From positions 36,595-100,594 of the forward strand of contig MPND01000011.1 of NCBI GenBank assembly GCA_002238855.1: a stretch of 64,000 nt of DNA, in the 5' to 3' direction. Of the stretch, positions 1 through 64,000 are shown piece after piece. The DNA comes from SAR202 cluster bacterium bin90 (GTDB lineage: Bacteria; Chloroflexota; Dehalococcoidia; Lucifugimonadales; JADFKI01). Under the pieces are notes generated by a model. It was not told the DNA's origin. It did no database searches and saw nothing but the letters and a program-made list of their open reading frames with translations. The position numbers and the translations under genes are program-made. Each line of letters starts with the position of its first letter. Positions within the stretch are counted from its first letter, which is position 1.

Positions 1-1
1 T

Positions 2-559
2 GACCCTGATTACCGCACCAACAAGGCGATAGTCTTCGTTTGGGGGGCACGTGGTGGATTTGACGGTCCTGCAGGTGGCATCTACGCCAGGCTTGCGGAA
101 GATCTGAAATACGTGGCAACTTCAATTCGCATCGACTACCGTCTGCCAAACGTCATCCCCGAATGCGTACTCGACACGATGGCGGGATTGTCCTTCCTTA
201 GCGCCACCGGACACACAGAAATCGCGCTTGTCGGCCACTCATTCGGTGGAGCGGTAGTCATAGCCGCCGCTCCATTCAGCCCGATGGTGAAGGCAGTCGT
301 CGCCCTCTCCTCCCAAACTTATGGTGCATCCAACGCGGGCGCAGTATCCCCCCGACCGCTCCTTCTCGCACACGGAGGCGCAGACACACGCCTACCTCCA
401 AGCTGCTCTGAGCAGATATACGAATGGGCGAACGAGCCGAAAGAGATGGTCATCTTTCCCGGCGCCGAGCACGGACTCGTAGAGTGCCAAGACGAGCTCG
501 ATGCCATGCTCAAAGGCTGGCTCGTTGACAGACTGAATGAGGGAAGCGCAGACTCCTAG
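2..559 (+). CDS. alpha/beta hydrolase (dienelactone-hydrolase-like), 5' truncated by window edge
   Basis: Frame stays open from base 2 (DPDYRTNKAIVFVWGARGGFDGPAGG...), upstream of the listed GTG at 113; GHSFGG nucleophile elbow; C-terminal GAEHG His motif. Confidence 0.8.
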   Translation, partial: DPDYRTNKAIVFVWGARGGFDGPAGGIYARLAEDLKYVATSIRIDYRLPNVIPECVLDTMAGLSFLSATGHTEIALVGHSFGGAVVIAAAPFSPMVKAVVALSSQTYGASNAGAVSPRPLLLAHGGADTRLPPSCSEQIYEWANEPKEMVIFPGAEHGLVECQDELDAMLKGWLVDRLNEGSADS

Positions 560-674
560 CGTCCTCATTTACAGACTCCGCTCTCAACGATATACTCTCT
601 TCGCAACGGCATACATTTGGCTGCCGCATTGTTACCATAGCCACACAACTCTTACTGAAGGAAGGATATTGTAA

Positions 675-1484
675 ATGGGTGACCTTGATGGAAAAGTCGC
701 AATAGTTACAGGGGCGGGCCGACTCCGTGGTATTGGCAGGGCGGCCGCAGTAGAACTCGCCAGTATGGGAGCGGATGTCGTCATTACAGGTACCGGACGC
801 AGTCCTGATCGTTATCCCCCGGACGAGAAAGCGGTCGGCTGGCGAGATGTTGAGAGCACCGCAGACCAGGTTCGCGAGCAGGGAACGCGCGCGCTGACCC
901 TGACGGTGGATGTCTCCAGCGCAGACGATGTGCAGATGATGATCGACCGTACTATTGAAGAGTTCGGCAGGCTGGACGTGCTCATCAACAACGCAGCTTA
1001 CGCACGCGGCCCGGACCGCGTGCCCATCCTCGACCTGCCACAGGACATCTTCCAGCGCGTCGTGGACATCAAGATCACCGGGACATATCTCTGCACCAAG
1101 GCGGCGATACCGCACCTGATTGAGGCGGGTGGCGGCAAGATCGTCAACATCTCCTCGACGGCAGGGAAGCGTGGCAGCGCCAATACTCTTGCCTATAATG
1201 CCTCCAACTTCGCGCTGGTCGGTATGACCCAGTCGATGGCACACGAGCTTGGACCGCATGGCATAAATGTCAACTGCGTCTGCCCGGGGGCCGTAGATAC
1301 CCACCGCATGGACGACATCGACCGCGATGTGCGATGGATTGAGATGGCTGCAAACACGCCAATCCGCAGGAACGGCACCGACGACGAGGTGGGCGCGTTC
1401 GTCGCGTACCTGTGCTCTGATGCTGCAGGCTGGATTCACGGGCAGTCCATCAACATCAACGGCGGCTCCGTAATGGAGCACTAA
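675..1484 (+). CDS. SDR-family protein (Rossmann), paralog A; catalytic Lys replaced by Asn
   Basis: DGKVAIVTGAGRLRGIGR, NNAAYA, NISSTAG, YNASN in place of YxASK, PGAVDT, INGGSVMEH end. Confidence 0.9.
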   Translation: MGDLDGKVAIVTGAGRLRGIGRAAAVELASMGADVVITGTGRSPDRYPPDEKAVGWRDVESTADQVREQGTRALTLTVDVSSADDVQMMIDRTIEEFGRLDVLINNAAYARGPDRVPILDLPQDIFQRVVDIKITGTYLCTKAAIPHLIEAGGGKIVNISSTAGKRGSANTLAYNASNFALVGMTQSMAHELGPHGINVNCVCPGAVDTHRMDDIDRDVRWIEMAANTPIRRNGTDDEVGAFVAYLCSDAAGWIHGQSININGGSVMEH

Positions 1485-1497
1485 ACAGACCTCGCAA

Positions 1498-1989
1498 ATG
1501 GAGAACTCTCGCAGCGCCCTGCTCATAATCGATGTGCAGATGGGATTCGTCAACGACGCCACCCGCCACATCCTGCCGAAAGTCGAGGCGCTTCAGAAGC
1601 AGTACAAGCATGTCTATGCGACCCGCTTCATTAACGCCGAGGGTTCTCCATATCGAAGACTGCTCGGCTGGCATCGCTTCTACGAGTCCTCTGCCGATGT
1701 GCCGCTCGCATTCGAGCCGGTCGATGGCGTGGAGGTAATAGACAAGCATGTGTACACCTGCGTCACTCCCGCATTCCTCGACGACTTGCGTAGCAAAGGA
1801 ATCGAAGAGGTTGCAATCTGCGGAATAGACACCGACGCCTGCGTTGCGACCTGTGCAGTTGACCTCTTTGAGAACGGCTTCCGTCCAATTCTGCTCTCGG
1901 AAGCATGCGCCAGTCACGCCGGCGCCGAGTACCATGAAGCCGCCATACGCATACTCACGCGCCTCATCGGGAAGAAGCAGATAGTATGA
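1498..1989 (+). CDS. isochorismatase-family cysteine hydrolase
   Basis: ALLIIDVQMGF, GIDTDACVATCAVDLFENGF motif. Confidence 0.9.
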   Translation: MENSRSALLIIDVQMGFVNDATRHILPKVEALQKQYKHVYATRFINAEGSPYRRLLGWHRFYESSADVPLAFEPVDGVEVIDKHVYTCVTPAFLDDLRSKGIEEVAICGIDTDACVATCAVDLFENGFRPILLSEACASHAGAEYHEAAIRILTRLIGKKQIV

Positions 1990-2354
1990 CGACACCGCCC
2001 GCGGACTCTGATTCCGCGAACACTTCCCTTCGGTCTCCCACAGTGCAAGCCGCCCAGTGCGAGGCGGGCTTGCGGCGTGTACTGGCTTACATCTGCGCTC
2101 GACGCCATCGCAGGCTGATTGCTGGCATAGTCGTTTTTCTGATGCTAAACATGGCGATTGGTCTTGTGACGTCAATCCCTTTCACGTTGTTGACTCCGTT
2201 TCTACCCCTAATTGGTGGGGGAAGCCTCTTTGAAACCATATACGAAAAGCCATTGATCTTAGCCCTATGGGTATTTGTAACCGATTTACTACTGCCTCTT
2301 GCTATAACTCTAATGATGTTCGCTAGAATCAGAAGAATTTACAGAGGTTACTGA
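1986..2354 (+). CDS. small hypothetical membrane protein
   Basis: ATGA overlap with upstream gene; two hydrophobic segments; TGA stop then next SDR. Confidence 0.55.
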   Translation: MTTPPADSDSANTSLRSPTVQAAQCEAGLRRVLAYICARRHRRLIAGIVVFLMLNMAIGLVTSIPFTLLTPFLPLIGGGSLFETIYEKPLILALWVFVTDLLLPLAITLMMFARIRRIYRGY

Positions 2355-2381
2355 CCAATTCAACCACCCTGGAGCGTAAAC

Positions 2382-3191
2382 ATGCCAGAACTCGACGGCA
2401 AAGTGGCGATCGTAACCGGCGCTGGGCGTCTGCGCGGCATCGGCAGGGGTGCGGCAGTAGCGTTCGCTCGCCTTGGCGCGGATGTTGTGGTGACCGGCAC
2501 AGGCAGAAGCCCCGACCGCTACCCGCCTGACGAGAAGGCGGTCGGATGGCGCGACATCGAAAGCACCGCCGACCAGGTACGCGCCGAGGGCACGCACGCC
2601 CTGCCGCTCGTCGTGGATGTCGCGGACGCCGCCAGTGTGCAGCAGATGGTCGAGCGCACCATCGACGAATTCGGCAGAATCGACATCCTCGTCAACAACG
2701 CCGCCTACGCGCGCGGTCCCGACCGGGTGCCCATCACGGAAGTCCCGGAGAATATATTCCAGAGGGTGCTTGACGTGAAGATTACCGGCACATACCTCTG
2801 CACTAAGGCAGTCATAGAGCCGATGATAGCGCAGGGTGGCGGCAAGATAGTCAACATCTCGTCCGGAGCGGGCAAGACGGGCGGCGCCAACAATCTAGCC
2901 TACACCGCCGCCTGCTTCGCGCAAGTCGGCATGACGCAGTCAATGGCGCACGAACTGGGTCCGCATAACATCAACGTCAACTGTGTCTGCCCCGGCGCGG
3001 TTGACACCTCACGCGTGGACGATGTCGGTAGGGGCGATGCGTGGCAGTCGATTGCCGACAGTTTGCCCATTCGAAGGACCGGCACAGACGACGAAGTTGG
3101 CGCAATCGTCGCATATCTATGCACTCCAGCCGCCTCGTGGATACATGGCCAGTCCATCAATGTGGACGGCGGCGGAATGATGGTCCATTAG
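2382..3191 (+). CDS. SDR-family protein, paralog B; catalytic Lys replaced by Cys
   Basis: Same length (269 aa) and highly similar to 675..1484; YTAAC in place of YxASK. Confidence 0.9.
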   Translation: MPELDGKVAIVTGAGRLRGIGRGAAVAFARLGADVVVTGTGRSPDRYPPDEKAVGWRDIESTADQVRAEGTHALPLVVDVADAASVQQMVERTIDEFGRIDILVNNAAYARGPDRVPITEVPENIFQRVLDVKITGTYLCTKAVIEPMIAQGGGKIVNISSGAGKTGGANNLAYTAACFAQVGMTQSMAHELGPHNINVNCVCPGAVDTSRVDDVGRGDAWQSIADSLPIRRTGTDDEVGAIVAYLCTPAASWIHGQSINVDGGGMMVH

Positions 3192-3240
3192 ATCGTGGTT
3201 CTGGTAAAACGCAGGAAGGACTGTGTAGGGTGAAGCAAGG

Positions 3241-3693
3241 CTAGTCGCCCCGCATCGGCAGCACGACAATCGCGTTGCCGATCACGAGCCGTGTGCCTTC
3301 TTCGTTCTGAAGGAATACATCGCACTCAAGGCGCGGCTCACCGCCCACGACATCTTTGTCCGTGATGATGCCACTCAGTGTCAGTGGACTGTTGTGCGGC
3401 ACCATTCCCCGAAAGACCACATCGAGTTTCCTCAGGCGCACCGTATCCGCCCATCCAGTCAGTAGCTGCGACAGAATTGTGATGTTCATCGCACCGGGGA
3501 CTATCGCGCCTGCAAGCCCCTCTTTCTTGGCGTACTCGTCGCTAGTGAATCGGCTCTCGCCCGGCGTCCCACCGCGCACGCTCATAAAGCGCCGCACTTG
3601 CGCCACATCCACCACCCGTTCCCGCGGACCTATATCGTCGCCGATCTCAACATCTTCGAAATAAAGTTCCTTCATCCCAGTCCTGTCCTGCAC
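3241..3693 (-). CDS. MaoC-like hotdog dehydratase
   Basis: LYFEDVEIGDDIGPRERVVD...; paired with neighbouring FAS1-like dehydratase. Confidence 0.75.
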   Translation of the reverse strand: MQDRTGMKELYFEDVEIGDDIGPRERVVDVAQVRRFMSVRGGTPGESRFTSDEYAKKEGLAGAIVPGAMNITILSQLLTGWADTVRLRKLDVVFRGMVPHNSPLTLSGIITDKDVVGGEPRLECDVFLQNEEGTRLVIGNAIVVLPMRGD

Positions 3694-3709
3694 ATCCTGT
3701 TTATAGATG

Positions 3710-4180
3710 TTAGCTTGCTCGCCTGCTGTTACGCCTCACGTAAGACTCGTCAACCAGCGCGACCGTCTCGCCATCCTGATTGTCGAACTTCGTCTCCCAG
3801 ACCGCGAACACCATTGTGCCTGAGCGCCCAGTTTTCGCATACACCTCTTTCAATCGGGAGGTTACCTCGACCGTATCTCCCGGACGAATCGGCGCGATGC
3901 TTTCGATTGCCTGGCCGGCGAAGAACCCGATATCTCCGAACTCCAGCTTGATGTCCGGCTTCTCACCACCATTGACGAACAGGTTGCAGAATGTCGGCGG
4001 CGCGATGATGTCTCCGTACTCCGACTCCGCGGCCTGCGCCTCATCGACATATATCGGATTCACCTCGCCTGACGCCTGAGAAAACTCCAGAATCATCTCG
4101 CGGCTAATCTCGAAAGTCCCAATAGGGAACTCCTTGTCCAGGTAGCTCCTGTCGTAGTTGATGCCCTCGTCCGTAGTCAT
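3710..4180 (-). CDS. MaoC N-terminal / FAS1-like dehydratase
   Basis: FSQASGEVNPIYVDEAQA, IAPPTF, RPGDTVEVTSRLKEVYAKTGRSGTMVF. Confidence 0.8.
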   Translation of the reverse strand: MTTDEGINYDRSYLDKEFPIGTFEISREMILEFSQASGEVNPIYVDEAQAAESEYGDIIAPPTFCNLFVNGGEKPDIKLEFGDIGFFAGQAIESIAPIRPGDTVEVTSRLKEVYAKTGRSGTMVFAVWETKFDNQDGETVALVDESYVRRNSRRAS

Positions 4181-4240
4181 CGCGTAGCTCCTGCCCGATT
4201 ATCTTGAAAATCCCATTAATCTATAGAGTTCATTGAAAGT

Positions 4241-4888
4241 TCATACCGTGGCTTCATCCAGCCGCACCGCGCGAAAGGCGCCGGCACGCAGCAATGCCAC
4301 CACATCCGACTCGCTTCGCACTTCGCCGTCAAACTCGGTCATGCAGCTTCCAATCGCGCTCACTACATGGGCATCGCTTCCGCCGGTGCCCATGTAGCCT
4401 CGTTCATTGATGAGCGCATCCGCGCGCTCCTGCTCGCCAGGCCTGTTGCTTCCATTCAGGCGCTCGACGATCTGCACTCCGTCGAATCCTGCTGTTTCGC
4501 CAACATATTCGCAGAACCCGATGCCGAACCTTCCTGGATGAGCGGGAACCGCGATCGCGCCGCACTCTTCGGCAACTCGCACTAGCTCCGTCGCGTCCAT
4601 CTGCACATTACCAAAGTCAATGCGGCTTGTGAGCGCCTCGGTAACGCCGTAAACGAGAAAGTGCCCGCAGTTCGTGTCCAACTCTGAGCCTTTCAGGACG
4701 AGAACATCGTTTTCTGAAGCAAGTGAGCTGTAATCCTTGTCAAAGTCGAACTTGCGATGCTCGGTTAATACGAAGCCATCCATACGGTAGCCCTTGCGTC
4801 GCAGGACACCCACCCATTTCACATACTGCTCCACCGTGGCGCGCGAGTCGTCAGAGGAAACCGAGTGCGTATGCAGATCAATAAACAT
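4241..4888 (-). CDS. PHP-domain metal-dependent hydrolase
   Basis: MFIDLHTHSVSSDDS, LTEH, AVPAHPGR, GSDAH motifs; start set at MFIDL. Confidence 0.85.
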   Translation of the reverse strand: MFIDLHTHSVSSDDSRATVEQYVKWVGVLRRKGYRMDGFVLTEHRKFDFDKDYSSLASENDVLVLKGSELDTNCGHFLVYGVTEALTSRIDFGNVQMDATELVRVAEECGAIAVPAHPGRFGIGFCEYVGETAGFDGVQIVERLNGSNRPGEQERADALINERGYMGTGGSDAHVVSAIGSCMTEFDGEVRSESDVVALLRAGAFRAVRLDEATV

Positions 4889-5199
4889 CACCAGAATACT
4901 AGGCGAGACTATGCCAAGCGTCAAGGGAAACATTGGATGCCGCCTGCTACGGCGCATTCCTTGTTCAACTGGGTCGCTAGCAGCACCGACGTTTGCTCAT
5001 TCGCTGGGGAATTGCCCCGACGCGTCCGAGTTCCATAACGGACGGACGGGGCCAAGTGTTCATCTGGCCCGGAGAAAGACTTACTGTCCAAACACCTAAA
5101 CAAATTCCAACTAAAGTACCAAACTCTACTTGAGCATCTTCCCAAGCTTGTGTTGTCCTTATGTCTAGCACATAAGGCACAAGTGGAAGGAGCATAAAC

Positions 5200-6177
5200 A
5201 TGCGACTACTCATTATTCCGATCATGGCCCTTATTCTGGCATCTCTCGCCTGCTCGTCCGTGGCCGAACCAATAGTGTTCACCTCGAACATTGACGGCAA
5301 CCGTGAGATATTCTCCCTTGATCCGGAAAAGGCAGAGCTCGTCAACCTAACCAATAGCTCAGGCAGCGAGTACGCGCCTTCTATTTCGCCGGACGGATCG
5401 CATCTCGCGTTCCTCGCGGGCGACGACAAGCACAATGTCCTTGAGGTCATCTCTCTGAACGAAGAGGCTACCGACCGCACCGCGGTGAGCAGGATTGACG
5501 GCGGGCACCGCGACCACAGATGGTCGCCTTCTGGAGACCGCCTGGCTTACCTTGTGCAGAATGGAGGCGACCCTTCAACGCATGTTGCCGATTACGACGG
5601 CTCCGGCTCGATGGAACTCACGACCATCGTCGCCCACGAGGTTGGTGGATGGTCCTATGACGGCTCCAGCGTCGTATTCACGGTGCGTGGCGGGCCCGGT
5701 CAGGGCATTTATGTCCGCAATCCGGACGGGGTGAACGAAGTCCGCCTCACTGATCAGGCCGACTACAATCCCTGCTGGTCGCCTAACTCTCACAAGATTG
5801 CCTTCATCTCTGAGCGTGACGGCAACCCTGAGATATATGTCATGAATTCGGATGCAACCGAACTGAAGCGCATCACGGAGACGGCAGGCACCGAGTACAA
5901 CATAGCCTGGTCCCCGGACGGCAGGAAGATTGCCTTCGCCAGCGACAACGACGGTAGCCCCGAGATATATGTCGTGGACATTCGCGACGGCGAGGTGCAT
6001 AGGCTCACCCGCAACAGCGTCCGCGACGATCAGCCAGTCTGGTCCCGTGACGGTAAGCGCATCGCATTCGTCTCATACTTAGATGGCGACGGTGAAATTG
6101 TAATGATGGACGCCGACGGCAAGAATCAGCAGCGTCTCACAAACAACGGCTACGACGACTACTCACCCTCCTGGTAA
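5200..6177 (+). CDS. TolB-like/PD40 beta-propeller lipoprotein
   Basis: N-terminal lipobox LASLACSS; repeated W(S)PDGxxIAFxSxxDGxxEIY blades. Confidence 0.85.
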   Translation: MRLLIIPIMALILASLACSSVAEPIVFTSNIDGNREIFSLDPEKAELVNLTNSSGSEYAPSISPDGSHLAFLAGDDKHNVLEVISLNEEATDRTAVSRIDGGHRDHRWSPSGDRLAYLVQNGGDPSTHVADYDGSGSMELTTIVAHEVGGWSYDGSSVVFTVRGGPGQGIYVRNPDGVNEVRLTDQADYNPCWSPNSHKIAFISERDGNPEIYVMNSDATELKRITETAGTEYNIAWSPDGRKIAFASDNDGSPEIYVVDIRDGEVHRLTRNSVRDDQPVWSRDGKRIAFVSYLDGDGEIVMMDADGKNQQRLTNNGYDDYSPSW

Positions 6178-6210
6178 GACTCTTCGGACTTCTGGATTCC
6201 AGACGAATAC

Positions 6211-6241
6211 ATCGGGGCTGCCGTTATCCGGCAGCCCCGAT
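6211..6241 (+). terminator. hairpin terminator after TolB-like gene
   Basis: ATCGGGGCTGCC-GTTATCC-GGCAGCCCCGAT, 12-bp stem followed by TT. Confidence 0.7.
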
Positions 6242-6304
6242 TTGCTAGCAGACAGTTTTCAGTCCACCACTTGGCTATTATTCACTGGTTAGTATTCCAA
6301 GGAA

Positions 6305-7708
6305 TCAGGGCTGAAGTCCGGACGGATGCTGCTCATGCCAGTTGGTGAGTGACTGGTACGCCCGCGCCACCGCAAGAATTCGATTCTCGTCGTATGCCCG
6401 CCCCATAAACTGAATGCCGGTGGGCAGCCCTTCGTCAGAAAATCCGCTTGGTACGCTGATCGCTGGCAGTCCTGCACTGTTTCCCACCGCGCCCATAGTG
6501 TCACGCGCCGTACCTGCCACTACCCCGCGGAAGTCCTGGTCGATTGGCGTTGCCGTAACCGCACGTGTAGGCCCTACCATGGCGTCATAGCCCGCCATCA
6601 CTTCGTCCGCGATACGCGCAACCTTCCCTCTTATTCGTAAAGCCCTGATATAGTCCTGCGCCGGAATCATCAGCCGTGCATGCGGATGGTGGCACTCAGG
6701 CGCGGTCAGCCCAGAAACAGCGCCGCTCTCAATGAAATCCTCGAACGCGCTCGCCGATTCCGCATTAAGAATAGTACGAGTAACAGCCTCGTATGGCATT
6801 TCGGGAAACTCTATCTCCTCGATGTCCGCCACAGCCTCCAGTTCTCGCAACGCCTGCTCGAAGTTCGCCGCAACTTCCGCCTGCACTCCTTCTGTAACAT
6901 CCTTCAATACTGCGAGCTTAAATCTACGTCCAACCCAGGCATTTATGTCATAGACATACGGCCTGTCCGTTGTTGACGGGTCATCGGCGTCCCTGCCCGC
7001 AATCGCCTCCAGGACGATACCGCAGTCATCGGCAGTCAGGCAGAGCGGCCCGAGCTTGTCCAGCGTCCACGACAGCACCATCGCACCCTGGCGGCTCACT
7101 CGCCCATAGGTGGGACGCAACCCCGCCAATCCGCAGTTATTGGCAGGCGACAGAATAGATCCCCAGGTTTCTGAACCTATGGCGAAGGGCACCAGACCCG
7201 CCGCAACGGATGCCCCTGAGCCGCTCGACGATCCGCCAGACCATGCGTCCTTGCCCCAGGGCGTCATGCCCGGCCCGGTGAAGGACGCGTTGGGTTGCCG
7301 GTACCCCATTCCGCCCGCTATTTCGACCATCGCCAGTTTCGCCGCTAATGGGGCGCCCGCGTCCTCCAGGCTGCGAACCACTGCAGCATCATAGTCGAAG
7401 ACCTGCTCACGGAACGGCGCCGCGCCCCAGGTGGTCGGGATGCCGCCGGATGTCGCAAGCAAGTCCTTAGCCCCGTATGGAATGCCGTGCAGAGGACCCT
7501 TGTAATTCCCCGATGCAATCTCCCCTTCGGCGCGGCGTGCCTGTTCCATGGCCCGCTCGTGCGTAACCGTAACTACGGCGTTGTAACGGGGCCCGATGGT
7601 CTCAAGACGACCCAGGAATGTCTCGGTGATGTCAACGGGCGAAACCTGACGGGTCCGCACGAGTTCTGCCAGGTCGCGAATTGGCATGAATACGGAGTTC
7701 GCCGTCAT
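6305..7708 (-). CDS. amidase (amidase signature family)
   Basis: GPLHGIPYGAKDLLAT, GGSSSGSGASVAAGLVPFAIGSETWGSI signature. Confidence 0.93.
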   Translation of the reverse strand: MTANSVFMPIRDLAELVRTRQVSPVDITETFLGRLETIGPRYNAVVTVTHERAMEQARRAEGEIASGNYKGPLHGIPYGAKDLLATSGGIPTTWGAAPFREQVFDYDAAVVRSLEDAGAPLAAKLAMVEIAGGMGYRQPNASFTGPGMTPWGKDAWSGGSSSGSGASVAAGLVPFAIGSETWGSILSPANNCGLAGLRPTYGRVSRQGAMVLSWTLDKLGPLCLTADDCGIVLEAIAGRDADDPSTTDRPYVYDINAWVGRRFKLAVLKDVTEGVQAEVAANFEQALRELEAVADIEEIEFPEMPYEAVTRTILNAESASAFEDFIESGAVSGLTAPECHHPHARLMIPAQDYIRALRIRGKVARIADEVMAGYDAMVGPTRAVTATPIDQDFRGVVAGTARDTMGAVGNSAGLPAISVPSGFSDEGLPTGIQFMGRAYDENRILAVARAYQSLTNWHEQHPSGLQP

Positions 7709-7753
7709 AGCATCTCCTTCATCCGGTCCAACAGTGTCAGCCTACTTCCAGCT

Positions 7754-7957
7754 TCAGTCTTTGCGATACGGCGGTACACTGAACGGTGAATCACCATGCC
7801 CCAGGCTTACGGCGCGCATGTCATCGGCTGCCTGCACGATTGCCTTCGCAGTTTCCGAAACTTCTTCGAGTTCCTGTTCGTCAAGGCGGTCACCGTACCT
7901 CTGTCGCAGCACAGCCATCATCTGCTCGGCTCGCTCATTTGTCTCGTTTGTCTCCAT
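7754..7957 (-). CDS. small helical protein upstream of the amidase, AtzG-like/DUF4089-like
   Basis: 67 aa, contiguous on same strand, context with amidase; fold assignment is inference. Confidence 0.5.
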   Translation of the reverse strand: METNETNERAEQMMAVLRQRYGDRLDEQELEEVSETAKAIVQAADDMRAVSLGHGDSPFSVPPYRKD

Positions 7958-7958
7958 G

Positions 7959-9506
7959 TCAGCCCTCCGTCGCCCCGTATAATAGCGTATCCGGGTAGGT
8001 TATGTACCAGCCGAACCAGAACGACACATTCGCGGGATGCAGCGGCAAAGTCTGCGCCGGATCGGCGTCTTTCCACAACCTGTCCCGCTCTACATGCCAG
8101 ACAGCGCCCTCTTCATCGAGCAGTGTTTCCGGAAGGCTGTTGGGCGCGTCATCCGGAAGGGTGAATTGTATTCCTTCGCTTCGGAACGCCAGCGCGTCCG
8201 CGGACAGGGATGATGCCACTACCACCAAGTCAGTGCCACCCACGCTGTCGTTGACAAGGCGTGATTCCCTCATCGCATCTATGGAGTACGCCTTGAACGC
8301 CCCATCAGCCACTACCCCAAGCACCAGTTGTTTGGGCGCAAGCTGCTCATCCCTGTTCCAAATTGGAAACATCGTCTCCGGGTCTTCGCGATAAGCGAAA
8401 TAGATGGCGCGGTGGTCGTCCTCGCGCTCATAGCTTCTCGGAGGGTAATAGCCCGTCTCGCGCGACTGCACCTTGGTATCAGGATGCTCGTCCAGCCACT
8501 CGCCCCATGTGGTGAGCGCTACCGGGAAGTATTCGAGCTTTATGCCACTGCCTACAAGTTCGCCAACAATCGGCTCGCCCCGGAGCTGGCTCCACAGCGT
8601 CTCCGTCTTGCGGTCGTACATCACCTTGTTGCTGCGATATAGCATTCCGGATGTGCCGAATGTGGTTGGTTCTCCATTGATTTTCGCGGAATACACGATC
8701 CCGCTGTTGCACAACGTTCACCACGCAAGCGAAATCGGTTCGCCTCCCACCGTGTCATTGACCATCTCGTGGCCATTGATTATGCGCAGCGGGTATGCGC
8801 GGGTATCGCCATTGATGGATACGCCGAAAACGCGCTCATCGTCATCAAGGAAGTCAGCCTCGTCGGGGGTCAGCATTTTCGGGTCGCGGATGTCCGGTAT
8901 GCCGTCCGGCAATACGCCACCCCAGACGATTTCCGTCAGATCAACCGTGACTTCGCCATTGCGCGCCGGATACAGGAACGAGGCAAAGCGCGGGTGAAGC
9001 TGGGACATGAAGTTTATCTTCCATTCCAGATACCCGGACGGCGGCGGATATTCGTCGCTGTGGTTGCCGAGCCATTCCATCCACCCCTTCCAGTCATCGC
9101 CGCCGTAGCGTTCACCGGTGAGTTCGCCCAGGACGTACGCCGTAGCGTCCCTCGCATTCGCGGTGGACTGGTAGCGCATGGACTCTACCAGCACAGGGAC
9201 CATAGACTTGTCCTTGTTCATCCGGACTTCGTCCAGCGCATCGTATGTGACATTGCTGGTTCGACCAAAGCCCGGAAACACCTTGTACATCGCGTCGTTG
9301 GAGTCGTAGGGTATTGAGGTGGGTTCGGGCGTGGATGTGGCTGCCACTTGCGTCGTTGCCGTTGCGGCAGGCGGCATGGTCGGCGGTGCCATTGTTGGTG
9401 GGAGTGATGTTGCAGTTGGCGGCGGCGCGGGCTCAGACGCACAGGCGGCTAACACGGTCGCCGAAATAACCAAGACACCAATTGGCAGGTAGCGAAAAAA
9501 CAGCAT
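7959..9506 (-). CDS. DUF3179-family lipoprotein; candidate selenoprotein (in-frame UGA at 8718-8720)
   Basis: ORFs 8718..9506 and 7959..8714 are in the same frame, separated only by TGA: ...NDTVGGEPISLAW-U-TLCNSGIVYSAKINGEPTTFGTSGMLYRSNKVMYDRKTETLW...; lipobox VLAAC. Confidence 0.85.
8686..8704 (-). promoter_or_regulatory. candidate bacterial SECIS hairpin for DUF3179 UGA
   Basis: mRNA GCGGGAU-CGUGU-AUUCCGC: 7-bp stem (one G-U), 5-nt loop with G at position 2, loop begins 20 nt after UGA. Confidence 0.75.
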
Positions 9507-9590
9507 TAATATGTCCTCCTAACCAATTGGATGCAGACTGCAGGACGGCGGTTCATTCAGAACAGAGCGTTCCGGTGATAATACACTAAT

Positions 9591-9596
9591 GGGAGG
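9591..9596 (+). promoter_or_regulatory. Shine-Dalgarno GGGAGG for the ArsC/Spx-like gene
   Basis: 7 nt upstream of GTG at 9604; supports initiation upstream of the in-frame UGA. Confidence 0.7.
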
Positions 9597-9603
9597 TTTC
9601 ACA

Positions 9604-9951
9604 GTGGCAGAAGTCGGATTCTACACATGGGCTCGTTGAAGCACCTGCCGCAAGGTGAAGGCGTCGCTTTCACAAGATGGCGTGGTTCTGAACGAACGGG
9701 ACTTCTTCAAGGACAGCTTCACGGAAGCGGAGTTGCGTGAACTGCTCGGAGACACACATCCGGCGGATGTATTCTCCTGGCGCAGCCCATCGGCGCGCAA
9801 GCTCGGGCTGGACAAGGATACAGTATCGCCTGACGAGTTGATCGGCCTGATGGTGGAAGAGCCGCGCCTCATCCGCCGCCCGCTCCTTCAGGTTGATGGG
9901 CATCTCGTTGTCGGCACCGACAAAAAGGCGATGGCGGAGGCGTTCGGCTAG
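9604..9951 (+). CDS. ArsC/Spx-like thioredoxin-fold protein; candidate selenoprotein (in-frame UGA at 9637-9639)
   Basis: GTG start with SD; MAEVGFYTWAR-U-STCRKVKASLSQDGVVLNERDFFKDSFTEAELRELLG...; UGA sits at first Cys of the family CSTCRK motif. Confidence 0.85.
9655..9673 (+). promoter_or_regulatory. candidate bacterial SECIS hairpin for ArsC/Spx-like UGA
   Basis: GUGAAGGC-GUC-GCUUUCAC: 8-bp stem (one G-U), 3-nt loop starting with GU, loop begins 23 nt after UGA. Confidence 0.78.
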
Positions 9952-9962
9952 AGCGTCGTCGC

Positions 9963-11564
9963 TTACGGTCTCACCGCCCGCTTCTCGCGCTGCGCCAGTT
10001 TGTGCAGCATCGGCTGCGCCAGCTTGACGAAAGTGCAGGCAAGGCGGCGCGTCTCGCGCGGGTCTATCAGGTCAACGACATCGCCACGGAAGGCAGCGCG
10101 GAATGGTGAGCGCAGCTTCAGCAGGCGCTCTTCTATCATCGCGCGGTGCGCCTCCGGGTCGGGAGCATTGTCAATTTCGCGGCGATACGCGGCTGCGACT
10201 CCACCCTCGATGGGTATGCCACCCCACTCGCCTGCGGGCCAGCCGAAGCGAAGGTTCAGGCCGTCAGGGTGACCGAGACTGTGCGCGGCATCCGCCGCGA
10301 CGCCGTACGCCTTGCGAACATTGAACTCGATCTTCGGCACCTTCGCTTCGGCGCTTGCAATCAGCGCACGCACACCTCGACGCATCGTTGCGATGCGCTC
10401 CGCGTGCGAGCCAAGCATGAAGCCGGGCATGTCCAGGAATATGACGACCGGCAGGTTGAAGGCATCGCACAGGTCAACGAAGTGCGCGTACTTCTCTGCT
10501 GCCCAGCCATCCATCGCACCCGCGAGACGCATCGGATCGCTGCCGATGATGCCCACGCTGTAACCGTCGAGGCGTGCAAATCCAGTTATAATCGAGCCTG
10601 CCCAGTGCCTCCGCATCTCGAAGAACTCGCCATTGTCCACGACCAGCTTGATAAGCTTTCGCGGATCGTAGCCGCGCCGACGATTCGGCGGGATGATGTT
10701 GAGCAGCTCCTCAGGGCGGCGGCCTGGCGGGTCACCCGTCTCCACGCGAGGCGCTACATCGTTGGTCGTGTTCGGCAGATAGGATATGAAGGTCTTGATC
10801 TGCTCGAAGGCATCCTCTTCAGATTCGGCTTCATTGTCCACCTGCCCGCTCTCGTGGACATGCCGCTTGTACCCGCCCAACTCCTCTTTGTCCATGTCCT
10901 CCCCAATGGCACGGCGCACGACGGGCGGTCCCGAAGGAAATATCTGGGACTGATCTTTTACCATAACGGTGAAGTGCGACATGAGCGCAAACGCTGCGGG
11001 CGCGCCCGCTACTGAGCCCATGATCCCCGCGGCAACAGGGACCTTCTTCATCAACTCAACGCCCTTCCACCACAGGTCGCCGCCCGGCAAGCCCATGTGC
11101 CCGGATGCCTCATCGGCTTTCGCGCTATGTCCTACGCCCTCGACAAGCTGTATGTACGGGATGCCGTACTGCGTGGCGAGCGGCTGTGTGAACTGCCGCG
11201 AGTGCTTGCGAACATTGTGCGGACTGCCGCCTGATATGGTGAAGTCGTCGCCACCGATGGCTACCGGACGACCGTCAATCTCCGCGAGTCCCATCACATA
11301 AGCGCCGGGGGTAAACTCGACCATGTTGCCTTCGTCGTCGAACTCGGCAGCGCCCACCATAGGGCCGGCCTCAAGGAAACTACCGGGGTCCACCATCTTC
11401 TCGATTCGCTCGCGCACGGTGTGGCGACCGCCCGCATGCTGGCGTTTGACGCGCTCTGGACCACCTAACTCGGCGGCGAGACCGCGCACGTAGTTCATAT
11501 CGTCTATTGCCTGCTCCCAGGGCATTCCCGGCTTCCACATATCTCGGTCTTTGTCGATTGGCAT
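9963..11564 (-). CDS. acyl-CoA carboxylase carboxyltransferase subunit
   Basis: carboxyltransferase motifs: GGRHTVRERIEKMVDPGSF, GGDDFTISGGS, FLDMPGFMLGSHAE, RKAYGVAA. Confidence 0.92.
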   Translation of the reverse strand: MPIDKDRDMWKPGMPWEQAIDDMNYVRGLAAELGGPERVKRQHAGGRHTVRERIEKMVDPGSFLEAGPMVGAAEFDDEGNMVEFTPGAYVMGLAEIDGRPVAIGGDDFTISGGSPHNVRKHSRQFTQPLATQYGIPYIQLVEGVGHSAKADEASGHMGLPGGDLWWKGVELMKKVPVAAGIMGSVAGAPAAFALMSHFTVMVKDQSQIFPSGPPVVRRAIGEDMDKEELGGYKRHVHESGQVDNEAESEEDAFEQIKTFISYLPNTTNDVAPRVETGDPPGRRPEELLNIIPPNRRRGYDPRKLIKLVVDNGEFFEMRRHWAGSIITGFARLDGYSVGIIGSDPMRLAGAMDGWAAEKYAHFVDLCDAFNLPVVIFLDMPGFMLGSHAERIATMRRGVRALIASAEAKVPKIEFNVRKAYGVAADAAHSLGHPDGLNLRFGWPAGEWGGIPIEGGVAAAYRREIDNAPDPEAHRAMIEERLLKLRSPFRAAFRGDVVDLIDPRETRRLACTFVKLAQPMLHKLAQREKRAVRP

Positions 11565-11581
11565 TCTTGTCCCTCCCCGGA

Positions 11582-12916
11582 TTACGGCAGGCTTTCAATT
11601 AGCCCAGTAGAGTATCGCCCCGCAGCGAAGTCAGCATGATGCAGCGCTGCCTGCAGCGTGGGTATATTCGTGGTAACACCGCTGACCTCAGTTGCGCTAA
11701 GCGCTTTCTCCATCAGTTGGATCGCCTCGTCCCTGCTCTCTCCCCACGCGATGAATTTGGCGAGAAGCGGGTCAAAGTAAGGCGTTACGGCATCACCCTT
11801 TCGGTAGCCGCCGTCGATTCGCAGGTCTGCTATCTCAGGCAGGTCAAAGGTGTCAAGCGTGCCCGGCGACGGCATGAAGGTCTTCGGGTCTTCGGCATAA
11901 ATCCTGCATTCGACTGCGTAGCCCCTTACGGCAGCGTTGCCGTCCACGGAAAGCGGCAATCCAGCGGCAGCGAGCAGTTGCTGCTCCACCAGGTCAACGC
12001 CGGTTATCATTTCGGTGACGCCGTGCTCCACCTGCAGCCGGGTGTTCGCCTCCAGGAAATACGCAGACCCACACCCATCGACAATGAATTCGAAAGTTCC
12101 GGCTCCAACATATCCGGTCTCGCGCGCCGCCATCACTGCCATCTCGGCTAGCGACTCCCGCAATCCTTCCGGCAGACAGGGCGCCGGCGCTTCTTCGATT
12201 ACCTTCTGATGCCTGCGCTGGGCTGAGCATTCGCGCTCCCAAAGATGGCGCACATTTCCCAACTGGTCGGCGATAACCTGCACTTCGATATGCCGGGCGG
12301 GACTCACGAGCTTTTCGATATAGACTTCAGCGCTTCCGAATGCGCGGAAGGCCGATGAACTCGCCCTTCGGAGTGCTCGCTGCAATCGAGCTTCGCTCTC
12401 CACGACCTGCATTCCAATTCCGCCGCCGCCATCCGTAGCCTTGACCATCAGGGGCAAGCCGACGGCTTCCAATGCAGTCTTCGCGGAGCCCTCGTCACCG
12501 GCATCCACACTTGCGCCCGGAAGAACAGGTACGCCCAGAGACGCCATCTGCTTTCGCGCTTCCCACTTGTCCGCCATCAGACGCGCCATATCGGGGCGGG
12601 GACCCACGAATACGATGCCCCGGTCGGCGCAGCGGTCTGCAAACACAGGTGATTCGGACAGGAAGCCATATCCCGGATGAATGGCATTCGCGCCGCTCTC
12701 GGCAGCTATGCCAGCGATCGCCTCGGCGTCCAAATACGACCCTGCGGGCGTTGCACTCTCAGGCAGATCGAAGGCTTCATCTGCTAGCTCGGCATGCAGA
12801 GGGGTGCCTTCCGCCTTCGCATAGACTGCCACGGTGCTGATGCCCAACTTGCGGCAGGTCTTAATGATACGACAGGCTATCTCGCCCCTGTTTGCGATGA
12901 GAACTTTATCGAACAC
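11582..12916 (-). CDS. biotin carboxylase subunit
   Basis: FDKVLIANRGEIACRIIKTCRKLGI, HPGYGFLSE, KATDGGGGIGMQ, FLEANTRLQVEHGVTE. Confidence 0.95.
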   Translation of the reverse strand: MFDKVLIANRGEIACRIIKTCRKLGISTVAVYAKAEGTPLHAELADEAFDLPESATPAGSYLDAEAIAGIAAESGANAIHPGYGFLSESPVFADRCADRGIVFVGPRPDMARLMADKWEARKQMASLGVPVLPGASVDAGDEGSAKTALEAVGLPLMVKATDGGGGIGMQVVESEARLQRALRRASSSAFRAFGSAEVYIEKLVSPARHIEVQVIADQLGNVRHLWERECSAQRRHQKVIEEAPAPCLPEGLRESLAEMAVMAARETGYVGAGTFEFIVDGCGSAYFLEANTRLQVEHGVTEMITGVDLVEQQLLAAAGLPLSVDGNAAVRGYAVECRIYAEDPKTFMPSPGTLDTFDLPEIADLRIDGGYRKGDAVTPYFDPLLAKFIAWGESRDEAIQLMEKALSATEVSGVTTNIPTLQAALHHADFAAGRYSTGLIESLP

Positions 12917-12923
12917 TTACCGC

Positions 12924-13259
12924 TCACTCCACAACGAGTACAATCATCGGGTCTTCCTGCGATATGTTCTGGTTTTGACGAATGAGAATTTCCTTGACCG
13001 TTCCATCGTACTCGGACAGGATTTCGTTTTCCATTTTCATGGATTCTATGACGACGAGCAGATCGCCGTCGCTCACTTCTTCTCCTACCGAGACGCTTAT
13101 TTCCACTATCACTCCGGTAATCGGAGATTCAACTGCTACTTCTGCCAACCCACTTTCACCTTTCAAGAAAATTATGCCTACTGGGACAATGGTGCGCGTC
13201 CCAATAACTCGCTTAGAATCTGTTCGTTGTGCGCCCCCAAGGGTGCCGACGGTCTCCAA
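12924..13259 (-). CDS. biotin carboxyl carrier (biotinyl/lipoyl) protein
   Basis: SPITGVIVEISVSVGEEVSDGDLLVVIESMKMENEI; start uncertain (overlaps 3' end of upstream CDS). Confidence 0.88.
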   Translation of the reverse strand: METVGTLGGAQRTDSKRVIGTRTIVPVGIIFLKGESGLAEVAVESPITGVIVEISVSVGEEVSDGDLLVVIESMKMENEILSEYDGTVKEILIRQNQNISQEDPMIVLVVE

Positions 13260-15583
13260 TTCTGCTTGGGTAGCCCATCAGTGATGATCGCCTGTCCCGG
13301 ATAAGTCTTTCGACCTACATCGGGTTCGTCCAGCGTCACAAAGAAGTCTCGCCCGCGCAGATGCGGATCGTCCAGCATATCTATGCTCCTGTGGACCGCA
13401 CCCGCCGGTACGCCCACTGCCTGCAAGGCATTCATAGCCTCAATGGCATCCTCTTCCTTCGTCCATGACGCGATTATGCCATTAAGTTCGGCCTCGTTCT
13501 GCTGACGGGACAACTCTTCGCGGAAACGTCTATCTGTTGCCAGTCCCGGCGTACCCATGACTCCGCATAGCGCTTGCCATTGCTCATCACAGGTTACGGC
13601 AATTGCCAGCCATCTGTCATCACCCAGACAGGGATAGACGCCGTGCGGGGCGTGCCGGTAGTGGCTGTTGCCCTTGCGGTCCGGCTGCACTCCGTTGTGG
13701 GCGTATGCGCCGATGAACTCACCAATCTGACAGACAGGCCCCTCCGCCAGGGCAATGTCGATGAACTGACCCTGCCCTGTTGTCGTCCGATGCTGCAGCG
13801 CGGTCATTATAGCAGCGGCGGCATTCATTCCGGTCACAGGGTCCGGGTAGGCGATGCCGGATGTCATAGGCATTTCGCCATCATAGCCCATCAGACTGGG
13901 GATGCCGGTGATAGATTCTACCGATGTGCCATATGCGGGAAACTCCGCTGCCGCGCCCTCTGCGCCGTAGCCAGAGATGGAGCACATGACGATATCGGGG
14001 CGCACCTGCCGCAACGATTCATAGCCCAGCTTGAAATTTCGCATCACATGCGGACGGAAGCTCTCGATCACGATGTCGGACACGGACGCGAGTTCCAGGA
14101 AGGCATCCCTACCCTCCGGAAGGTCAAGGCGAAGGGCAAGACTATCCTTATTTCTGTTGTGCTTGTTGTCAACACCCCTCGTGCGGTCGATCTGGACACG
14201 CGGATCAGAAACCTTGACCACATGCGCGCCGAAGTCAGCAAGTATGCGCGCCACCAGTGGCCCTGCCCAAACGCGAGTCAGATCTATAACACGAATGCCG
14301 GACAGCAGTCCGCGCTCCAGGTGCGGCTGCGCCTTTAGCGTACTTTTCTCGGGAGGCTCTTGCCCGTACGACGCAGGCGGAATCCTTGACCGCTCGCAAG
14401 CCTTTGACACAAGCTTATTGTGCTCTCCGAGTGATGGCGCCGGCGAGAATCTGGGCTCTGTCGCGCTCATATGAAACGGCACGCGTGGGAACGTAACCGT
14501 GCCACCCTGCGGATGCTCGAATTCAGCGAACAGACTGCGCTCAAGGTACTGGCTGTCCTGCATAGTCTCACTGAGGTCAAATACGGGGGAGGCTGGTACC
14601 GAATAGACGCCCGCGGCAAGCTCTACAATCTCCTGCCGCGTCTTATCGGCCACCCACTCCAGCAGTATCTCGTCTATCTCATCCGCAGCGTCCTTCAGGC
14701 TCTGGAACACCGAAAAGCGCGGATCTATTAGCAGGTCTTCCCTGCCGATCATCGCGCACACGTAGTCCCACTGGTGGGGTGCCGATGCGGAGAAGGTGAT
14801 GTAACCGTCCTTGCATGGCAGCGTGGTTATGGGATAGCCGCCGGTGCGCCTCCCGGTGGCGAGCCTAACTCCTGCGCGCTTGCGAATGATGCCGTCGTAC
14901 TGGTGCGATACGAAGGTGAATTGGTGCAGCGCCGCCAACGCCTCCATTTCGGAAACTTCGACCTGCCGACCTCTGCCTGTAAGGGAGCGGGCGCGAAGTC
15001 CGAGCATTGTGCCCGCGTATCCCTTCATCGCGGTAAGGCGCTGCGCCTGGTAGCCCGGAAGCATAAGGGGCTCGCGGCCTTCTTCGCCACTCAGGTACAG
15101 GTATCCGCCTAGAGCAAGGCTGACTAACGGGGTAGATTGCCAGTCCGCGTATGGTCCGCCAAGGCCGAAAGGCGTCAGCGACAGGTTCACTAGCAGAGGG
15201 TTGATGGACTGAAGTGTATCCGCATCCACTCCGAGCTCGCGCCTGGTCTGTGGCTGCCAGTCGTCTACCAGCACATCCGCGTCGCTCACCAGATTGAGCA
15301 GTTCTGACATGCCGTTAGCACTTTTCCAGTCGAGAAGAACGCTTTCCTTGCCCATATTGTCGTACAGGAAGAGGGCACCGGCATCAGGAGCATCGTAGCC
15401 CTTCATCTGCGGTTCAGCGTATCGTGTCCAACTGCCGAGAGGTGGTCGTTCAATCTTGATGACGCGCGCGCCGAATGCGGCCAGCATGCGACCGCAGAAA
15501 GCGCCCGCAACAGACTCCGCGACTTCAACTACTGTCAGGTCGGACAGAGGTGGGATACGTTGATAGGCTGGATCTTCGATCAT
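13178..15583 (-). CDS. CaiB/BaiF type III CoA-transferase, tandem two-domain fusion (801 aa)
   Basis: Two copies of the CaiB N-terminal pattern: LTVVEVAESVAGAFCGRMLAAFGARVIKIE and IRVIDLTRVWAGPLVARILADFGAHVVKV. Confidence 0.9.
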   Translation of the reverse strand: MIEDPAYQRIPPLSDLTVVEVAESVAGAFCGRMLAAFGARVIKIERPPLGSWTRYAEPQMKGYDAPDAGALFLYDNMGKESVLLDWKSANGMSELLNLVSDADVLVDDWQPQTRRELGVDADTLQSINPLLVNLSLTPFGLGGPYADWQSTPLVSLALGGYLYLSGEEGREPLMLPGYQAQRLTAMKGYAGTMLGLRARSLTGRGRQVEVSEMEALAALHQFTFVSHQYDGIIRKRAGVRLATGRRTGGYPITTLPCKDGYITFSASAPHQWDYVCAMIGREDLLIDPRFSVFQSLKDAADEIDEILLEWVADKTRQEIVELAAGVYSVPASPVFDLSETMQDSQYLERSLFAEFEHPQGGTVTFPRVPFHMSATEPRFSPAPSLGEHNKLVSKACERSRIPPASYGQEPPEKSTLKAQPHLERGLLSGIRVIDLTRVWAGPLVARILADFGAHVVKVSDPRVQIDRTRGVDNKHNRNKDSLALRLDLPEGRDAFLELASVSDIVIESFRPHVMRNFKLGYESLRQVRPDIVMCSISGYGAEGAAAEFPAYGTSVESITGIPSLMGYDGEMPMTSGIAYPDPVTGMNAAAAIMTALQHRTTTGQGQFIDIALAEGPVCQIGEFIGAYAHNGVQPDRKGNSHYRHAPHGVYPCLGDDRWLAIAVTCDEQWQALCGVMGTPGLATDRRFREELSRQQNEAELNGIIASWTKEEDAIEAMNALQAVGVPAGAVHRSIDMLDDPHLRGRDFFVTLDEPDVGRKTYPGQAIITDGLPKQNWRPSAPLGAHNEQILSELLGRAPLSQ

Positions 15584-15598
15584 GCGCCGCCGGTGACT

Positions 15599-16312
15599 CT
15601 AGCTTCTCGAGCGGTTTCTGTGGTCGGCGATTGTCCAGCCTGCACCGATTACAATGGACGCGAGCATCAGCTTCACGAGATCGCCGGGAATGAAGGGATA
15701 CACTGCGCCCGAGAACAACTCGCCTTGTGCAGGCCAGCCGAAATCGAAGACCGACAACCATATCAGCGCAGGCACATATATCCACAGGTTGCCAAGCAGC
15801 ATCGTCCACAGGCTCTTGCCGCGTATCCAACCGCGCTCTGACATGAACCCGATGATTGGAACGGCAGTGATGAAACCGATCAGATAGCCGCCGGTAATGC
15901 CGGTCACCGCGCTCAGTCCTCGGGTGATGTCCCACGCGAGTTCCCTGCTGGCAAACATCGGCGCGCCCACCATCCCGAGAAGGTAATAGACTACGATGGC
16001 AAGAAGTCCCCAACGAAGCCCCAGGAAGCCGCCCATCAGTAGCACGCCGGCGGTCTGGAATGTGATTGGAACGGGGTTATCGGGCAGGTAGAAGTGCATC
16101 TTGCCGCAGGCCGCGAGAACGACCACAGCCGCCAATGCGAGGAGTGCACGCTGAATCGTCGTAAGTGAGGGGAAGAGCGCGTCCATCAGGGATGGATTGC
16201 GCGTGCCAATCAGAGCCTCCCCCGACTCGCGCGCGAGCGATGCTCCTGAGCCTGTTGCCGTCTGCATAGAATCTGCCTCCGTGTGCGTCTCAAGCCTTGC
16301 CGATACTAGCAA
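15599..16312 (-). CDS. bioY: BioY-type biotin transporter S component
   Basis: PVPITFQTAGVLLMGGFLGLRWGLLAIVVYYLLGMVGAPMFA...ITGGYLIGFI; next to biotin-dependent carboxylase. Confidence 0.85.
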   Translation of the reverse strand: MLVSARLETHTEADSMQTATGSGASLARESGEALIGTRNPSLMDALFPSLTTIQRALLALAAVVVLAACGKMHFYLPDNPVPITFQTAGVLLMGGFLGLRWGLLAIVVYYLLGMVGAPMFASRELAWDITRGLSAVTGITGGYLIGFITAVPIIGFMSERGWIRGKSLWTMLLGNLWIYVPALIWLSVFDFGWPAQGELFSGAVYPFIPGDLVKLMLASIVIGAGWTIADHRNRSRS

Positions 16313-16350
16313 CGGCAGTCTGAGGGTGTCAAGGAAATGCGCGCCTTAGG

Positions 16351-17502
16351 CTAGGACCAGTTAGTCTGCTGCAACGAGGCAATGGTGCCGTCCGCAGGAC
16401 GCCAGACTGCCGCATCGTCGCGCCAGGGATTCGCCTTCAGCCAGTCTTCATCCATGCCGACGCCGAGGCCTGTTCCGGTTGGTAGCGGCAGGAATCCGTC
16501 CTTCTGCACGGGGAAGTCGCCGGTGCAGGCGTCCTGGAACCACGGGTGAATGCCGCCCTCCTGGATCATGAAGTTGGGCACGCAAGCATCGAGATGCAAT
16601 GATGCTATGGTGCAGAGTGGACCGTAGGGATTGTGGGGCTGGAAGCCGACATAGTGTGCCTCCGCCATCGCAGCGATCTTCTTAAGCTCGGATATGCCGC
16701 CGCCCTGCACGATGTCCGGCTGGATCATCTTCACAATCTGCCGCTGTAGCAGGTCGGTGTAATCCCACTTCGTGTAGAGGCGTTCGCCCGTCGCGAGAGG
16801 AATGTTCACCTGCTCGGCCACGCGCTGCATGGCATCCAGATTTTGCGGCGGCACAGGCTCCTCATATACGAACGGTCGATACGGCTCCATCGCGTTGCCG
16901 ATGCGAATGGCGTCTGCTGGGGCGAGCCTGCCATGAACTTCTACCAACAGCTCAACATCGTCGCCCACCGCCTCGCGCACGGCTTCAAGCTTCTTGATAG
17001 CGATGCGCTCCGCCTCTATAGGTATGAAAAGTCCGCGATGGTCGAAGGGGTCGCCTTTGAGCGCGGTCAGCCCTTGCTCAGTATGGCGCAGCGCGTTCTC
17101 AACCGCGTCCTCGACGGTCAAGCCGTCCCACCTGCCGTAGCACCAGAGCTTGTCGCGCATCGCGCCGCCAAGAAGCTGATACACCGGCACGCCGAGCGCC
17201 TGTCCCTTGATGTCCCACAGCGCAATTTCGATGCCGCTGATTGCCGACATCTGCACCACACCGCCTCGCACATGGAAGTGATGATACAGCGTCTGCCAGT
17301 GCTCCTCGATGCGGTGCGGGTCCTTGCCGATGAGTACCTGCCCGAACTCCTCGACCATCGAAGCGACTGCCAGCGGACCTGAAGTAGCCTCGCCCCAGCC
17401 GGTGATGCCCTCGTCGGTCTCAATCTTCACGAACATATAGTTACGCGCCATACCGCGAGGGGCGGCAGCAGCGGGATGGGCGGTGACGGATGTGATTTTC
17501 AT
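16351..17502 (-). CDS. enolase-superfamily (mandelate racemase/muconate lactonizing) dehydratase
   Basis: VKIETDEGITGWGEAT, ALWDIKGQALGVPVYQLLGG, VEVHGRL, EEPVPPQN, ATGERLY. Confidence 0.92.
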   Translation of the reverse strand: MKITSVTAHPAAAAPRGMARNYMFVKIETDEGITGWGEATSGPLAVASMVEEFGQVLIGKDPHRIEEHWQTLYHHFHVRGGVVQMSAISGIEIALWDIKGQALGVPVYQLLGGAMRDKLWCYGRWDGLTVEDAVENALRHTEQGLTALKGDPFDHRGLFIPIEAERIAIKKLEAVREAVGDDVELLVEVHGRLAPADAIRIGNAMEPYRPFVYEEPVPPQNLDAMQRVAEQVNIPLATGERLYTKWDYTDLLQRQIVKMIQPDIVQGGGISELKKIAAMAEAHYVGFQPHNPYGPLCTIASLHLDACVPNFMIQEGGIHPWFQDACTGDFPVQKDGFLPLPTGTGLGVGMDEDWLKANPWRDDAAVWRPADGTIASLQQTNWS

Positions 17503-17623
17503 AGGTGGGGGTGCTCCTGCTTAAGTTTTGATGGAGACGCCTTGGTTCAACCGATATTCAACTTCACTTTGAACGCATTTCATGCAGTTCTACATCACTT
17601 CCAGACTGCCGCGCTTCAAGCCA

Positions 17624-17863
17624 TCATTTGAACGACACTTCACATTCATCGGTCCGCCGAGACGCAAGGAGACTCTCGACGCTAATATCTTCGTCAAGGT
17701 CTTGCCAATGGATATGGCTGCTTTCGGCTTTAAGGTCCCAATTGTTCCGCTCACCTGGCGTGGCATGTAAAATTCTCGGATACCAGTCAGGTGGTAGGAA
17801 CAAAACGCGATCATATGTAAGTTCGGCCGTAAGAGGGTCATCATTAATCGTGATATTCTTCAA
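17624..17863 (-). CDS. DUF2442-family small protein
   Basis: PPDWYPRILHATPGERNNW...SSHIHWQDLDEDISVESLLA; TTG start. Confidence 0.7.
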   Translation of the reverse strand: MKNITINDDPLTAELTYDRVLFLPPDWYPRILHATPGERNNWDLKAESSHIHWQDLDEDISVESLLASRRTDECEVSFK

Positions 17864-17908
17864 CGTTAATCAATTCCAGAACTCTAATCCTGTGGAGGGA
17901 GTTCATAA

Positions 17909-18220
17909 CTATCCCACCGTCAAAGTAAAGTCCTTGACCTCTACCTGTTCCGCGTGCTCGCGCAACTGCCAGAGATCGTATGCCATTTGCATCCCAAGCC
18001 AAGTCTCTGGCGAAGACCCGAAGGCTTTGGAGAGGCGAATTGCCATGTCAACCGAAATTCCAGACTTCTCATTCACCACGTCAAACAGATCTTGATTACT
18101 TACACCTAGACCTTCAGCCGCTTTCGCCACCGACAGATTCAGCGGCTCCAAGCACTGCCTCTTGACGATTCCGCCTGGATGCGGCGGGTTGTGCATAGGC
18201 ATCTTAATTACCTCCGTCAA
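17909..18220 (-). CDS. higA: HigA-type HTH antitoxin
   Basis: HPGGIVKRQCLEPLNLSVAKAAEGLGVSNQDLFDVVNEKSGISVDMAIRLSKAFG; overlaps toxin gene stop. Confidence 0.9.
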   Translation of the reverse strand: MTEVIKMPMHNPPHPGGIVKRQCLEPLNLSVAKAAEGLGVSNQDLFDVVNEKSGISVDMAIRLSKAFGSSPETWLGMQMAYDLWQLREHAEQVEVKDFTLTVG

Positions 18221-18495
18221 TGATAATCTATGTAATTCACATCAACTGCGTCCCCGTCTTCAAATCTGAAAGTAACGCGCCAATTCCCAGATACCGATAC
18301 TGCGTAGTGTCCCCTAAGGTCGCCTCTGAGCCGATGAAAACGGAACCCTGGCAGATTCATGTCTTGTAGTGTACGGCTGTAGTCAAGGGCAGCAAGTATG
18401 TCCGTCAGCTTGGTGATATGCTCCGGCTGCAATCTTGCCGTGCCGCGTCCATTATAGAATGCCCTTAGCCCTCGATGCCTGAAAGACCTAATCAC
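18217..18495 (-). CDS. higB: HigB/RelE-family toxin
   Basis: MIRSFRHRGLRAFYNGR...LRGDLRGHYAVSVSGNWRVTFRFEDGDAVDVNYIDYH. Confidence 0.9.
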   Translation of the reverse strand: MIRSFRHRGLRAFYNGRGTARLQPEHITKLTDILAALDYSRTLQDMNLPGFRFHRLRGDLRGHYAVSVSGNWRVTFRFEDGDAVDVNYIDYH

Positions 18496-18545
18496 TATGA
18501 AATTGTAAGATGCTTTTACCCTTCAATCAATGAGTCGGCACCTCT

Positions 18546-19511
18546 CTAATACCACTTCGTCTTGTCTACGACATTCGTCAGCTCTTCACCGGCGGCGAAG
18601 CGGCGGGCGTTGTCAAGGATTATCTCGAAGCGTCTTTCGGGGATGTTACCGGCATCTCTGACTGCGACGTGAGGTGTCATCAACACATTCGGCAAGCCCC
18701 ACAGCTTGTGGTCGGACGGCAGCGGTTCCTGCTCGAACACGTCCAGGCCCGCACCCGCGATGACGCCGTTCTCGATGGCGTCCGCGAGGTCGTCTATCTT
18801 GCAGACCATGCCCCTGCCGATGTTGATGAAGTATGCGCTGCTCTTCATCCGGCTGAACCGAGCGGCATCGAAGGTGAACTCCGTTTCCGGTGTGTGTGGC
18901 ACCGTGGTTATCACGAAGTCCGCTCTCGGCAGCACATCGTCCAGTTCCTCAGGCGTGTGGAACTCCACATACGGCAGGTCGAACTCACGTCGCGGCTCGA
19001 TTCCGATGACTTCCATGCCAAGCTCTTTGCAAAGCCGCGCCGTCTCATGCCCGATGCCCCCGACGCCGTTGATGAGCGCAACCGCGCCTGCAAGGTCGAT
19101 GTACGGCGACTTCCGCGCATCCTTGTCCCATTCCCTGCGCCTCTGAGCGTCCATATACCAGGGCAGTCCCCGTGACAGCGCTAGCAGGAACATCAGGATG
19201 TGGTGCGATATGTGATCGAAGTAGATGCCGCGCGGGTTGCATATCGTGAGCGGATGCTCGATCAGCTCCGGATAGTAGTATCCAAAGAATGGTCCTGCAT
19301 CCGGATTCTGCACCCAGCCTAGCTTCTCCGCGACCTTCAGCGCGTCCGGCGAGACCCATCCATAGACGCCGTCGGCGTCGCGGATCGCCTCCATTGCCTC
19401 CTCGTCGGTCTCGGGGGAGGCGACTTCCCAGTCTGCCTCGGTATCCGCGAGGCGGGCGGCGAACATTCGCCTGTCATCATCCTGCGGCGGCAGGAACACG
19501 AACTTTGGCAT
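18546..19511 (-). CDS. D-2-hydroxyacid dehydrogenase
   Basis: GVGGIGHETARLCKELGMEVIGIEP, GRGMVCKIDDLADAIENGVIAGAGLDVFEQEPLP, TPHVAV. Confidence 0.92.
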   Translation of the reverse strand: MPKFVFLPPQDDDRRMFAARLADTEADWEVASPETDEEAMEAIRDADGVYGWVSPDALKVAEKLGWVQNPDAGPFFGYYYPELIEHPLTICNPRGIYFDHISHHILMFLLALSRGLPWYMDAQRRREWDKDARKSPYIDLAGAVALINGVGGIGHETARLCKELGMEVIGIEPRREFDLPYVEFHTPEELDDVLPRADFVITTVPHTPETEFTFDAARFSRMKSSAYFINIGRGMVCKIDDLADAIENGVIAGAGLDVFEQEPLPSDHKLWGLPNVLMTPHVAVRDAGNIPERRFEIILDNARRFAAGEELTNVVDKTKWY

Positions 19512-19568
19512 AAAGGATTCTCCTAAGTTTTCAATCGTCTGTAAACAGTCGTCAGTCTCTTGTTAGGA

Positions 19569-19601
19569 TTCAGCCGTCAAGCAGACACACTGACGGCTGA
19601 A
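19569..19601. terminator. inverted repeat, likely terminator
   Basis: TTCAGCCGTCA-N11-TGACGGCTGAA, 11-bp perfect arms between two minus-strand genes. Confidence 0.5.
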
Positions 19602-19624
19602 CACTGATATCCGTTGGCTAATCT

Positions 19625-20833
19625 CTAGTCGGCCGCCATCACCGCTTCCAGCTTGTCCTTCGCGCCATTGCGTGCCTTGGGGATGACATACTTGCCGAAC
19701 ATCTCGATGGAACTCATTACCTTCTCATGAGGGATGGTCTCGGTCTGCATAATCATCAGCACCTGGTCCACGCCGATCTCTTCGTACATCTCGATGGTCT
19801 TCAGGCAGCTCTCCGGGTTGCCGGCGATAATCACGCCGCGATCGGCAAGAACATTGGCATCCAGTTCCGCGATAGCCGCTCTCGCTGCGCCCGGACCGGA
19901 GTCGAGCGAAATGCCAACCTCGGCGGCCTGCTGCTGATGTTCTTCGTCCGATTGCCGCAACCAGCGCCCGAAGTCGGCCTGCAGGTGGTCGGGCACGCCG
20001 CCCCAGTCCTCGAGAAGCTGCTCGTAAGCACCGATGCGTCCTTGGATGTACGGCTTGTCCGGCCCGAAGAAGGTCTTCATGGACTCGGCGGCAAGCTCTT
20101 TGGCATACTGGTCGTCTTCATCGCAGAAGCCATGCACATTGTTGCCCCAGAAGTTGGTGACGAACGCGCCCGCAGGCTCGACTTCCCCTACGGATTCGCG
20201 ATAAATCTTCAGCTTTTCCTTGAGGACATTGACTGCGTAGGACGCGGACGAAAGCACGCCGATGCCCTTCTGCGCAGCCAGACGGAAGCTGTCTTCCGAC
20301 GTGCAAGCCAGGTACATGCGGGGGTGCGGCTTCTGGAAGGTCTTGGGCAGCACTCGCCGGGAGGGCACATTCCAGAACTTGCCCTCGTATTCAAACTCGT
20401 CCGACTGCCATATCTTGGGCAGCATGGATAGGGACTCGCTCCACATCTCTCGAGTGTCGCGCGGGTCAACACCCAGGCCCAGTTGCTCGTAGGCATTGGA
20501 GCGGCCTGTGCCGAACTCGACTCGTCCGTCTGTGAGCTGGTCAACCATCGCCACGCGCTCTGCGATTCGGACAGGATGCGCATGCGGCAGTATGGACACG
20601 CCATAGCCAATGCGAATCTGCTTCGTAATCTGGCTGAGCGCACCGAACAAGACCTCTGGGCACGGCGACCCTGAGAAGCCGGTCAGGAAGTGGTGCTCAA
20701 CGAACCAGAGCGCATCGAAGCCCACCTGATCCGCAAGCTCACACTGCTCCAGGGTTTCCTTGTATAGGGTGTTCCAGTCTATCTCAGTGCCCTGGAATGG
20801 GCGCTGCGTCTCGTAGAGCAATCCGAACTGCAT
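19625..20833 (-). CDS. LLM-class (luciferase-like) flavin-dependent oxidoreductase
   Basis: MQFGLLYETQRPF..., GFDALWFVEHHF, RIGYGVSILPHAHPVRIAERVAMVDQLTDGRVEFGTGRSNA. Confidence 0.92.
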   Translation of the reverse strand: MQFGLLYETQRPFQGTEIDWNTLYKETLEQCELADQVGFDALWFVEHHFLTGFSGSPCPEVLFGALSQITKQIRIGYGVSILPHAHPVRIAERVAMVDQLTDGRVEFGTGRSNAYEQLGLGVDPRDTREMWSESLSMLPKIWQSDEFEYEGKFWNVPSRRVLPKTFQKPHPRMYLACTSEDSFRLAAQKGIGVLSSASYAVNVLKEKLKIYRESVGEVEPAGAFVTNFWGNNVHGFCDEDDQYAKELAAESMKTFFGPDKPYIQGRIGAYEQLLEDWGGVPDHLQADFGRWLRQSDEEHQQQAAEVGISLDSGPGAARAAIAELDANVLADRGVIIAGNPESCLKTIEMYEEIGVDQVLMIMQTETIPHEKVMSSIEMFGKYVIPKARNGAKDKLEAVMAAD

Positions 20834-21147
20834 GGTAATGTCTCCTCTCGCCATGGGTTTAGCATCAATGGGTGGCGCTTCAGATGGGCGAATTATACTT
20901 GCATTCTTTAACAAGGTAAAACGGCGTGTACACTCGGTACAGAACCGAATCCAGTGGACTCCGCCCCTGAAGCCTATTGGCTACAAGATTCCAGTAAGCG
21001 GGTGTGTAAGACATCCTCGAAATGGCAGTTCGGCGATTGCCAACAGCACGCCTTCATGTGCTATACTGCGCCCATATTTAGTAGTGCGAGATTAAACCCT
21101 TCCAAGCCTTTATTAAGCGAGATGCAGTACACCCAAGGAGGGCAAAC

Positions 21148-22602
21148 ATGGTCGTCGAGACAACGCAGGCAGTTGAACAGATAGCACACCTCATGCGCCG
21201 CGCCGGCTTTGGGGCAACACGAGATGAACTCGATGCCCTAGAGTCCAAGGGTTACGACTCAGTCGTCGCAGAGCTTATAAACCCAAGCGACACTTCGGCG
21301 ATGCCGGACGACATCATCAGGCGCTACCATCACGAGCAGTCAGGCATGATGGGGCAGGTAAATCCCGCCGCCTACTGGCTGTACAAGATGATCTCCACAA
21401 AGGCGCCGCTCATAGAGAAGATGGCGCTCTTCTGGCACAGCGTGTTCGCCACGGGCTACCCGAAAATTACGCAGGGCAAGGTGCTCAACGACCAGATTCG
21501 CATGTTCCGCAGGTACGGCATGAGCAACTTCAAGACCTTGCTTGTCGAGTTGTCCAGGGACCCGGCGATGATTGTATGGCTGGACAACCACGACAATCAT
21601 AAGGGCGCAATCAACGAGAACTACGGTCGCGAGCTGCTTGAGCTTTTCAGCATGGGCGTGGGCAACTACTCGGAGGAAGATATCAAGGAAGCATCGCGTG
21701 CATTCACCGGCTGGACGCTTGGCAACACCGAGTACATGGCGCTTCGAGGCGAGCGGGACTCCATCTGGCCCTACGGCAGAATAGCCTGGCACTTTGAATA
21801 CAAGCCGGAGGACCACGACGAGGGCGAAAAGACATTCCTCGGGCAGACTGGCAACTTCAACGGCGAGGACATCATCGACATCATCTGCCAGCAGGAAGCT
21901 ACCGCTCGCTTTATAGCACGGCACTTGTACGACTTCTTCGTTGCAGAAGAGCCGCCTGTGCCCGCCTGGCCCTATTCGCCACCACGAGATGAAGACGCCA
22001 TCCAGACATTGGTGGACACCTACTTCGAGAGCGGTTACGAAATCTCCGCAATGCTCGAAACGCTCTTCACATCCGACTTCTTCAAGGACGACGAGGACAT
22101 CCGCTTCATCAGGGTTAAGAGCCCTGCGGAGCTTATGGCCAGCACATTGAGGCTGACCGGCGAGTTCGCGAAGAGGCCTCGGCGCGAAATACTTGACCGG
22201 GCGATGCAGATGCAATACATGGGCCAGCAGCTCAACAACCCGCCCAGCGTAGAAGGCTGGCATCAGGGCATGGAGTGGATAGACACCGGAACGCTTGTTG
22301 AGCGACTGAACTTCGCGACACAGCAGGTCGGCGATGTGAACATGCCGGGCGTCAGGTCTATGATTGATCGAGTTGCGGCCGAGAGCGACGGATTTATTTC
22401 ATCAGCAAGGCTCGTGGACGCTTGCCTCGACGCGATGGGGGTGGTCGCAGTCTCGGAAGACACACGGGAGGTTCTGGAAACCTTCTCGGCGAAGCTCGGG
22501 GACCTTGAAGTCAGCGCGGATAATGTCAGCGAGGCGGCCGAGCAGCGTATTGCCCAGATGTTCCAGATGGTGGCCGCATCGCACGAGTTCCAGCGGGCGT
22601 AG
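21148..22602 (+). CDS. DUF1800-family protein
   Basis: HLMRRAGFGATRDELDAL, MALFWHSVFATG, INENYGRELLELFSMGVGNYSEEDIKEASRAFTGWTL. Confidence 0.92.
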   Translation: MVVETTQAVEQIAHLMRRAGFGATRDELDALESKGYDSVVAELINPSDTSAMPDDIIRRYHHEQSGMMGQVNPAAYWLYKMISTKAPLIEKMALFWHSVFATGYPKITQGKVLNDQIRMFRRYGMSNFKTLLVELSRDPAMIVWLDNHDNHKGAINENYGRELLELFSMGVGNYSEEDIKEASRAFTGWTLGNTEYMALRGERDSIWPYGRIAWHFEYKPEDHDEGEKTFLGQTGNFNGEDIIDIICQQEATARFIARHLYDFFVAEEPPVPAWPYSPPRDEDAIQTLVDTYFESGYEISAMLETLFTSDFFKDDEDIRFIRVKSPAELMASTLRLTGEFAKRPRREILDRAMQMQYMGQQLNNPPSVEGWHQGMEWIDTGTLVERLNFATQQVGDVNMPGVRSMIDRVAAESDGFISSARLVDACLDAMGVVAVSEDTREVLETFSAKLGDLEVSADNVSEAAEQRIAQMFQMVAASHEFQRA

Positions 22603-22647
22603 CATCTCGATAATCTGTTCACAAAGCAGTAAATCAATGTACATCAA

Positions 22648-22689
22648 AACGGGCATCTCGCCTCGTAAATGGAAGACGAGATGCCCGTT
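22648..22689. terminator. strong inverted repeat between DUF1800 gene and Uma2 gene
   Basis: AACGGGCATCTCG ... CGAGATGCCCGTT, 13-bp perfect arms. Confidence 0.55.
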
Positions 22690-22707
22690 ACGTAAAGCTT
22701 AAGTGAT

Positions 22708-23352
22708 ATGACGCAGACACTCACTCCCCCCGCAGAGGCATTGAAGGCGGTCGAAACCGAACCCTTCGTCATCAAGTTCAAGCCGCTCACCGAAATGACC
22801 GACGAGCAGTTTGAGCAGTTCTGCGCGCTCAATGACATTCTGCGTATCGAGCGTACGGCCAAAGGTGAAATCATACTTATGCCACCGACACACGCGGATA
22901 CTGGAAATCGTAATGCAGACATCACGATTGACTTGGGGGTCTGGGCGCGGGAAGACGGTACGGGCAGGTATTACGACTCATCCACCGGATTCAAGCTTCC
23001 AAATGGCGCGTTGCGCTCACCGGACGCTTCATGGATAAGCAATTCGCGCTTGGAAGCCCTGACACCGGACCAGCGCAGCGGATATTTGGACATTTGCCCG
23101 GACTTTGTGATTGAGCTGCGCTCAAGTTCCGACAGTATCAGTATGCTCCAGGACAAGATGCAGGAATACGCCGACAACGGCGCAAGGCTAGGCTGGCTGA
23201 TAGACCCGCTGGCGAATCCAAAGTGCGTGTACATCTACCGCCCACAAGCCGAAGTTGGAGTCTTGGAAGACCCTGACGCCGTGTCAGGCGAGCCAGAGCT
23301 GTCCGGCTTCACTCTTAAACTGGAACGCATCTGGAACACGCCTATCAGTTGA
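22708..23352 (+). CDS. Uma2-family (DUF820) putative endonuclease
   Basis: TAKGEIILMPPT, SPDASWISNSRLEAL, CPDFVIELRSSSDS, ARLGWLIDP. Confidence 0.92.
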   Translation: MTQTLTPPAEALKAVETEPFVIKFKPLTEMTDEQFEQFCALNDILRIERTAKGEIILMPPTHADTGNRNADITIDLGVWAREDGTGRYYDSSTGFKLPNGALRSPDASWISNSRLEALTPDQRSGYLDICPDFVIELRSSSDSISMLQDKMQEYADNGARLGWLIDPLANPKCVYIYRPQAEVGVLEDPDAVSGEPELSGFTLKLERIWNTPIS

Positions 23353-23419
23353 CGCCCTTGAGCCACAGTCAAAGTAACCGAGGTTTCTGAGGAACAGCCG
23401 AGATTTACCGCGAGGTGCA

Positions 23420-24442
23420 ATGATGACTACTATGCAGAAGACCGACTTCCTGAACTACAGCCACTCAATCGGCCTCTCGACAATGACCGGTCGCGGATTC
23501 TACTACCCTGTGGACACCGCATTCGATGACGAGGGCAAAATCTACACGGTAAGCCGCTCCCTCGATGGCGACAACCGTGGTCTGCGCGTCACCATTTACG
23601 ACGCTGACAGCAAATACTACGACATGTTCGGCGAGCACGGAGAAGGCGACGGGCAGTTCATATGGCCCACCGCAATAGCTAGAGACAGCGCCGACAATAC
23701 ATACGTCGCCTGTGAGTATCTGAATCGCATCGCGCGCTTCGACCCGTTAGGCAAGCCAATGTCAAGTTGGGGGACATTGGGCAGCGCCGAAGGCGAACTC
23801 GACGGCCCTTCCGGTCTGGCTGTTGACGGTGATGACAATATTCTTGTAGTTGACCACCATAACAACAGGGTTCAGAAGTTCACCACCGGCGGGCAGTTCA
23901 TCAGTTCCTTCGGCTCCGCCGGAGAAGGCGACGGTCAGTTCAATCTCCCGTGGGGCATCGCAATCGACGGGGAAGGCGACATTTATGTAGCTGACTGGCG
24001 CAACGACCGCATACAGAAGTTCACTCCCGGCGGCGAATTCATCGCCAGTTTCGGCGAATCCGGGCGCGGCGACGGGCAGTTCCACAGGCCGGCCAGCGTA
24101 ACGGTAGATGACGACGGTTATATCTATGTCGCAGACTGGGGCAATGAACGCGTACAGGTACTGGATTCAGAGGGCAACTTCGTGCAGAGTCTCCGGGGCG
24201 AGGCTACCGACTCCAAGTGGGCAGACGCCTTTCTGGAAATCAATATTGAGGAAGCCGCCGCACGCGCGAAGTCGGACCTGGCCAAGTCAAGCATTGAGTT
24301 CTTCAACGACGACCCGCACGAGGAATCGTCCCACATCGAGAAGTTCTTCTGGGCGCCCACTTCGATTAAGCTCGACCGCGAGGGCCGTGTGTTAATCACC
24401 GAGAGCAATCGCCACCGCGTGCAGATTTATGTGCGCAGTTAG
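23420..24442 (+). CDS. NHL-repeat / 6-bladed beta-propeller protein
   Basis: Repeated GxGDGQFxxPxGIAxDxxGxIYVADxxNxRIQKFxxxGxF blades. Confidence 0.92.
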   Translation: MMTTMQKTDFLNYSHSIGLSTMTGRGFYYPVDTAFDDEGKIYTVSRSLDGDNRGLRVTIYDADSKYYDMFGEHGEGDGQFIWPTAIARDSADNTYVACEYLNRIARFDPLGKPMSSWGTLGSAEGELDGPSGLAVDGDDNILVVDHHNNRVQKFTTGGQFISSFGSAGEGDGQFNLPWGIAIDGEGDIYVADWRNDRIQKFTPGGEFIASFGESGRGDGQFHRPASVTVDDDGYIYVADWGNERVQVLDSEGNFVQSLRGEATDSKWADAFLEINIEEAAARAKSDLAKSSIEFFNDDPHEESSHIEKFFWAPTSIKLDREGRVLITESNRHRVQIYVRS

Positions 24443-24535
24443 CAACTGATGCAGTAGGGATCGCCAGCCTGTTCGGCACCACTAGACCAGTATGGGGTAT
24501 AATTAGCCTGAACACTCAATAACAGTGCAGGACTA

Positions 24536-26206
24536 ATCATCACACAGTTTTCAGACTCGCTCCTAAAGGTTATACCCCTCGGCGGCCTTGGTGAAATCGG
24601 CCAGAACATGATGGCGCTGGAGTACGATGACGACATCATCGTCATCGACGCTGGATTGCTCTTCCCCGAAGAAGATATGCCAGGCGTCGATCTTGGCATC
24701 CCGGACATCACTTACCTTGTCCAGAACAGGGAAAAAGTCCGCGCCATCCTCATCACGCATGGTCATGAAGACCACATCGGTGCCCTCCCCTTCGTCCTGC
24801 CGGAGCTGGATGTTCCAGTTTACGCCTCGCGCCTCGCGCATGGACTGATAACCGTAAAGCTGCGGGAGCGCCGCCTCATTAGAGACGCCCGGCTGAATGT
24901 TGTGGAGCCGCATTCCCCCTTCAGGCTAGGCCGCTTTCACATAGAGTTCTTCCGCGTCTGTCACTCCATTCCTGATGCGATGGGCATTGCGATCACCACG
25001 CCCATCGGAACGGTCATACACACCGGCGATTTCAAGATCGACCATACGCCCGCCGATGGTCACTCAATGGACCTGGCGGCAATCGCTAGGCTCGCTGGCG
25101 ACGGCGCTCTGCTCCTTTGCTCGGACTCCACATACGCCGAGGTAAAGGGATATACCGCATCTGAGCAGGTGGTGGGCGAGGCGCTCGATCGTGTGATCTC
25201 AGAGGCGCCCGGACGGGTGATGATAGCGACATTCGCCTCCCTCATCTCTCGGATGCAGCAGGTCATAGACGCGGCTGTGCGGCACAATCGCAAGGTCACG
25301 GTGGTCGGTCGCAGCATGAGCAACAACGTCAAGATGGCGACGAACATGGGCTATCTCAGCGCCCCACCGGACACTATCGTGACGATGAACGAGGCCCGAC
25401 GGCTTCCTCACGACCAAGTCATAATAATGGCCACTGGCAGCCAGGGCGAGCCTACATCGGCGCTTGTGCGAATAGCCAACGGCGTCCACCGCGACGTTGA
25501 GGTAGAGCAAGGCGATACGGTAGTCATATCCGCGTCACCAATCCCCGGCAACGAGAAGACTGTTGCCAAGACCATAGATAACCTTTTCCGGCAGGGCGCG
25601 AATGTCATCTATAGCAGAGTGGCTACGGTGCATGTGCATGGCCACGCCAGCCAGGAAGAGCTGAAGACGATGCTGGGCCTCGTCAACCCGCGCTACTTCG
25701 TGCCGATTCACGGAGAGCGGCGTCACCTCGTGGCGCATGCGAATCTTGCACGCTCAATGGGCATGCCGGAAGAGGACATCTTCGTGCTGGAAGACGGCGA
25801 TGTATTGGCGCTGACTCCTGAAGAAGGCGTCGTCGTAGACAAGGTTGCGGCAGGGCACGTCTTTGTCGATGGAAAAACGTTCTGGGACATGGACAGTACC
25901 GTCTTCGCCGAACGAAGACGTCTTGCCAGAGAAGGTATTGTCGTTGTCGCCGCCACACTCAGCACGAGCACCTGCGAGGTTCTCACCGACCCTGAAATTG
26001 TCTCTTATGGCTTTGTAGAATTGGACGAATCCTTAGAACTTTTTGAAAAAACGTCAAAAAAGGTACTGACTTTACTAGAAGAAATGGGTGCCTCGGTCTT
26101 AACTTTAGATAAGGCAAGGGCAAGGGTCAGGGATTCGATATCGAAGTTTCTACATTCAGAGACTGGCAGGCGTCCCACAGTTCTCACGGTAATCGAGTAC
26201 ATCTAG
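24536..26206 (+). CDS. rnj: ribonuclease J (N-terminus appears to start at a non-ATG codon)
   Basis: LLKVIPLGGLGEIGQNMMALEYDDDIIVIDAGLLFPEEDMPGVD, HGHEDHIGALPF, GDFKIDHTP, PIHGERRH; conserved LKVIPLGGLGEIG lies upstream of first ATG (24608). Confidence 0.9.
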   Translation: MITQFSDSLLKVIPLGGLGEIGQNMMALEYDDDIIVIDAGLLFPEEDMPGVDLGIPDITYLVQNREKVRAILITHGHEDHIGALPFVLPELDVPVYASRLAHGLITVKLRERRLIRDARLNVVEPHSPFRLGRFHIEFFRVCHSIPDAMGIAITTPIGTVIHTGDFKIDHTPADGHSMDLAAIARLAGDGALLLCSDSTYAEVKGYTASEQVVGEALDRVISEAPGRVMIATFASLISRMQQVIDAAVRHNRKVTVVGRSMSNNVKMATNMGYLSAPPDTIVTMNEARRLPHDQVIIMATGSQGEPTSALVRIANGVHRDVEVEQGDTVVISASPIPGNEKTVAKTIDNLFRQGANVIYSRVATVHVHGHASQEELKTMLGLVNPRYFVPIHGERRHLVAHANLARSMGMPEEDIFVLEDGDVLALTPEEGVVVDKVAAGHVFVDGKTFWDMDSTVFAERRRLAREGIVVVAATLSTSTCEVLTDPEIVSYGFVELDESLELFEKTSKKVLTLLEEMGASVLTLDKARARVRDSISKFLHSETGRRPTVLTVIEYI

Positions 26207-26319
26207 GCTGAATCGCTTCTAACTTGAGCGCGTTCAACCGTCTGCCAGGATGATGTTGTCGCCTGACTCACTCCCTATGAGACTTACTCCCTTGTTTCAT
26301 CAGGTGAGGTCAGACACAA

Positions 26320-28977
26320 ATGGCAAATAGCACAATTTCTGCGTCGGCGAAGGCAGCGGGCGCTCCCTCCAGGGCAATGCACCTCCTTTCCAGGGTGACA
26401 TGGTACGAACTTCTGGCGGTCCCCGTTATAGCAGTCGTCGCGGCAGTCTTCTGGTTCAAGGAAGTTATCACCGAGGCATTCTGGGAAGCACAGGAGCGCA
26501 CAACTACCTCTCTCGGACTTGGCATGATGCCGCTTGGAATCTGGGCAGGCGTCTTCGTCGCGGCAATGATGATTAAGCCAAGTCTCTTCCGTCATTACAG
26601 GTACTGGTTAGGGTCGGCGCTGCTTGTTCTCCTTACGCTCGGCGTGCTGTCGATGTTCAGGCCCCTTGATGGAACACTCGCCTGGTTCACTCTTGACGGA
26701 TACGTCTCGCTCGGAGGGACGTTCGGTGAAACGATAGCCGGACCCGTGCTTTGGCAGCAGATTCTCAGGCTCGGCGCACTGGCAATCGTTGCGGTTACCG
26801 TTCTGGCTCCGGCATTCGCGGCACTCATAGCTATTGCTACCGGGCGGCTGGTCACCTATGGCTGTATCGGCGTGTTGCTCCTTGCCAAAGGCGTCGGCAG
26901 TCAGTTCCAGCGCAAGAATCGGGACTCTGAGACTGAAGACGACCTAGCTGGCGGCGCGGCGTCCACAGAGCCTGACTACTCTTTAGATTACGCATCCTCG
27001 GGGACTGGGCCAGAAATCGAGGAGGCGGACGATCATTCTCAGCGTCCGGTGTCCAAATTCGCCATGGCCATCGCAACTGCCCCACTCTCGATCGACTCGA
27101 CGATGACAGAGACCGCGTCTGATCGTGCCTCGCCTGACGGTACCCTTACGGATGCTTCCGCAGCCGAACTACGAAAACGAGAGGAAACCGACATGCAAGC
27201 CAATACGGACTTCGATTTTGGATTTTCCAGTGTAGCAACTGACACAGCACTTGCCGATGCCGACACGGACGAGTACGGCTTAGGGCGGGAGCAGGTGAAC
27301 GGCTATGGCTATGACGACCTTGACCCGCTGGATGATTACGATCTGCCTGACGAAGACATCGGCGGGGAATTCAAGGAGATTGAGAATCTAACAGTCAACC
27401 CGCCCTCAGCCCTGCCCGAAGAAGATTCAAAGGCATCCGGACTTACTGTGCGACTTCTTGGCAGAAACAGGGAGGCGTGGGCGAAACCTTCAATCCAGTT
27501 GCTGGAGGGTGTGCAAGATCGCGGAGTGCCCGAAGACCAGATCCGTGAGACTGCCGAGACTATCCGGCAGACGCTCGCGGATTACGACATAGAAGTGGAG
27601 ATCGGCCAGATCAAGTATGGCCCCACGGTCACCATGTACGGCATAATTCCCGGCTGGATACGACGATACAAGCAGGTCAAGCTTGAGGACGAATTCGGCA
27701 ATCCCATACGAGACCAGAAGGGCAAGCAGATAGTCAAGCGCCAGGAGCAGAAGACACGAGTCAAGGTGGACAGCATCCTCCAGCGCGAGAAAGACCTCTC
27801 CCTAGCACTTCGCACTCCCAACCTTCGCATCGAGACTCCTGTAATGGGGAAGGCTCAGGTGGGCATCGAGATACCCAACAGAGAGCCGTCGCCCGTGACT
27901 CTGCGCTCAATCATGGAGAGTTCTGAGTACCAGAAGTTGAGGTCGAATGCCGACCTGCCCGTTGCAATGGGCAAGGGCACCGGGGGCGAAAACATTGCGC
28001 TTGACCTGGCAAAGATGCCGCATCTGCTAATCGCCGGCGCGACCGGCTCCGGAAAGAGCGTCGCGCTGAACGCAATTGTCGCCGGACTTCTCATGGAGCG
28101 CTCTCCCGCCGAAATACGCATGCTCCTGATCGATCCAAAGCGCGTCGAACTAACCCCATACAACGGCATCCCGCACCTGCTCTGCCCAGTCATCGTCGAG
28201 GTGGACGAGGTGGTCGGAATGCTCAAAGGCGTCATCAACGAGATGATGAACCGTTATCGCCAGATGGAGGAGATTGGCGTCAGAAATATCGAGGCATACA
28301 ACAAGCGTATGCGCGACGATAAGATGCCTTTCCTGCTGGTTGTCGTTGACGAGCTCGCCGACCTTATGATGACTGCGGCCTTTGATGTTGAACAGTCGCT
28401 CTGCCGTCTGGCGCAGCTTGGACGAGCTACCGGCATTCACCTGATACTCGCGACACAACGTCCCTCTGTGGATGTCGTTACAGGCCTCATCAAGGCGAAT
28501 TTCCCGAGCCGCGTCAGCTTCGGCGTTACCTCGCACATCGACTCCCGCACCATTCTGGACACAAATGGCGCGGAGAAGCTGCTGGGCAAGGGCGACATGC
28601 TCTACCTGCCGCGCGATGCCTCAAGACCGCTGCGCGCCCAGGGCGCATTCATTTCCGACAAAGAGATTGACCGCCTCATCGACTTCTGGCAGTCCACGCC
28701 TCGCGGCTGGGTGCCCAGCGTTGACCTTCGTCCCGTTGCCGGAGAGGAATCAGAGGACTCGGAGACAGATCTGTCATCATCGACGGATGCCCTGTTCGAT
28801 AAAGCCGTGGAACTCGCCTACACCCAGAAGAAGCTCTCGACTTCACTGCTGCAGCGACGTCTGCGAATAGGCTATCCACGCGCGGCGCGTCTCATGGATG
28901 AGCTGGAGGAGAACGGCATTGTCAGCGCGGGCGATGGTTCCAAGTCAAGAGATGTTATAATAAATAGTGTAGCTTAA
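26320..28977 (+). CDS. ftsK: FtsK/SpoIIIE DNA translocase
   Basis: N-terminal TM segments; LLIAGATGSGKSVALNAIVAGLL, MLLIDPKRVELTPYNGIPHL, VVVDELADLMM, LATQRPSVDVVTGLIKANFPSRVSF; C-terminal winged helix. Confidence 0.96.
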   Translation: MANSTISASAKAAGAPSRAMHLLSRVTWYELLAVPVIAVVAAVFWFKEVITEAFWEAQERTTTSLGLGMMPLGIWAGVFVAAMMIKPSLFRHYRYWLGSALLVLLTLGVLSMFRPLDGTLAWFTLDGYVSLGGTFGETIAGPVLWQQILRLGALAIVAVTVLAPAFAALIAIATGRLVTYGCIGVLLLAKGVGSQFQRKNRDSETEDDLAGGAASTEPDYSLDYASSGTGPEIEEADDHSQRPVSKFAMAIATAPLSIDSTMTETASDRASPDGTLTDASAAELRKREETDMQANTDFDFGFSSVATDTALADADTDEYGLGREQVNGYGYDDLDPLDDYDLPDEDIGGEFKEIENLTVNPPSALPEEDSKASGLTVRLLGRNREAWAKPSIQLLEGVQDRGVPEDQIRETAETIRQTLADYDIEVEIGQIKYGPTVTMYGIIPGWIRRYKQVKLEDEFGNPIRDQKGKQIVKRQEQKTRVKVDSILQREKDLSLALRTPNLRIETPVMGKAQVGIEIPNREPSPVTLRSIMESSEYQKLRSNADLPVAMGKGTGGENIALDLAKMPHLLIAGATGSGKSVALNAIVAGLLMERSPAEIRMLLIDPKRVELTPYNGIPHLLCPVIVEVDEVVGMLKGVINEMMNRYRQMEEIGVRNIEAYNKRMRDDKMPFLLVVVDELADLMMTAAFDVEQSLCRLAQLGRATGIHLILATQRPSVDVVTGLIKANFPSRVSFGVTSHIDSRTILDTNGAEKLLGKGDMLYLPRDASRPLRAQGAFISDKEIDRLIDFWQSTPRGWVPSVDLRPVAGEESEDSETDLSSSTDALFDKAVELAYTQKKLSTSLLQRRLRIGYPRAARLMDELEENGIVSAGDGSKSRDVIINSVA

Positions 28978-29107
28978 TGGCTTTTCCGTCCCTTCGGAAT
29001 AGTTCCAAGGGGTAGATTGAACTTTACTCTTGCCGCGAGACCTTTAACAGAGCGCCTCACACCAGAAGGACAGATAGAGCGCAGTTGCGAAGAGCCTCCG
29101 CGCAAGA

Positions 29108-30922
29108 ATGGGAGCGCGTACCATGATGCGTAACTTCACTGGCATGGTCAGTTCGGTGATGAGCAGCCGTAACGGACATACCGAGCCTCCCATACGCGAT
29201 ATATGCCTGGTCTGCGATCAGAGCATGGCATTGTCCGACCTTTACGCAACCATGCGCGTCTGCCCGATATGCCGTTTCCACTACAGCCTGACGGCACGGG
29301 AGCGCATCGCCTCGCTGGCCGATGCAGAGAGTTTCAGAGAGATCAACCGTTCAGTCTCGTCACTTGACCCGCTTTCTTTCTCCTCAAGAGGGTCCTACAA
29401 GCAGCGCATTTTCAAGGACCAGCGTCGCACCGGACTCACCGAGGCGGTAGTAACCGGCAGGTGCTCCATCAGCGGCAGCCCAGTGATGTTGATCGCACTC
29501 GACTTCGGCTTCATGGGCGGCTCCATGGGCTGCGTCGTTGGGGAGAAGATAGCGCTGGCGCTCGAACAGGCGGCAAAGCGAAATCTGCCCGTCATCGCGG
29601 TTATCACCAGCGGCGGAGCGCGCTTCCAGGAAGGCGTGCTATCTCTGATGCAGATGGCTAAGACCTCTATTGCCGCGGTGCAGCTTGCCAAGAAGGGGCT
29701 TCCATTCATCGTAGTGCTTGCCAATCCAGCGACCGGCCAGGCATATGCCAGTTTCGCCAGCCTCGCGGATATCATCGTAGCCGAGCCGGAAGCTATTGTC
29801 GGTTTCTCATCGGTACGCGCTCTACAGGAAGCAGCCGACGACCCACTTCCACGCAGCTCGCAGACAGCCGAGGCGCACCTGCGCAGTGGACTGATTGACG
29901 GGATAGTTGACCGGTCGAAGCTGCGCACACTCATTGCTGTAATACTCGACAATCTTGGGCGGAAATACCGGCTAACCGCAGCCGAAAAGAGCCCAAAGCT
30001 TGCTATTGAACCCCAGAAAACGGAAGCCTGGGATTACGTCCGGCTGGCGCGACACGAGGACAGGCCCACTTCGTCAGACTACATTCGCAATATGTTCGGC
30101 AATTTCGTGGAGATCCATGGAGACCGGGCGAGTGAGGACGATGAATCCGTAATATGCGGCTTCGGTCAACTCGGCGGCCTGACTGTAATGGCGGTGGGAC
30201 AGGAACGCCTGAAGGATTCTGGCAAGGGAATCCCACCGAGCGGATTCCGCAAAGCCCAGAGAGCCTTCGACATGGCGGAGAAATTCAGCCTGCCTATCGT
30301 AACCTTACTCGACTCCACCGGCCCAGATGTCAGCCTCGAATCAGAGCAGCACGGGATGGGTGGCGCAATCGCTACCACCATCGCACGACTTAGCGGACTC
30401 AGCACGCCGACCATCGCCGTCGTCATTGGCGAGGGCGGCAGTGAGGCGGCTCTCGCATTTGGCGTTGCTGACAGGGTCCTGATGATGGAGAACGCGATCT
30501 ACTCCACCATTTCACCGGAAGGCGCAGCGGAGTTGATCTACCAGGACGAAGGGCGGGCCGACGAGGTAGCGGAGTCATTGAAGCTCACCGCGCACGATTG
30601 CCGCGAATATGGCATTGTTGACCTGCTCGTGCAGGAACCGCCGGGCGGCGCCCACACCGACCATGATGAATCCGCGCGGCAACTGAGGCGGGTGCTGCTG
30701 CAGGAAATGTCCGAAATTCAGTCGAAGTCGGCTCGCGGCCTGCTCAAGGACCGTTACAGGAAGTTCCGCAATATGGGCGAGTACAGCTCATACTTTCGTG
30801 CCGCAATCAACCGGGAAGCGAGCGCCTTGCAGGGCTTCGTGTCCAGCGGAGTCCGCCGCATAGCGCGCCGCCAGCACTCCGAACAGACGGAACCTCCGCA
30901 GAGCGCGGCGATGTTCGACTGA
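29108..30922 (+). CDS. accDA: acetyl-CoA carboxylase carboxyltransferase, fused beta-alpha (AccD-AccA)
   Basis: Zn ribbon CLVC...CPIC, GGARFQEG, then AccA-like IHGDRASEDDESVICGFGQLGG...PEGAAELIY. Confidence 0.93.
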   Translation: MGARTMMRNFTGMVSSVMSSRNGHTEPPIRDICLVCDQSMALSDLYATMRVCPICRFHYSLTARERIASLADAESFREINRSVSSLDPLSFSSRGSYKQRIFKDQRRTGLTEAVVTGRCSISGSPVMLIALDFGFMGGSMGCVVGEKIALALEQAAKRNLPVIAVITSGGARFQEGVLSLMQMAKTSIAAVQLAKKGLPFIVVLANPATGQAYASFASLADIIVAEPEAIVGFSSVRALQEAADDPLPRSSQTAEAHLRSGLIDGIVDRSKLRTLIAVILDNLGRKYRLTAAEKSPKLAIEPQKTEAWDYVRLARHEDRPTSSDYIRNMFGNFVEIHGDRASEDDESVICGFGQLGGLTVMAVGQERLKDSGKGIPPSGFRKAQRAFDMAEKFSLPIVTLLDSTGPDVSLESEQHGMGGAIATTIARLSGLSTPTIAVVIGEGGSEAALAFGVADRVLMMENAIYSTISPEGAAELIYQDEGRADEVAESLKLTAHDCREYGIVDLLVQEPPGGAHTDHDESARQLRRVLLQEMSEIQSKSARGLLKDRYRKFRNMGEYSSYFRAAINREASALQGFVSSGVRRIARRQHSEQTEPPQSAAMFD

Positions 30923-30945
30923 TAGCGTCCGTGGGCAAACGGATG

Positions 30946-31908
30946 TTATCGCAGTATGCCCTCTGACTCCAGCAAGGCACGAATCCGCGCGGTAGCGTCC
31001 GCGTCCACACCGGGCGTCGGCTTGCGAGGACGCATCCCCTCGAATCCCAACAGCCGCAGAGCCTCTTTGACACCGGGCGTGCCATACTTGATTATCGTGC
31101 GGTCGAGCTTGGAAGCAGAATCCTGCAATTCTCGCGCCCCTGCGAATTTCCCCTGCAAGCCGAGCGTCATGATATCCATGCACAGCTTTGGCGCGACATT
31201 TCCAAGCCACATGCACGCGCCATTCGCGCCCATCAGCGCGCCGTATGCGAGGAGGCCGCCGTTGCAAATCCAGAAACTTCGATCATCCGGCACTTCTGAG
31301 CGCACATACGCTTCAAAACGAAGGTCGTGATCGGTGATGTACCCAAAGACGTTGTCCATAGCGCACACGACGCCAAGCGTCTCCGGGGAAGCGGCGGGTA
31401 CACCGGTGAAGGTCTGATGAATGACTACAACGGGCAGCGGCGAGTTACCGGTTACGGCATCGAAATAGTCCTCGACGGCAGAATCGGACAATCCCCTGGG
31501 AACACGCACACGCACCATGTCTGCGCCTGCGTCGGCGTACGACTCCGCCAGGCGCAGCGTTTCGCGCGTGGAAGGGTTGTCGATGCCAGCTATGGTGAAC
31601 CGTTGACCACCGTGCGCCCGAGCCGCGACACGCACAATCTCGATGCGCTCCGCCTCACTGAGCGCCAGCTCCTCGCCGTTCGCGGTCGTCAGCACGAAGC
31701 CTGACAGTGGCGTTTCCAGCCAGCGTTCTATGTTGCGTTCCAGAGCGTCGAAATCAACCGAATCGTCCGCCTTGAATGGCGTCGGAGTGGGAGTGACTAC
31801 TATCGGGTCGGAGTCAGGTATGGGCAATTGCTGCTTTGCCTTCTTGCCTTTAGCGCCCAACCGCGAGCGTGCCACCGTGTGGGCTACGGCCGGACTCGAA
31901 CGCGGCAA
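30946..31908 (-). CDS. DapA-superfamily aldolase/lyase (dihydrodipicolinate synthase-like)
   Basis: [48 protein letters not shown]; true start probably internal (e.g. TTG at 31827), since the ORF overlaps leuD. Confidence 0.85.
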
Positions 31909-32470
31909 TGGAGTCTTCCTGCTCCAATGTTAGCCCGATGTCGTCCAGGCCGTTCAGCAGCAGGTAGCGACGGAATGCCTCAATCTCGAATGTTGCGGAA
32001 ATCTCCTCGTCGTTGTCCCACACACGCTGCCCGTCGAGGTCAACATTCAGCGTATAGCCGGGGGTATTCTCTGCTTTCTCCAGAATGCGCTCCACGACAT
32101 CTTCAGGCAATACTACCGGCAGCAAGCCGTTCTGGAAGCAGTTGTTGAAGAAGATGTCAGCAAAGCTCGGCGCGATCACGCATCGGAAGCCGTAGTCCTG
32201 CAGCGCCCAGGGCGCATGCTCGCGCGACGAACCGGAACCGAAGTTCCTGCCCGCGACGATAATTGACGAATTTTCATATCCCGGCTTGTTCAGGATGAAA
32301 TCAAGGTTCTTCGATCCGTCCTCGTTGAAGCGCCAGTCATTGAACAGGAACTGGCCGAAGCCCGTGCGCTCGATGCGCTTCAGGAACTGCTTGGGGATAA
32401 TCTGGTCGGTGTCAACATTGACACGGTTCAGCGGCGCGACAACGCCCTCGTGCTTTACAAATGCATCCAT
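31850..32470 (-). CDS. leuD: 3-isopropylmalate dehydratase small subunit
   Basis: [42 protein letters not shown]. Confidence 0.95.
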
Positions 32471-32496
32471 TTACACTACCTCTCGTCTTGTCTTGT

Positions 32497-32868
32497 TTAC
32501 CTGATAATTCCGCCGTCGCGCTGCAGGTTTCTGACATACGCGATAATCTCAGTAACTTCATCCTCCGACAGTCCGGGGACGGGCGCCATATCGCCGAACT
32601 CCCAGTGATGGGAGATAACGCCGTTCTTCACGGCATTCTGAAATGAAAAGTCCGGATGATGCCCCGGCTCGTATAGTCTGTGTACCAAGGGTGGTCCAGT
32701 ATTCGTGCCGTCTGCCATTTCGCCATGGCAGCGCGCGCAATTATCGGCAAAGAGTTGAGACCCGCCTAGCTGTTGTGGCTCTTCCGAACCGCATGCCAGA
32801 ATCAGAAACGATAACAACGCCAGAACTGGCGCAATAAGCGCACCACTCTTAAAGCCCTTCGAATTCAC
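32497..32868 (-). CDS. c-type cytochrome lipoprotein
   Basis: Lipobox FLILACG; CARCH haem motif; GDMAPVPGLSEDEVTEIIAYVRNLQ. Confidence 0.88.
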   Translation of the reverse strand: MNSKGFKSGALIAPVLALLSFLILACGSEEPQQLGGSQLFADNCARCHGEMADGTNTGPPLVHRLYEPGHHPDFSFQNAVKNGVISHHWEFGDMAPVPGLSEDEVTEIIAYVRNLQRDGGIIR

Positions 32869-32883
32869 GGTTCACCTGCTAAA

Positions 32884-34284
32884 CTACCACTCCCGTATAT
32901 CAACGAAGTGCCCGGCAATCGCAGCCGCAGCAGCCATTTCGGGGCTGACAAGGTGCGTGCGTCCGCCCTTGCCCTGCCGTCCCTCGAAGTTACGGTTCGA
33001 GGTGGATGCGCAGCGCTCGCCCGGCTGAATGATGTCCGGGTTCATGCCGAGGCACATGGAGCAGCCGGCAACCCGCCAGTCGAAACCGGCATCCGTAAAG
33101 ATAGCGTCCAATCCCTCGTCCTCAGCCTGCTTCTTGATTGCGGCGGAGCCCGGCACGACCATCGCGTACACGTTATCGTTGACCTTGCGTCCGCGCGCGA
33201 CCTCGGCGGCGGCGCGCAGGTCTTCTATGCGCGAGTTCGTGCAGGAGCCTATGAACACCCGGTCCAGTGTGATGTCCTGAATCGGCGTGTCCGGCTCAAG
33301 CCCCATGTACTGCAGCGCCCGAACTACGGACTCCTGGTCACCCGCATCCTCATATGAACTGGGATCAGGCACACGGCTGGTAACCCGGGCAACCATTCCG
33401 GGGTTCGTGCCCCAGGTTACATGCGGCTCCAGTGCCGAGCCATTAATCTCCACAAGACTGTCGTATTCAGCGCCCTCGTCCGTAGCAAGCTTGCGCCACT
33501 CTTCGACCGCGGCGTCGAAGTCGTCGCCTTGCGGCACCTGCGCCCGTCCGCGCATATACTCGAATGTGGTGTCGTCGGGGGCGATCATGCCCGCGCGCGC
33601 GCCGCCTTCGATGGACATGTTACATACGGTCATTCGCCCTTCCATCGACATGGAGCGAATCACCTCGCCGGTGTATTCGATCACATGGCCCGTCGCCCCC
33701 GCAACGCCAATCTTGTCGATGATGCTGAGTACGACATCCTTCGCCGTAACGCCCACGGACAGCTTGCCGTTTACGCGAACTTCCATCGTCTTGGGCTTGA
33801 ACTGGCGCAGGGTCTGCGTGGCGAGAACATGCTCCACTTCCGATGTGCCAATGCCCATAGCGAACGCGCCGAATGCGCCGTGCGTCGAGGTGTGGCTGTC
33901 GCCGCATACAATGACCTTGCCCGGCTGCGTGTAACCCTGCTCAGGCCCTATGACATGAACAATGCCCTGAAGCGGGCTGAACCTATCGTATAGCGTTATG
34001 CCGAAGTCCTCGCAGTTCCTGTCTAGAGCATCCAACTGCGCCTTCGCGATAGGATCGGTGATGGGCCGGGAAAGTTCCCATGTGGGCGTATTGTGGTCTG
34101 CGGTTGCGATGGTCAGTTCCGGGCGACGCACCTTACGACCTGACATTCGCAGCCCTTCAAACGCCTGCGGCGAAGTAACTTCGTGAACAAGGTGCAGGTC
34201 AACATACAGGATAGTCGGCTGTCCCGTCTCTTCGTGGACGACATGGCTGTCCCATAGCTTTTCGAACATTGTCTTTGGTGGCAT
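32884..34284 (-). CDS. leuC: 3-isopropylmalate dehydratase large subunit
   Basis: [60 protein letters not shown]. Confidence 0.96.
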
Positions 34285-34316
34285 TTTTCTTGAAAACCTC
34301 GCGTTCTTTACATTCT

Positions 34317-34343
34317 TGAGGGCGGCGTTTTATGCCGCCCTCA
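34317..34343. terminator. hairpin between leuA and leuC
   Basis: TGAGGGCGGC-GTTTTAT-GCCGCCCTCA. Confidence 0.45.
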
Positions 34344-34368
34344 TTTATCTGCAATCCAGTGCGCTACG

Positions 34369-35928
34369 CTAGGAAATGGGCACTTCCTCAGTCGGGCGCA
34401 AATCCTCAGTGGCCATGAGTCGGTTCAGAGCGTTCATGTACGCCTTCGCACTCGCCACGATTATATCTGTGTCCGAGCCGCGCCCGACATAGGCATGCTC
34501 GTCCTTCTCGATGCGGATCGTAACATCGCCAAGGGCATCTATGCCTTCGGTTACGGCGTCCACGCGGTACTCCGTCAGTCTGTTCGGCACATCGATAATC
34601 CGATTAATCGCCTTGTACACGGCGTCGATCGGACCGGTGCCGGTTGCGGCGTCCGTTTGCGAGTTGTCGTCGCTATCGACCAGTGTAACCGTCGCGGTGG
34701 GGACATCGTGATTCCCGCAAGTTACCTGCACGTGCTCCAGAGAATAGACGGCAGGCACATCTGCGATTCGGCGCTGGCTGGACATTAGCGCAACCAGGTC
34801 CGCGTCCGTTACCTCCGGCTTGCGGTCTGCGAGATTCTTGAACAGTTCAAATGCCTCGTTCAACTCCTCCTGGTCCAGGTGATAGCCCAGCTCGTCAAGG
34901 CGGGAACGCAACCCCGCCCTGCCACTGAGCTTGCCCAGCACCAGTTCGTTGCTCGGCCAACCGATGGACTGCGGATCCATAATCTCGAAGGTGGTGCGCT
35001 CCTTCAGCACGCCATCCTGGTGAATGCCGGATGCGTGGCGGAAGGCGTTCGCGCCCACGACCGCCTTGTTCGGCTGCACCGCAAAGCCGGTAATGTCGCT
35101 GACGAGCCTGCTGGTGCGGTATATCTGGCGCGTGTTGATGTTAGTATCAACGCCGTACATGTCCTTGCGGGTCTCCAGCGCCATGATGACCTCTTCGAGA
35201 GCGGCGTTGCCGGCGCGCTCGCCCAGACCGTTGATGCAGCCCTCGACCTGTCGTGCTCCCTCGGCCACGGCAGCGAGGCTGTTGCCGACGGCCTGACCCA
35301 GATCGTTATGGCAGTGTACGCTCAGCGTTGCCTGGTCGATATTCGGCACATTCTCCTTGATCAGACGGATGCGCTCGCGGAACTCCCAGGGCATCACATA
35401 GCCAACAGTGTCGGGAATGTTGATAGTGTTCGCGCCTGCGGCTATCGCGCCCTCCAGCATCTTGTAGAGGTACTCGATGTCCGTGCGCGTCGCGTCCATC
35501 GGCGAGAACTCCACATCGTCGCAGTAGCTCTTCGCGCGCTCAACGGACGCAATCGCCATATCCATGACCTCTTCGGGGTTCTTCCGAAGCTGGTTCATTA
35601 TCTGCACATCAGAACTGGATATGAACACATGGATGCGCGGCCGTTCGGCATCCTTAATCGCCTCCCACGCGGCGTCCACATCGGGCAGCACGCAGCGGGC
35701 GAGCGACGCGATAACGGGGCGCCGCACCTCGCGGGCAATCTCCTGCACAGCCTGGAAGTCGCCGGGTGAACTCGCAGCGAATCCCGCCTCGATCACATCA
35801 ACGCCCAGCCTGTCGAGCTGTCGCGCAATTTCCAGCTTCTCCTGCGTGGTCAGCCCGATGCCAGCGGACTGCTCGCCGTCTCGGAGTGTAGTATCGAAAA
35901 TAATAACTTTGTCGTCAGACATCTTCAT
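34369..35928 (-). CDS. leuA: 2-isopropylmalate synthase
   Basis: IFDTTLRDGEQSAGIGL, SVHCHNDLGQAVGNSLAAVAEGARQVEGCINGLGERAGN, ASGIHQDG. Confidence 0.96.
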   Translation of the reverse strand: MKMSDDKVIIFDTTLRDGEQSAGIGLTTQEKLEIARQLDRLGVDVIEAGFAASSPGDFQAVQEIAREVRRPVIASLARCVLPDVDAAWEAIKDAERPRIHVFISSSDVQIMNQLRKNPEEVMDMAIASVERAKSYCDDVEFSPMDATRTDIEYLYKMLEGAIAAGANTINIPDTVGYVMPWEFRERIRLIKENVPNIDQATLSVHCHNDLGQAVGNSLAAVAEGARQVEGCINGLGERAGNAALEEVIMALETRKDMYGVDTNINTRQIYRTSRLVSDITGFAVQPNKAVVGANAFRHASGIHQDGVLKERTTFEIMDPQSIGWPSNELVLGKLSGRAGLRSRLDELGYHLDQEELNEAFELFKNLADRKPEVTDADLVALMSSQRRIADVPAVYSLEHVQVTCGNHDVPTATVTLVDSDDNSQTDAATGTGPIDAVYKAINRIIDVPNRLTEYRVDAVTEGIDALGDVTIRIEKDEHAYVGRGSDTDIIVASAKAYMNALNRLMATEDLRPTEEVPIS

Positions 35929-36137
35929 CTCCTGTCGGTTATCGGTGTTCGGTAGTCAGTCGTTGCACGATGAACGCCGACTACCCAAGGACAACGCAGT
36001 CCGCCAGACCGAGCATTGCCATAACCCGATCATAGTGGCGAACTGCGAAGGATGCCTCCATGCGGTTCATATCATTGTCTCCCTGTAGTCAGTGACTTCT
36101 GTTGGTTATCAAGATCATTCGCGCAGCTATCGAATCC

Positions 36138-36770
36138 TCACGAACATAAGGGAAGGCCGTAGTCCTTCAGTATGTCCCGCAACGCCTCCACACCTTCGCT
36201 CATCTCGTACTCGACACCATTGATGCCTACGCTCTGCGCTGCGGCTACATTCCGCTCCCTGTCATCTATAAATAGAAGTCGCTCAGGAGCGTAAGGCAGC
36301 GACTTCAACACGGCATGGAAGTAGCCTGTGTCCGGTTTCATTGCTCCCAGTCTGCACGAATAGAATTCGCCGTCGAAAATACCTGAGTATCCAAAGACCT
36401 CCGACATATACCGTGCCCGATACTCATGCTGATTTGTCGCAAGATAAGCGGGCACTCCCGACTTTCTCAGGGACCGAACTACCTCGATAGACTCAGGATT
36501 CATCGCAACAATTTTCGTATGCGTCTCTATCGCATGGTCAACGCTGAAAGGCGACTGCCACCTTTTCAGGACTTCAGCGACAGTGTCTGCAAGATCGGCA
36601 TCTCCCCTCAAGCAGGGTGTCTCTGCCCTGAAGAAGTCCTGTAGAAACTCCTCATTTGGCGTCGCCGACCCGTCAAGCGTTGCGACTTTCTCACGACCGC
36701 CTTCCACCGGCTCCTGCAAGACGCCGTCAGCATCAAAGAGCACAGCTTGTATGTTCAACGCCTGACTCAC
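36138..36770 (-). CDS. HAD-superfamily hydrolase
   Basis: VLFDADGVLQ, YLATNQ, KPDTGYFHAVL, LFIDDRERNVAAAQSVGING. Confidence 0.92.
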   Translation of the reverse strand: MSQALNIQAVLFDADGVLQEPVEGGREKVATLDGSATPNEEFLQDFFRAETPCLRGDADLADTVAEVLKRWQSPFSVDHAIETHTKIVAMNPESIEVVRSLRKSGVPAYLATNQHEYRARYMSEVFGYSGIFDGEFYSCRLGAMKPDTGYFHAVLKSLPYAPERLLFIDDRERNVAAAQSVGINGVEYEMSEGVEALRDILKDYGLPLCS

Positions 36771-36785
36771 AGTATCGCTGTTACC

Positions 36786-37784
36786 TTAATCCACATCCTG
36801 CAGGAACGGCATCATCGCGCGCAGTTCCTTGCCAACCTCTTCGATGGGGTGAGCAGCGTTCTCGTCGCGCATGCGGTAGAAGGTCGGGCGGCCCTCGTCG
36901 TTTTCCGCGATCCACTCGCGGGCGAAGCTGCCGTCCTGGATGCGCGCCAGCACTTCCTTCATGTTCTCCTTGACCGACTCGTCAACCACGACCGGCCCGC
37001 GCGTGTAGTCGCCGAACTCTGCCGTGTCGCTGACCGAATAGCGCATATAACCCATGCCGCCCTGGTACAACAGGTCAACGATGAGCTTCAGCTCGTGCAT
37101 GCACTCGAAATAAGCCGATTCCGGCTGGTAGCCTGCCTCGATTAGCGTCTCGTACGCAGCCTTGACCAGCGCGGTAACGCCCCCGCAGAGTACCGCCTGC
37201 TCGCCGAACAGGTCAGTCTCCGTCTCTTCCTTGAAGGTCGTGTCCAGCACACCGGCTCGCGTACAGCCAACGCCCCGCGCGTATGCCAATCCAATGGCAT
37301 GCGCGTTGCCGGTTGCGTCCTGATGCACTGCGAGCAGACCCGGCACGCCTGAGCCCTTCGTGAAGACCTCGCGCATGCGGTGTCCGGGAGCCTTGGGAGC
37401 GACCATCGACACATCCACGCCCTCGGGCGCCTGGATTGTGTCGTAGTGGATGTTGAAGCCGTGGGCGAACATAAGCGTCTTGCCCGGCAGCATGTGCTGC
37501 TGAATGGACTCCCTGTACACTTCGGATTGCAGGTGGTCGGGAATCAGCATCATGATGATGTCCGACTGCTCAGCGACCTCGGCAACCATGCCGACTTTCA
37601 GCCCGTCCGCTTCAGCCTTGGCTATGCTGCTGCTGCCCTCGTACAGGCCGACCATCACGTCCAGCCCGTTGTCGTGCAGGTTGAGCGCGTGGGCGTGACC
37701 CTGGCTGCCGTAGCCGATTATGCCGAAGGTCTTACCGTCCACCAGCGACATATCGGCATCCGATTCGTAGTACATCTTTGCCAT
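36786..37784 (-). CDS. ilvC: ketol-acid reductoisomerase
   Basis: [65 protein letters not shown]. Confidence 0.97.
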
Positions 37785-37825
37785 TTAGTTCTTTCCTTTC
37801 AGGTCGATTAGTTTTCGTAGTTCGC

Positions 37826-38416
37826 CTACACACTTCCGGTTTCTGTGAATGTAGGTCTTCTGGAGCTGCCGCCATTTCTCCTGCCGCCATTTCTCCTGCC
37901 GCTGCCACTGCTATTGCTATCCATGCCTCGTGTCATCGCCACGATGCCGGTCCGCATCACTTCCAACACGCCATAAGGACCAAGCAGGTTCTGCAGAGCG
38001 TCCACTTTCTCCTCGTCGCCCACGACCTCCACTATCAGGCTTTCGCTGGAGACATCAATGACATGAGCGCGGAACAGGTCAACAATCTGCATCACATCGC
38101 TTCTTGTCTGCGAGGTGGTCTGAACTCGCATCAGCGCAAGCTCGCGCGCAACGGCATTGTCTTCAGATATGTCCGATACCTTGATGACATCTATCAGCTT
38201 GTGCAGGTGCTTAGTAACCTGCTCCACGGTGCGGCTGTCGCCTTCGACCACGAAGGTCATACGCGACAGGTTCGGAATCTCGCTGTTGCCCACGGCAAGG
38301 CTGGATATGTTGAATCCACGCCGCCTGAACATGCTGGCGACGCGGTTCAGCACGCCGGGCTTGTCCTCGACGAGCGCCGTTATCGTATGCCTGTTGGCTT
38401 CTGCTATCATCGTCAT
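37826..38416 (-). CDS. ilvN: acetolactate synthase small subunit
   Basis: HTITALVEDKPGVLNRVASMFRRRGFNISSLAVGNSE (ACT domain); ATGA overlap with ilvB. Confidence 0.95.
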   Translation of the reverse strand: MTMIAEANRHTITALVEDKPGVLNRVASMFRRRGFNISSLAVGNSEIPNLSRMTFVVEGDSRTVEQVTKHLHKLIDVIKVSDISEDNAVARELALMRVQTTSQTRSDVMQIVDLFRAHVIDVSSESLIVEVVGDEEKVDALQNLLGPYGVLEVMRTGIVAMTRGMDSNSSGSGRRNGGRRNGGSSRRPTFTETGSV

Positions 38417-40113
38417 CCGCTAACCTCCTGGAACACGGGAGACGGCTCCTCGATGAGCTGCTGTATTGACATTCCCGCCGGTATCATCGGGTACACGTTG
38501 TCGTCGTTCTCGATTACGAAGTCAACGATTACGGGGCCCGGATGAAGCATCGCTCGCTCAATCGCCGCGCTCACCTGGTTCTTCTCCGTTACGCGGATGC
38601 CAAGCATGCCAAAAGCCTGTGCCAGTCTCACGAAGTCCGGATTGCCGCTGTACACTGTTGCGACATGGTCCTTCTCGTAGAAGAAGTCCTGCCACTGCCG
38701 TACCATGCCCAGCGAGTTGTTATTCATTATGGCGAACTTGACGGGGATGTTGTTCTCAACCATCGTCGCGAGTTCCACCATCGTCATCTGGAAACCACCG
38801 TCTCCGGCGACCGACCATACGACGCGGTCTTCCGCGCCAACCTGAGCACCCATCGCACCCGGCACCTCGTAGCCCATCGCACCCGATCCGCAGGACGATA
38901 CCAGCGAGTTGGGCTGCTTGAACGAATAATACTGTGCCGCCCACATCTGGTGCTGCCCAACGCCCGTGACGATAACCGCGTTACCGTTTGTCGCTTCGTC
39001 TATCGCCTGCACTACATACCGCATCTCAAGGCTGACGGAAGTGTCCGCCCCAAGCAGCGGGTGCTCGCGCCGCAGTTCGTCTATCCGTGCAAGCCAGTCA
39101 CCGTGCAAGAGCGGCTTCACGCGCTTGTTCAGCGCCTGCAATACGAGCTTGATGTCCCCAACGATTGGTACATCCACATCAATGTTCTTGCCAATCTCAG
39201 ACGGATCGATGTCTACATGAATTTTCTTGGAGTTGACCGCGAATGTGCTGGTGTCTCCTGTTATCCGGTCATCGAAGCGCATCCCCAGCGCAATCAGCAG
39301 GTCGGATTCCTCGATGGCAAGGCTGGCATACGCCATGCCGTGCATGCCGGGCCAGCCGGCAGACAGCACATGCCCGGTCGGGAATCCGCTGACGCCAAGC
39401 AGCGTTGTTACAACCGGTATCTGAGCCTTCTCCGCAAGTTCCAGCAGCTCGTCGTAAGCTCTAGATAGGATGACACCGTGTCCGGCGAGGATCACTGGAC
39501 GCTCTGCCTTCTCGATGAGGTTCGCGGCGCGCCTCACCTGCCCCGAGTGCGGCCTAAGCGTAGGCTTGTATCCCGGCAGGTCGATCTCTTCCGGATATTC
39601 GAACTCCGCGACCTCCGTGAACACATCCTTGGGTATATCAACAAGCACGGGACCCGGCCGACCCGTATTGGCGATGTAGAACGCCTCCTTGATTACCCGT
39701 GGAATCTCGGATGCGTGCATCACAAGATAGTTGTGCTTCGTTATCGGCAGCGTGATCCCCGTCGTGTCGCACTCCTGGAAGGCATCGGTGCCGATGGCAG
39801 CCCTGCCGACCTGCCCGGTGATGACGACCATCGGAACGGAGTCCATCTGCGCTGTGGCAATACCCGTCACAAGGTTAGTCGCGCCGGGTCCGGAGGTCGC
39901 CCACGCGACACCCGGCCGCCCTGTAACGCGCGCGTAGCCGTCGGCGGCATGCGCCGCGCCCTGCTCGTGGCGCACCAGGATGTGACGTAGCGCCGGGAAC
40001 TCGGGCAATGTCTGGTACAAGGGCAGTATCGCCCCGCCCGGAAGCCCGAATATAACATCCACGCCTTCACGAATGAGGCTCTCGCAGACCATCTGCCCGC
40101 CATTCATTTTCAT
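38413..40113 (-). CDS. ilvB: acetolactate synthase large subunit
   Basis: ThDP enzyme motifs: EGVDVIFGLPGGAILPLYQ, EQGAAHAADGYARVTGRPGVAWATSGPGATN, GDGGFQMTMVELAT; start at 40113 (ORF extends upstream into the T-box leader). Confidence 0.96.
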   Translation of the reverse strand: MKMNGGQMVCESLIREGVDVIFGLPGGAILPLYQTLPEFPALRHILVRHEQGAAHAADGYARVTGRPGVAWATSGPGATNLVTGIATAQMDSVPMVVITGQVGRAAIGTDAFQECDTTGITLPITKHNYLVMHASEIPRVIKEAFYIANTGRPGPVLVDIPKDVFTEVAEFEYPEEIDLPGYKPTLRPHSGQVRRAANLIEKAERPVILAGHGVILSRAYDELLELAEKAQIPVVTTLLGVSGFPTGHVLSAGWPGMHGMAYASLAIEESDLLIALGMRFDDRITGDTSTFAVNSKKIHVDIDPSEIGKNIDVDVPIVGDIKLVLQALNKRVKPLLHGDWLARIDELRREHPLLGADTSVSLEMRYVVQAIDEATNGNAVIVTGVGQHQMWAAQYYSFKQPNSLVSSCGSGAMGYEVPGAMGAQVGAEDRVVWSVAGDGGFQMTMVELATMVENNIPVKFAIMNNNSLGMVRQWQDFFYEKDHVATVYSGNPDFVRLAQAFGMLGIRVTEKNQVSAAIERAMLHPGPVIVDFVIENDDNVYPMIPAGMSIQQLIEEPSPVFQEVSG

Positions 40114-40151
40114 ATATCGAATACCTCCATTGTTAGCTGACAAATGCCAAC

Positions 40152-40410
40152 AAAAAATCCCGTCCAACAAAGGGACGGGATTTGAAATCTCGCGGTACCA
40201 CCCAATTTGTCCCCGATTTGGGAACCTCTCGGCGGCTGGTAACGGTTGCCAACCGACCAATCCTAATGAACAGCAATTATCGCCGTAGTTCGGACTGGGC
40301 GCTCAGGGGCGAGTTCTGGAAGGTCCTCTGGCGTCGGCTTGCAGCTCCGCCGACTCTCTGATGCCGGTGCCTTCCGTACTACTCCCCTTCACTGCGTTAT
40401 AGAACTATCT
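40152..40410 (-). promoter_or_regulatory. T-box riboswitch leader upstream of ilvB, probable tRNA-Leu specificity
   Basis: T-box core GGGTGGTACCGCG (40191-40203, minus); terminator AAATCCCGTCCC...GGACGGGATTTTTTG (40152-40183); stem I with AGUA / GAA-CUC-G internal loop (candidate specifier CUC at 40311-40313). Confidence 0.9.
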
Positions 40411-40543
40411 CATCGTTATGTTCAGTGCAAATGAGGTTAGCAAAGTGCAACTGGTATTGTCAATGAATAAAGGCACATTTCATCACATTACCAAATGATT
40501 ATCTGGCTAATGTATTCGATGAAGCGCATTCATTGACTACCAG

Positions 40544-40619
40544 TGGTCGGGGCGACTGGACTTGAACCAGCGACCTCCACGTCCCGAACGTGGCGCGCTC
40601 CCGACTGCGCTACGCCCCG
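40544..40619 (-). tRNA. tRNA-Pro (anticodon CGG), CCA encoded
   Basis: CGGGGCGTAGCGCAGTCGGGAGCGCGCCACGTTCGGGACGTGGAGGTCGCTGGTTCAAGTCCAGTCGCCCCGACCA; acceptor CGGGGCG/CGCCCCG, anticodon loop TTCGGGA. Confidence 0.95.
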
Positions 40620-40679
40620 ACACTTCATGTAATTGTAGTCCTACTCACGGCGTTGGGCAAGGTTATCGCGGATTCATGC

Positions 40680-41468
40680 CTACTCACCCTGCATTGCGCG
40701 CAATAGCTCTTCGCCATTGCTCTTCCACCAGCCGTACAGGATCGCAAGGTCAGTCCCGATTGAGAAGTGGCGCACGCCCATGTCAAGATACTTCTTCGCT
40801 TCGTCAGGAGACTGAATCTCCGCGCGCGGCGCTACTCCCATATTGATGGCCGTCTTGAAGGTCTTGTCATGCGCGGCAATAACTTCGGGGTCGTTGCGCT
40901 GACCGGGCTTGCCGATGCTCATCGAGAAGTCGGAGCCGCCCCACTGCACCATGTCGAGCTCAGGTATCTCCAGGATCTCCTCAAGCTCGTCAACCGCGCC
41001 CTTCTTCTCGATCATGACCGCCATCACGATGTCATTGAGAGAATCTACGTACTCCGGGGAGCCACCATAACCCATATAGGTGTTGCGGCGAGTCGCCACA
41101 CCGTACATTCCCTTGTCGTTCGGCGTATCGGGCCTCGCCTGTCGAATGCACTCGCGCACATCGGCGGCGGTTCGGCAATCCGTGAACAGCACGCTCGTAA
41201 AGCCCGCGCCAATTCCGCGCTGAGCCAGGAACGACTGGTGGCTCTGGTCAATCTTGATCATCGAGCCCATGTTGTGCAGTTCGGCGGCGCGGCACAGGTT
41301 GTCCAGATCGTGCAGGTCGAAAGAGCCGTACTCTGCCACGAATTCCACATAGTCGTATATGCCAGTATGTCCGATCGCCTCAACCACAGATGGCCACGCC
41401 GATAGTATGTGCGTGCTAAGCGTCGATTCGCCCGCATCAAGTTTCTGCTTTAACGTGTTTGGCCTCAT
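40680..41468 (-). CDS. HpcH/HpaI-family aldolase
   Basis: MRPNTLKQKLDAGESTLSTHILSAWPSVVEAIGHTGIYDYVEFVAEYGSFDLHDL...GSDFSMSIGKPGQ. Confidence 0.88.
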   Translation of the reverse strand: MRPNTLKQKLDAGESTLSTHILSAWPSVVEAIGHTGIYDYVEFVAEYGSFDLHDLDNLCRAAELHNMGSMIKIDQSHQSFLAQRGIGAGFTSVLFTDCRTAADVRECIRQARPDTPNDKGMYGVATRRNTYMGYGGSPEYVDSLNDIVMAVMIEKKGAVDELEEILEIPELDMVQWGGSDFSMSIGKPGQRNDPEVIAAHDKTFKTAINMGVAPRAEIQSPDEAKKYLDMGVRHFSIGTDLAILYGWWKSNGEELLRAMQGE

Positions 41469-41601
41469 AGGTGTTCCTCCCGTTTCAGGTTATGAGTTTC
41501 AGGTTATGAATTGTCGCAGCGGCCGGGATCGCCGTCTGCGCCGTAATTCTATCACAGCATCGCCGGCAAGTTGCCATCGTCATCGCGCTACGAATCCGCC
41601 G

Positions 41602-42153
41602 TCATGTTCCGAAGTACCTGTCGCCGTAGTCGCCAATACCCGGCACTATGAACTTCCGCGCGTCCAGCTCCGGGTCAACAGCAACAGCGCTGATGTTGCT
41701 ATGCGGAATTACCCCGGCAAGGCGTTCCATACCCTCCTGCGACGCAAGCACCCCGACGAAATATATCGCATCCGCAGCGTAACCTTCTCGCATCAGCATT
41801 TCCGCGACCAGGCACGCCGTTCCCGCAGTGGCAAGCATCGGGTCTATGATAAGCGCCCTCGACGGCATTGCCTCCGGGAAACGTGTGTAATACAGATCGG
41901 GCTGCGCCGTCTCTTCATCCCGCGTGATGCCGATGAACGCGACAGGTGCGTCAGGAACGGCGCTCGCAAAAGCTGGAAGCAATGCCAGCCCTGCACGCAG
42001 CACAGGCACGAGCATCAATGCGTCAGTGCTGTCATCACGCAACCGTTCCAGCGTTTCAGCGCACAGCTGCCGCGCCAATTCGTCAGATGTCCTGCGAAAG
42101 TCCGCAGTGCAGGTGCTTCTGTCGCGCAGTGTGCAGAGAAGGCTTTCTTTCAT
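41602..42153 (-). CDS. upp: uracil phosphoribosyltransferase
   Basis: LVPVLRAGLALLPAF, GITRDEETAQPDLYYTRFPE, IIDPMLATAGTACLVAEML, VDPELDARKFIVPGIGDYGDRYFGT. Confidence 0.95.
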   Translation of the reverse strand: MKESLLCTLRDRSTCTADFRRTSDELARQLCAETLERLRDDSTDALMLVPVLRAGLALLPAFASAVPDAPVAFIGITRDEETAQPDLYYTRFPEAMPSRALIIDPMLATAGTACLVAEMLMREGYAADAIYFVGVLASQEGMERLAGVIPHSNISAVAVDPELDARKFIVPGIGDYGDRYFGT

Positions 42154-42257
42154 CTATACTTGCTTTCCTTGACCAGTATTCAAGCGTTAGTTAGCATTGA
42201 TGCGTATCACCAATAGCCCGACATTCTGCATAAACGCCTTGTAAAAGGAGCGTTGCT

Positions 42258-42485
42258 ATGGAAGACCTCAACAAAAAGGACGAATCGGCAATGGGAGAGA
42301 ACAAGTTTGTGCAATCCGGCGAAAATGGCGCCGAGCCTATCGACATATCAGGATTGCCGGACTTTGTGAAAAACATACTTAAACGCTCCGAGAGTATTCC
42401 ACAAGAAGCCTTGGACGAGTTTCCGCCTGACTACTCAGAAAATCTAGACCATTACCTCTACGGCCTGCCAAAGAAATCTCCGTAG
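42258..42485 (+). CDS. small ORF upstream of PIN gene, candidate antitoxin
   Basis: 75 aa, acidic, 6 bp upstream of PIN-domain CDS. Confidence 0.5.
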   Translation: MEDLNKKDESAMGENKFVQSGENGAEPIDISGLPDFVKNILKRSESIPQEALDEFPPDYSENLDHYLYGLPKKSP

Positions 42486-42491
42486 GAGTGA

Positions 42492-42908
42492 TTGATGAGA
42501 ATGGTGTTTATCGATTCATTGCATCTAATTGCACTGATACTGAAAGACCAATGGTACATCTCATCCTTACAGATTTATGAACACCTTTCTAGCAGCGGAG
42601 TTCGATTTGTAACCACATACGAAGTTCTGACAGAAGTTCTCGCAGGCGTATCAAGAGGTCGGCCAGAAATTCGCACGGAAGCCGTAGCAACCGCGCACGA
42701 CATCATAGCCGACCCCAACATCACCCTAGTCCAGCCCTCCACTGACCTCTTCACCCGCGGCTTAGGACTCTACGCAAGCAGACCCGACAAGCGTTACAGC
42801 CTCACCGACTGCATCTCCATGGTAGTCATGAGGGATATGAACATCACCGAGGTACTCACGCATGACCGCGATTTCGAGAACGAAGGCTTTGTCCGCCTGA
42901 TTAAGTAG
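42492..42908 (+). CDS. PIN-domain protein (VapC-like)
   Basis: MVFIDSLHLIALILKD, TYEVLTEVL, YSLTDCISMVVMRDMNITEVLTHDRDFENEGF. Confidence 0.85.
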   Translation: MMRMVFIDSLHLIALILKDQWYISSLQIYEHLSSSGVRFVTTYEVLTEVLAGVSRGRPEIRTEAVATAHDIIADPNITLVQPSTDLFTRGLGLYASRPDKRYSLTDCISMVVMRDMNITEVLTHDRDFENEGFVRLIK

Positions 42909-42917
42909 CCTCAGTTC

Positions 42918-43823
42918 CTACCCAACCCTACCTCCACCAGCACCGCCCTCAATCAACAGCCTGCGAATATCGTCCGCAAACTTAACCTCCGAGTCGTCCT
43001 CCGGCTCGTATCCCAGCACATTGCGCGCGCTTGTCAGCGACCAGAACGCGCGCGTGTTGTTGCTGATGCCATAGACCACCTGCCACGGTACGCCATGTTC
43101 GTTATCGATGTTCGGCGTCTCAATCGCCTTCTGGAAGAGTTGCGTAATGTCGCGCGGGCTGATGTACGCTCCCAGGTCGCGCTTGTAGTTGCCCGGGTCG
43201 TCCACATATATCGCAGGATCAAGTTCTCTCGGCGCTCCAATGCGTACCATCACCACGCCCGTCTTCCGTAGATATGACGTGCCACCCGTGTGCTGCTGCC
43301 TGCCGGAGTCGTCGTTGAATCCGCCCAGGCCGCACGCGAAAAGGAAACCCAGGTGCTCATAGGTCGCCTTCGCCCAGCCGTAGAAGTTGTCGGACAGCGC
43401 CAATCTGTACGGGTCGAGAGACTCCATCTTGCGCGTGTGTATGAGGTTGTGCTCGTACCAGTCGGAGGCGTGGTTTGAGCTTGCAATGGCGAGTCTTGGC
43501 ACACCCGCGTCATACGCGCTTCGCAGCACGTTGTACGCCATCTGCACATTCTCGTTCTCGTCGAAGAAGTGGTCCAGTGGATGGCCCTGCCTGCGCTTGT
43601 AGCCCAGGTGCACCACCGCGTCCACCCCCTCAAACAGGTGCTCGTATTGGCTCCTATCGGTGTCGATCAGATCGGCGACTTGCACACCTTCCACTTTGTC
43701 GCCGCGCGGGTTCTCCTCCTTCACGTCCACCAGCACCATCTCGTAGCTCTCGCGGAACGTGGGCAGCAACTGGTTGGCGATGTAGCCAGTCGCTCCGGTC
43801 ATAAGTACTTTTTCAACGGCCAT
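42918..43823 (-). CDS. NAD-dependent epimerase/dehydratase
   Basis: VLMTGATGYIANQLLPTFRESYEMVLVDV, VVHLGYKRRQGHP, IASSNHAS. Confidence 0.9.
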   Translation of the reverse strand: MAVEKVLMTGATGYIANQLLPTFRESYEMVLVDVKEENPRGDKVEGVQVADLIDTDRSQYEHLFEGVDAVVHLGYKRRQGHPLDHFFDENENVQMAYNVLRSAYDAGVPRLAIASSNHASDWYEHNLIHTRKMESLDPYRLALSDNFYGWAKATYEHLGFLFACGLGGFNDDSGRQQHTGGTSYLRKTGVVMVRIGAPRELDPAIYVDDPGNYKRDLGAYISPRDITQLFQKAIETPNIDNEHGVPWQVVYGISNNTRAFWSLTSARNVLGYEPEDDSEVKFADDIRRLLIEGGAGGGRVG

Positions 43824-43957
43824 CTCTCGATATCCTTTCTCTTATCGGTGAAATTACATTTCTTACATGGCTGCCGATTCTCTCGGCAACAAATCAGTCC
43901 CTATAACTGATAAACTGACTCACTAATAAACGGAAACATTATCTTGGAGATTCTAAC

Positions 43958-44632
43958 ATGCAGGAACCACTGAACGACGCCGAACTGGACGCGCTTAGAC
44001 AGATAGACACCGCCACCATCGCCAACGCAATCGAGCACTTCGATATACGCAGCAACACCGACGGCTTCATGGGCTGGGACATTCGCTGCATGTTCCCGGA
44101 GATGGGCGTGATGGTCGGATACGCCGTCACGGCCACACTGGACACAACCACACACGGTAGGGTCCACGACCGCGAGGCGCGCTTCCAGATGTTCGAGGCG
44201 ATAGAAGCATCGCCCAAGCCCGTAGTGTTGGCACTCAAGGACCTTAGCTCCAAGCCCAAGCACGGCTGCCACTTCGGGGACGGCCTGGCAACCGTATCTA
44301 TGCGTCTCGGCGCGATAGGGCTGGTTACGGACGGCGGCGTGCGCGATGTGGACACTGTGCGCGAGATGGGCTTCCACTACTTCGCACCGGGCATGGTACC
44401 CGCCCACGGTAACTTCGGCTTCATGGAGGCGCAGGTGCCAGTGCGAATTAGCGGCGTTCTCGTGAACCCCGGCGATCTCATTCACGGTGACGAGAACGGC
44501 GTTGTCACGATACCGAACGAAATCGCGAGAGACTTAGTCGCCGCAGCAAACGACGTGCTCGAACGCGAAAAGGCAAGCCGCGACTGGGTGAACAGCGACA
44601 ACTTCTCGCTCGAAAAGCTCCGCCAGCGGTAA
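43958..44632 (+). CDS. RraA-family protein
   Basis: LRQIDTATIANAIEHF, GHCHFGDG-like HGCHFGDGLATVSMRLGAIGLVTDGGVRDVD, GDLIHGDENGVVTIP. Confidence 0.92.
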   Translation: MQEPLNDAELDALRQIDTATIANAIEHFDIRSNTDGFMGWDIRCMFPEMGVMVGYAVTATLDTTTHGRVHDREARFQMFEAIEASPKPVVLALKDLSSKPKHGCHFGDGLATVSMRLGAIGLVTDGGVRDVDTVREMGFHYFAPGMVPAHGNFGFMEAQVPVRISGVLVNPGDLIHGDENGVVTIPNEIARDLVAAANDVLEREKASRDWVNSDNFSLEKLRQR

Positions 44633-44732
44633 CGGCCAGTATCAAAGGCGGGCGGGTTTGACATCACCGCCAGCCTGTTGGAATATATCGAACAACGAAA
44701 ACAGCAATAAACAGGTCAGGGGGACACAGAAA

Positions 44733-46587
44733 ATGCCTACTTATGAGAACCATCTGAGCATCGACAAGGGCGATACGGTGCGCCCTCCTACCGGCAGACC
44801 TGTGGTATATGGGACGCAAGGCGTCATCTCCAGCGGCCACTATCTGACCTCTATGGCAGGCATGCGCATGCTGCTCAACGGCGGTAACGCCTTCGATGCC
44901 GTTGTTGCCGCTACATTCGCCGCAGGCGTAACCGAGCCGCTCGCCAACTACTCCCTGCTCGCTGAAGGCGTCTTCATGATGTACGACTCGCGAAGCGGAG
45001 ACCTTCTCTCCTTGAGCGGACAGGGCACAGCCCCCGCAAAGGCGAGCGTGGACTTCTACAAGTCTCGCGGCTTCGACGAGATTCCCACCGGGCCGGGACC
45101 TGACGCGCCGATGTCCTTCACCGTACCCGCCGTCATCGCGGCTCTCACATCTATGCTTGAACGCTACGGCACAAAGACACTCGGCGAGGTGCTCGCGCCC
45201 GCGATCCATCATGCGGAGTTCGGCTTCCCCAACTACGAGTACATGCTGCAACGGCTGGACAGCCCTGGTACTCGCGAGCAGTTCGACCTGTTCCCCCCGG
45301 GCGGCAGAAATGTCTTCTTCGAGAACGGCGATGTCCCGCAGCCCGGCTCGCTGCTGGTACAGAAGAACCTCGCCGACATGCTGAAGCAGATGGTCGCAGC
45401 GGAGAACGCATCTATCGGTAGCCGCATCGACGGCATCCGCGCCGGACACGACGCCTTCTACAAGGGCGACATTGCGAAGAGCATCGCGGCATACTCCCGG
45501 CAGGTCGGCGGCATCCTCGACGAGGAAGACCTCGCCAACTACGAACCGGAATATGGCGAGCCTATCAAGTCAACATTCATGGGACACGAAATAAGCAGTC
45601 ACTCCACCTGGACGCAGGGCATCATGGCGCTGCAGATCCTGAACATGCTCGAAAACTTCGACCTCAAGGCGATGGGGCACAACTCGCTTCAATACACTCA
45701 CACCGTGCTGGAAGCCTGCAAGCTCGCATTCGCCGACCGGGAGGCGTTCTACGGCGACCCCAACCACGCCACGGTGCCGATAGACGGCCTGATCTCCAAG
45801 GAGTACGCCGCCGAGCGCGCGCAGCAGATAGACCCAGAGCGCGCGCATCCTGAGCTTCCCGCCGCGGGCGATCCGTGGAAGTACTCCGGCGTGAGCAAGC
45901 CGGCGAACGGCACGGCGCAGATGCCTGCTGGTGTGGCAGCGGGCGAGTCAGGCAACAGCAGCGGCACAACGCACATCGCCTGCATCGACCACGACCGCGA
46001 CCACCAGCCCCCCCCCGCACCCCCCGTCCCCCCCCCGCGCCGCCCACCTCGTCCGCCCCCCCCCCCGCGGCGGCTCGTTCAGCAAGGGCGTATTCTTCCC
46101 CGAGCAGGGCGCAGCCATAAGCACGCGCATCGAGATGTTCAACTTCATAGACGGCCACCCAAACAGGCTGGAACCGGGCAAGCGTCCCCGCACTACGCTC
46201 ATCAATTACATCGTATCCAAGGACGGCACACCGGTCATGACAGTGGGCTGCCCAGGCGGAGACCATCAGGCGCAGGCGAATGTGCAATTGATGCTGAACA
46301 CCCTGCTGTTCGGCATGAACGCCCAGGAAGCTGTGGAGGCGCCGCGCTTTGCCACCGAAAGCGTTCCCGACTCCTTCTACCCGCATGTGTACTATCCCAA
46401 CCGCGTTTCGCTGGAAGAGGGCTACCCCGCCCAGAACTGGGAGGCGTTGAAGTCGCTCGGGCATAGTGACCTCGTGCAGGCGGCAACCTGCGGCATGGGT
46501 GCGACCGTAACCCACCGCGACCCGGACACCGGCGTACTCAGCGCGGGCGGCGATCCCCGACGCGCATGCTATGCACTTGGCTGGTAG
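44733..46587 (+). pseudogene. gamma-glutamyltransferase-family gene with C-rich insertion and frameshift
   Basis: GT signature SSGTTHIACIDHD in frame 3, then C-rich tract 45996-46068, then GGSFSKGVFFPEQGAAISTRIEMFN...ACYALGW continuing in another frame to 46587. Confidence 0.8.
45996..46068. repeat. C-homopolymer-rich low-complexity tract
   Basis: C runs of about 9, 6, 9 and 11 within 73 nt inside the GGT-like gene. Confidence 0.85.
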
Positions 46588-46617
46588 TTTACGCTTGCTT
46601 GGATAAGGAGTGCATAG

Positions 46618-47055
46618 TTGATAAACGAATTCATGAGAGCTGCGCTGGACGAGGCGAGGCACGGCTTTGATGAAGGCGGTGTCCCCATCGGCGCAGCTCT
46701 CGTCAGTAGTGGGAAGATCATAGCGACGGGGCGCAATCGCCGCGTTCAGGACGGCGCGCCCACTATGCACGCGGAAATGAACTGCCTGTACAACGCGGGC
46801 GGTTCGTTGTATGGCTTCGACAACCTGACCCTCTACACCTCACTCATGCCTTGCTACATGTGCGCCGGAGCAGTCCTGCAGTTCGGCATAATGAAAGTGG
46901 TCGCCGCAGAAGCGCGCACGGCCAACGAAGGGCTCGAAATGATGCGGCAACACGGCGTCGAGGTCATTGACCTGGACATCAGCGAGTCGAGGGAACTGCT
47001 AGCGGAATACATCCGAGCCAATCCCAGCGGGTGGCACAGCTATCCGCCAGAATAG
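46618..47055 (+). CDS. nucleoside/cytidine deaminase family protein
   Basis: TMHAEMNCL, TSLMPCYMCAGAVLQFGI (HAE and PCxxC zinc motifs). Confidence 0.93.
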   Translation: MINEFMRAALDEARHGFDEGGVPIGAALVSSGKIIATGRNRRVQDGAPTMHAEMNCLYNAGGSLYGFDNLTLYTSLMPCYMCAGAVLQFGIMKVVAAEARTANEGLEMMRQHGVEVIDLDISESRELLAEYIRANPSGWHSYPPE

Positions 47056-47127
47056 GACTTAGCCACGGAAACTACCACAGTTAGCGCAGCGAACAAGTGG
47101 CTTGGGCTGGTTGCGGCTGCCCTTGGC

Positions 47128-48498
47128 ATGTTTCTGACTTCGCTTGACCTTGCCGTCAATGTAGCACTCCCCGATATCACCTCGAATCTAGGCACAGACC
47201 TCCGCACCGTGCAGTGGATCATCGTGCTGTATGTCGGCAGCAGCACGAGCCTTCAACTCGGTCTGGGCAGCGCGGCGGACGTGTACGGTCTGCGCCGCTT
47301 CTACATCATAGGCTTAGCGGCCTACGCGCTCGCGGTACTGCTGATAGGACTCGCGCCAAACCTGCCTATTGTGCTTGCCCTGCGCGTGACGCAGGCAATC
47401 GGCAACGGCCTCATCGTCGCGTCCGCGCCAGCACTTATAACCGCCATATTCCCGTCAGAAGAGCGCGGCAGGGCGCTCGGTCTGATGTCCGCCATAGCCA
47501 CGCTGGGAATGATCACCGCAACACTTGGCGGTGGGGTGCTTGTGGACGCTTTCGGCTGGCGCTCAATCTTCCTCGCGCGCGTGCCACTAACACTGATTAC
47601 GATAGTCCTCGCGCTGCTCATACTTGTGGAATACAGGCCGGAAGTGCGACAGCGCTTCGACCTTCGAGGCGCGGCACTCGCGGCAGGCGGACTTGCTTGC
47701 CTCGTACTCTTCCTGACGCTGGGAGGCAGAATCGGGTGGCTCTCCCCGGTAGTTCTGGTTCTTGGGCTAGGGGCAGCGGCAGCCCTAACCCTCTTGCTCC
47801 GACTGGAGCGCATAGTGCAGCACCCCGTCCTGGACCCAGGTATGCTCACGCATCCGCTCCTCGCGCCCGTCATAACGGCGTCGTTCCTGATGTTCATGTC
47901 AACATTCGTGAACCTATTCATACTGCCGTTCTATGTCTCGGAAGTGCTGGGAGTCGATGCGAGGTCACTGGGTTTCCTGCTGATGCTCACACCGGTAATA
48001 GCAGGCAGCGTCGCACCAATAGGCGGCTGGCTGTCGGACAGGATGCCTCCCGCCTACCTGACGACAACCGCACTGGTAATATCCGCCGCAGCGATGCTAT
48101 CGTTTACTTCGCTTACATCAGAGTCCAGTGTGGGCGATGTCGCACTGCGGATGGCGGCAGGCGGCATTGGCATGGGAGTGTTTCAGGCAGCAAACGCAAC
48201 GCTGATTATGGGTGCCGTGCCGCGGGACCGTCTTGGCACAGGAGGCGCGCTAATATCCCTGTCCATGAGCATGGGCATCGTAACCAGTGTCGCCCTTATG
48301 GGCGGTGTCTTCGACGGTCGCCTTGCGCTCCATGAAGCGTCAGCCTCTAACGGCATCGAAGCGTTCGTGCTGGCATTCCGCGACACCTATACTGTCGCCG
48401 CCATATTGGGCGCGCTCGCAGTCGCCGTCTCATTTAGCTACTGGCCACACGTCCTTCGCTGGCGCAATCGCCGGGCTTCCGCTGGGAGTGAGAACTAA
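47128..48498 (+). CDS. MFS transporter (EmrB/QacA-like)
   Basis: MFLTSLDLAVNVALPDITSNLGTDLRTVQWIIVLY, GLGSAADVYGLRRFYIIG; many TM segments; true start uncertain. Confidence 0.92.
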   Translation: MFLTSLDLAVNVALPDITSNLGTDLRTVQWIIVLYVGSSTSLQLGLGSAADVYGLRRFYIIGLAAYALAVLLIGLAPNLPIVLALRVTQAIGNGLIVASAPALITAIFPSEERGRALGLMSAIATLGMITATLGGGVLVDAFGWRSIFLARVPLTLITIVLALLILVEYRPEVRQRFDLRGAALAAGGLACLVLFLTLGGRIGWLSPVVLVLGLGAAAALTLLLRLERIVQHPVLDPGMLTHPLLAPVITASFLMFMSTFVNLFILPFYVSEVLGVDARSLGFLLMLTPVIAGSVAPIGGWLSDRMPPAYLTTTALVISAAAMLSFTSLTSESSVGDVALRMAAGGIGMGVFQAANATLIMGAVPRDRLGTGGALISLSMSMGIVTSVALMGGVFDGRLALHEASASNGIEAFVLAFRDTYTVAAILGALAVAVSFSYWPHVLRWRNRRASAGSEN

Positions 48499-48531
48499 GA
48501 TGAGGGCAGCATCCTCACTGTCAGTATCGTC

Positions 48532-49440
48532 TTAGCTCTCGTCGCCCTTAACCTCTACGCCCGCCGTCTCCTCCGCGACCTTGATAGCCGAGTACTGGTC
48601 CTCGTTGCCCAGCCCCTTGCCCATTGCCAGAGTCTGCACCTGGTACGCTGCCGACCCGACCATATTCGCCGCGCCCAGCGATGCCGCGAGTTGCGCAGCG
48701 AGCCCAAGGTCCTTGTGCGACAACGCCAGTTTGAAGCCCGGCTCGAAGTTGCGCTCGAACACCTTCGCCGTCAGCCCCGTGCGCCCGTGCAGAGTGCTCG
48801 CGGCAGTGTTGTCCATGACCTCTTGCAGCCGCTCAGGGTTCAGCCCCGCAGCGACGCCCATAGTGACGGCTTCCCCCAGCAGCGTTGCGACTGAGCAAGA
48901 CACCAGGTTGTTGACGATCTTTGTAGTGACTCCCAAGCCCAGTTCGCCGCAGTAGAATTGCTGGTCGCCGAGCGTGTCCAACACATCCTTGCAGTCCTCC
49001 ACCACGCTCGCATCGCCACCAATCATCAGAGTGAGCGTGCCGGTTGCCGCCTGCGCCGGTCCCATGCCCACAGGCACATCCAGCATTTCGGCGCCCTTCG
49101 CCCGCACCGCCTCTCCAACCCTACGAGTCGTGTCAGGGTCGATGCTGCTCATATCGATATAGACCTTGCCCGCGCTCAGCCCCTGCACAATGCCGTTCTC
49201 GCCGGTTGCTGCGTTTTCCACGCTCTGCGGTGTGGGCAGCGACGAAACTATGACATCGCACTGCTCGGCAACTTCTCTGGGCGATGATGCCGCAGTCGCT
49301 CCCTTGTCCACAAGCTCCTGCACAGCCTCGGCTCGAACATCGTACACCATAACATCGTACCCGCTCGCCACGAGATGCGACGCCATTCCGCCGCCCATGT
49401 TCCCCAAGCCAATGTAGCCAATCTTCCGGTCTGACATCAT
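48532..49440 (-). CDS. 3-hydroxyisobutyrate dehydrogenase-like NAD(P) oxidoreductase
   Basis: KIGYIGLGNMGGGMASHLVASGYDVMVYD, DVPVGMGPAQAATGTLTLMIGG, GLGVTTKIVNNLV. Confidence 0.95.
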   Translation of the reverse strand: MMSDRKIGYIGLGNMGGGMASHLVASGYDVMVYDVRAEAVQELVDKGATAASSPREVAEQCDVIVSSLPTPQSVENAATGENGIVQGLSAGKVYIDMSSIDPDTTRRVGEAVRAKGAEMLDVPVGMGPAQAATGTLTLMIGGDASVVEDCKDVLDTLGDQQFYCGELGLGVTTKIVNNLVSCSVATLLGEAVTMGVAAGLNPERLQEVMDNTAASTLHGRTGLTAKVFERNFEPGFKLALSHKDLGLAAQLAASLGAANMVGSAAYQVQTLAMGKGLGNEDQYSAIKVAEETAGVEVKGDES

Positions 49441-49506
49441 CGCCTCCTTATCAATTCAAACTTTCAATCGCGATGATTATATCGCACCACTTCAAGTCAG
49501 CGTTGC

Positions 49507-50277
49507 TTAAGCCGACATCACGCTCACCACCTTCGTCGCAAGAGCAAATGCACTGGACACCAGTACCAGTCCGACAACCGCCCGCCGCCATACGACATCC
49601 GTCAAGCTCTTTGCGATGCGGTCGCCAACCAGCGCGGCGATTATCGCCGGAACAATCGACGCCAGCAGCAGGGTAGTCCTCGCGGGTGTGTACAGGTCAT
49701 TCAGCCCGTAGCTTACCAACAGCGCGGTCCCCATGAAAATGAAGTACAGTGCCATACCGGCGCGTGTGCCTTGCCGACCCCATCCCTGCGATATGAAAAA
49801 CAGCACCAGCAGTGGCCCGCCCACGCCTGTCCCAGTGATGAACACCCCCACCAGAAAGCCGCATACGGGCCCCAGTATGCTGGCTCTCGGCAACCGGAAA
49901 GGCATCCTGAACATGCCACCGACAGTGATCGCGATGATGACTACCAGCACCCCGATGCCGAAGATGTCCTTGTACTCCGCGATGTCCAACATCGCCAGCA
50001 CCCACCCGCCAATCATCGCGCCGATAATGCCCGCCACCACGATGGGCACAATCTCCCTAGGACGCAGGTGTTCGCGATTTCGCATCGCTACCAGAATGAC
50101 CACGGGCAGGGCCATCGCATTCAAGAGAATAATCGAGGTCGCCGGGTCGAACATCAGGAACAGGAACGGCAACCCGACAATGCCGATTCCGAAGCCCATC
50201 GCACTGAAGACGGTGCAAGCAAAGAACACCACAAGCAAAGCGAATGCCAGTTCAGTTGGGCTGACGGCGTCTAGCAA
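49507..50277 (-). CDS. TauE/SafE sulfite exporter family membrane protein
   Basis: Repeated hydrophobic TM segments; GFGIGIVGLPFLFLMFDP, CGFLVGVFITGTGVGGPLLVLFF. Confidence 0.85.
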   Translation of the reverse strand: MLDAVSPTELAFALLVVFFACTVFSAMGFGIGIVGLPFLFLMFDPATSIILLNAMALPVVILVAMRNREHLRPREIVPIVVAGIIGAMIGGWVLAMLDIAEYKDIFGIGVLVVIIAITVGGMFRMPFRLPRASILGPVCGFLVGVFITGTGVGGPLLVLFFISQGWGRQGTRAGMALYFIFMGTALLVSYGLNDLYTPARTTLLLASIVPAIIAALVGDRIAKSLTDVVWRRAVVGLVLVSSAFALATKVVSVMSA

Positions 50278-50326
50278 AGCAGGTCTCTCAATCGAGTGGA
50301 TAGGCAGCCGGTTGTTGATTCCGCAG

Positions 50327-50364
50327 ACCTCACACTTCAGAGTGTCTTATCAGCAGTGTGAGGT
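50327..50364. repeat. inverted repeat in divergent promoter region
   Basis: ACCTCACACT-N18-AGTGTGAGGT between tauE-like and Gfo/Idh/MocA genes. Confidence 0.5.
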
Positions 50365-50444
50365 TTTGGTAGAATGCCCCCGAATACCCGGAAGCGGCAG
50401 GCTGCCTGCACATTGTACACTTTGTGGGAGGGGATAGAAGCGAC

Positions 50445-51467
50445 ATGCGCCTTGGAGTGATCGGATACGGCCTTTGGGGCAAGCGACACGCTGACGCCCT
50501 CGCGAAGTTGGATGACGCGGAGCTGATAGCCATCAGTTGCCGCAGCGAGGACACGGCGGCCCTGGTCAGGCAGGACTACCCCGATGTCTCAGTGCATCTC
50601 GACTACCGAGACCTTCTCGCCAGAGACGACATAGATGCCGTAACTGTGGTCGTTCCGAACTACCTGCACGCCGAAGTGGGCGTTGCCGCACTCGAAGCAG
50701 GCAAGGATGTGCTCATGGAAAAACCAATGGCAGCCACCGCCGAAGAGTGCGACAGATTGGTCGCGGCAGCACAGCAAAACAATCGCGTGCTGACCATTGG
50801 CGAAGAGTTTCGATTGTCCAGCCAGTGGGGTGCAATCAAGAGCAGTGTTGACGCCGGCGACTTCGGAACGCCAATGTACGTCAACATCAGCCTCTTCAGA
50901 TTCCCATTCAGGCACACCTCGCAGAACTGGCGATATCGGAGTGATATGGTCGGCTCGTGGATTCTGGAAGAACCAATCCACTTCTTCGATCAGGCCGTGT
51001 GGTACATGGAAAAGTGGGGCAAGCCTCAGTCTGTAATCGCTTATGGAAATTCAAACGAACGCGACAGGGGCATGTACGATAACTTCACCGCTGTCGTGAA
51101 GTTTTCTCACGGAGCATACGCCGTCATAAGCCAGACTCTGGGAGGCTTCGAGCATCATTTCATTACCGAAGTTGTCGGTACGGAAGGCTCAGTGCGTGGA
51201 TTGTGGTCAGGCGACATGGACCGCACACGCAAGCCATCCTTCGAGTTGAAAGTACAGCGAAATACCGATGCCGCAGCACAAAGACTGGAACTCGATGCCG
51301 CGTCAGGTGAAGCCTTCGAGCTTGAAGAGCAGATGCGGCTGGTGGTGGACGCGTTCCGCCGCCGGGAACCAGTCGTTACGCCCGAAGAAGGCAAGATAGC
51401 TGTGGTCCTGTGCAACGAATCGGAGCGCTCAATCCTTGAAGGACGAGAGATTCCGCTGGAATTGTAG
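50445..51467 (+). CDS. Gfo/Idh/MocA family oxidoreductase
   Basis: MRLGVIGYGLWGKRHADAL, GKDVLMEKPMAATAEECDRLVAAAQ. Confidence 0.95.
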   Translation: MRLGVIGYGLWGKRHADALAKLDDAELIAISCRSEDTAALVRQDYPDVSVHLDYRDLLARDDIDAVTVVVPNYLHAEVGVAALEAGKDVLMEKPMAATAEECDRLVAAAQQNNRVLTIGEEFRLSSQWGAIKSSVDAGDFGTPMYVNISLFRFPFRHTSQNWRYRSDMVGSWILEEPIHFFDQAVWYMEKWGKPQSVIAYGNSNERDRGMYDNFTAVVKFSHGAYAVISQTLGGFEHHFITEVVGTEGSVRGLWSGDMDRTRKPSFELKVQRNTDAAAQRLELDAASGEAFELEEQMRLVVDAFRRREPVVTPEEGKIAVVLCNESERSILEGREIPLEL

Positions 51468-51478
51468 CAATAAGGCCT

Positions 51479-52870
51479 TCACACATTCGGCAGATTGAAG
51501 ATGTTCTCCTGCTGGCGCATCATCCGCCGCATCTTCTTGCTCTGGCGCTTGCCACCTTTGCCGCCCTTCCCGGTGACGCCCATCATCTGCCGCATCATCT
51601 TCTGCATCTGGCTGAACTGGTTCAGTAGCTGGTTGACATCCTGCGGCGTTGTCCCGCTACCCCTCGCAATGCGCCGCCTCCGACTGCCGCCGATAATCTC
51701 CGGGCGCCGCCGCTCCTCCGGAGTCATTGAGCGGATTATCGCCTCCGTCCTGGTGAGATGGCTGCCGTCCAGCTCGTCCATGGACACCCTGCCCTTCATC
51801 GCAGAGAAGCCCGGCACCATCTCGAGCACCTGGCTGATCGGCCCCATCTGCTTGAGCTGCTGTAGCTGCCCCAGGAAGTCGTCGAGGTCGAATGTCGCCT
51901 GCCGTATCTTGCGCTCCATCTCCGTGGCTTCGTCCTGGTCTATGGTCGCCTGCGCTTTATCAATCAGTGTCAGCACATCGCCCATGCCAAGTATTCGCGA
52001 AGCAAGCCTGTCCGGATAGAATGCCTCAAGAGCGTCTGCCCTTTCGCCTGTGCCGATGAACTTGATAGGCACGCCCGTGACCGATGTGATGGAGAGCGCT
52101 GCGCCACCACGCGCATCCCCGTCCATCTTCGTCATTATCAGGCCCGTCAGTCCAATCCTGTCGTGGAACTGCCTCGCCGCCTCGACCGCCTCCTGACCCG
52201 TCATCGCGTCCACAACGAGCAGCGTCTCGTCCGGAGACACGGCGTCCTTCACCGATTCCAGTTCCCACATAAGCTCGTCATCGACCTGGAAACGCCCCGC
52301 CGTATCGACTATCGCCCACGCCGCGTTAAGTTCGGTTGCGCGTTTAATGCCTTCCCTGGCAACCTTAGGCGTATCGCTCGTCCTCGTGTCCTGATAGACG
52401 GCGACCTCAATCTGGTTTCCCAGCGTTTCTAGCTGCTGGATAGCTGCCGGCCGCTGCAGGTCGGCGGCGACCATAACGGGAGTCTGCCCGTCCTGCTTCA
52501 GGTGTCGCGCCAGCTTGGCTGACGCTGTGGTCTTGCCCGCGCCGTTCAGCCCGACCATCAGGATGACTGACGGGCGCTTCGGCCCAGGTTCAAGCTTGTG
52601 CGCCTGCCCGCCCAGGATGTCCACAAGCGCGTCGTTGGTAATCTTGACGACCTGCTGTCCCGGCGACAAGCTCTGCAGCACATCGGACTTAAGCGCCTCC
52701 TCGCGAATTCGCGCTATGAACTCGCGCGCAACACGGAAGTTCACATCCGCTTCAAGCAGCGCCATCCGCACTTCTCGCAGCGCGGCGTCCACGTCCTGCT
52801 CGGTCAGCCTACCCTTGTTCCCAAGGCGACCGAACACTCCGTTCAGCTTCTCCGACAGGGCTTCAAACAT
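51479..52870 (-). CDS. ffh: signal recognition particle protein
   Basis: VGLNGAGKTTASAKLARHL, DTAGRFQVDDELMWEL, MTKMDGDARGGAALS; Met-rich C-terminal M domain. Confidence 0.98.
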   Translation of the reverse strand: MFEALSEKLNGVFGRLGNKGRLTEQDVDAALREVRMALLEADVNFRVAREFIARIREEALKSDVLQSLSPGQQVVKITNDALVDILGGQAHKLEPGPKRPSVILMVGLNGAGKTTASAKLARHLKQDGQTPVMVAADLQRPAAIQQLETLGNQIEVAVYQDTRTSDTPKVAREGIKRATELNAAWAIVDTAGRFQVDDELMWELESVKDAVSPDETLLVVDAMTGQEAVEAARQFHDRIGLTGLIMTKMDGDARGGAALSITSVTGVPIKFIGTGERADALEAFYPDRLASRILGMGDVLTLIDKAQATIDQDEATEMERKIRQATFDLDDFLGQLQQLKQMGPISQVLEMVPGFSAMKGRVSMDELDGSHLTRTEAIIRSMTPEERRRPEIIGGSRRRRIARGSGTTPQDVNQLLNQFSQMQKMMRQMMGVTGKGGKGGKRQSKKMRRMMRQQENIFNLPNV

Positions 52871-53089
52871 ATCGTGTCCTTCTACTATCCTAGCGACAGT
52901 AGAAAGTATAACAGACGAGAGGGTTGGTCAGAGATTCTGTCCGATATTCGCTGACAACTTCATCGCTAGACACGAGCCCAGCTGCACACAATTAACCTCT
53001 GACTCATCACTCTGACTGACTGACTTCGGCATCGTCTGGGCTTTACGAGTACAATATCGAAAACTACCAAATAAGAACGGAGGACTCCA

Positions 53090-53872
53090 ATGTCTCTCAA
53101 TGGCAAAGTCGCGCTGGTAACCGGCGCAGCACAGGGCATGGGCAGGGCAATCGCGCTTCGACTCGCAGGCGAAGGCGCAAGCATAGTCGCCACCGACATC
53201 AACGGCGGGCTGGTCGAGCAGACCAGCATAGACATCAGGGAGAGTGGTAGCGAAGCCATCGCGGTCGAGGCGGACATAGGCGACATCGACGACATCAACC
53301 GCGTAGTCGAAGAGGCCCTGAACGCATTCGGCCGCATAGACATACTGGTGAACAACGCAGGCGTCACCCGCTTCTCCGACATCATGGACCTGACTCCGGA
53401 AGACTGGGACAGGATCCACCGCGTCAACGCACGGGGCGTGTTCTTCTGTCTCCAGCGAGTCGCACGGGAGATGATCGACAGCGGTGACGGAGGCCGGATC
53501 ATCAACATCGCGTCTATCGCGGGCAAGGGCTATTCCGGCACTTCCAACGCAGCATACGCTGCCAGTAAAGGCGCAGTGATCTCCATGACGCACATAGCAG
53601 CCCACCAGCTCGGACAACACGACATCAACGTGAACGCCATCTGCCCCGGCATTACTCGCACCGCGATGGGCCAGTCCACAATGGTTCAGCGGTCGCAGGA
53701 CATGGGCATCTCTATGGAGGAGTTGGAAGAGCAAAGGAGCGCACGAATCCCCATAGGCCGGCCAAACGAGCCTGATGACATAGCGGACATGGCGGTGTTC
53801 CTAGCAGGTCCCGGCTCGCGCAACATCACGGGTCAGGCGTTCAACGTGGACGGTGGTTTGGTAATGCACTGA
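53090..53872 (+). CDS. SDR-family oxidoreductase (canonical active site)
   Basis: GKVALVTGAAQGMGRAIALRLAGEGA, NNAGVTR, YAASKGAVISMTH. Confidence 0.95.
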   Translation: MSLNGKVALVTGAAQGMGRAIALRLAGEGASIVATDINGGLVEQTSIDIRESGSEAIAVEADIGDIDDINRVVEEALNAFGRIDILVNNAGVTRFSDIMDLTPEDWDRIHRVNARGVFFCLQRVAREMIDSGDGGRIINIASIAGKGYSGTSNAAYAASKGAVISMTHIAAHQLGQHDINVNAICPGITRTAMGQSTMVQRSQDMGISMEELEEQRSARIPIGRPNEPDDIADMAVFLAGPGSRNITGQAFNVDGGLVMH

Positions 53873-53913
53873 ATCCGAAGTTAGGACGCGGCTCGAATCA
53901 ATAACCCGGGCCG

Positions 53914-54861
53914 CTACTCCCTTACAGGAGGCATCCCCTCCGACTGCCGCACCTCGTTGATGATCTCCAGCACTCGCTGCCTGAAGGGAGGGAACTCAAC
54001 CTCGAACTCCTCGCGTATGCGGCGGTTGTCCACCATATAAATGTCAGACTCCTCGATCCCGTCTTCGCCATCGAAGGTAATCTGGGCGTCGGGTATGAAC
54101 TCCCGCACCAGGCCCGCCAGCGCGCCTAAGGTAATGGGCGTCCCACCGGAGTTGTAGAGGTTGTATCTCGGAGAATCCGACATCGCGACGCGCGCAAATA
54201 TCTCGGATGCGTCCTCTACATGGATCGGGCAGCGGGTGTACGACTGCGACGGGAAATTTGCCGGCAGCCCCCTGGCAGGCAGCGTTATCGCCTGCACATG
54301 GTCAACGGAGCCCCTGACCTTGTCCGGCCCGGTAACATGTGCCGGCCTGATACCGGTTATGGACATCCCGTAATTCCTGATGTACTGCTCTGCCTGGAAC
54401 TCGTTAAATATCTTGTGCATCGCGTACTGTCGCGTGCCATGCTTGGGGTCATCCTCATCAACCGACCTGTCTCCGTAGTGACGCTGCGGCCCATAGACTG
54501 CGATGGAGCTCGCGTACACCACGCGCTTGACCCCGCAAAGGCGGGCGGCCTCGAAGCAATTGTCCATGCCCAAAACATTGAGGCGCATCTGGTTGTGCGG
54601 ATCGCCCTCTCCGCCGCCCACGATATATGCCAGATTTATGAGCCGCTCCGGACTGAACTCAAGAACGGTTCTGACAACATCATCGAAATGGGTTATGTCG
54701 CCCCGGACGACTCTTACTTGGTCTCCCATATCGTCAAAAGTGGCGGCCCAGGGGTTGATGTCCATGCAGACCACATCTTCGCCCTGCTCGACCAGCTTTC
54801 TAACTACTCGCGGCCCGATAAAGCCGGTGCCGCCAATTACCAATACGGACATTTCCTCCAT
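53914..54861 (-). CDS. NAD-dependent epimerase/dehydratase
   Basis: SVLVIGGTGFIGPRVVRKLVEQGEDVVCMDI, VYASSIAVYGPQ, YAMHK. Confidence 0.93.
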   Translation of the reverse strand: MEEMSVLVIGGTGFIGPRVVRKLVEQGEDVVCMDINPWAATFDDMGDQVRVVRGDITHFDDVVRTVLEFSPERLINLAYIVGGGEGDPHNQMRLNVLGMDNCFEAARLCGVKRVVYASSIAVYGPQRHYGDRSVDEDDPKHGTRQYAMHKIFNEFQAEQYIRNYGMSITGIRPAHVTGPDKVRGSVDHVQAITLPARGLPANFPSQSYTRCPIHVEDASEIFARVAMSDSPRYNLYNSGGTPITLGALAGLVREFIPDAQITFDGEDGIEESDIYMVDNRRIREEFEVEFPPFRQRVLEIINEVRQSEGMPPVRE

Positions 54862-55098
54862 ACCTCCTAAGGCGAGTACAGCGGACTAACCCTTCCGAGT
54901 ACAACGGGATGCAAAATGCTCGTCATGACAGCTATCTTGCCATACGCTGGAGCGGAACAGAGGGCCAAGAACCCGGGGCAGTCGCGGGGCAGTTTACAGT
55001 GTAACCGGCTATCCCAGCCACGCGCACCGTGATGGCAAGGCTCTCGAGCACGAGTAGCGGTCAGACTACTTCAGTCAGGGCAGCCGAAAGATCGGTCC

Positions 55099-56124
55099 CT
55101 ACTCAACATACACGCTTTCGAGCAGCTCACTCATCGCCGCCGACAGGAATCTCACGCCCGCGATCGTCCTGATATATTCCATGCGGGTGGGACCCACCAC
55201 TCCTAGCGCGCCGACCGCGCGATGAGGCAACCCGTACTGGCATACTACTACGCTCAGCGGCGACAGCGCATCGTCCGGGTGCTCATGCCCGATGATCACG
55301 CGCACCACGCCGCCCTCCGGCGTCTCCGAAAGGATAGTCTGCGCGAGGCTTCCGTCCTCGACGCCCTCGACAATCGAGCGTGCCCGTTCGTTCTCTGCGA
55401 ACTCCGGCTGCGAGAGCAGGTTGCGCATGCCGTCCACATAGTGGTCGTGGTACGCAGCCTTTTCCTCTTCCTGCAGCACAGTCACAGTTGCTTCAACGAG
55501 TTCCTCTTCCAGTGGCGTGAGTGGCAACTGCTGCGATGCTATCTCACGCTGGTTGTGCCCCATAAGGTACGAGCGCAGCCGAGCGGTAGATTCTTCGAGT
55601 TCATAGGCGTCCATCGGCTGAGGCAGTCGTATGAGCTGGCGATGCAGGCGCGCCTGTTCAAGCACCACAATGAGCATTACCAGGAGGTCCTGCATGGGCA
55701 CCAGGTCGAGGTAACGCACTCTGGTCTCCCGCGATTTCGGGAAGGTAGCAATCGCCATATTGCCCACCAGCCCGGCAAGCACAGCCGCAGATACATTCGC
55801 CCACTCGTCCAGGTTCTGCAGGATGTTCTGCAGCCTTACATGCGCCCTGTCGCGCGCATTCTGCGGAATCGCGCTATCTGTCACAGGCTCGATCGATTCC
55901 ACGAAAAACCTGTACGCCTTGTCCAGGGGAACACTGCCAGCAGACGTGTGCGGATTAGCGAGGTAGCCTTGCTCCTTGAGCACGGCGACATCGTTACGCA
56001 CGGTCGCCGAGCTGACGCTCAGCCCCTGGCTGCGCGCGACGGCGTCCGAAGCGATTGGCGTGGCAGTACGAGTGTAGTCAGCCACGATGATTTTAAGGAT
56101 TAGCTCTTGTCTCTCCGTAAGCAT
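55099..56124 (-). CDS. hrcA: heat-inducible transcription repressor HrcA
   Basis: MLTERQELILKIIVADYTRTATPIASDAVAR...GLSVSSATVRNDVAVLKEQGYLANPHTSAGSVPLDKAYRFFV. Confidence 0.95.
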   Translation of the reverse strand: MLTERQELILKIIVADYTRTATPIASDAVARSQGLSVSSATVRNDVAVLKEQGYLANPHTSAGSVPLDKAYRFFVESIEPVTDSAIPQNARDRAHVRLQNILQNLDEWANVSAAVLAGLVGNMAIATFPKSRETRVRYLDLVPMQDLLVMLIVVLEQARLHRQLIRLPQPMDAYELEESTARLRSYLMGHNQREIASQQLPLTPLEEELVEATVTVLQEEEKAAYHDHYVDGMRNLLSQPEFAENERARSIVEGVEDGSLAQTILSETPEGGVVRVIIGHEHPDDALSPLSVVVCQYGLPHRAVGALGVVGPTRMEYIRTIAGVRFLSAAMSELLESVYVE

Positions 56125-56274
56125 AGCCAACCACGAATTCAAGGCTTTGGAGCGGATAAGATATCCCTATTCTACATTTGCCAATGCAGTCTAACAAGGT
56201 TTCACTTTCAAGAAGCTTGCAGGTGCAGTTCGGCACGACAAAGAGCATCATCAATTGCCCACATCTCCCCTGCT

Positions 56275-59200
56275 CTACAAAGGCCGGCGCAATCCCACCA
56301 GTCCGTCCAAGTAAATCGGTGCATTGGACGCGCCGCCCGGTCCGCCTTCAAGCCCTCCGTGCGATTCCCTGGGATCAAGGAACATACTCGTCTCCGCCTC
56401 GCAGTCCGGCAGGTTAAGCTGCGAGAGGTCATTATTCGCCACATCCTTCAGCCCAACAGGAACACATCCGGTCAGCTGATTGCCTCCAAGGAATAAGAAT
56501 GTCAAATTTTCGAGATTGTCCAGTTCAGACGGTATCTCCCCTGTTAGCTCGTTCCTGGGCAAGTATAGCTGCACAAGTTTGGCGAGGCTGCCCAGTTCAG
56601 ACGGTATCTCTCCGGTCAAACCATTCCTGGAAAGGTACAACTCTGTCAGGTTAGAAAGGCCTCCCAATTCTGTCGGTATCATGCCGGTCAGATCGTTGTC
56701 CGACAAGTGCAGCAACGTCAGACTTGAAAGGCTTCCAAGCTCCGCGGGTATGGCGCCGGAAAGTTGGTTTCTCGACAGATGTAGGTGCCTAAGCTGGACA
56801 AGGCCACCCAACTCAGAAGGAATCGCTCCACTCAGGCTGTTGTCAGAAAGGCGCAGGTATCGCAGTTCCGTGAGATTGCCAATTTCCGCTGGTATTGCAC
56901 CTGTTACACGGTTATTGGTCAGAGACAAGTAAGTCAGTTCCGTCAGCATTCCAAACTCGGCGGGAATCTCACCGGTCAATCGGTTATTTGAAAGGGACAG
57001 ATGATCAAGATTGAGCAGCTGACCTAATTCGGGTGGCATTCCCCCGCTCAACCGATTATCAGACAGCGACAGCCGTTCGAGAGATGTGAGATTACCAAGT
57101 TGCGACGGTATCGCACCGTCCAGTCTGTTCTTGGACAGAGACAGCTCCTCAAGCTCGTAGAGGTCACCCAGTTCTGACGGGATTCCACCGCTCAACCTGT
57201 TATCGGCAAGTGACAGCACCTTGAGTTTCGATAGCCTGCCCAGCTCTACAGGGATTTCGCCATCCAACCTGGAAGGCCCTATCTTTAACTGTGTAACACG
57301 CTTCGGCGAGCCTTCGACCGTAACGCCGTACCATTCGTCAATTGCCACATCGGCTGACCAGTTGAGGATTCCGCCCCTTAGCTTGTCACGGACCGCCAGC
57401 AGCGCATCACAGTCCGTCAGAAGTCCGGGATTGTCGTCCGGATCCTCCACTGCTGTCCCGTTCGAGCACTCTCCCACTTCACAGAAATCCAGCCCAAGCT
57501 CTTCACGGTCATTCGTCATAATATCTTCAAACGCCTTGGGTACGCATCCGCTCAAGTTGTTGCCGGCCAATTTCAGTTCTTCCAGATCGCTCAAGACGCC
57601 CAGCTCAGGGGAGATTTCGCCATTTAACAGGTTGCCGTCAAGCAGCAGCCTCTTCAGGAATGTAAGCTTGCCCAGCTCAGATGGAATCCGTCCCACCAGT
57701 TCATTGTCCGATAACACCAGCACTTCCAGGGCTTCTAGTCTGGCCAGCTCCGCGGGTATCTCGCCGCTCAGTCCCTTGCCCTTCAGTTCGATGTGGGTAG
57801 CGCGCTTGATCGATCCACGGACAGTGACGCCATCCCAATCATCCATCGACAGATGAACAGTCCAGTTCAGGAATGCCCTGCCCGCTAGCTCGTCTCTCAG
57901 TCCCATCAAGGTCTCACAATCCGACACCAAATCCTGATTGCCGTCGGGATCTTCAACTGCTGTTCCACTGGAGCAGTCCACTTCACCGCACAGCGGCAGG
58001 TTCACGAGTGCATCAAGATCATTATCCGTTATGTCATCCAGTCCGTCCGGTATGCAACCGCTGAAAGAGTTGCCGCCGGACAGATTCAATTCGGTCAAGT
58101 TGTCAAGCCTTGTCAGGTCGTGCGGTATCTGGCCACTCAGCTGATTGTCGTTCAGCGACAGCACTTCCAGGATTGAAAGCCTTGCGAGCTCCGACGGAAT
58201 CTCACCGGTCAGAGAATTGTCGGACAGATTCAGCACTTTCAGATACGTCAGGTTTCTCACCTCAGCGGGTATCTCGCCGTCCAGCCCAACGTTGTCAAGA
58301 TTAACCTCTGTTATCCTTCTGGGTGAACCGCTGATCGTGAGTCCTTGCCAATTCTCAATCGCCAGTTCAGTTGTCCAGTTCAGCGCAGCGGCACCCCTCA
58401 GCCCATCCAGACCCGCAAGCAACGAGTTGCAGTCCGAGACCAGCCCATGGTTGGCATTCGGGTTGGTAACTGCCGTTCCGCCCGCGCACTGTCCCTCTCC
58501 ACAGAATTCCAGACCCAGCGAAATCAGGTCATTCCTCTGCACATCCTGCAACTCCTTGGGTATGCAGCCCGTGAATTCATTGCTATGTAGCGACAGAGTT
58601 CTAAGATTTGGGATAGCGCCAAGCTGGGCAGGAATCTCCCCGGTCAACCGGTTCGCCGCAAGAGAAAGTATCTCCAGGTTAGTCAGGCTGCCCAGTTCAA
58701 CCGGAATCGTCCCACGAAGCATATTGCTTTCCAGTGACAGATGTTCAAGTGTGGCAATCGCGCCCAACTGAGACGGAATGGGTCCAGTTAGCCTGTTGCC
58801 ATCTATGGACAGCACCTCCAGGGTCCTGCTCTCACCTAATTCGGGCGGTATCATTCCGCTCAGGTCATTGTCGTCAAGATAAAGGAACCTCAGGTTAGGA
58901 AGACTTCCAAATTCCTTTGGCAATTCCCCGCTCAGTCTATTGTCATCAAGATACAGGGACGATAGATTGCTCAGACTGCTGAGCTCCGGCGGTATCTCTC
59001 CGCTAAGTTGATTTCCGGTCAGCGACATGTGCGACAGGCTCGACAGACCATCCAGTTCGGGCGGTATTTCCCCCGACAGGTCATTATTCGCCAGGACCAT
59101 TAGTTGCAGCCTGCTGAGGCTCCCAAGTTCTGCCGGAATCCCTCCACTAATCTCGTTACCCGTAATCTGCAGCAGCGACAGATGACTCAGCCTGCTCAGT

Positions 59201-61587
59201 TCAGCGGGCAGCCTTCCGCTAAGCCCTCTCTCATTCAGCACCAGATGTATCACACGCTTCGGCGATCCGCCAACCTTCACCCCTTCCCAGTGCTCGATAG
59301 GGACATTCACTGACCAGTTAAGCGACACCCTTCCTCCAAGCCGGCTCCGCGAAGCAATCAGCGCATTGCAGTCCGCCACCAGCCCTGCATTCTCATCAGG
59401 GCTATCGACCGCATTTCCGCTCGTGCATACACCTGACGCGCACGCCTCCAGCCCGGTCTCCGATAGGTCGTTGACCGCCACATCCTCCAGCGCAGGCGGT
59501 ATGCAACCACTAAGAGAGTTGCCAGCAAGCTTCAGTTCTTCCAGACTATCAAGGTCTGCCAGCTCTACGGGAATCTCACCGCTCAGCCGGTTATTCGCAA
59601 GCAGCAGGGACTTCAGTTTCGCCAGGTTCGCCAATTCCGCCGGAATAGCGCCACTCAGCATATTGTCATTGAGCGCAAGGCTCTCCAATTCAGAGAGATC
59701 CCCCAGCTCCACGGGTATATCGCCGGTAAGCAGGTTGTTGTCGAGTGACAGCCTCGTCAGATTGGACAGACCCCCCAGCTCGGCCGGTATAGTCCCTCGT
59801 AGTCTGTTACCGGATAGCGACATAACCTCCAGTCCCGTCAGCGCACCCAGCTCAGCCGGCACACTGCCGGTCAACTCCATCTCATCCAGTTCCAACCCGG
59901 TCACCCGCATTGGCGATCCTGCCATGGTCACTCCATCCCAGTCGCGAATCGCATTGTTCGCACCCCAGTTCAGGGTTGCACTGCCCGCCAGCGCATCCCG
60001 CAAACCCAGCAGCGTCTCGCAGTCCGCCACCAGCCCCTCATTCTCGTTCGGCTCCGCAACCACACTCCCGTCCCTGCACACATCCGCCCCACACACGCTC
60101 AGCCCCGTATCAGCCAGATCATGGTCCGCCACAGATTGCAACGCCAACGGTATGCAACCCACCAGCGAGTTCCCAGACACCTTCAATTCTACAAGATTGG
60201 CAAGGTCACCCAACTCAGTTGGCAGAATGCCACCAATCTGGTTGCCGTTGAGAACTAGCCTTTCGAGTTCAGCCAAGCCGCCAAGTTCCGCCGGTATCTC
60301 CCCGGTCAGCTGATTCCTATCAACTGACAGATCCCTTAGAGCGCCGAGATTGCCCAATTCAGAAGGTAATGCCCCACTCAGATTGTTTCCCGAAAGCGAA
60401 AGAACCTCCATCCCCGTCAGCAGGCCCAACTGAGCCGGCAGACTCCCATCCAGACCCTTCTCATCCAGTGCCAACTCAGTCACCCGCATCGGCGACCCGC
60501 CCACGGTTACTCCATCCCAATCAGCAATCGGTGTGTCTGCCGCCCAGTTCAACACAACGCTCCCCGCCAGCAAATCCCGCAGGCTAAGTAGCGTATCGCA
60601 GTCCGATGTCAATTCCGGATTGTCGCCCGCATCCACCACTGCTCCTCCCGTCGTACAATCCAATGGGGGCTCCGGCAGTCCGGTCACTTTCAGCGTGAAT
60701 TCCCCGCTCTCTTCCACACCATACGTAGTCGCCTCAATCGTATACTCTCCTGCTTCCAGCTCCGTCCCCACAATTTCGGAATTAAAGTCTACACCTGGAA
60801 CCGCGTCGTCATTCTCCGCCACAACCTCGCCGTCTTTCTCCGTTCCTTCCATTAGATACAGGTAGGTATCCACCTCAGACTCCAGCCTGATCCCTACCGT
60901 CGCGGCTTCAGTAATCGTGAAAGCGAAGAAACGCGCATAGTAATCACCTGTCCTGCGATTATTGGGCCTGTTCTCCGAGAGGCACGAGTCGCTCCAGCTC
61001 CTATCAATGTTCACATCCTCACTAATCACTTCAAAGCACGGATCAATTGGGGTCGCACTGGGTGTCGGACTGGCGCTAGCAGTCGGAGACGGTGACGCTA
61101 CATCCTCATCCACATCGATTATCCTCAGTCGCAGCAGTATCTCCGTAGACGCCTCGTCCGCAGCGGACACAACCACACCTATCAGGTAAGTACTCTGAGT
61201 CTCGTAATCTAGTTCCTCACCCTCCTTCAGCACGAGGTGCGCCACATAGTTGCCGCCATCATTAAGGCCTGCGGGAATCAGCGAGAACTTCGCAGTATCG
61301 TCCGACTCCTTGAAGTCGAAAGTCAGCGCTCCGCCATCGGCAGAATACGCCTCAAAAGAAATTATTATGTGGCTCGTTTGCCCTTCAGGCCAGTCCTCGG
61401 GAATCGCCGTCTCCCACACAACCACTGGCCCATCCACAACCTGGGTCGGAGTCGGATCAGTCTGTGCGCTGACCATTCCTGCCCCGGCCCCTCCACCATT
61501 GAACATCAGCACGATGAACAGCACCGCTGCTGCTGCTGCAGCAAACCCCGCCGCCTTCACTCGCCTTGAATCAATTATCGTGTGCAT
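56275..61587 (-). CDS. giant secreted leucine-rich-repeat protein (about 1770 aa), six LRR cassettes, N-terminal TM/signal, PPC-like domain
   Basis: LxGxIPxELGxLxxLxxLxLxxN repeats; six CxxGxAVxxPxxNxxLVxDCxxLLxxRDxLxGxxxLNWxxxxxIxxWxGVxVxGSPxRVT modules ending GC[IV]P. Confidence 0.93.
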   Translation of the reverse strand: MHTIIDSRRVKAAGFAAAAAAVLFIVLMFNGGGAGAGMVSAQTDPTPTQVVDGPVVVWETAIPEDWPEGQTSHIIISFEAYSADGGALTFDFKESDDTAKFSLIPAGLNDGGNYVAHLVLKEGEELDYETQSTYLIGVVVSAADEASTEILLRLRIIDVDEDVASPSPTASASPTPSATPIDPCFEVISEDVNIDRSWSDSCLSENRPNNRRTGDYYARFFAFTITEAATVGIRLESEVDTYLYLMEGTEKDGEVVAENDDAVPGVDFNSEIVGTELEAGEYTIEATTYGVEESGEFTLKVTGLPEPPLDCTTGGAVVDAGDNPELTSDCDTLLSLRDLLAGSVVLNWAADTPIADWDGVTVGGSPMRVTELALDEKGLDGSLPAQLGLLTGMEVLSLSGNNLSGALPSELGNLGALRDLSVDRNQLTGEIPAELGGLAELERLVLNGNQIGGILPTELGDLANLVELKVSGNSLVGCIPLALQSVADHDLADTGLSVCGADVCRDGSVVAEPNENEGLVADCETLLGLRDALAGSATLNWGANNAIRDWDGVTMAGSPMRVTGLELDEMELTGSVPAELGALTGLEVMSLSGNRLRGTIPAELGGLSNLTRLSLDNNLLTGDIPVELGDLSELESLALNDNMLSGAIPAELANLAKLKSLLLANNRLSGEIPVELADLDSLEELKLAGNSLSGCIPPALEDVAVNDLSETGLEACASGVCTSGNAVDSPDENAGLVADCNALIASRSRLGGRVSLNWSVNVPIEHWEGVKVGGSPKRVIHLVLNERGLSGRLPAELSRLSHLSLLQITGNEISGGIPAELGSLSRLQLMVLANNDLSGEIPPELDGLSSLSHMSLTGNQLSGEIPPELSSLSNLSSLYLDDNRLSGELPKEFGSLPNLRFLYLDDNDLSGMIPPELGESRTLEVLSIDGNRLTGPIPSQLGAIATLEHLSLESNMLRGTIPVELGSLTNLEILSLAANRLTGEIPAQLGAIPNLRTLSLHSNEFTGCIPKELQDVQRNDLISLGLEFCGEGQCAGGTAVTNPNANHGLVSDCNSLLAGLDGLRGAAALNWTTELAIENWQGLTISGSPRRITEVNLDNVGLDGEIPAEVRNLTYLKVLNLSDNSLTGEIPSELARLSILEVLSLNDNQLSGQIPHDLTRLDNLTELNLSGGNSFSGCIPDGLDDITDNDLDALVNLPLCGEVDCSSGTAVEDPDGNQDLVSDCETLMGLRDELAGRAFLNWTVHLSMDDWDGVTVRGSIKRATHIELKGKGLSGEIPAELARLEALEVLVLSDNELVGRIPSELGKLTFLKRLLLDGNLLNGEISPELGVLSDLEELKLAGNNLSGCVPKAFEDIMTNDREELGLDFCEVGECSNGTAVEDPDDNPGLLTDCDALLAVRDKLRGGILNWSADVAIDEWYGVTVEGSPKRVTQLKIGPSRLDGEIPVELGRLSKLKVLSLADNRLSGGIPSELGDLYELEELSLSKNRLDGAIPSQLGNLTSLERLSLSDNRLSGGMPPELGQLLNLDHLSLSNNRLTGEIPAEFGMLTELTYLSLTNNRVTGAIPAEIGNLTELRYLRLSDNSLSGAIPSELGGLVQLRHLHLSRNQLSGAIPAELGSLSSLTLLHLSDNDLTGMIPTELGGLSNLTELYLSRNGLTGEIPSELGSLAKLVQLYLPRNELTGEIPSELDNLENLTFLFLGGNQLTGCVPVGLKDVANNDLSQLNLPDCEAETSMFLDPRESHGGLEGGPGGASNAPIYLDGLVGLRRPL

Positions 61588-61768
61588 ACTAGGCAATTCA
61601 TCTCCCACCGGCATCCAGTCAACACCCCACAGGCGCTCCCTGACCATCCCAATATATTACTGCGTAAATACATTAGTCCCCTTCAGCATCCCCAGTCAAT
61701 GCCTCGCAGCGCAATTGCCGCACACTTCTGCCCGCATTCACAAGCCCCACACGCGCACGTGCCACAAA

Positions 61769-61805
61769 AAAGAGAGGTTCTCGCACTCTGCGAGAACCTC
61801 TCTTT
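61769..61805 (-). terminator. Rho-independent terminator for 61885..62991
   Basis: AAAGAGAGGTTCTCGCA-CTC-TGCGAGAACCTCTCTTT, 17-bp perfect stem; U-run on minus strand. Confidence 0.9.
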
Positions 61806-61884
61806 GAATCACCTAACTGTTATTTCCTTACAGGATTCATACTGCGTTTTACTCCAGTCTGAAACCTCAATCGCTTCATACCCT

Positions 61885-62991
61885 CTATTCACGCCGTCTC
61901 CGCCCACGCATATACTTCGCGCCCCCCAGCATCACCAGAGGTGCGAACAACACCAGCATATTCGCAGCGGATTGCTCGAACGGCAGTCCCGATGTGCTGG
62001 AGCAGATGCCACCGCCATCCTCTTCATCCTCTTCGCCAGCAGTCTCCACCACAACAGGCACCGGCGTCGCGGTTGGAGGAATCGGAGTAGCAGTAGGCTC
62101 AGGCGTGGCAGTCGGCTCGGGTGTAGCAGTCGGCTCAGGCGTAGCAGTCGGAGGAACCGGCGTATAGGTGGGAACCGGCGTGTAGGTCGGCTGCGGTGTG
62201 TAAGTCGGCACCGGTGTCGGCGGAACTGCAGTTGCAGTCGGCACCGGCGTCTCAGTCGGCACACGCGTCGCCGTCGGCGGAACATCGCCGAACACAAGGT
62301 CCACCACCTGCCGCGCACCCGGCTCGAACACCCCAATGGCGGGTGGCGTCGAAGCCTCTCCGTTCAGGAAGAACTCCACAGGAGCCCCTATCAAGTCTGC
62401 ATCGTCCGTGAGTATCACCAGGTTGACGAATTCCCCGTTATTCAGGATCGCCGCAGGCGGGCTCTCGTAGTCTCCCACCCTGATTATTAGCCTCATCTCC
62501 GGAGTCACGGCAAGCCCCGCGACCACGATCGTTCCGGAATAGGTCGCCGGGAGCACCGGCACAGGCGTCGGTGTAAGCGTTGCTTCAGGTATCTCATCGA
62601 ATGTCAGATCAAAATTGAACTGGTTCACGCCAGGTTGGTGCCGAAGCGTTTCGTTCGCCTCCGCGCCCTCCAACAGGAACACAATCTCCTCGCCGATGAA
62701 TCTGGAGTCCGGCGGACCTACCGTCAGAAAATAAACGCCGTCCTCGACCTCTGCAGGCTGAGTTTCATAAACGGCGGCCCCTTTGGTCATCCTCGCCACC
62801 ACCTTGAAGCCATTAGGCGCTCCAATTGCATCGCCCGTCACGATCATCGGAATCTGTGGAATGCTTTGAGGAGCCGCGGCCGGAGTAGGTGTATCTGTCT
62901 GCGCCAATGTTCCACCGCTCGGCAGCACCAGCAGCCCCACAAGTAAAACGACTACCGCCAACAAACCCGCAACTACACTTTTAATTCTCAT
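61885..62991 (-). CDS. secreted surface protein, two beta-type repeats, PT/PE-rich stalk, C-terminal Cys + TM + Arg cluster
   Basis: Signal peptide VVAGLLAVVVLLVGLLVLPSGGTLAQ; (T/P)-rich linker; C-term GGGICSSTSGLPFEQSAANMLVLFAPLVMLGGAKYMRGRRRRE. Confidence 0.85.
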   Translation of the reverse strand: MRIKSVVAGLLAVVVLLVGLLVLPSGGTLAQTDTPTPAAAPQSIPQIPMIVTGDAIGAPNGFKVVARMTKGAAVYETQPAEVEDGVYFLTVGPPDSRFIGEEIVFLLEGAEANETLRHQPGVNQFNFDLTFDEIPEATLTPTPVPVLPATYSGTIVVAGLAVTPEMRLIIRVGDYESPPAAILNNGEFVNLVILTDDADLIGAPVEFFLNGEASTPPAIGVFEPGARQVVDLVFGDVPPTATRVPTETPVPTATAVPPTPVPTYTPQPTYTPVPTYTPVPPTATPEPTATPEPTATPEPTATPIPPTATPVPVVVETAGEEDEEDGGGICSSTSGLPFEQSAANMLVLFAPLVMLGGAKYMRGRRRRE

Positions 62992-63448
62992 AGCCCCCAT
63001 CTCTGCCAGCTGCACACCGATCGGTGCGATTCAATACCCTGCATCGTTTGAACACACTGTCAAACACATCCTTACTATTATAGACCCACCACACCACTCC
63101 GTCTATAAAATCCGGCCCTCTAAGAGATGGCACCATCGTTGCCGACCAGTTCCTCCAAACCACAAGACTGAAGCCACGACCATGACCGTGCGAAGCTAGG
63201 AAAAAGGGCAAAGGGATTCCTACACTACCAAAACCCCTCCAGCTTAAACATATAACGCCCAGCCAGGCAAAAGGTTCCATCCCCTTCGCCCGGAATAGAA
63301 CACCCCACCCAAAATACTGTCAATCGACTCCGTCAGCGATGCCAAAAGATTCAACCACCTAAAATAATCACGATTCTCCACAACGCCGCTCATCAGTCCA
63401 ACCAGAACACACTACTGAACCAGACACAACTCCGGACACAAAAAGAAA

Positions 63449-63476
63449 CCCCTCCTCCAATCTCTTGGAAGAGGGG
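63449..63476 (-). terminator. Rho-independent terminator
   Basis: Minus: CCCCTCTTCCAA-GAGA-TTGGAGGAGGGG followed by TTTC TTTTT. Confidence 0.75.
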
Positions 63477-63540
63477 CTCCACTCGTTTCGTTATATTGTC
63501 CGTCGTCGTAAGTGTTGCTGTTTCCGTCAGGCTAACTGCC

Positions 63541-63564
63541 TCCCCGGCCATCTCTGACCGGGGA
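63541..63564. terminator. hairpin just 3' of the partial gene
   Basis: TCCCCGG-N10-CCGGGGA. Confidence 0.5.
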
Positions 63565-63579
63565 AGCATTGTTTACCTT

Positions 63580-63999
63580 CTAGTCACTCCCGCCGCCACT
63601 GACGTATCCGCTAGGTACGAGGCTGGCTGCCTCCCTGACGAATATCCAGTATGCGGAACCGACCGTCAGCGTGTTGTTCATCTGCATATCCGGATCCAGT
63701 ACCGTCTCCCACTGGTTTCTAATGGTGTCGAATCCGAGCACCCTAGCCAGGTCCAGACCGTCGTCCAGGTTCTGCAGGTAAACTTCCGCGCTCACCGTGT
63801 CACCGCCGCCAGCGTTTCCGCTAATGTCGGTAACCGGGATCAGGTTCCAGCCGGCGTACAGCGCGATCACAGGCGGCTGTATCGGGGTGCCGGTTCCGGC
63901 AGCTCCACCGGCCAGTCTCGGGATGCTAACTTCCCAATCCTGGATGGCATCGCTGAGTACCCAGTATCCGCGCGTACCCGTAATCTCTGTCAGGTCGCC
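63580..63999 (-). CDS. C-terminal part of a secreted/surface protein, 5' truncated by window edge
   Basis: Frame open to window end: GDLTEITGTRGYWVLSDAIQDWEVSIPRLAGGAAGTGTPIQPPVIALYAGWNLIPVTDISG...GSAYWIFVREAASLVP. Confidence 0.75.
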   Translation of the reverse strand, partial: GDLTEITGTRGYWVLSDAIQDWEVSIPRLAGGAAGTGTPIQPPVIALYAGWNLIPVTDISGNAGGGDTVSAEVYLQNLDDGLDLARVLGFDTIRNQWETVLDPDMQMNNTLTVGSAYWIFVREAASLVPSGYVSGGGSD

Positions 64000-64000
64000 C

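What the first reader, a model, noticed from the sequence alone, without database searches (positions are those of the whole stretch)
56275..61587. Giant plant-like LRR protein built from six Cys-bounded cassettes with variable LRR number
After an N-terminal TM/signal and a PPC-like domain, six modules each start with C..G.AV..P..N..LVSDC..LL..RD.L.G...LNW....I..W.GV.V.GSP.RVT and end in a GC[IV]P cap. By eye, cassettes carry about 4, 5, 9, 3, 3 and 11 LRRs. The LxGxIPxELGxLxxL consensus is the plant-specific LRR type. Variable repeat number between identical caps implies ongoing expansion/contraction and fits a surface recognition or adhesion role.
Basis: partly seen in the sequence, partly recalled or inferred. 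Interest (0 to 1): 0.65.

Follow-up and report, generated by a model that had tools for sequence, protein, structure and literature searches.

The report
Bacterial six-module plant-type LRR protein
A bacterium of a mostly sponge-associated protein family makes a giant secreted protein of six separately capped leucine-rich-repeat domains resembling plant receptor ectodomains; its repeat counts are old and stable in this gene, but the exposed repeat surface changes fast in its closest relatives, as expected of a binding protein.

Summary
One open ORF (56275-61587, minus strand) encodes a signal peptide, a cadherin-like domain, a PPC-type domain and six cassettes. Each cassette has a Cys-bounded N-cap, then 5, 6, 10, 4, 4 and 12 plant-type 24-residue LRRs, then a GC[IV]P C-cap. 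All 24 cassette cysteines follow one rule: 19 apart in N-caps, 21-22 apart in C-caps. AlphaFold2 models two neighbouring cassettes as separate capped LRR domains; sequence and fold searches return plant LRR receptor ectodomains.

The "ongoing expansion" reading fails for this gene: silent sites between repeats are saturated, the longest exact repeat is 19 bp, and caps are 41-55% identical. Orthologue pairs at 63-90% identity keep their counts. It holds for some relatives: one Caldilineaceae protein has eight cassettes, seven with heads 86-99% identical in DNA.

In two congeners the syntenic gene has three cassettes; a third has none there. Between those two, LRR surface dN/dS is about 1, LRR core 0.15, HrcA 0.02. 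Relatives come mostly from sponge MAGs. Best reading: a secreted multi-domain ligand-binding protein, a new variant of sponge-symbiont LRR "eukaryotic-like proteins".

The parts
61465..61587 (-). signal peptide, aa 21-61 (MHTIIDSRRVKAAG...VLFIVLMF...VSA|QTD); the only hydrophobic stretch of the protein
   Evidence: Kyte-Doolittle maximum 2.2 at aa 30, no other segment above 1.6; start supported by homologues
61102..61434 (-). cadherin-like beta-sandwich domain, aa about 72-182
   Evidence: AF2 model; Foldseek matches to protocadherin EC domains; 50% identical to the syntenic congeneric genes
60667..61038 (-). PPC-type domain, aa about 204-327
   Evidence: Pfam PF04151 matched by all 14 members of A4, best E 7.7e-10; Foldseek to collagenase PPC/collagen-binding domains, TM 0.77 on the target; 45 copies in the genome
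60091..60657 (-). cassette 1: N-cap (C331/C350), 5 LRRs, C-cap (C498/C519)
59440..60078 (-). cassette 2: N-cap (C524/C543), 6 LRRs, C-cap (C715/C736)
58501..59427 (-). cassette 3: N-cap (C741/C760), 10 LRRs, C-cap (C1028/C1049); likely orthologous to cassette 2 of G001/G002
57988..58488 (-). cassette 4: N-cap (C1054/C1073), 4 LRRs, C-cap (C1198/C1220)
57481..57975 (-). cassette 5: N-cap (C1225/C1244), 4 LRRs, C-cap (C1368/C1389)
56401..57468 (-). cassette 6: N-cap (C1394/C1413), 12 LRRs, C-cap (C1728/C1749)
56275..56400 (-). C-terminal tail, no transmembrane segment or recognisable anchor
55099..56142 (-). hrcA, the next gene downstream on the same strand; synteny anchor
   Evidence: TIGR00331 255.6 bits over cutoff 197.2; congeneric orthologues
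61885..63015 (-). upstream secreted Pro/Thr-rich stalk-like protein with C-terminal TM and RRRR tail, conserved beside this locus in G002 and G004
63580..63999 (-). C-terminal end of a large secreted protein; its counterparts at this position in G002/G004 carry Pfam cadherin domains

Best explanation
The gene encodes an exported protein of six independently folding, separately capped plant-type LRR domains in tandem behind two small beta-sandwich domains (cadherin-like and PPC). Each cassette is closed by a probable disulfide-bonded N-cap, a divergent LRRNT_2-like fold, and a disulfide-bonded C-cap, so it can act as its own concave binding surface and the whole protein as a multivalent binder. 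It most likely acts outside the cell as an adhesin or recognition protein, binding host (probably sponge) or neighbouring-cell proteins or glycans. The gene family evolves by duplication, loss and exchange of whole cassettes and of LRR units; in this gene those events are old. Shown: architecture, cysteine rule, synteny, saturation of silent sites, surface-versus-core selection contrast in congeners. Inferred: export route, disulfides, ligand binding, sponge host.
For: Signal peptide and no other TM. All 26 Cys accounted for: 2 in PPC and 4 per cassette at spacing 19 (N-cap) and 21-22 (C-cap). AF2 of cassettes 4+5 at pLDDT 91 shows two LRR domains each opened by its own helix. Plant receptor ectodomains are the top sequence and fold matches. 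LRR surface dN/dS 1.02 (0.69-1.72) against core 0.15, heads 0.40, HrcA 0.02 and Ffh 0.05 between two congeneric orthologues at similar dS. Neighbours are secreted cadherin-bearing and stalk-like proteins. 53 of 74 related named loci carry bin names of published sponge-MAG sets (hosts in PMC8163846, PMC9531527), and LRR and cadherin genes are reported as enriched in sponge symbionts there.
Against: No ligand, expression or localisation data. No anchor on the LRR protein itself, so it may be released rather than surface-held. The source of this genome is not given; a sponge host is inferred from relatives. Surface dN/dS near 1 can also mean relaxed constraint. In one related single-cassette group (21 LRRs) the concave face is strongly conserved (dN/dS 0.06-0.14), so rapid change is not general to the family.
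Confidence: 0.6

Rival explanations
1. Anti-phagocytic or immune-modulating mimic: the secreted LRR array engages host recognition proteins so that sponge amoebocytes do not digest the symbiont, as proposed for ankyrin ELPs.
For: Reported for other eukaryote-like repeat proteins of sponge symbionts (PMC6306507 and PMC8163846); fast LRR surface evolution; about 20 LRR loci and 14 ankyrin matches in the genome.
Against: The functional test named in those passages is for ankyrin proteins, not LRR; nothing here separates binding for adhesion from binding for evasion.
Confidence: 0.2
2. Structural protein of the bacterial surface or biofilm matrix: the arrays serve as spacers or cell-cell glue among bacteria and do not recognise a host.
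For: Cadherin-like and stalk-like neighbours; PPC-type domains widely attached in this genus (45 copies).
Against: A spacer would not need LRR surface positions to have a dN/dS about seven times that of its core positions, although some contrast is normal for any folded protein; counts are stable where a spacer could vary freely.
Confidence: 0.15
3. Contingency repeat gene: repeat number changes on short time scales to vary the surface.
For: Unequal counts between cassettes; recent expansions in relatives L043, L057, L093/L098/L106.
Against: Saturated silent sites and no near-identical repeats in this gene; equal counts between G001 and G002 and in other orthologue groups.
Confidence: 0.04
4. 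Assembly artefact (collapsed or chimeric repeat).
For: Draft genome of 213 contigs, 6.3% contamination.
Against: Longest exact repeat 19 bp; open frame throughout; syntenic three-cassette orthologue on a 252-kb contig; long single-chromosome relatives show the same architecture.
Confidence: 0.01

Closest known systems
LRR-type eukaryotic-like proteins (ELPs) of sponge symbionts (Chloroflexota Caldilineae and SAR202; PMC6306507, PMC8163846, PMC9531527)
   Same: Same broad taxon, LRR proteins in high number, many relatives in MAGs from Ircinia, Aplysina, Coscinoderma and Rhopaloeides (bin names).
   Different: Those papers count LRR domains; in the passages read no tandem capped-cassette architecture, cap motif or repeat-number evolution is described.
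Plant LRR receptor kinase ectodomains (GSO1, MIK2, FLS2, TMK3; Pfam LRR_1/LRR_8, LRRNT_2)
   Same: 24-aa LxxLxLxxNxLxGxIPxxLGxLxx repeats; head profile and plant LRRNT_2 align at W..GV...G..RVT.L.L (TMK3 E 0.003; best LRRNT_2 E 0.0013).
   Different: No transmembrane segment or kinase; N-cap Cys pair 19 apart instead of the plant C.W.GV.C pair (plant pattern from general knowledge); six LRR blocks instead of one or two.
Slit and TMK-type proteins with several LRR blocks (from general knowledge; a two-solenoid LRR structure, 4hq1, appears)
   Same: Several LRR blocks separated by non-LRR caps in one extracellular protein.
   Different: Eukaryotic, fixed low block number; here 1-17 cassettes per protein across the family.
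Lamprey variable lymphocyte receptors (from general knowledge)
   Same: LRR arrays of variable length between Cys caps.
   Different: No somatic assembly evidence; variation here is evolutionary, and in this gene old.

Membership tests
Plant-specific (PS) LRR class | 24-residue LxxLxLxxNxL(t/s)GxIPxxLGxLxx repeat | tested here: met
   41 units, 34 of 35 intra-cassette spacings exactly 24; LRR_1 306 bits; plant ectodomains top the PDB matches
Pfam LRRNT_2 (PF08263) N-cap | score over the curated cutoff | tested here: not met
   window head 1: 14.9 bits against 20.7; 15 of 49 heads at E<=1, best 0.0013
Pfam LRRNT_2 (PF08263) N-cap | plant Cys pair in C.W.GV.C | tested here: not met
   heads read W.GV.V; their two Cys are 19 apart and upstream of that motif
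Pfam PPC (PF04151) | PPC fold and profile | tested here: inconclusive
   window copy just below cutoff (23.9 of 25.9) but all 14 relatives match, best E 7.7e-10; Foldseek TM 0.77 on collagenase PPC
Sponge-symbiont ELP | eukaryote-like repeat protein | tested here: met
Sponge-symbiont ELP | genome from a sponge | not testable with these tools
   source of G000 withheld; the nearest of ten named genomes tested (Ffh 69-71%) carry sponge-bin names
Sponge-symbiont ELP | acts on host cells | not testable with these tools
   no functional data
Contingency (phase-variable) repeat gene | near-identical tandem repeats | tested here: not met
Plant LRR receptor kinase | single-pass TM plus kinase after the LRRs | tested here: not met
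   no TM after the signal peptide, no kinase match

The most novel reading that the evidence does not exclude
Marine Chloroflexota and other co-resident phyla hold an expandable repertoire of Cys-capped, plant-type LRR cassettes that are duplicated and shuffled within and between genes (1-17 per protein, tandem gene arrays, near-identical caps with 3-13 LRRs in L043), a prokaryotic modular recognition system in which domain number and surface residues are the diversified traits.
Probability: 0.2. Interest if true: 0.75.

Novelty: new variant of a known kind. Interest (0 to 1): 0.47.

Why it matters
LRR eukaryotic-like proteins are repeatedly counted in sponge-symbiont genomes, but the passages read here do not describe how they are built. 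Here they resolve into a definable unit (N-cap, n LRRs, C-cap, four cysteines at fixed spacing) that can be counted, aligned between orthologues and expressed alone. That makes the question of what these proteins bind testable cassette by cassette. It also supplies a possible bacterial relative of the plant receptor N-cap, which bears on where that cap came from.

Tried and rejected
Cassette or repeat collapse in assembly: rejected, longest exact repeat 19 bp. Recent expansion of this gene: rejected on silent sites. Phage-borne spread: no relative in viral contigs. NCBIfam hits to XopAC/XopAE/internalin families: rejected as LRR cross-matches far below cutoffs. Transfer between phyla: the head tree (65 columns) is too poorly resolved to decide. 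Source cassette of c2 and c4-c6: similarity points to win1/win2/win5 kinship, but c4 and c6 remain unresolved.

Full report
What is there. The minus-strand ORF 56275-61647 (1790 codons) is open throughout. After the signal peptide come a cadherin-like beta-sandwich (AF2; Foldseek protocadherins), a Thr/Pro linker, a PPC-type domain (Pfam PF04151 in all 14 relatives; Foldseek to collagenase PPC and collagen-binding domains), and six cassettes.

The cassette is a real module. Every one of the 24 cysteines outside the PPC domain obeys one rule: in each cassette two Cys 19 residues apart in the head and two Cys 21 (once 22) apart starting at the GC[IV]P cap. AF2 of cassettes 4+5 (pLDDT 91.3) gives two separately capped LRR domains, each opened by a helix of about 17 residues; the low pTM (0.58) leaves their mutual orientation open. 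Disulfides are inferred from spacing and export, not observed.

Plant likeness. Whole-protein phmmer against the PDB lists plant receptor ectodomains first (GSO1 507 bits), the first bacterial protein (Leptospira LIC11098) at 178 bits. Foldseek agrees. The head itself, without LRRs, finds only plant TMK3 plausibly (E 0.003), and LRRNT_2 is the only Pfam family matched by more than one head (15 of 49, best E 0.0013, below cutoff for the window head). So the head is LRRNT_2-like, but on score and Cys pattern it is not filed as a member.

Is the repeat number changing now? Not in this gene. Tandem Repeats Finder finds no array in it. Mean DNA identity of LRR units is 0.50, maximum 0.75. At identical residues the codons agree in 0.350 of cases against 0.345 expected from codon usage, so silent sites are saturated. 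Heads of cassettes 1-5 are 41-55% identical, and the largest excess of shared codons is between cassettes 1-2 and 2-3 (0.52 and 0.55 against 0.36-0.37). Orthologue pairs at 63-90% aa identity keep their counts: six proteins with 21 LRRs each, a 24-LRR pair, a 17-cassette pair of 59 LRRs at 79% identity, and the 7/9 cassettes of G001/G002.

It does change in relatives and over longer times. L043 (Caldilineaceae chromosome OY282381.1) has eight cassettes with 3, 5, 9, 7, 7, 3, 13, 7 LRRs; heads 2-8 are 86-99% identical in DNA, codon identity is 0.81 against 0.365, and an exact repeat of 345 bp is present. OY282385.1 carries a one-strand array of about 16 LRR genes over some 46 kb with similar signs. 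At the window's own locus, found by synteny with hrcA, G002 has 7, 9, 3 LRRs in three cassettes, and G001 shows the same layout, although its third cassette lies on another contig. G004 has no LRR gene between the stalk-like gene and hrcA on a 914-kb contig. G003 is broken at that point. Window cassette 1 matches congeneric cassette 1 and cassette 3 matches congeneric cassette 2 (modest support).

Selection. Between G001 and G002, at similar dS (about 0.2-0.3), LRR surface positions have dN/dS 1.02 (bootstrap 0.69-1.72), LRR core 0.15 (0.06-0.29), heads 0.40, non-LRR 0.32, HrcA 0.02, Ffh 0.05. The fold is kept while the exposed face drifts or diversifies. The 17-cassette pair shows the same trend (concave 0.68, core 0.09), but the 21-LRR Caldilineaceae group has a conserved concave face (0.06-0.14). 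This is the main argument here for a binding role; it rests on one congeneric pair and does not exceed 1 significantly.

Setting. 24 of 294 genomes of the class have the head, and none was found in viral contigs. Of 74 named loci, 53 carry bin names of sets whose hosts are demosponges (IRC, APA, COS, RHO, SB066x, jk18x and others, with PMC8163846 and PMC9531527; assignment by bin prefix is my inference), 18 are from OY/OX/CAT records of unverified source, and 3 are other. The database is rich in sponge MAGs of these clades, so this is not a measured enrichment. The PPC subtype is multiplied in this genus (45 copies in G000, 17 in G002, 10 in G004, few elsewhere in the order) and is joined to many of the LRR proteins at N-terminal, internal or C-terminal positions.

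Conclusion. Its most likely role is extracellular, multivalent binding; the host link and the ligand are inferred. It is a new architectural variant of a known kind (LRR eukaryotic-like proteins), and the expansion claim belongs to relatives, not to this gene.

Noticed in passing
L093, L098, L106 (OY282385.1, 639-686 kb): One-strand tandem array of about 16 LRR-cassette genes in a Dehalococcoidia chromosome, with recent repeat duplication (codon identity 0.70-0.72 against 0.43-0.45 expected).
   Followed up: partly
L043:6867-13697: Eight-cassette Caldilineaceae protein, heads 2-8 86-99% identical in DNA but 3-13 LRRs per cassette: apparently active cassette shuffling.
   Followed up: partly
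L065:2400-12644 and L067:1800-12128: 17-cassette, 3.4-kaa LRR proteins in two Pseudomonadales chromosomes, 59 LRRs in both at 79% identity.
   Followed up: partly
L057:1755-7385: Single head followed by about 72 LRRs, with an exact internal repeat of at least 399 bp.
   Followed up: no
window 60667-61038 and 44 further places in G000: A PPC-type domain subtype multiplied in this genus (45 copies in the genome) and joined to LRR proteins at N-terminal, internal or C-terminal positions.
   Followed up: partly
window 61885-63015: Pro/Thr-rich stalk-like protein ending in a conserved TM plus RRRR tail, no Pfam or NCBIfam match; possibly a surface anchor conserved at this site in G002 and G004.
   Followed up: partly
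L162:2-328: Transposase-like fragment at the contig end upstream of hrcA in G003, where congeners carry the LRR gene (judged by eye).
   Followed up: no
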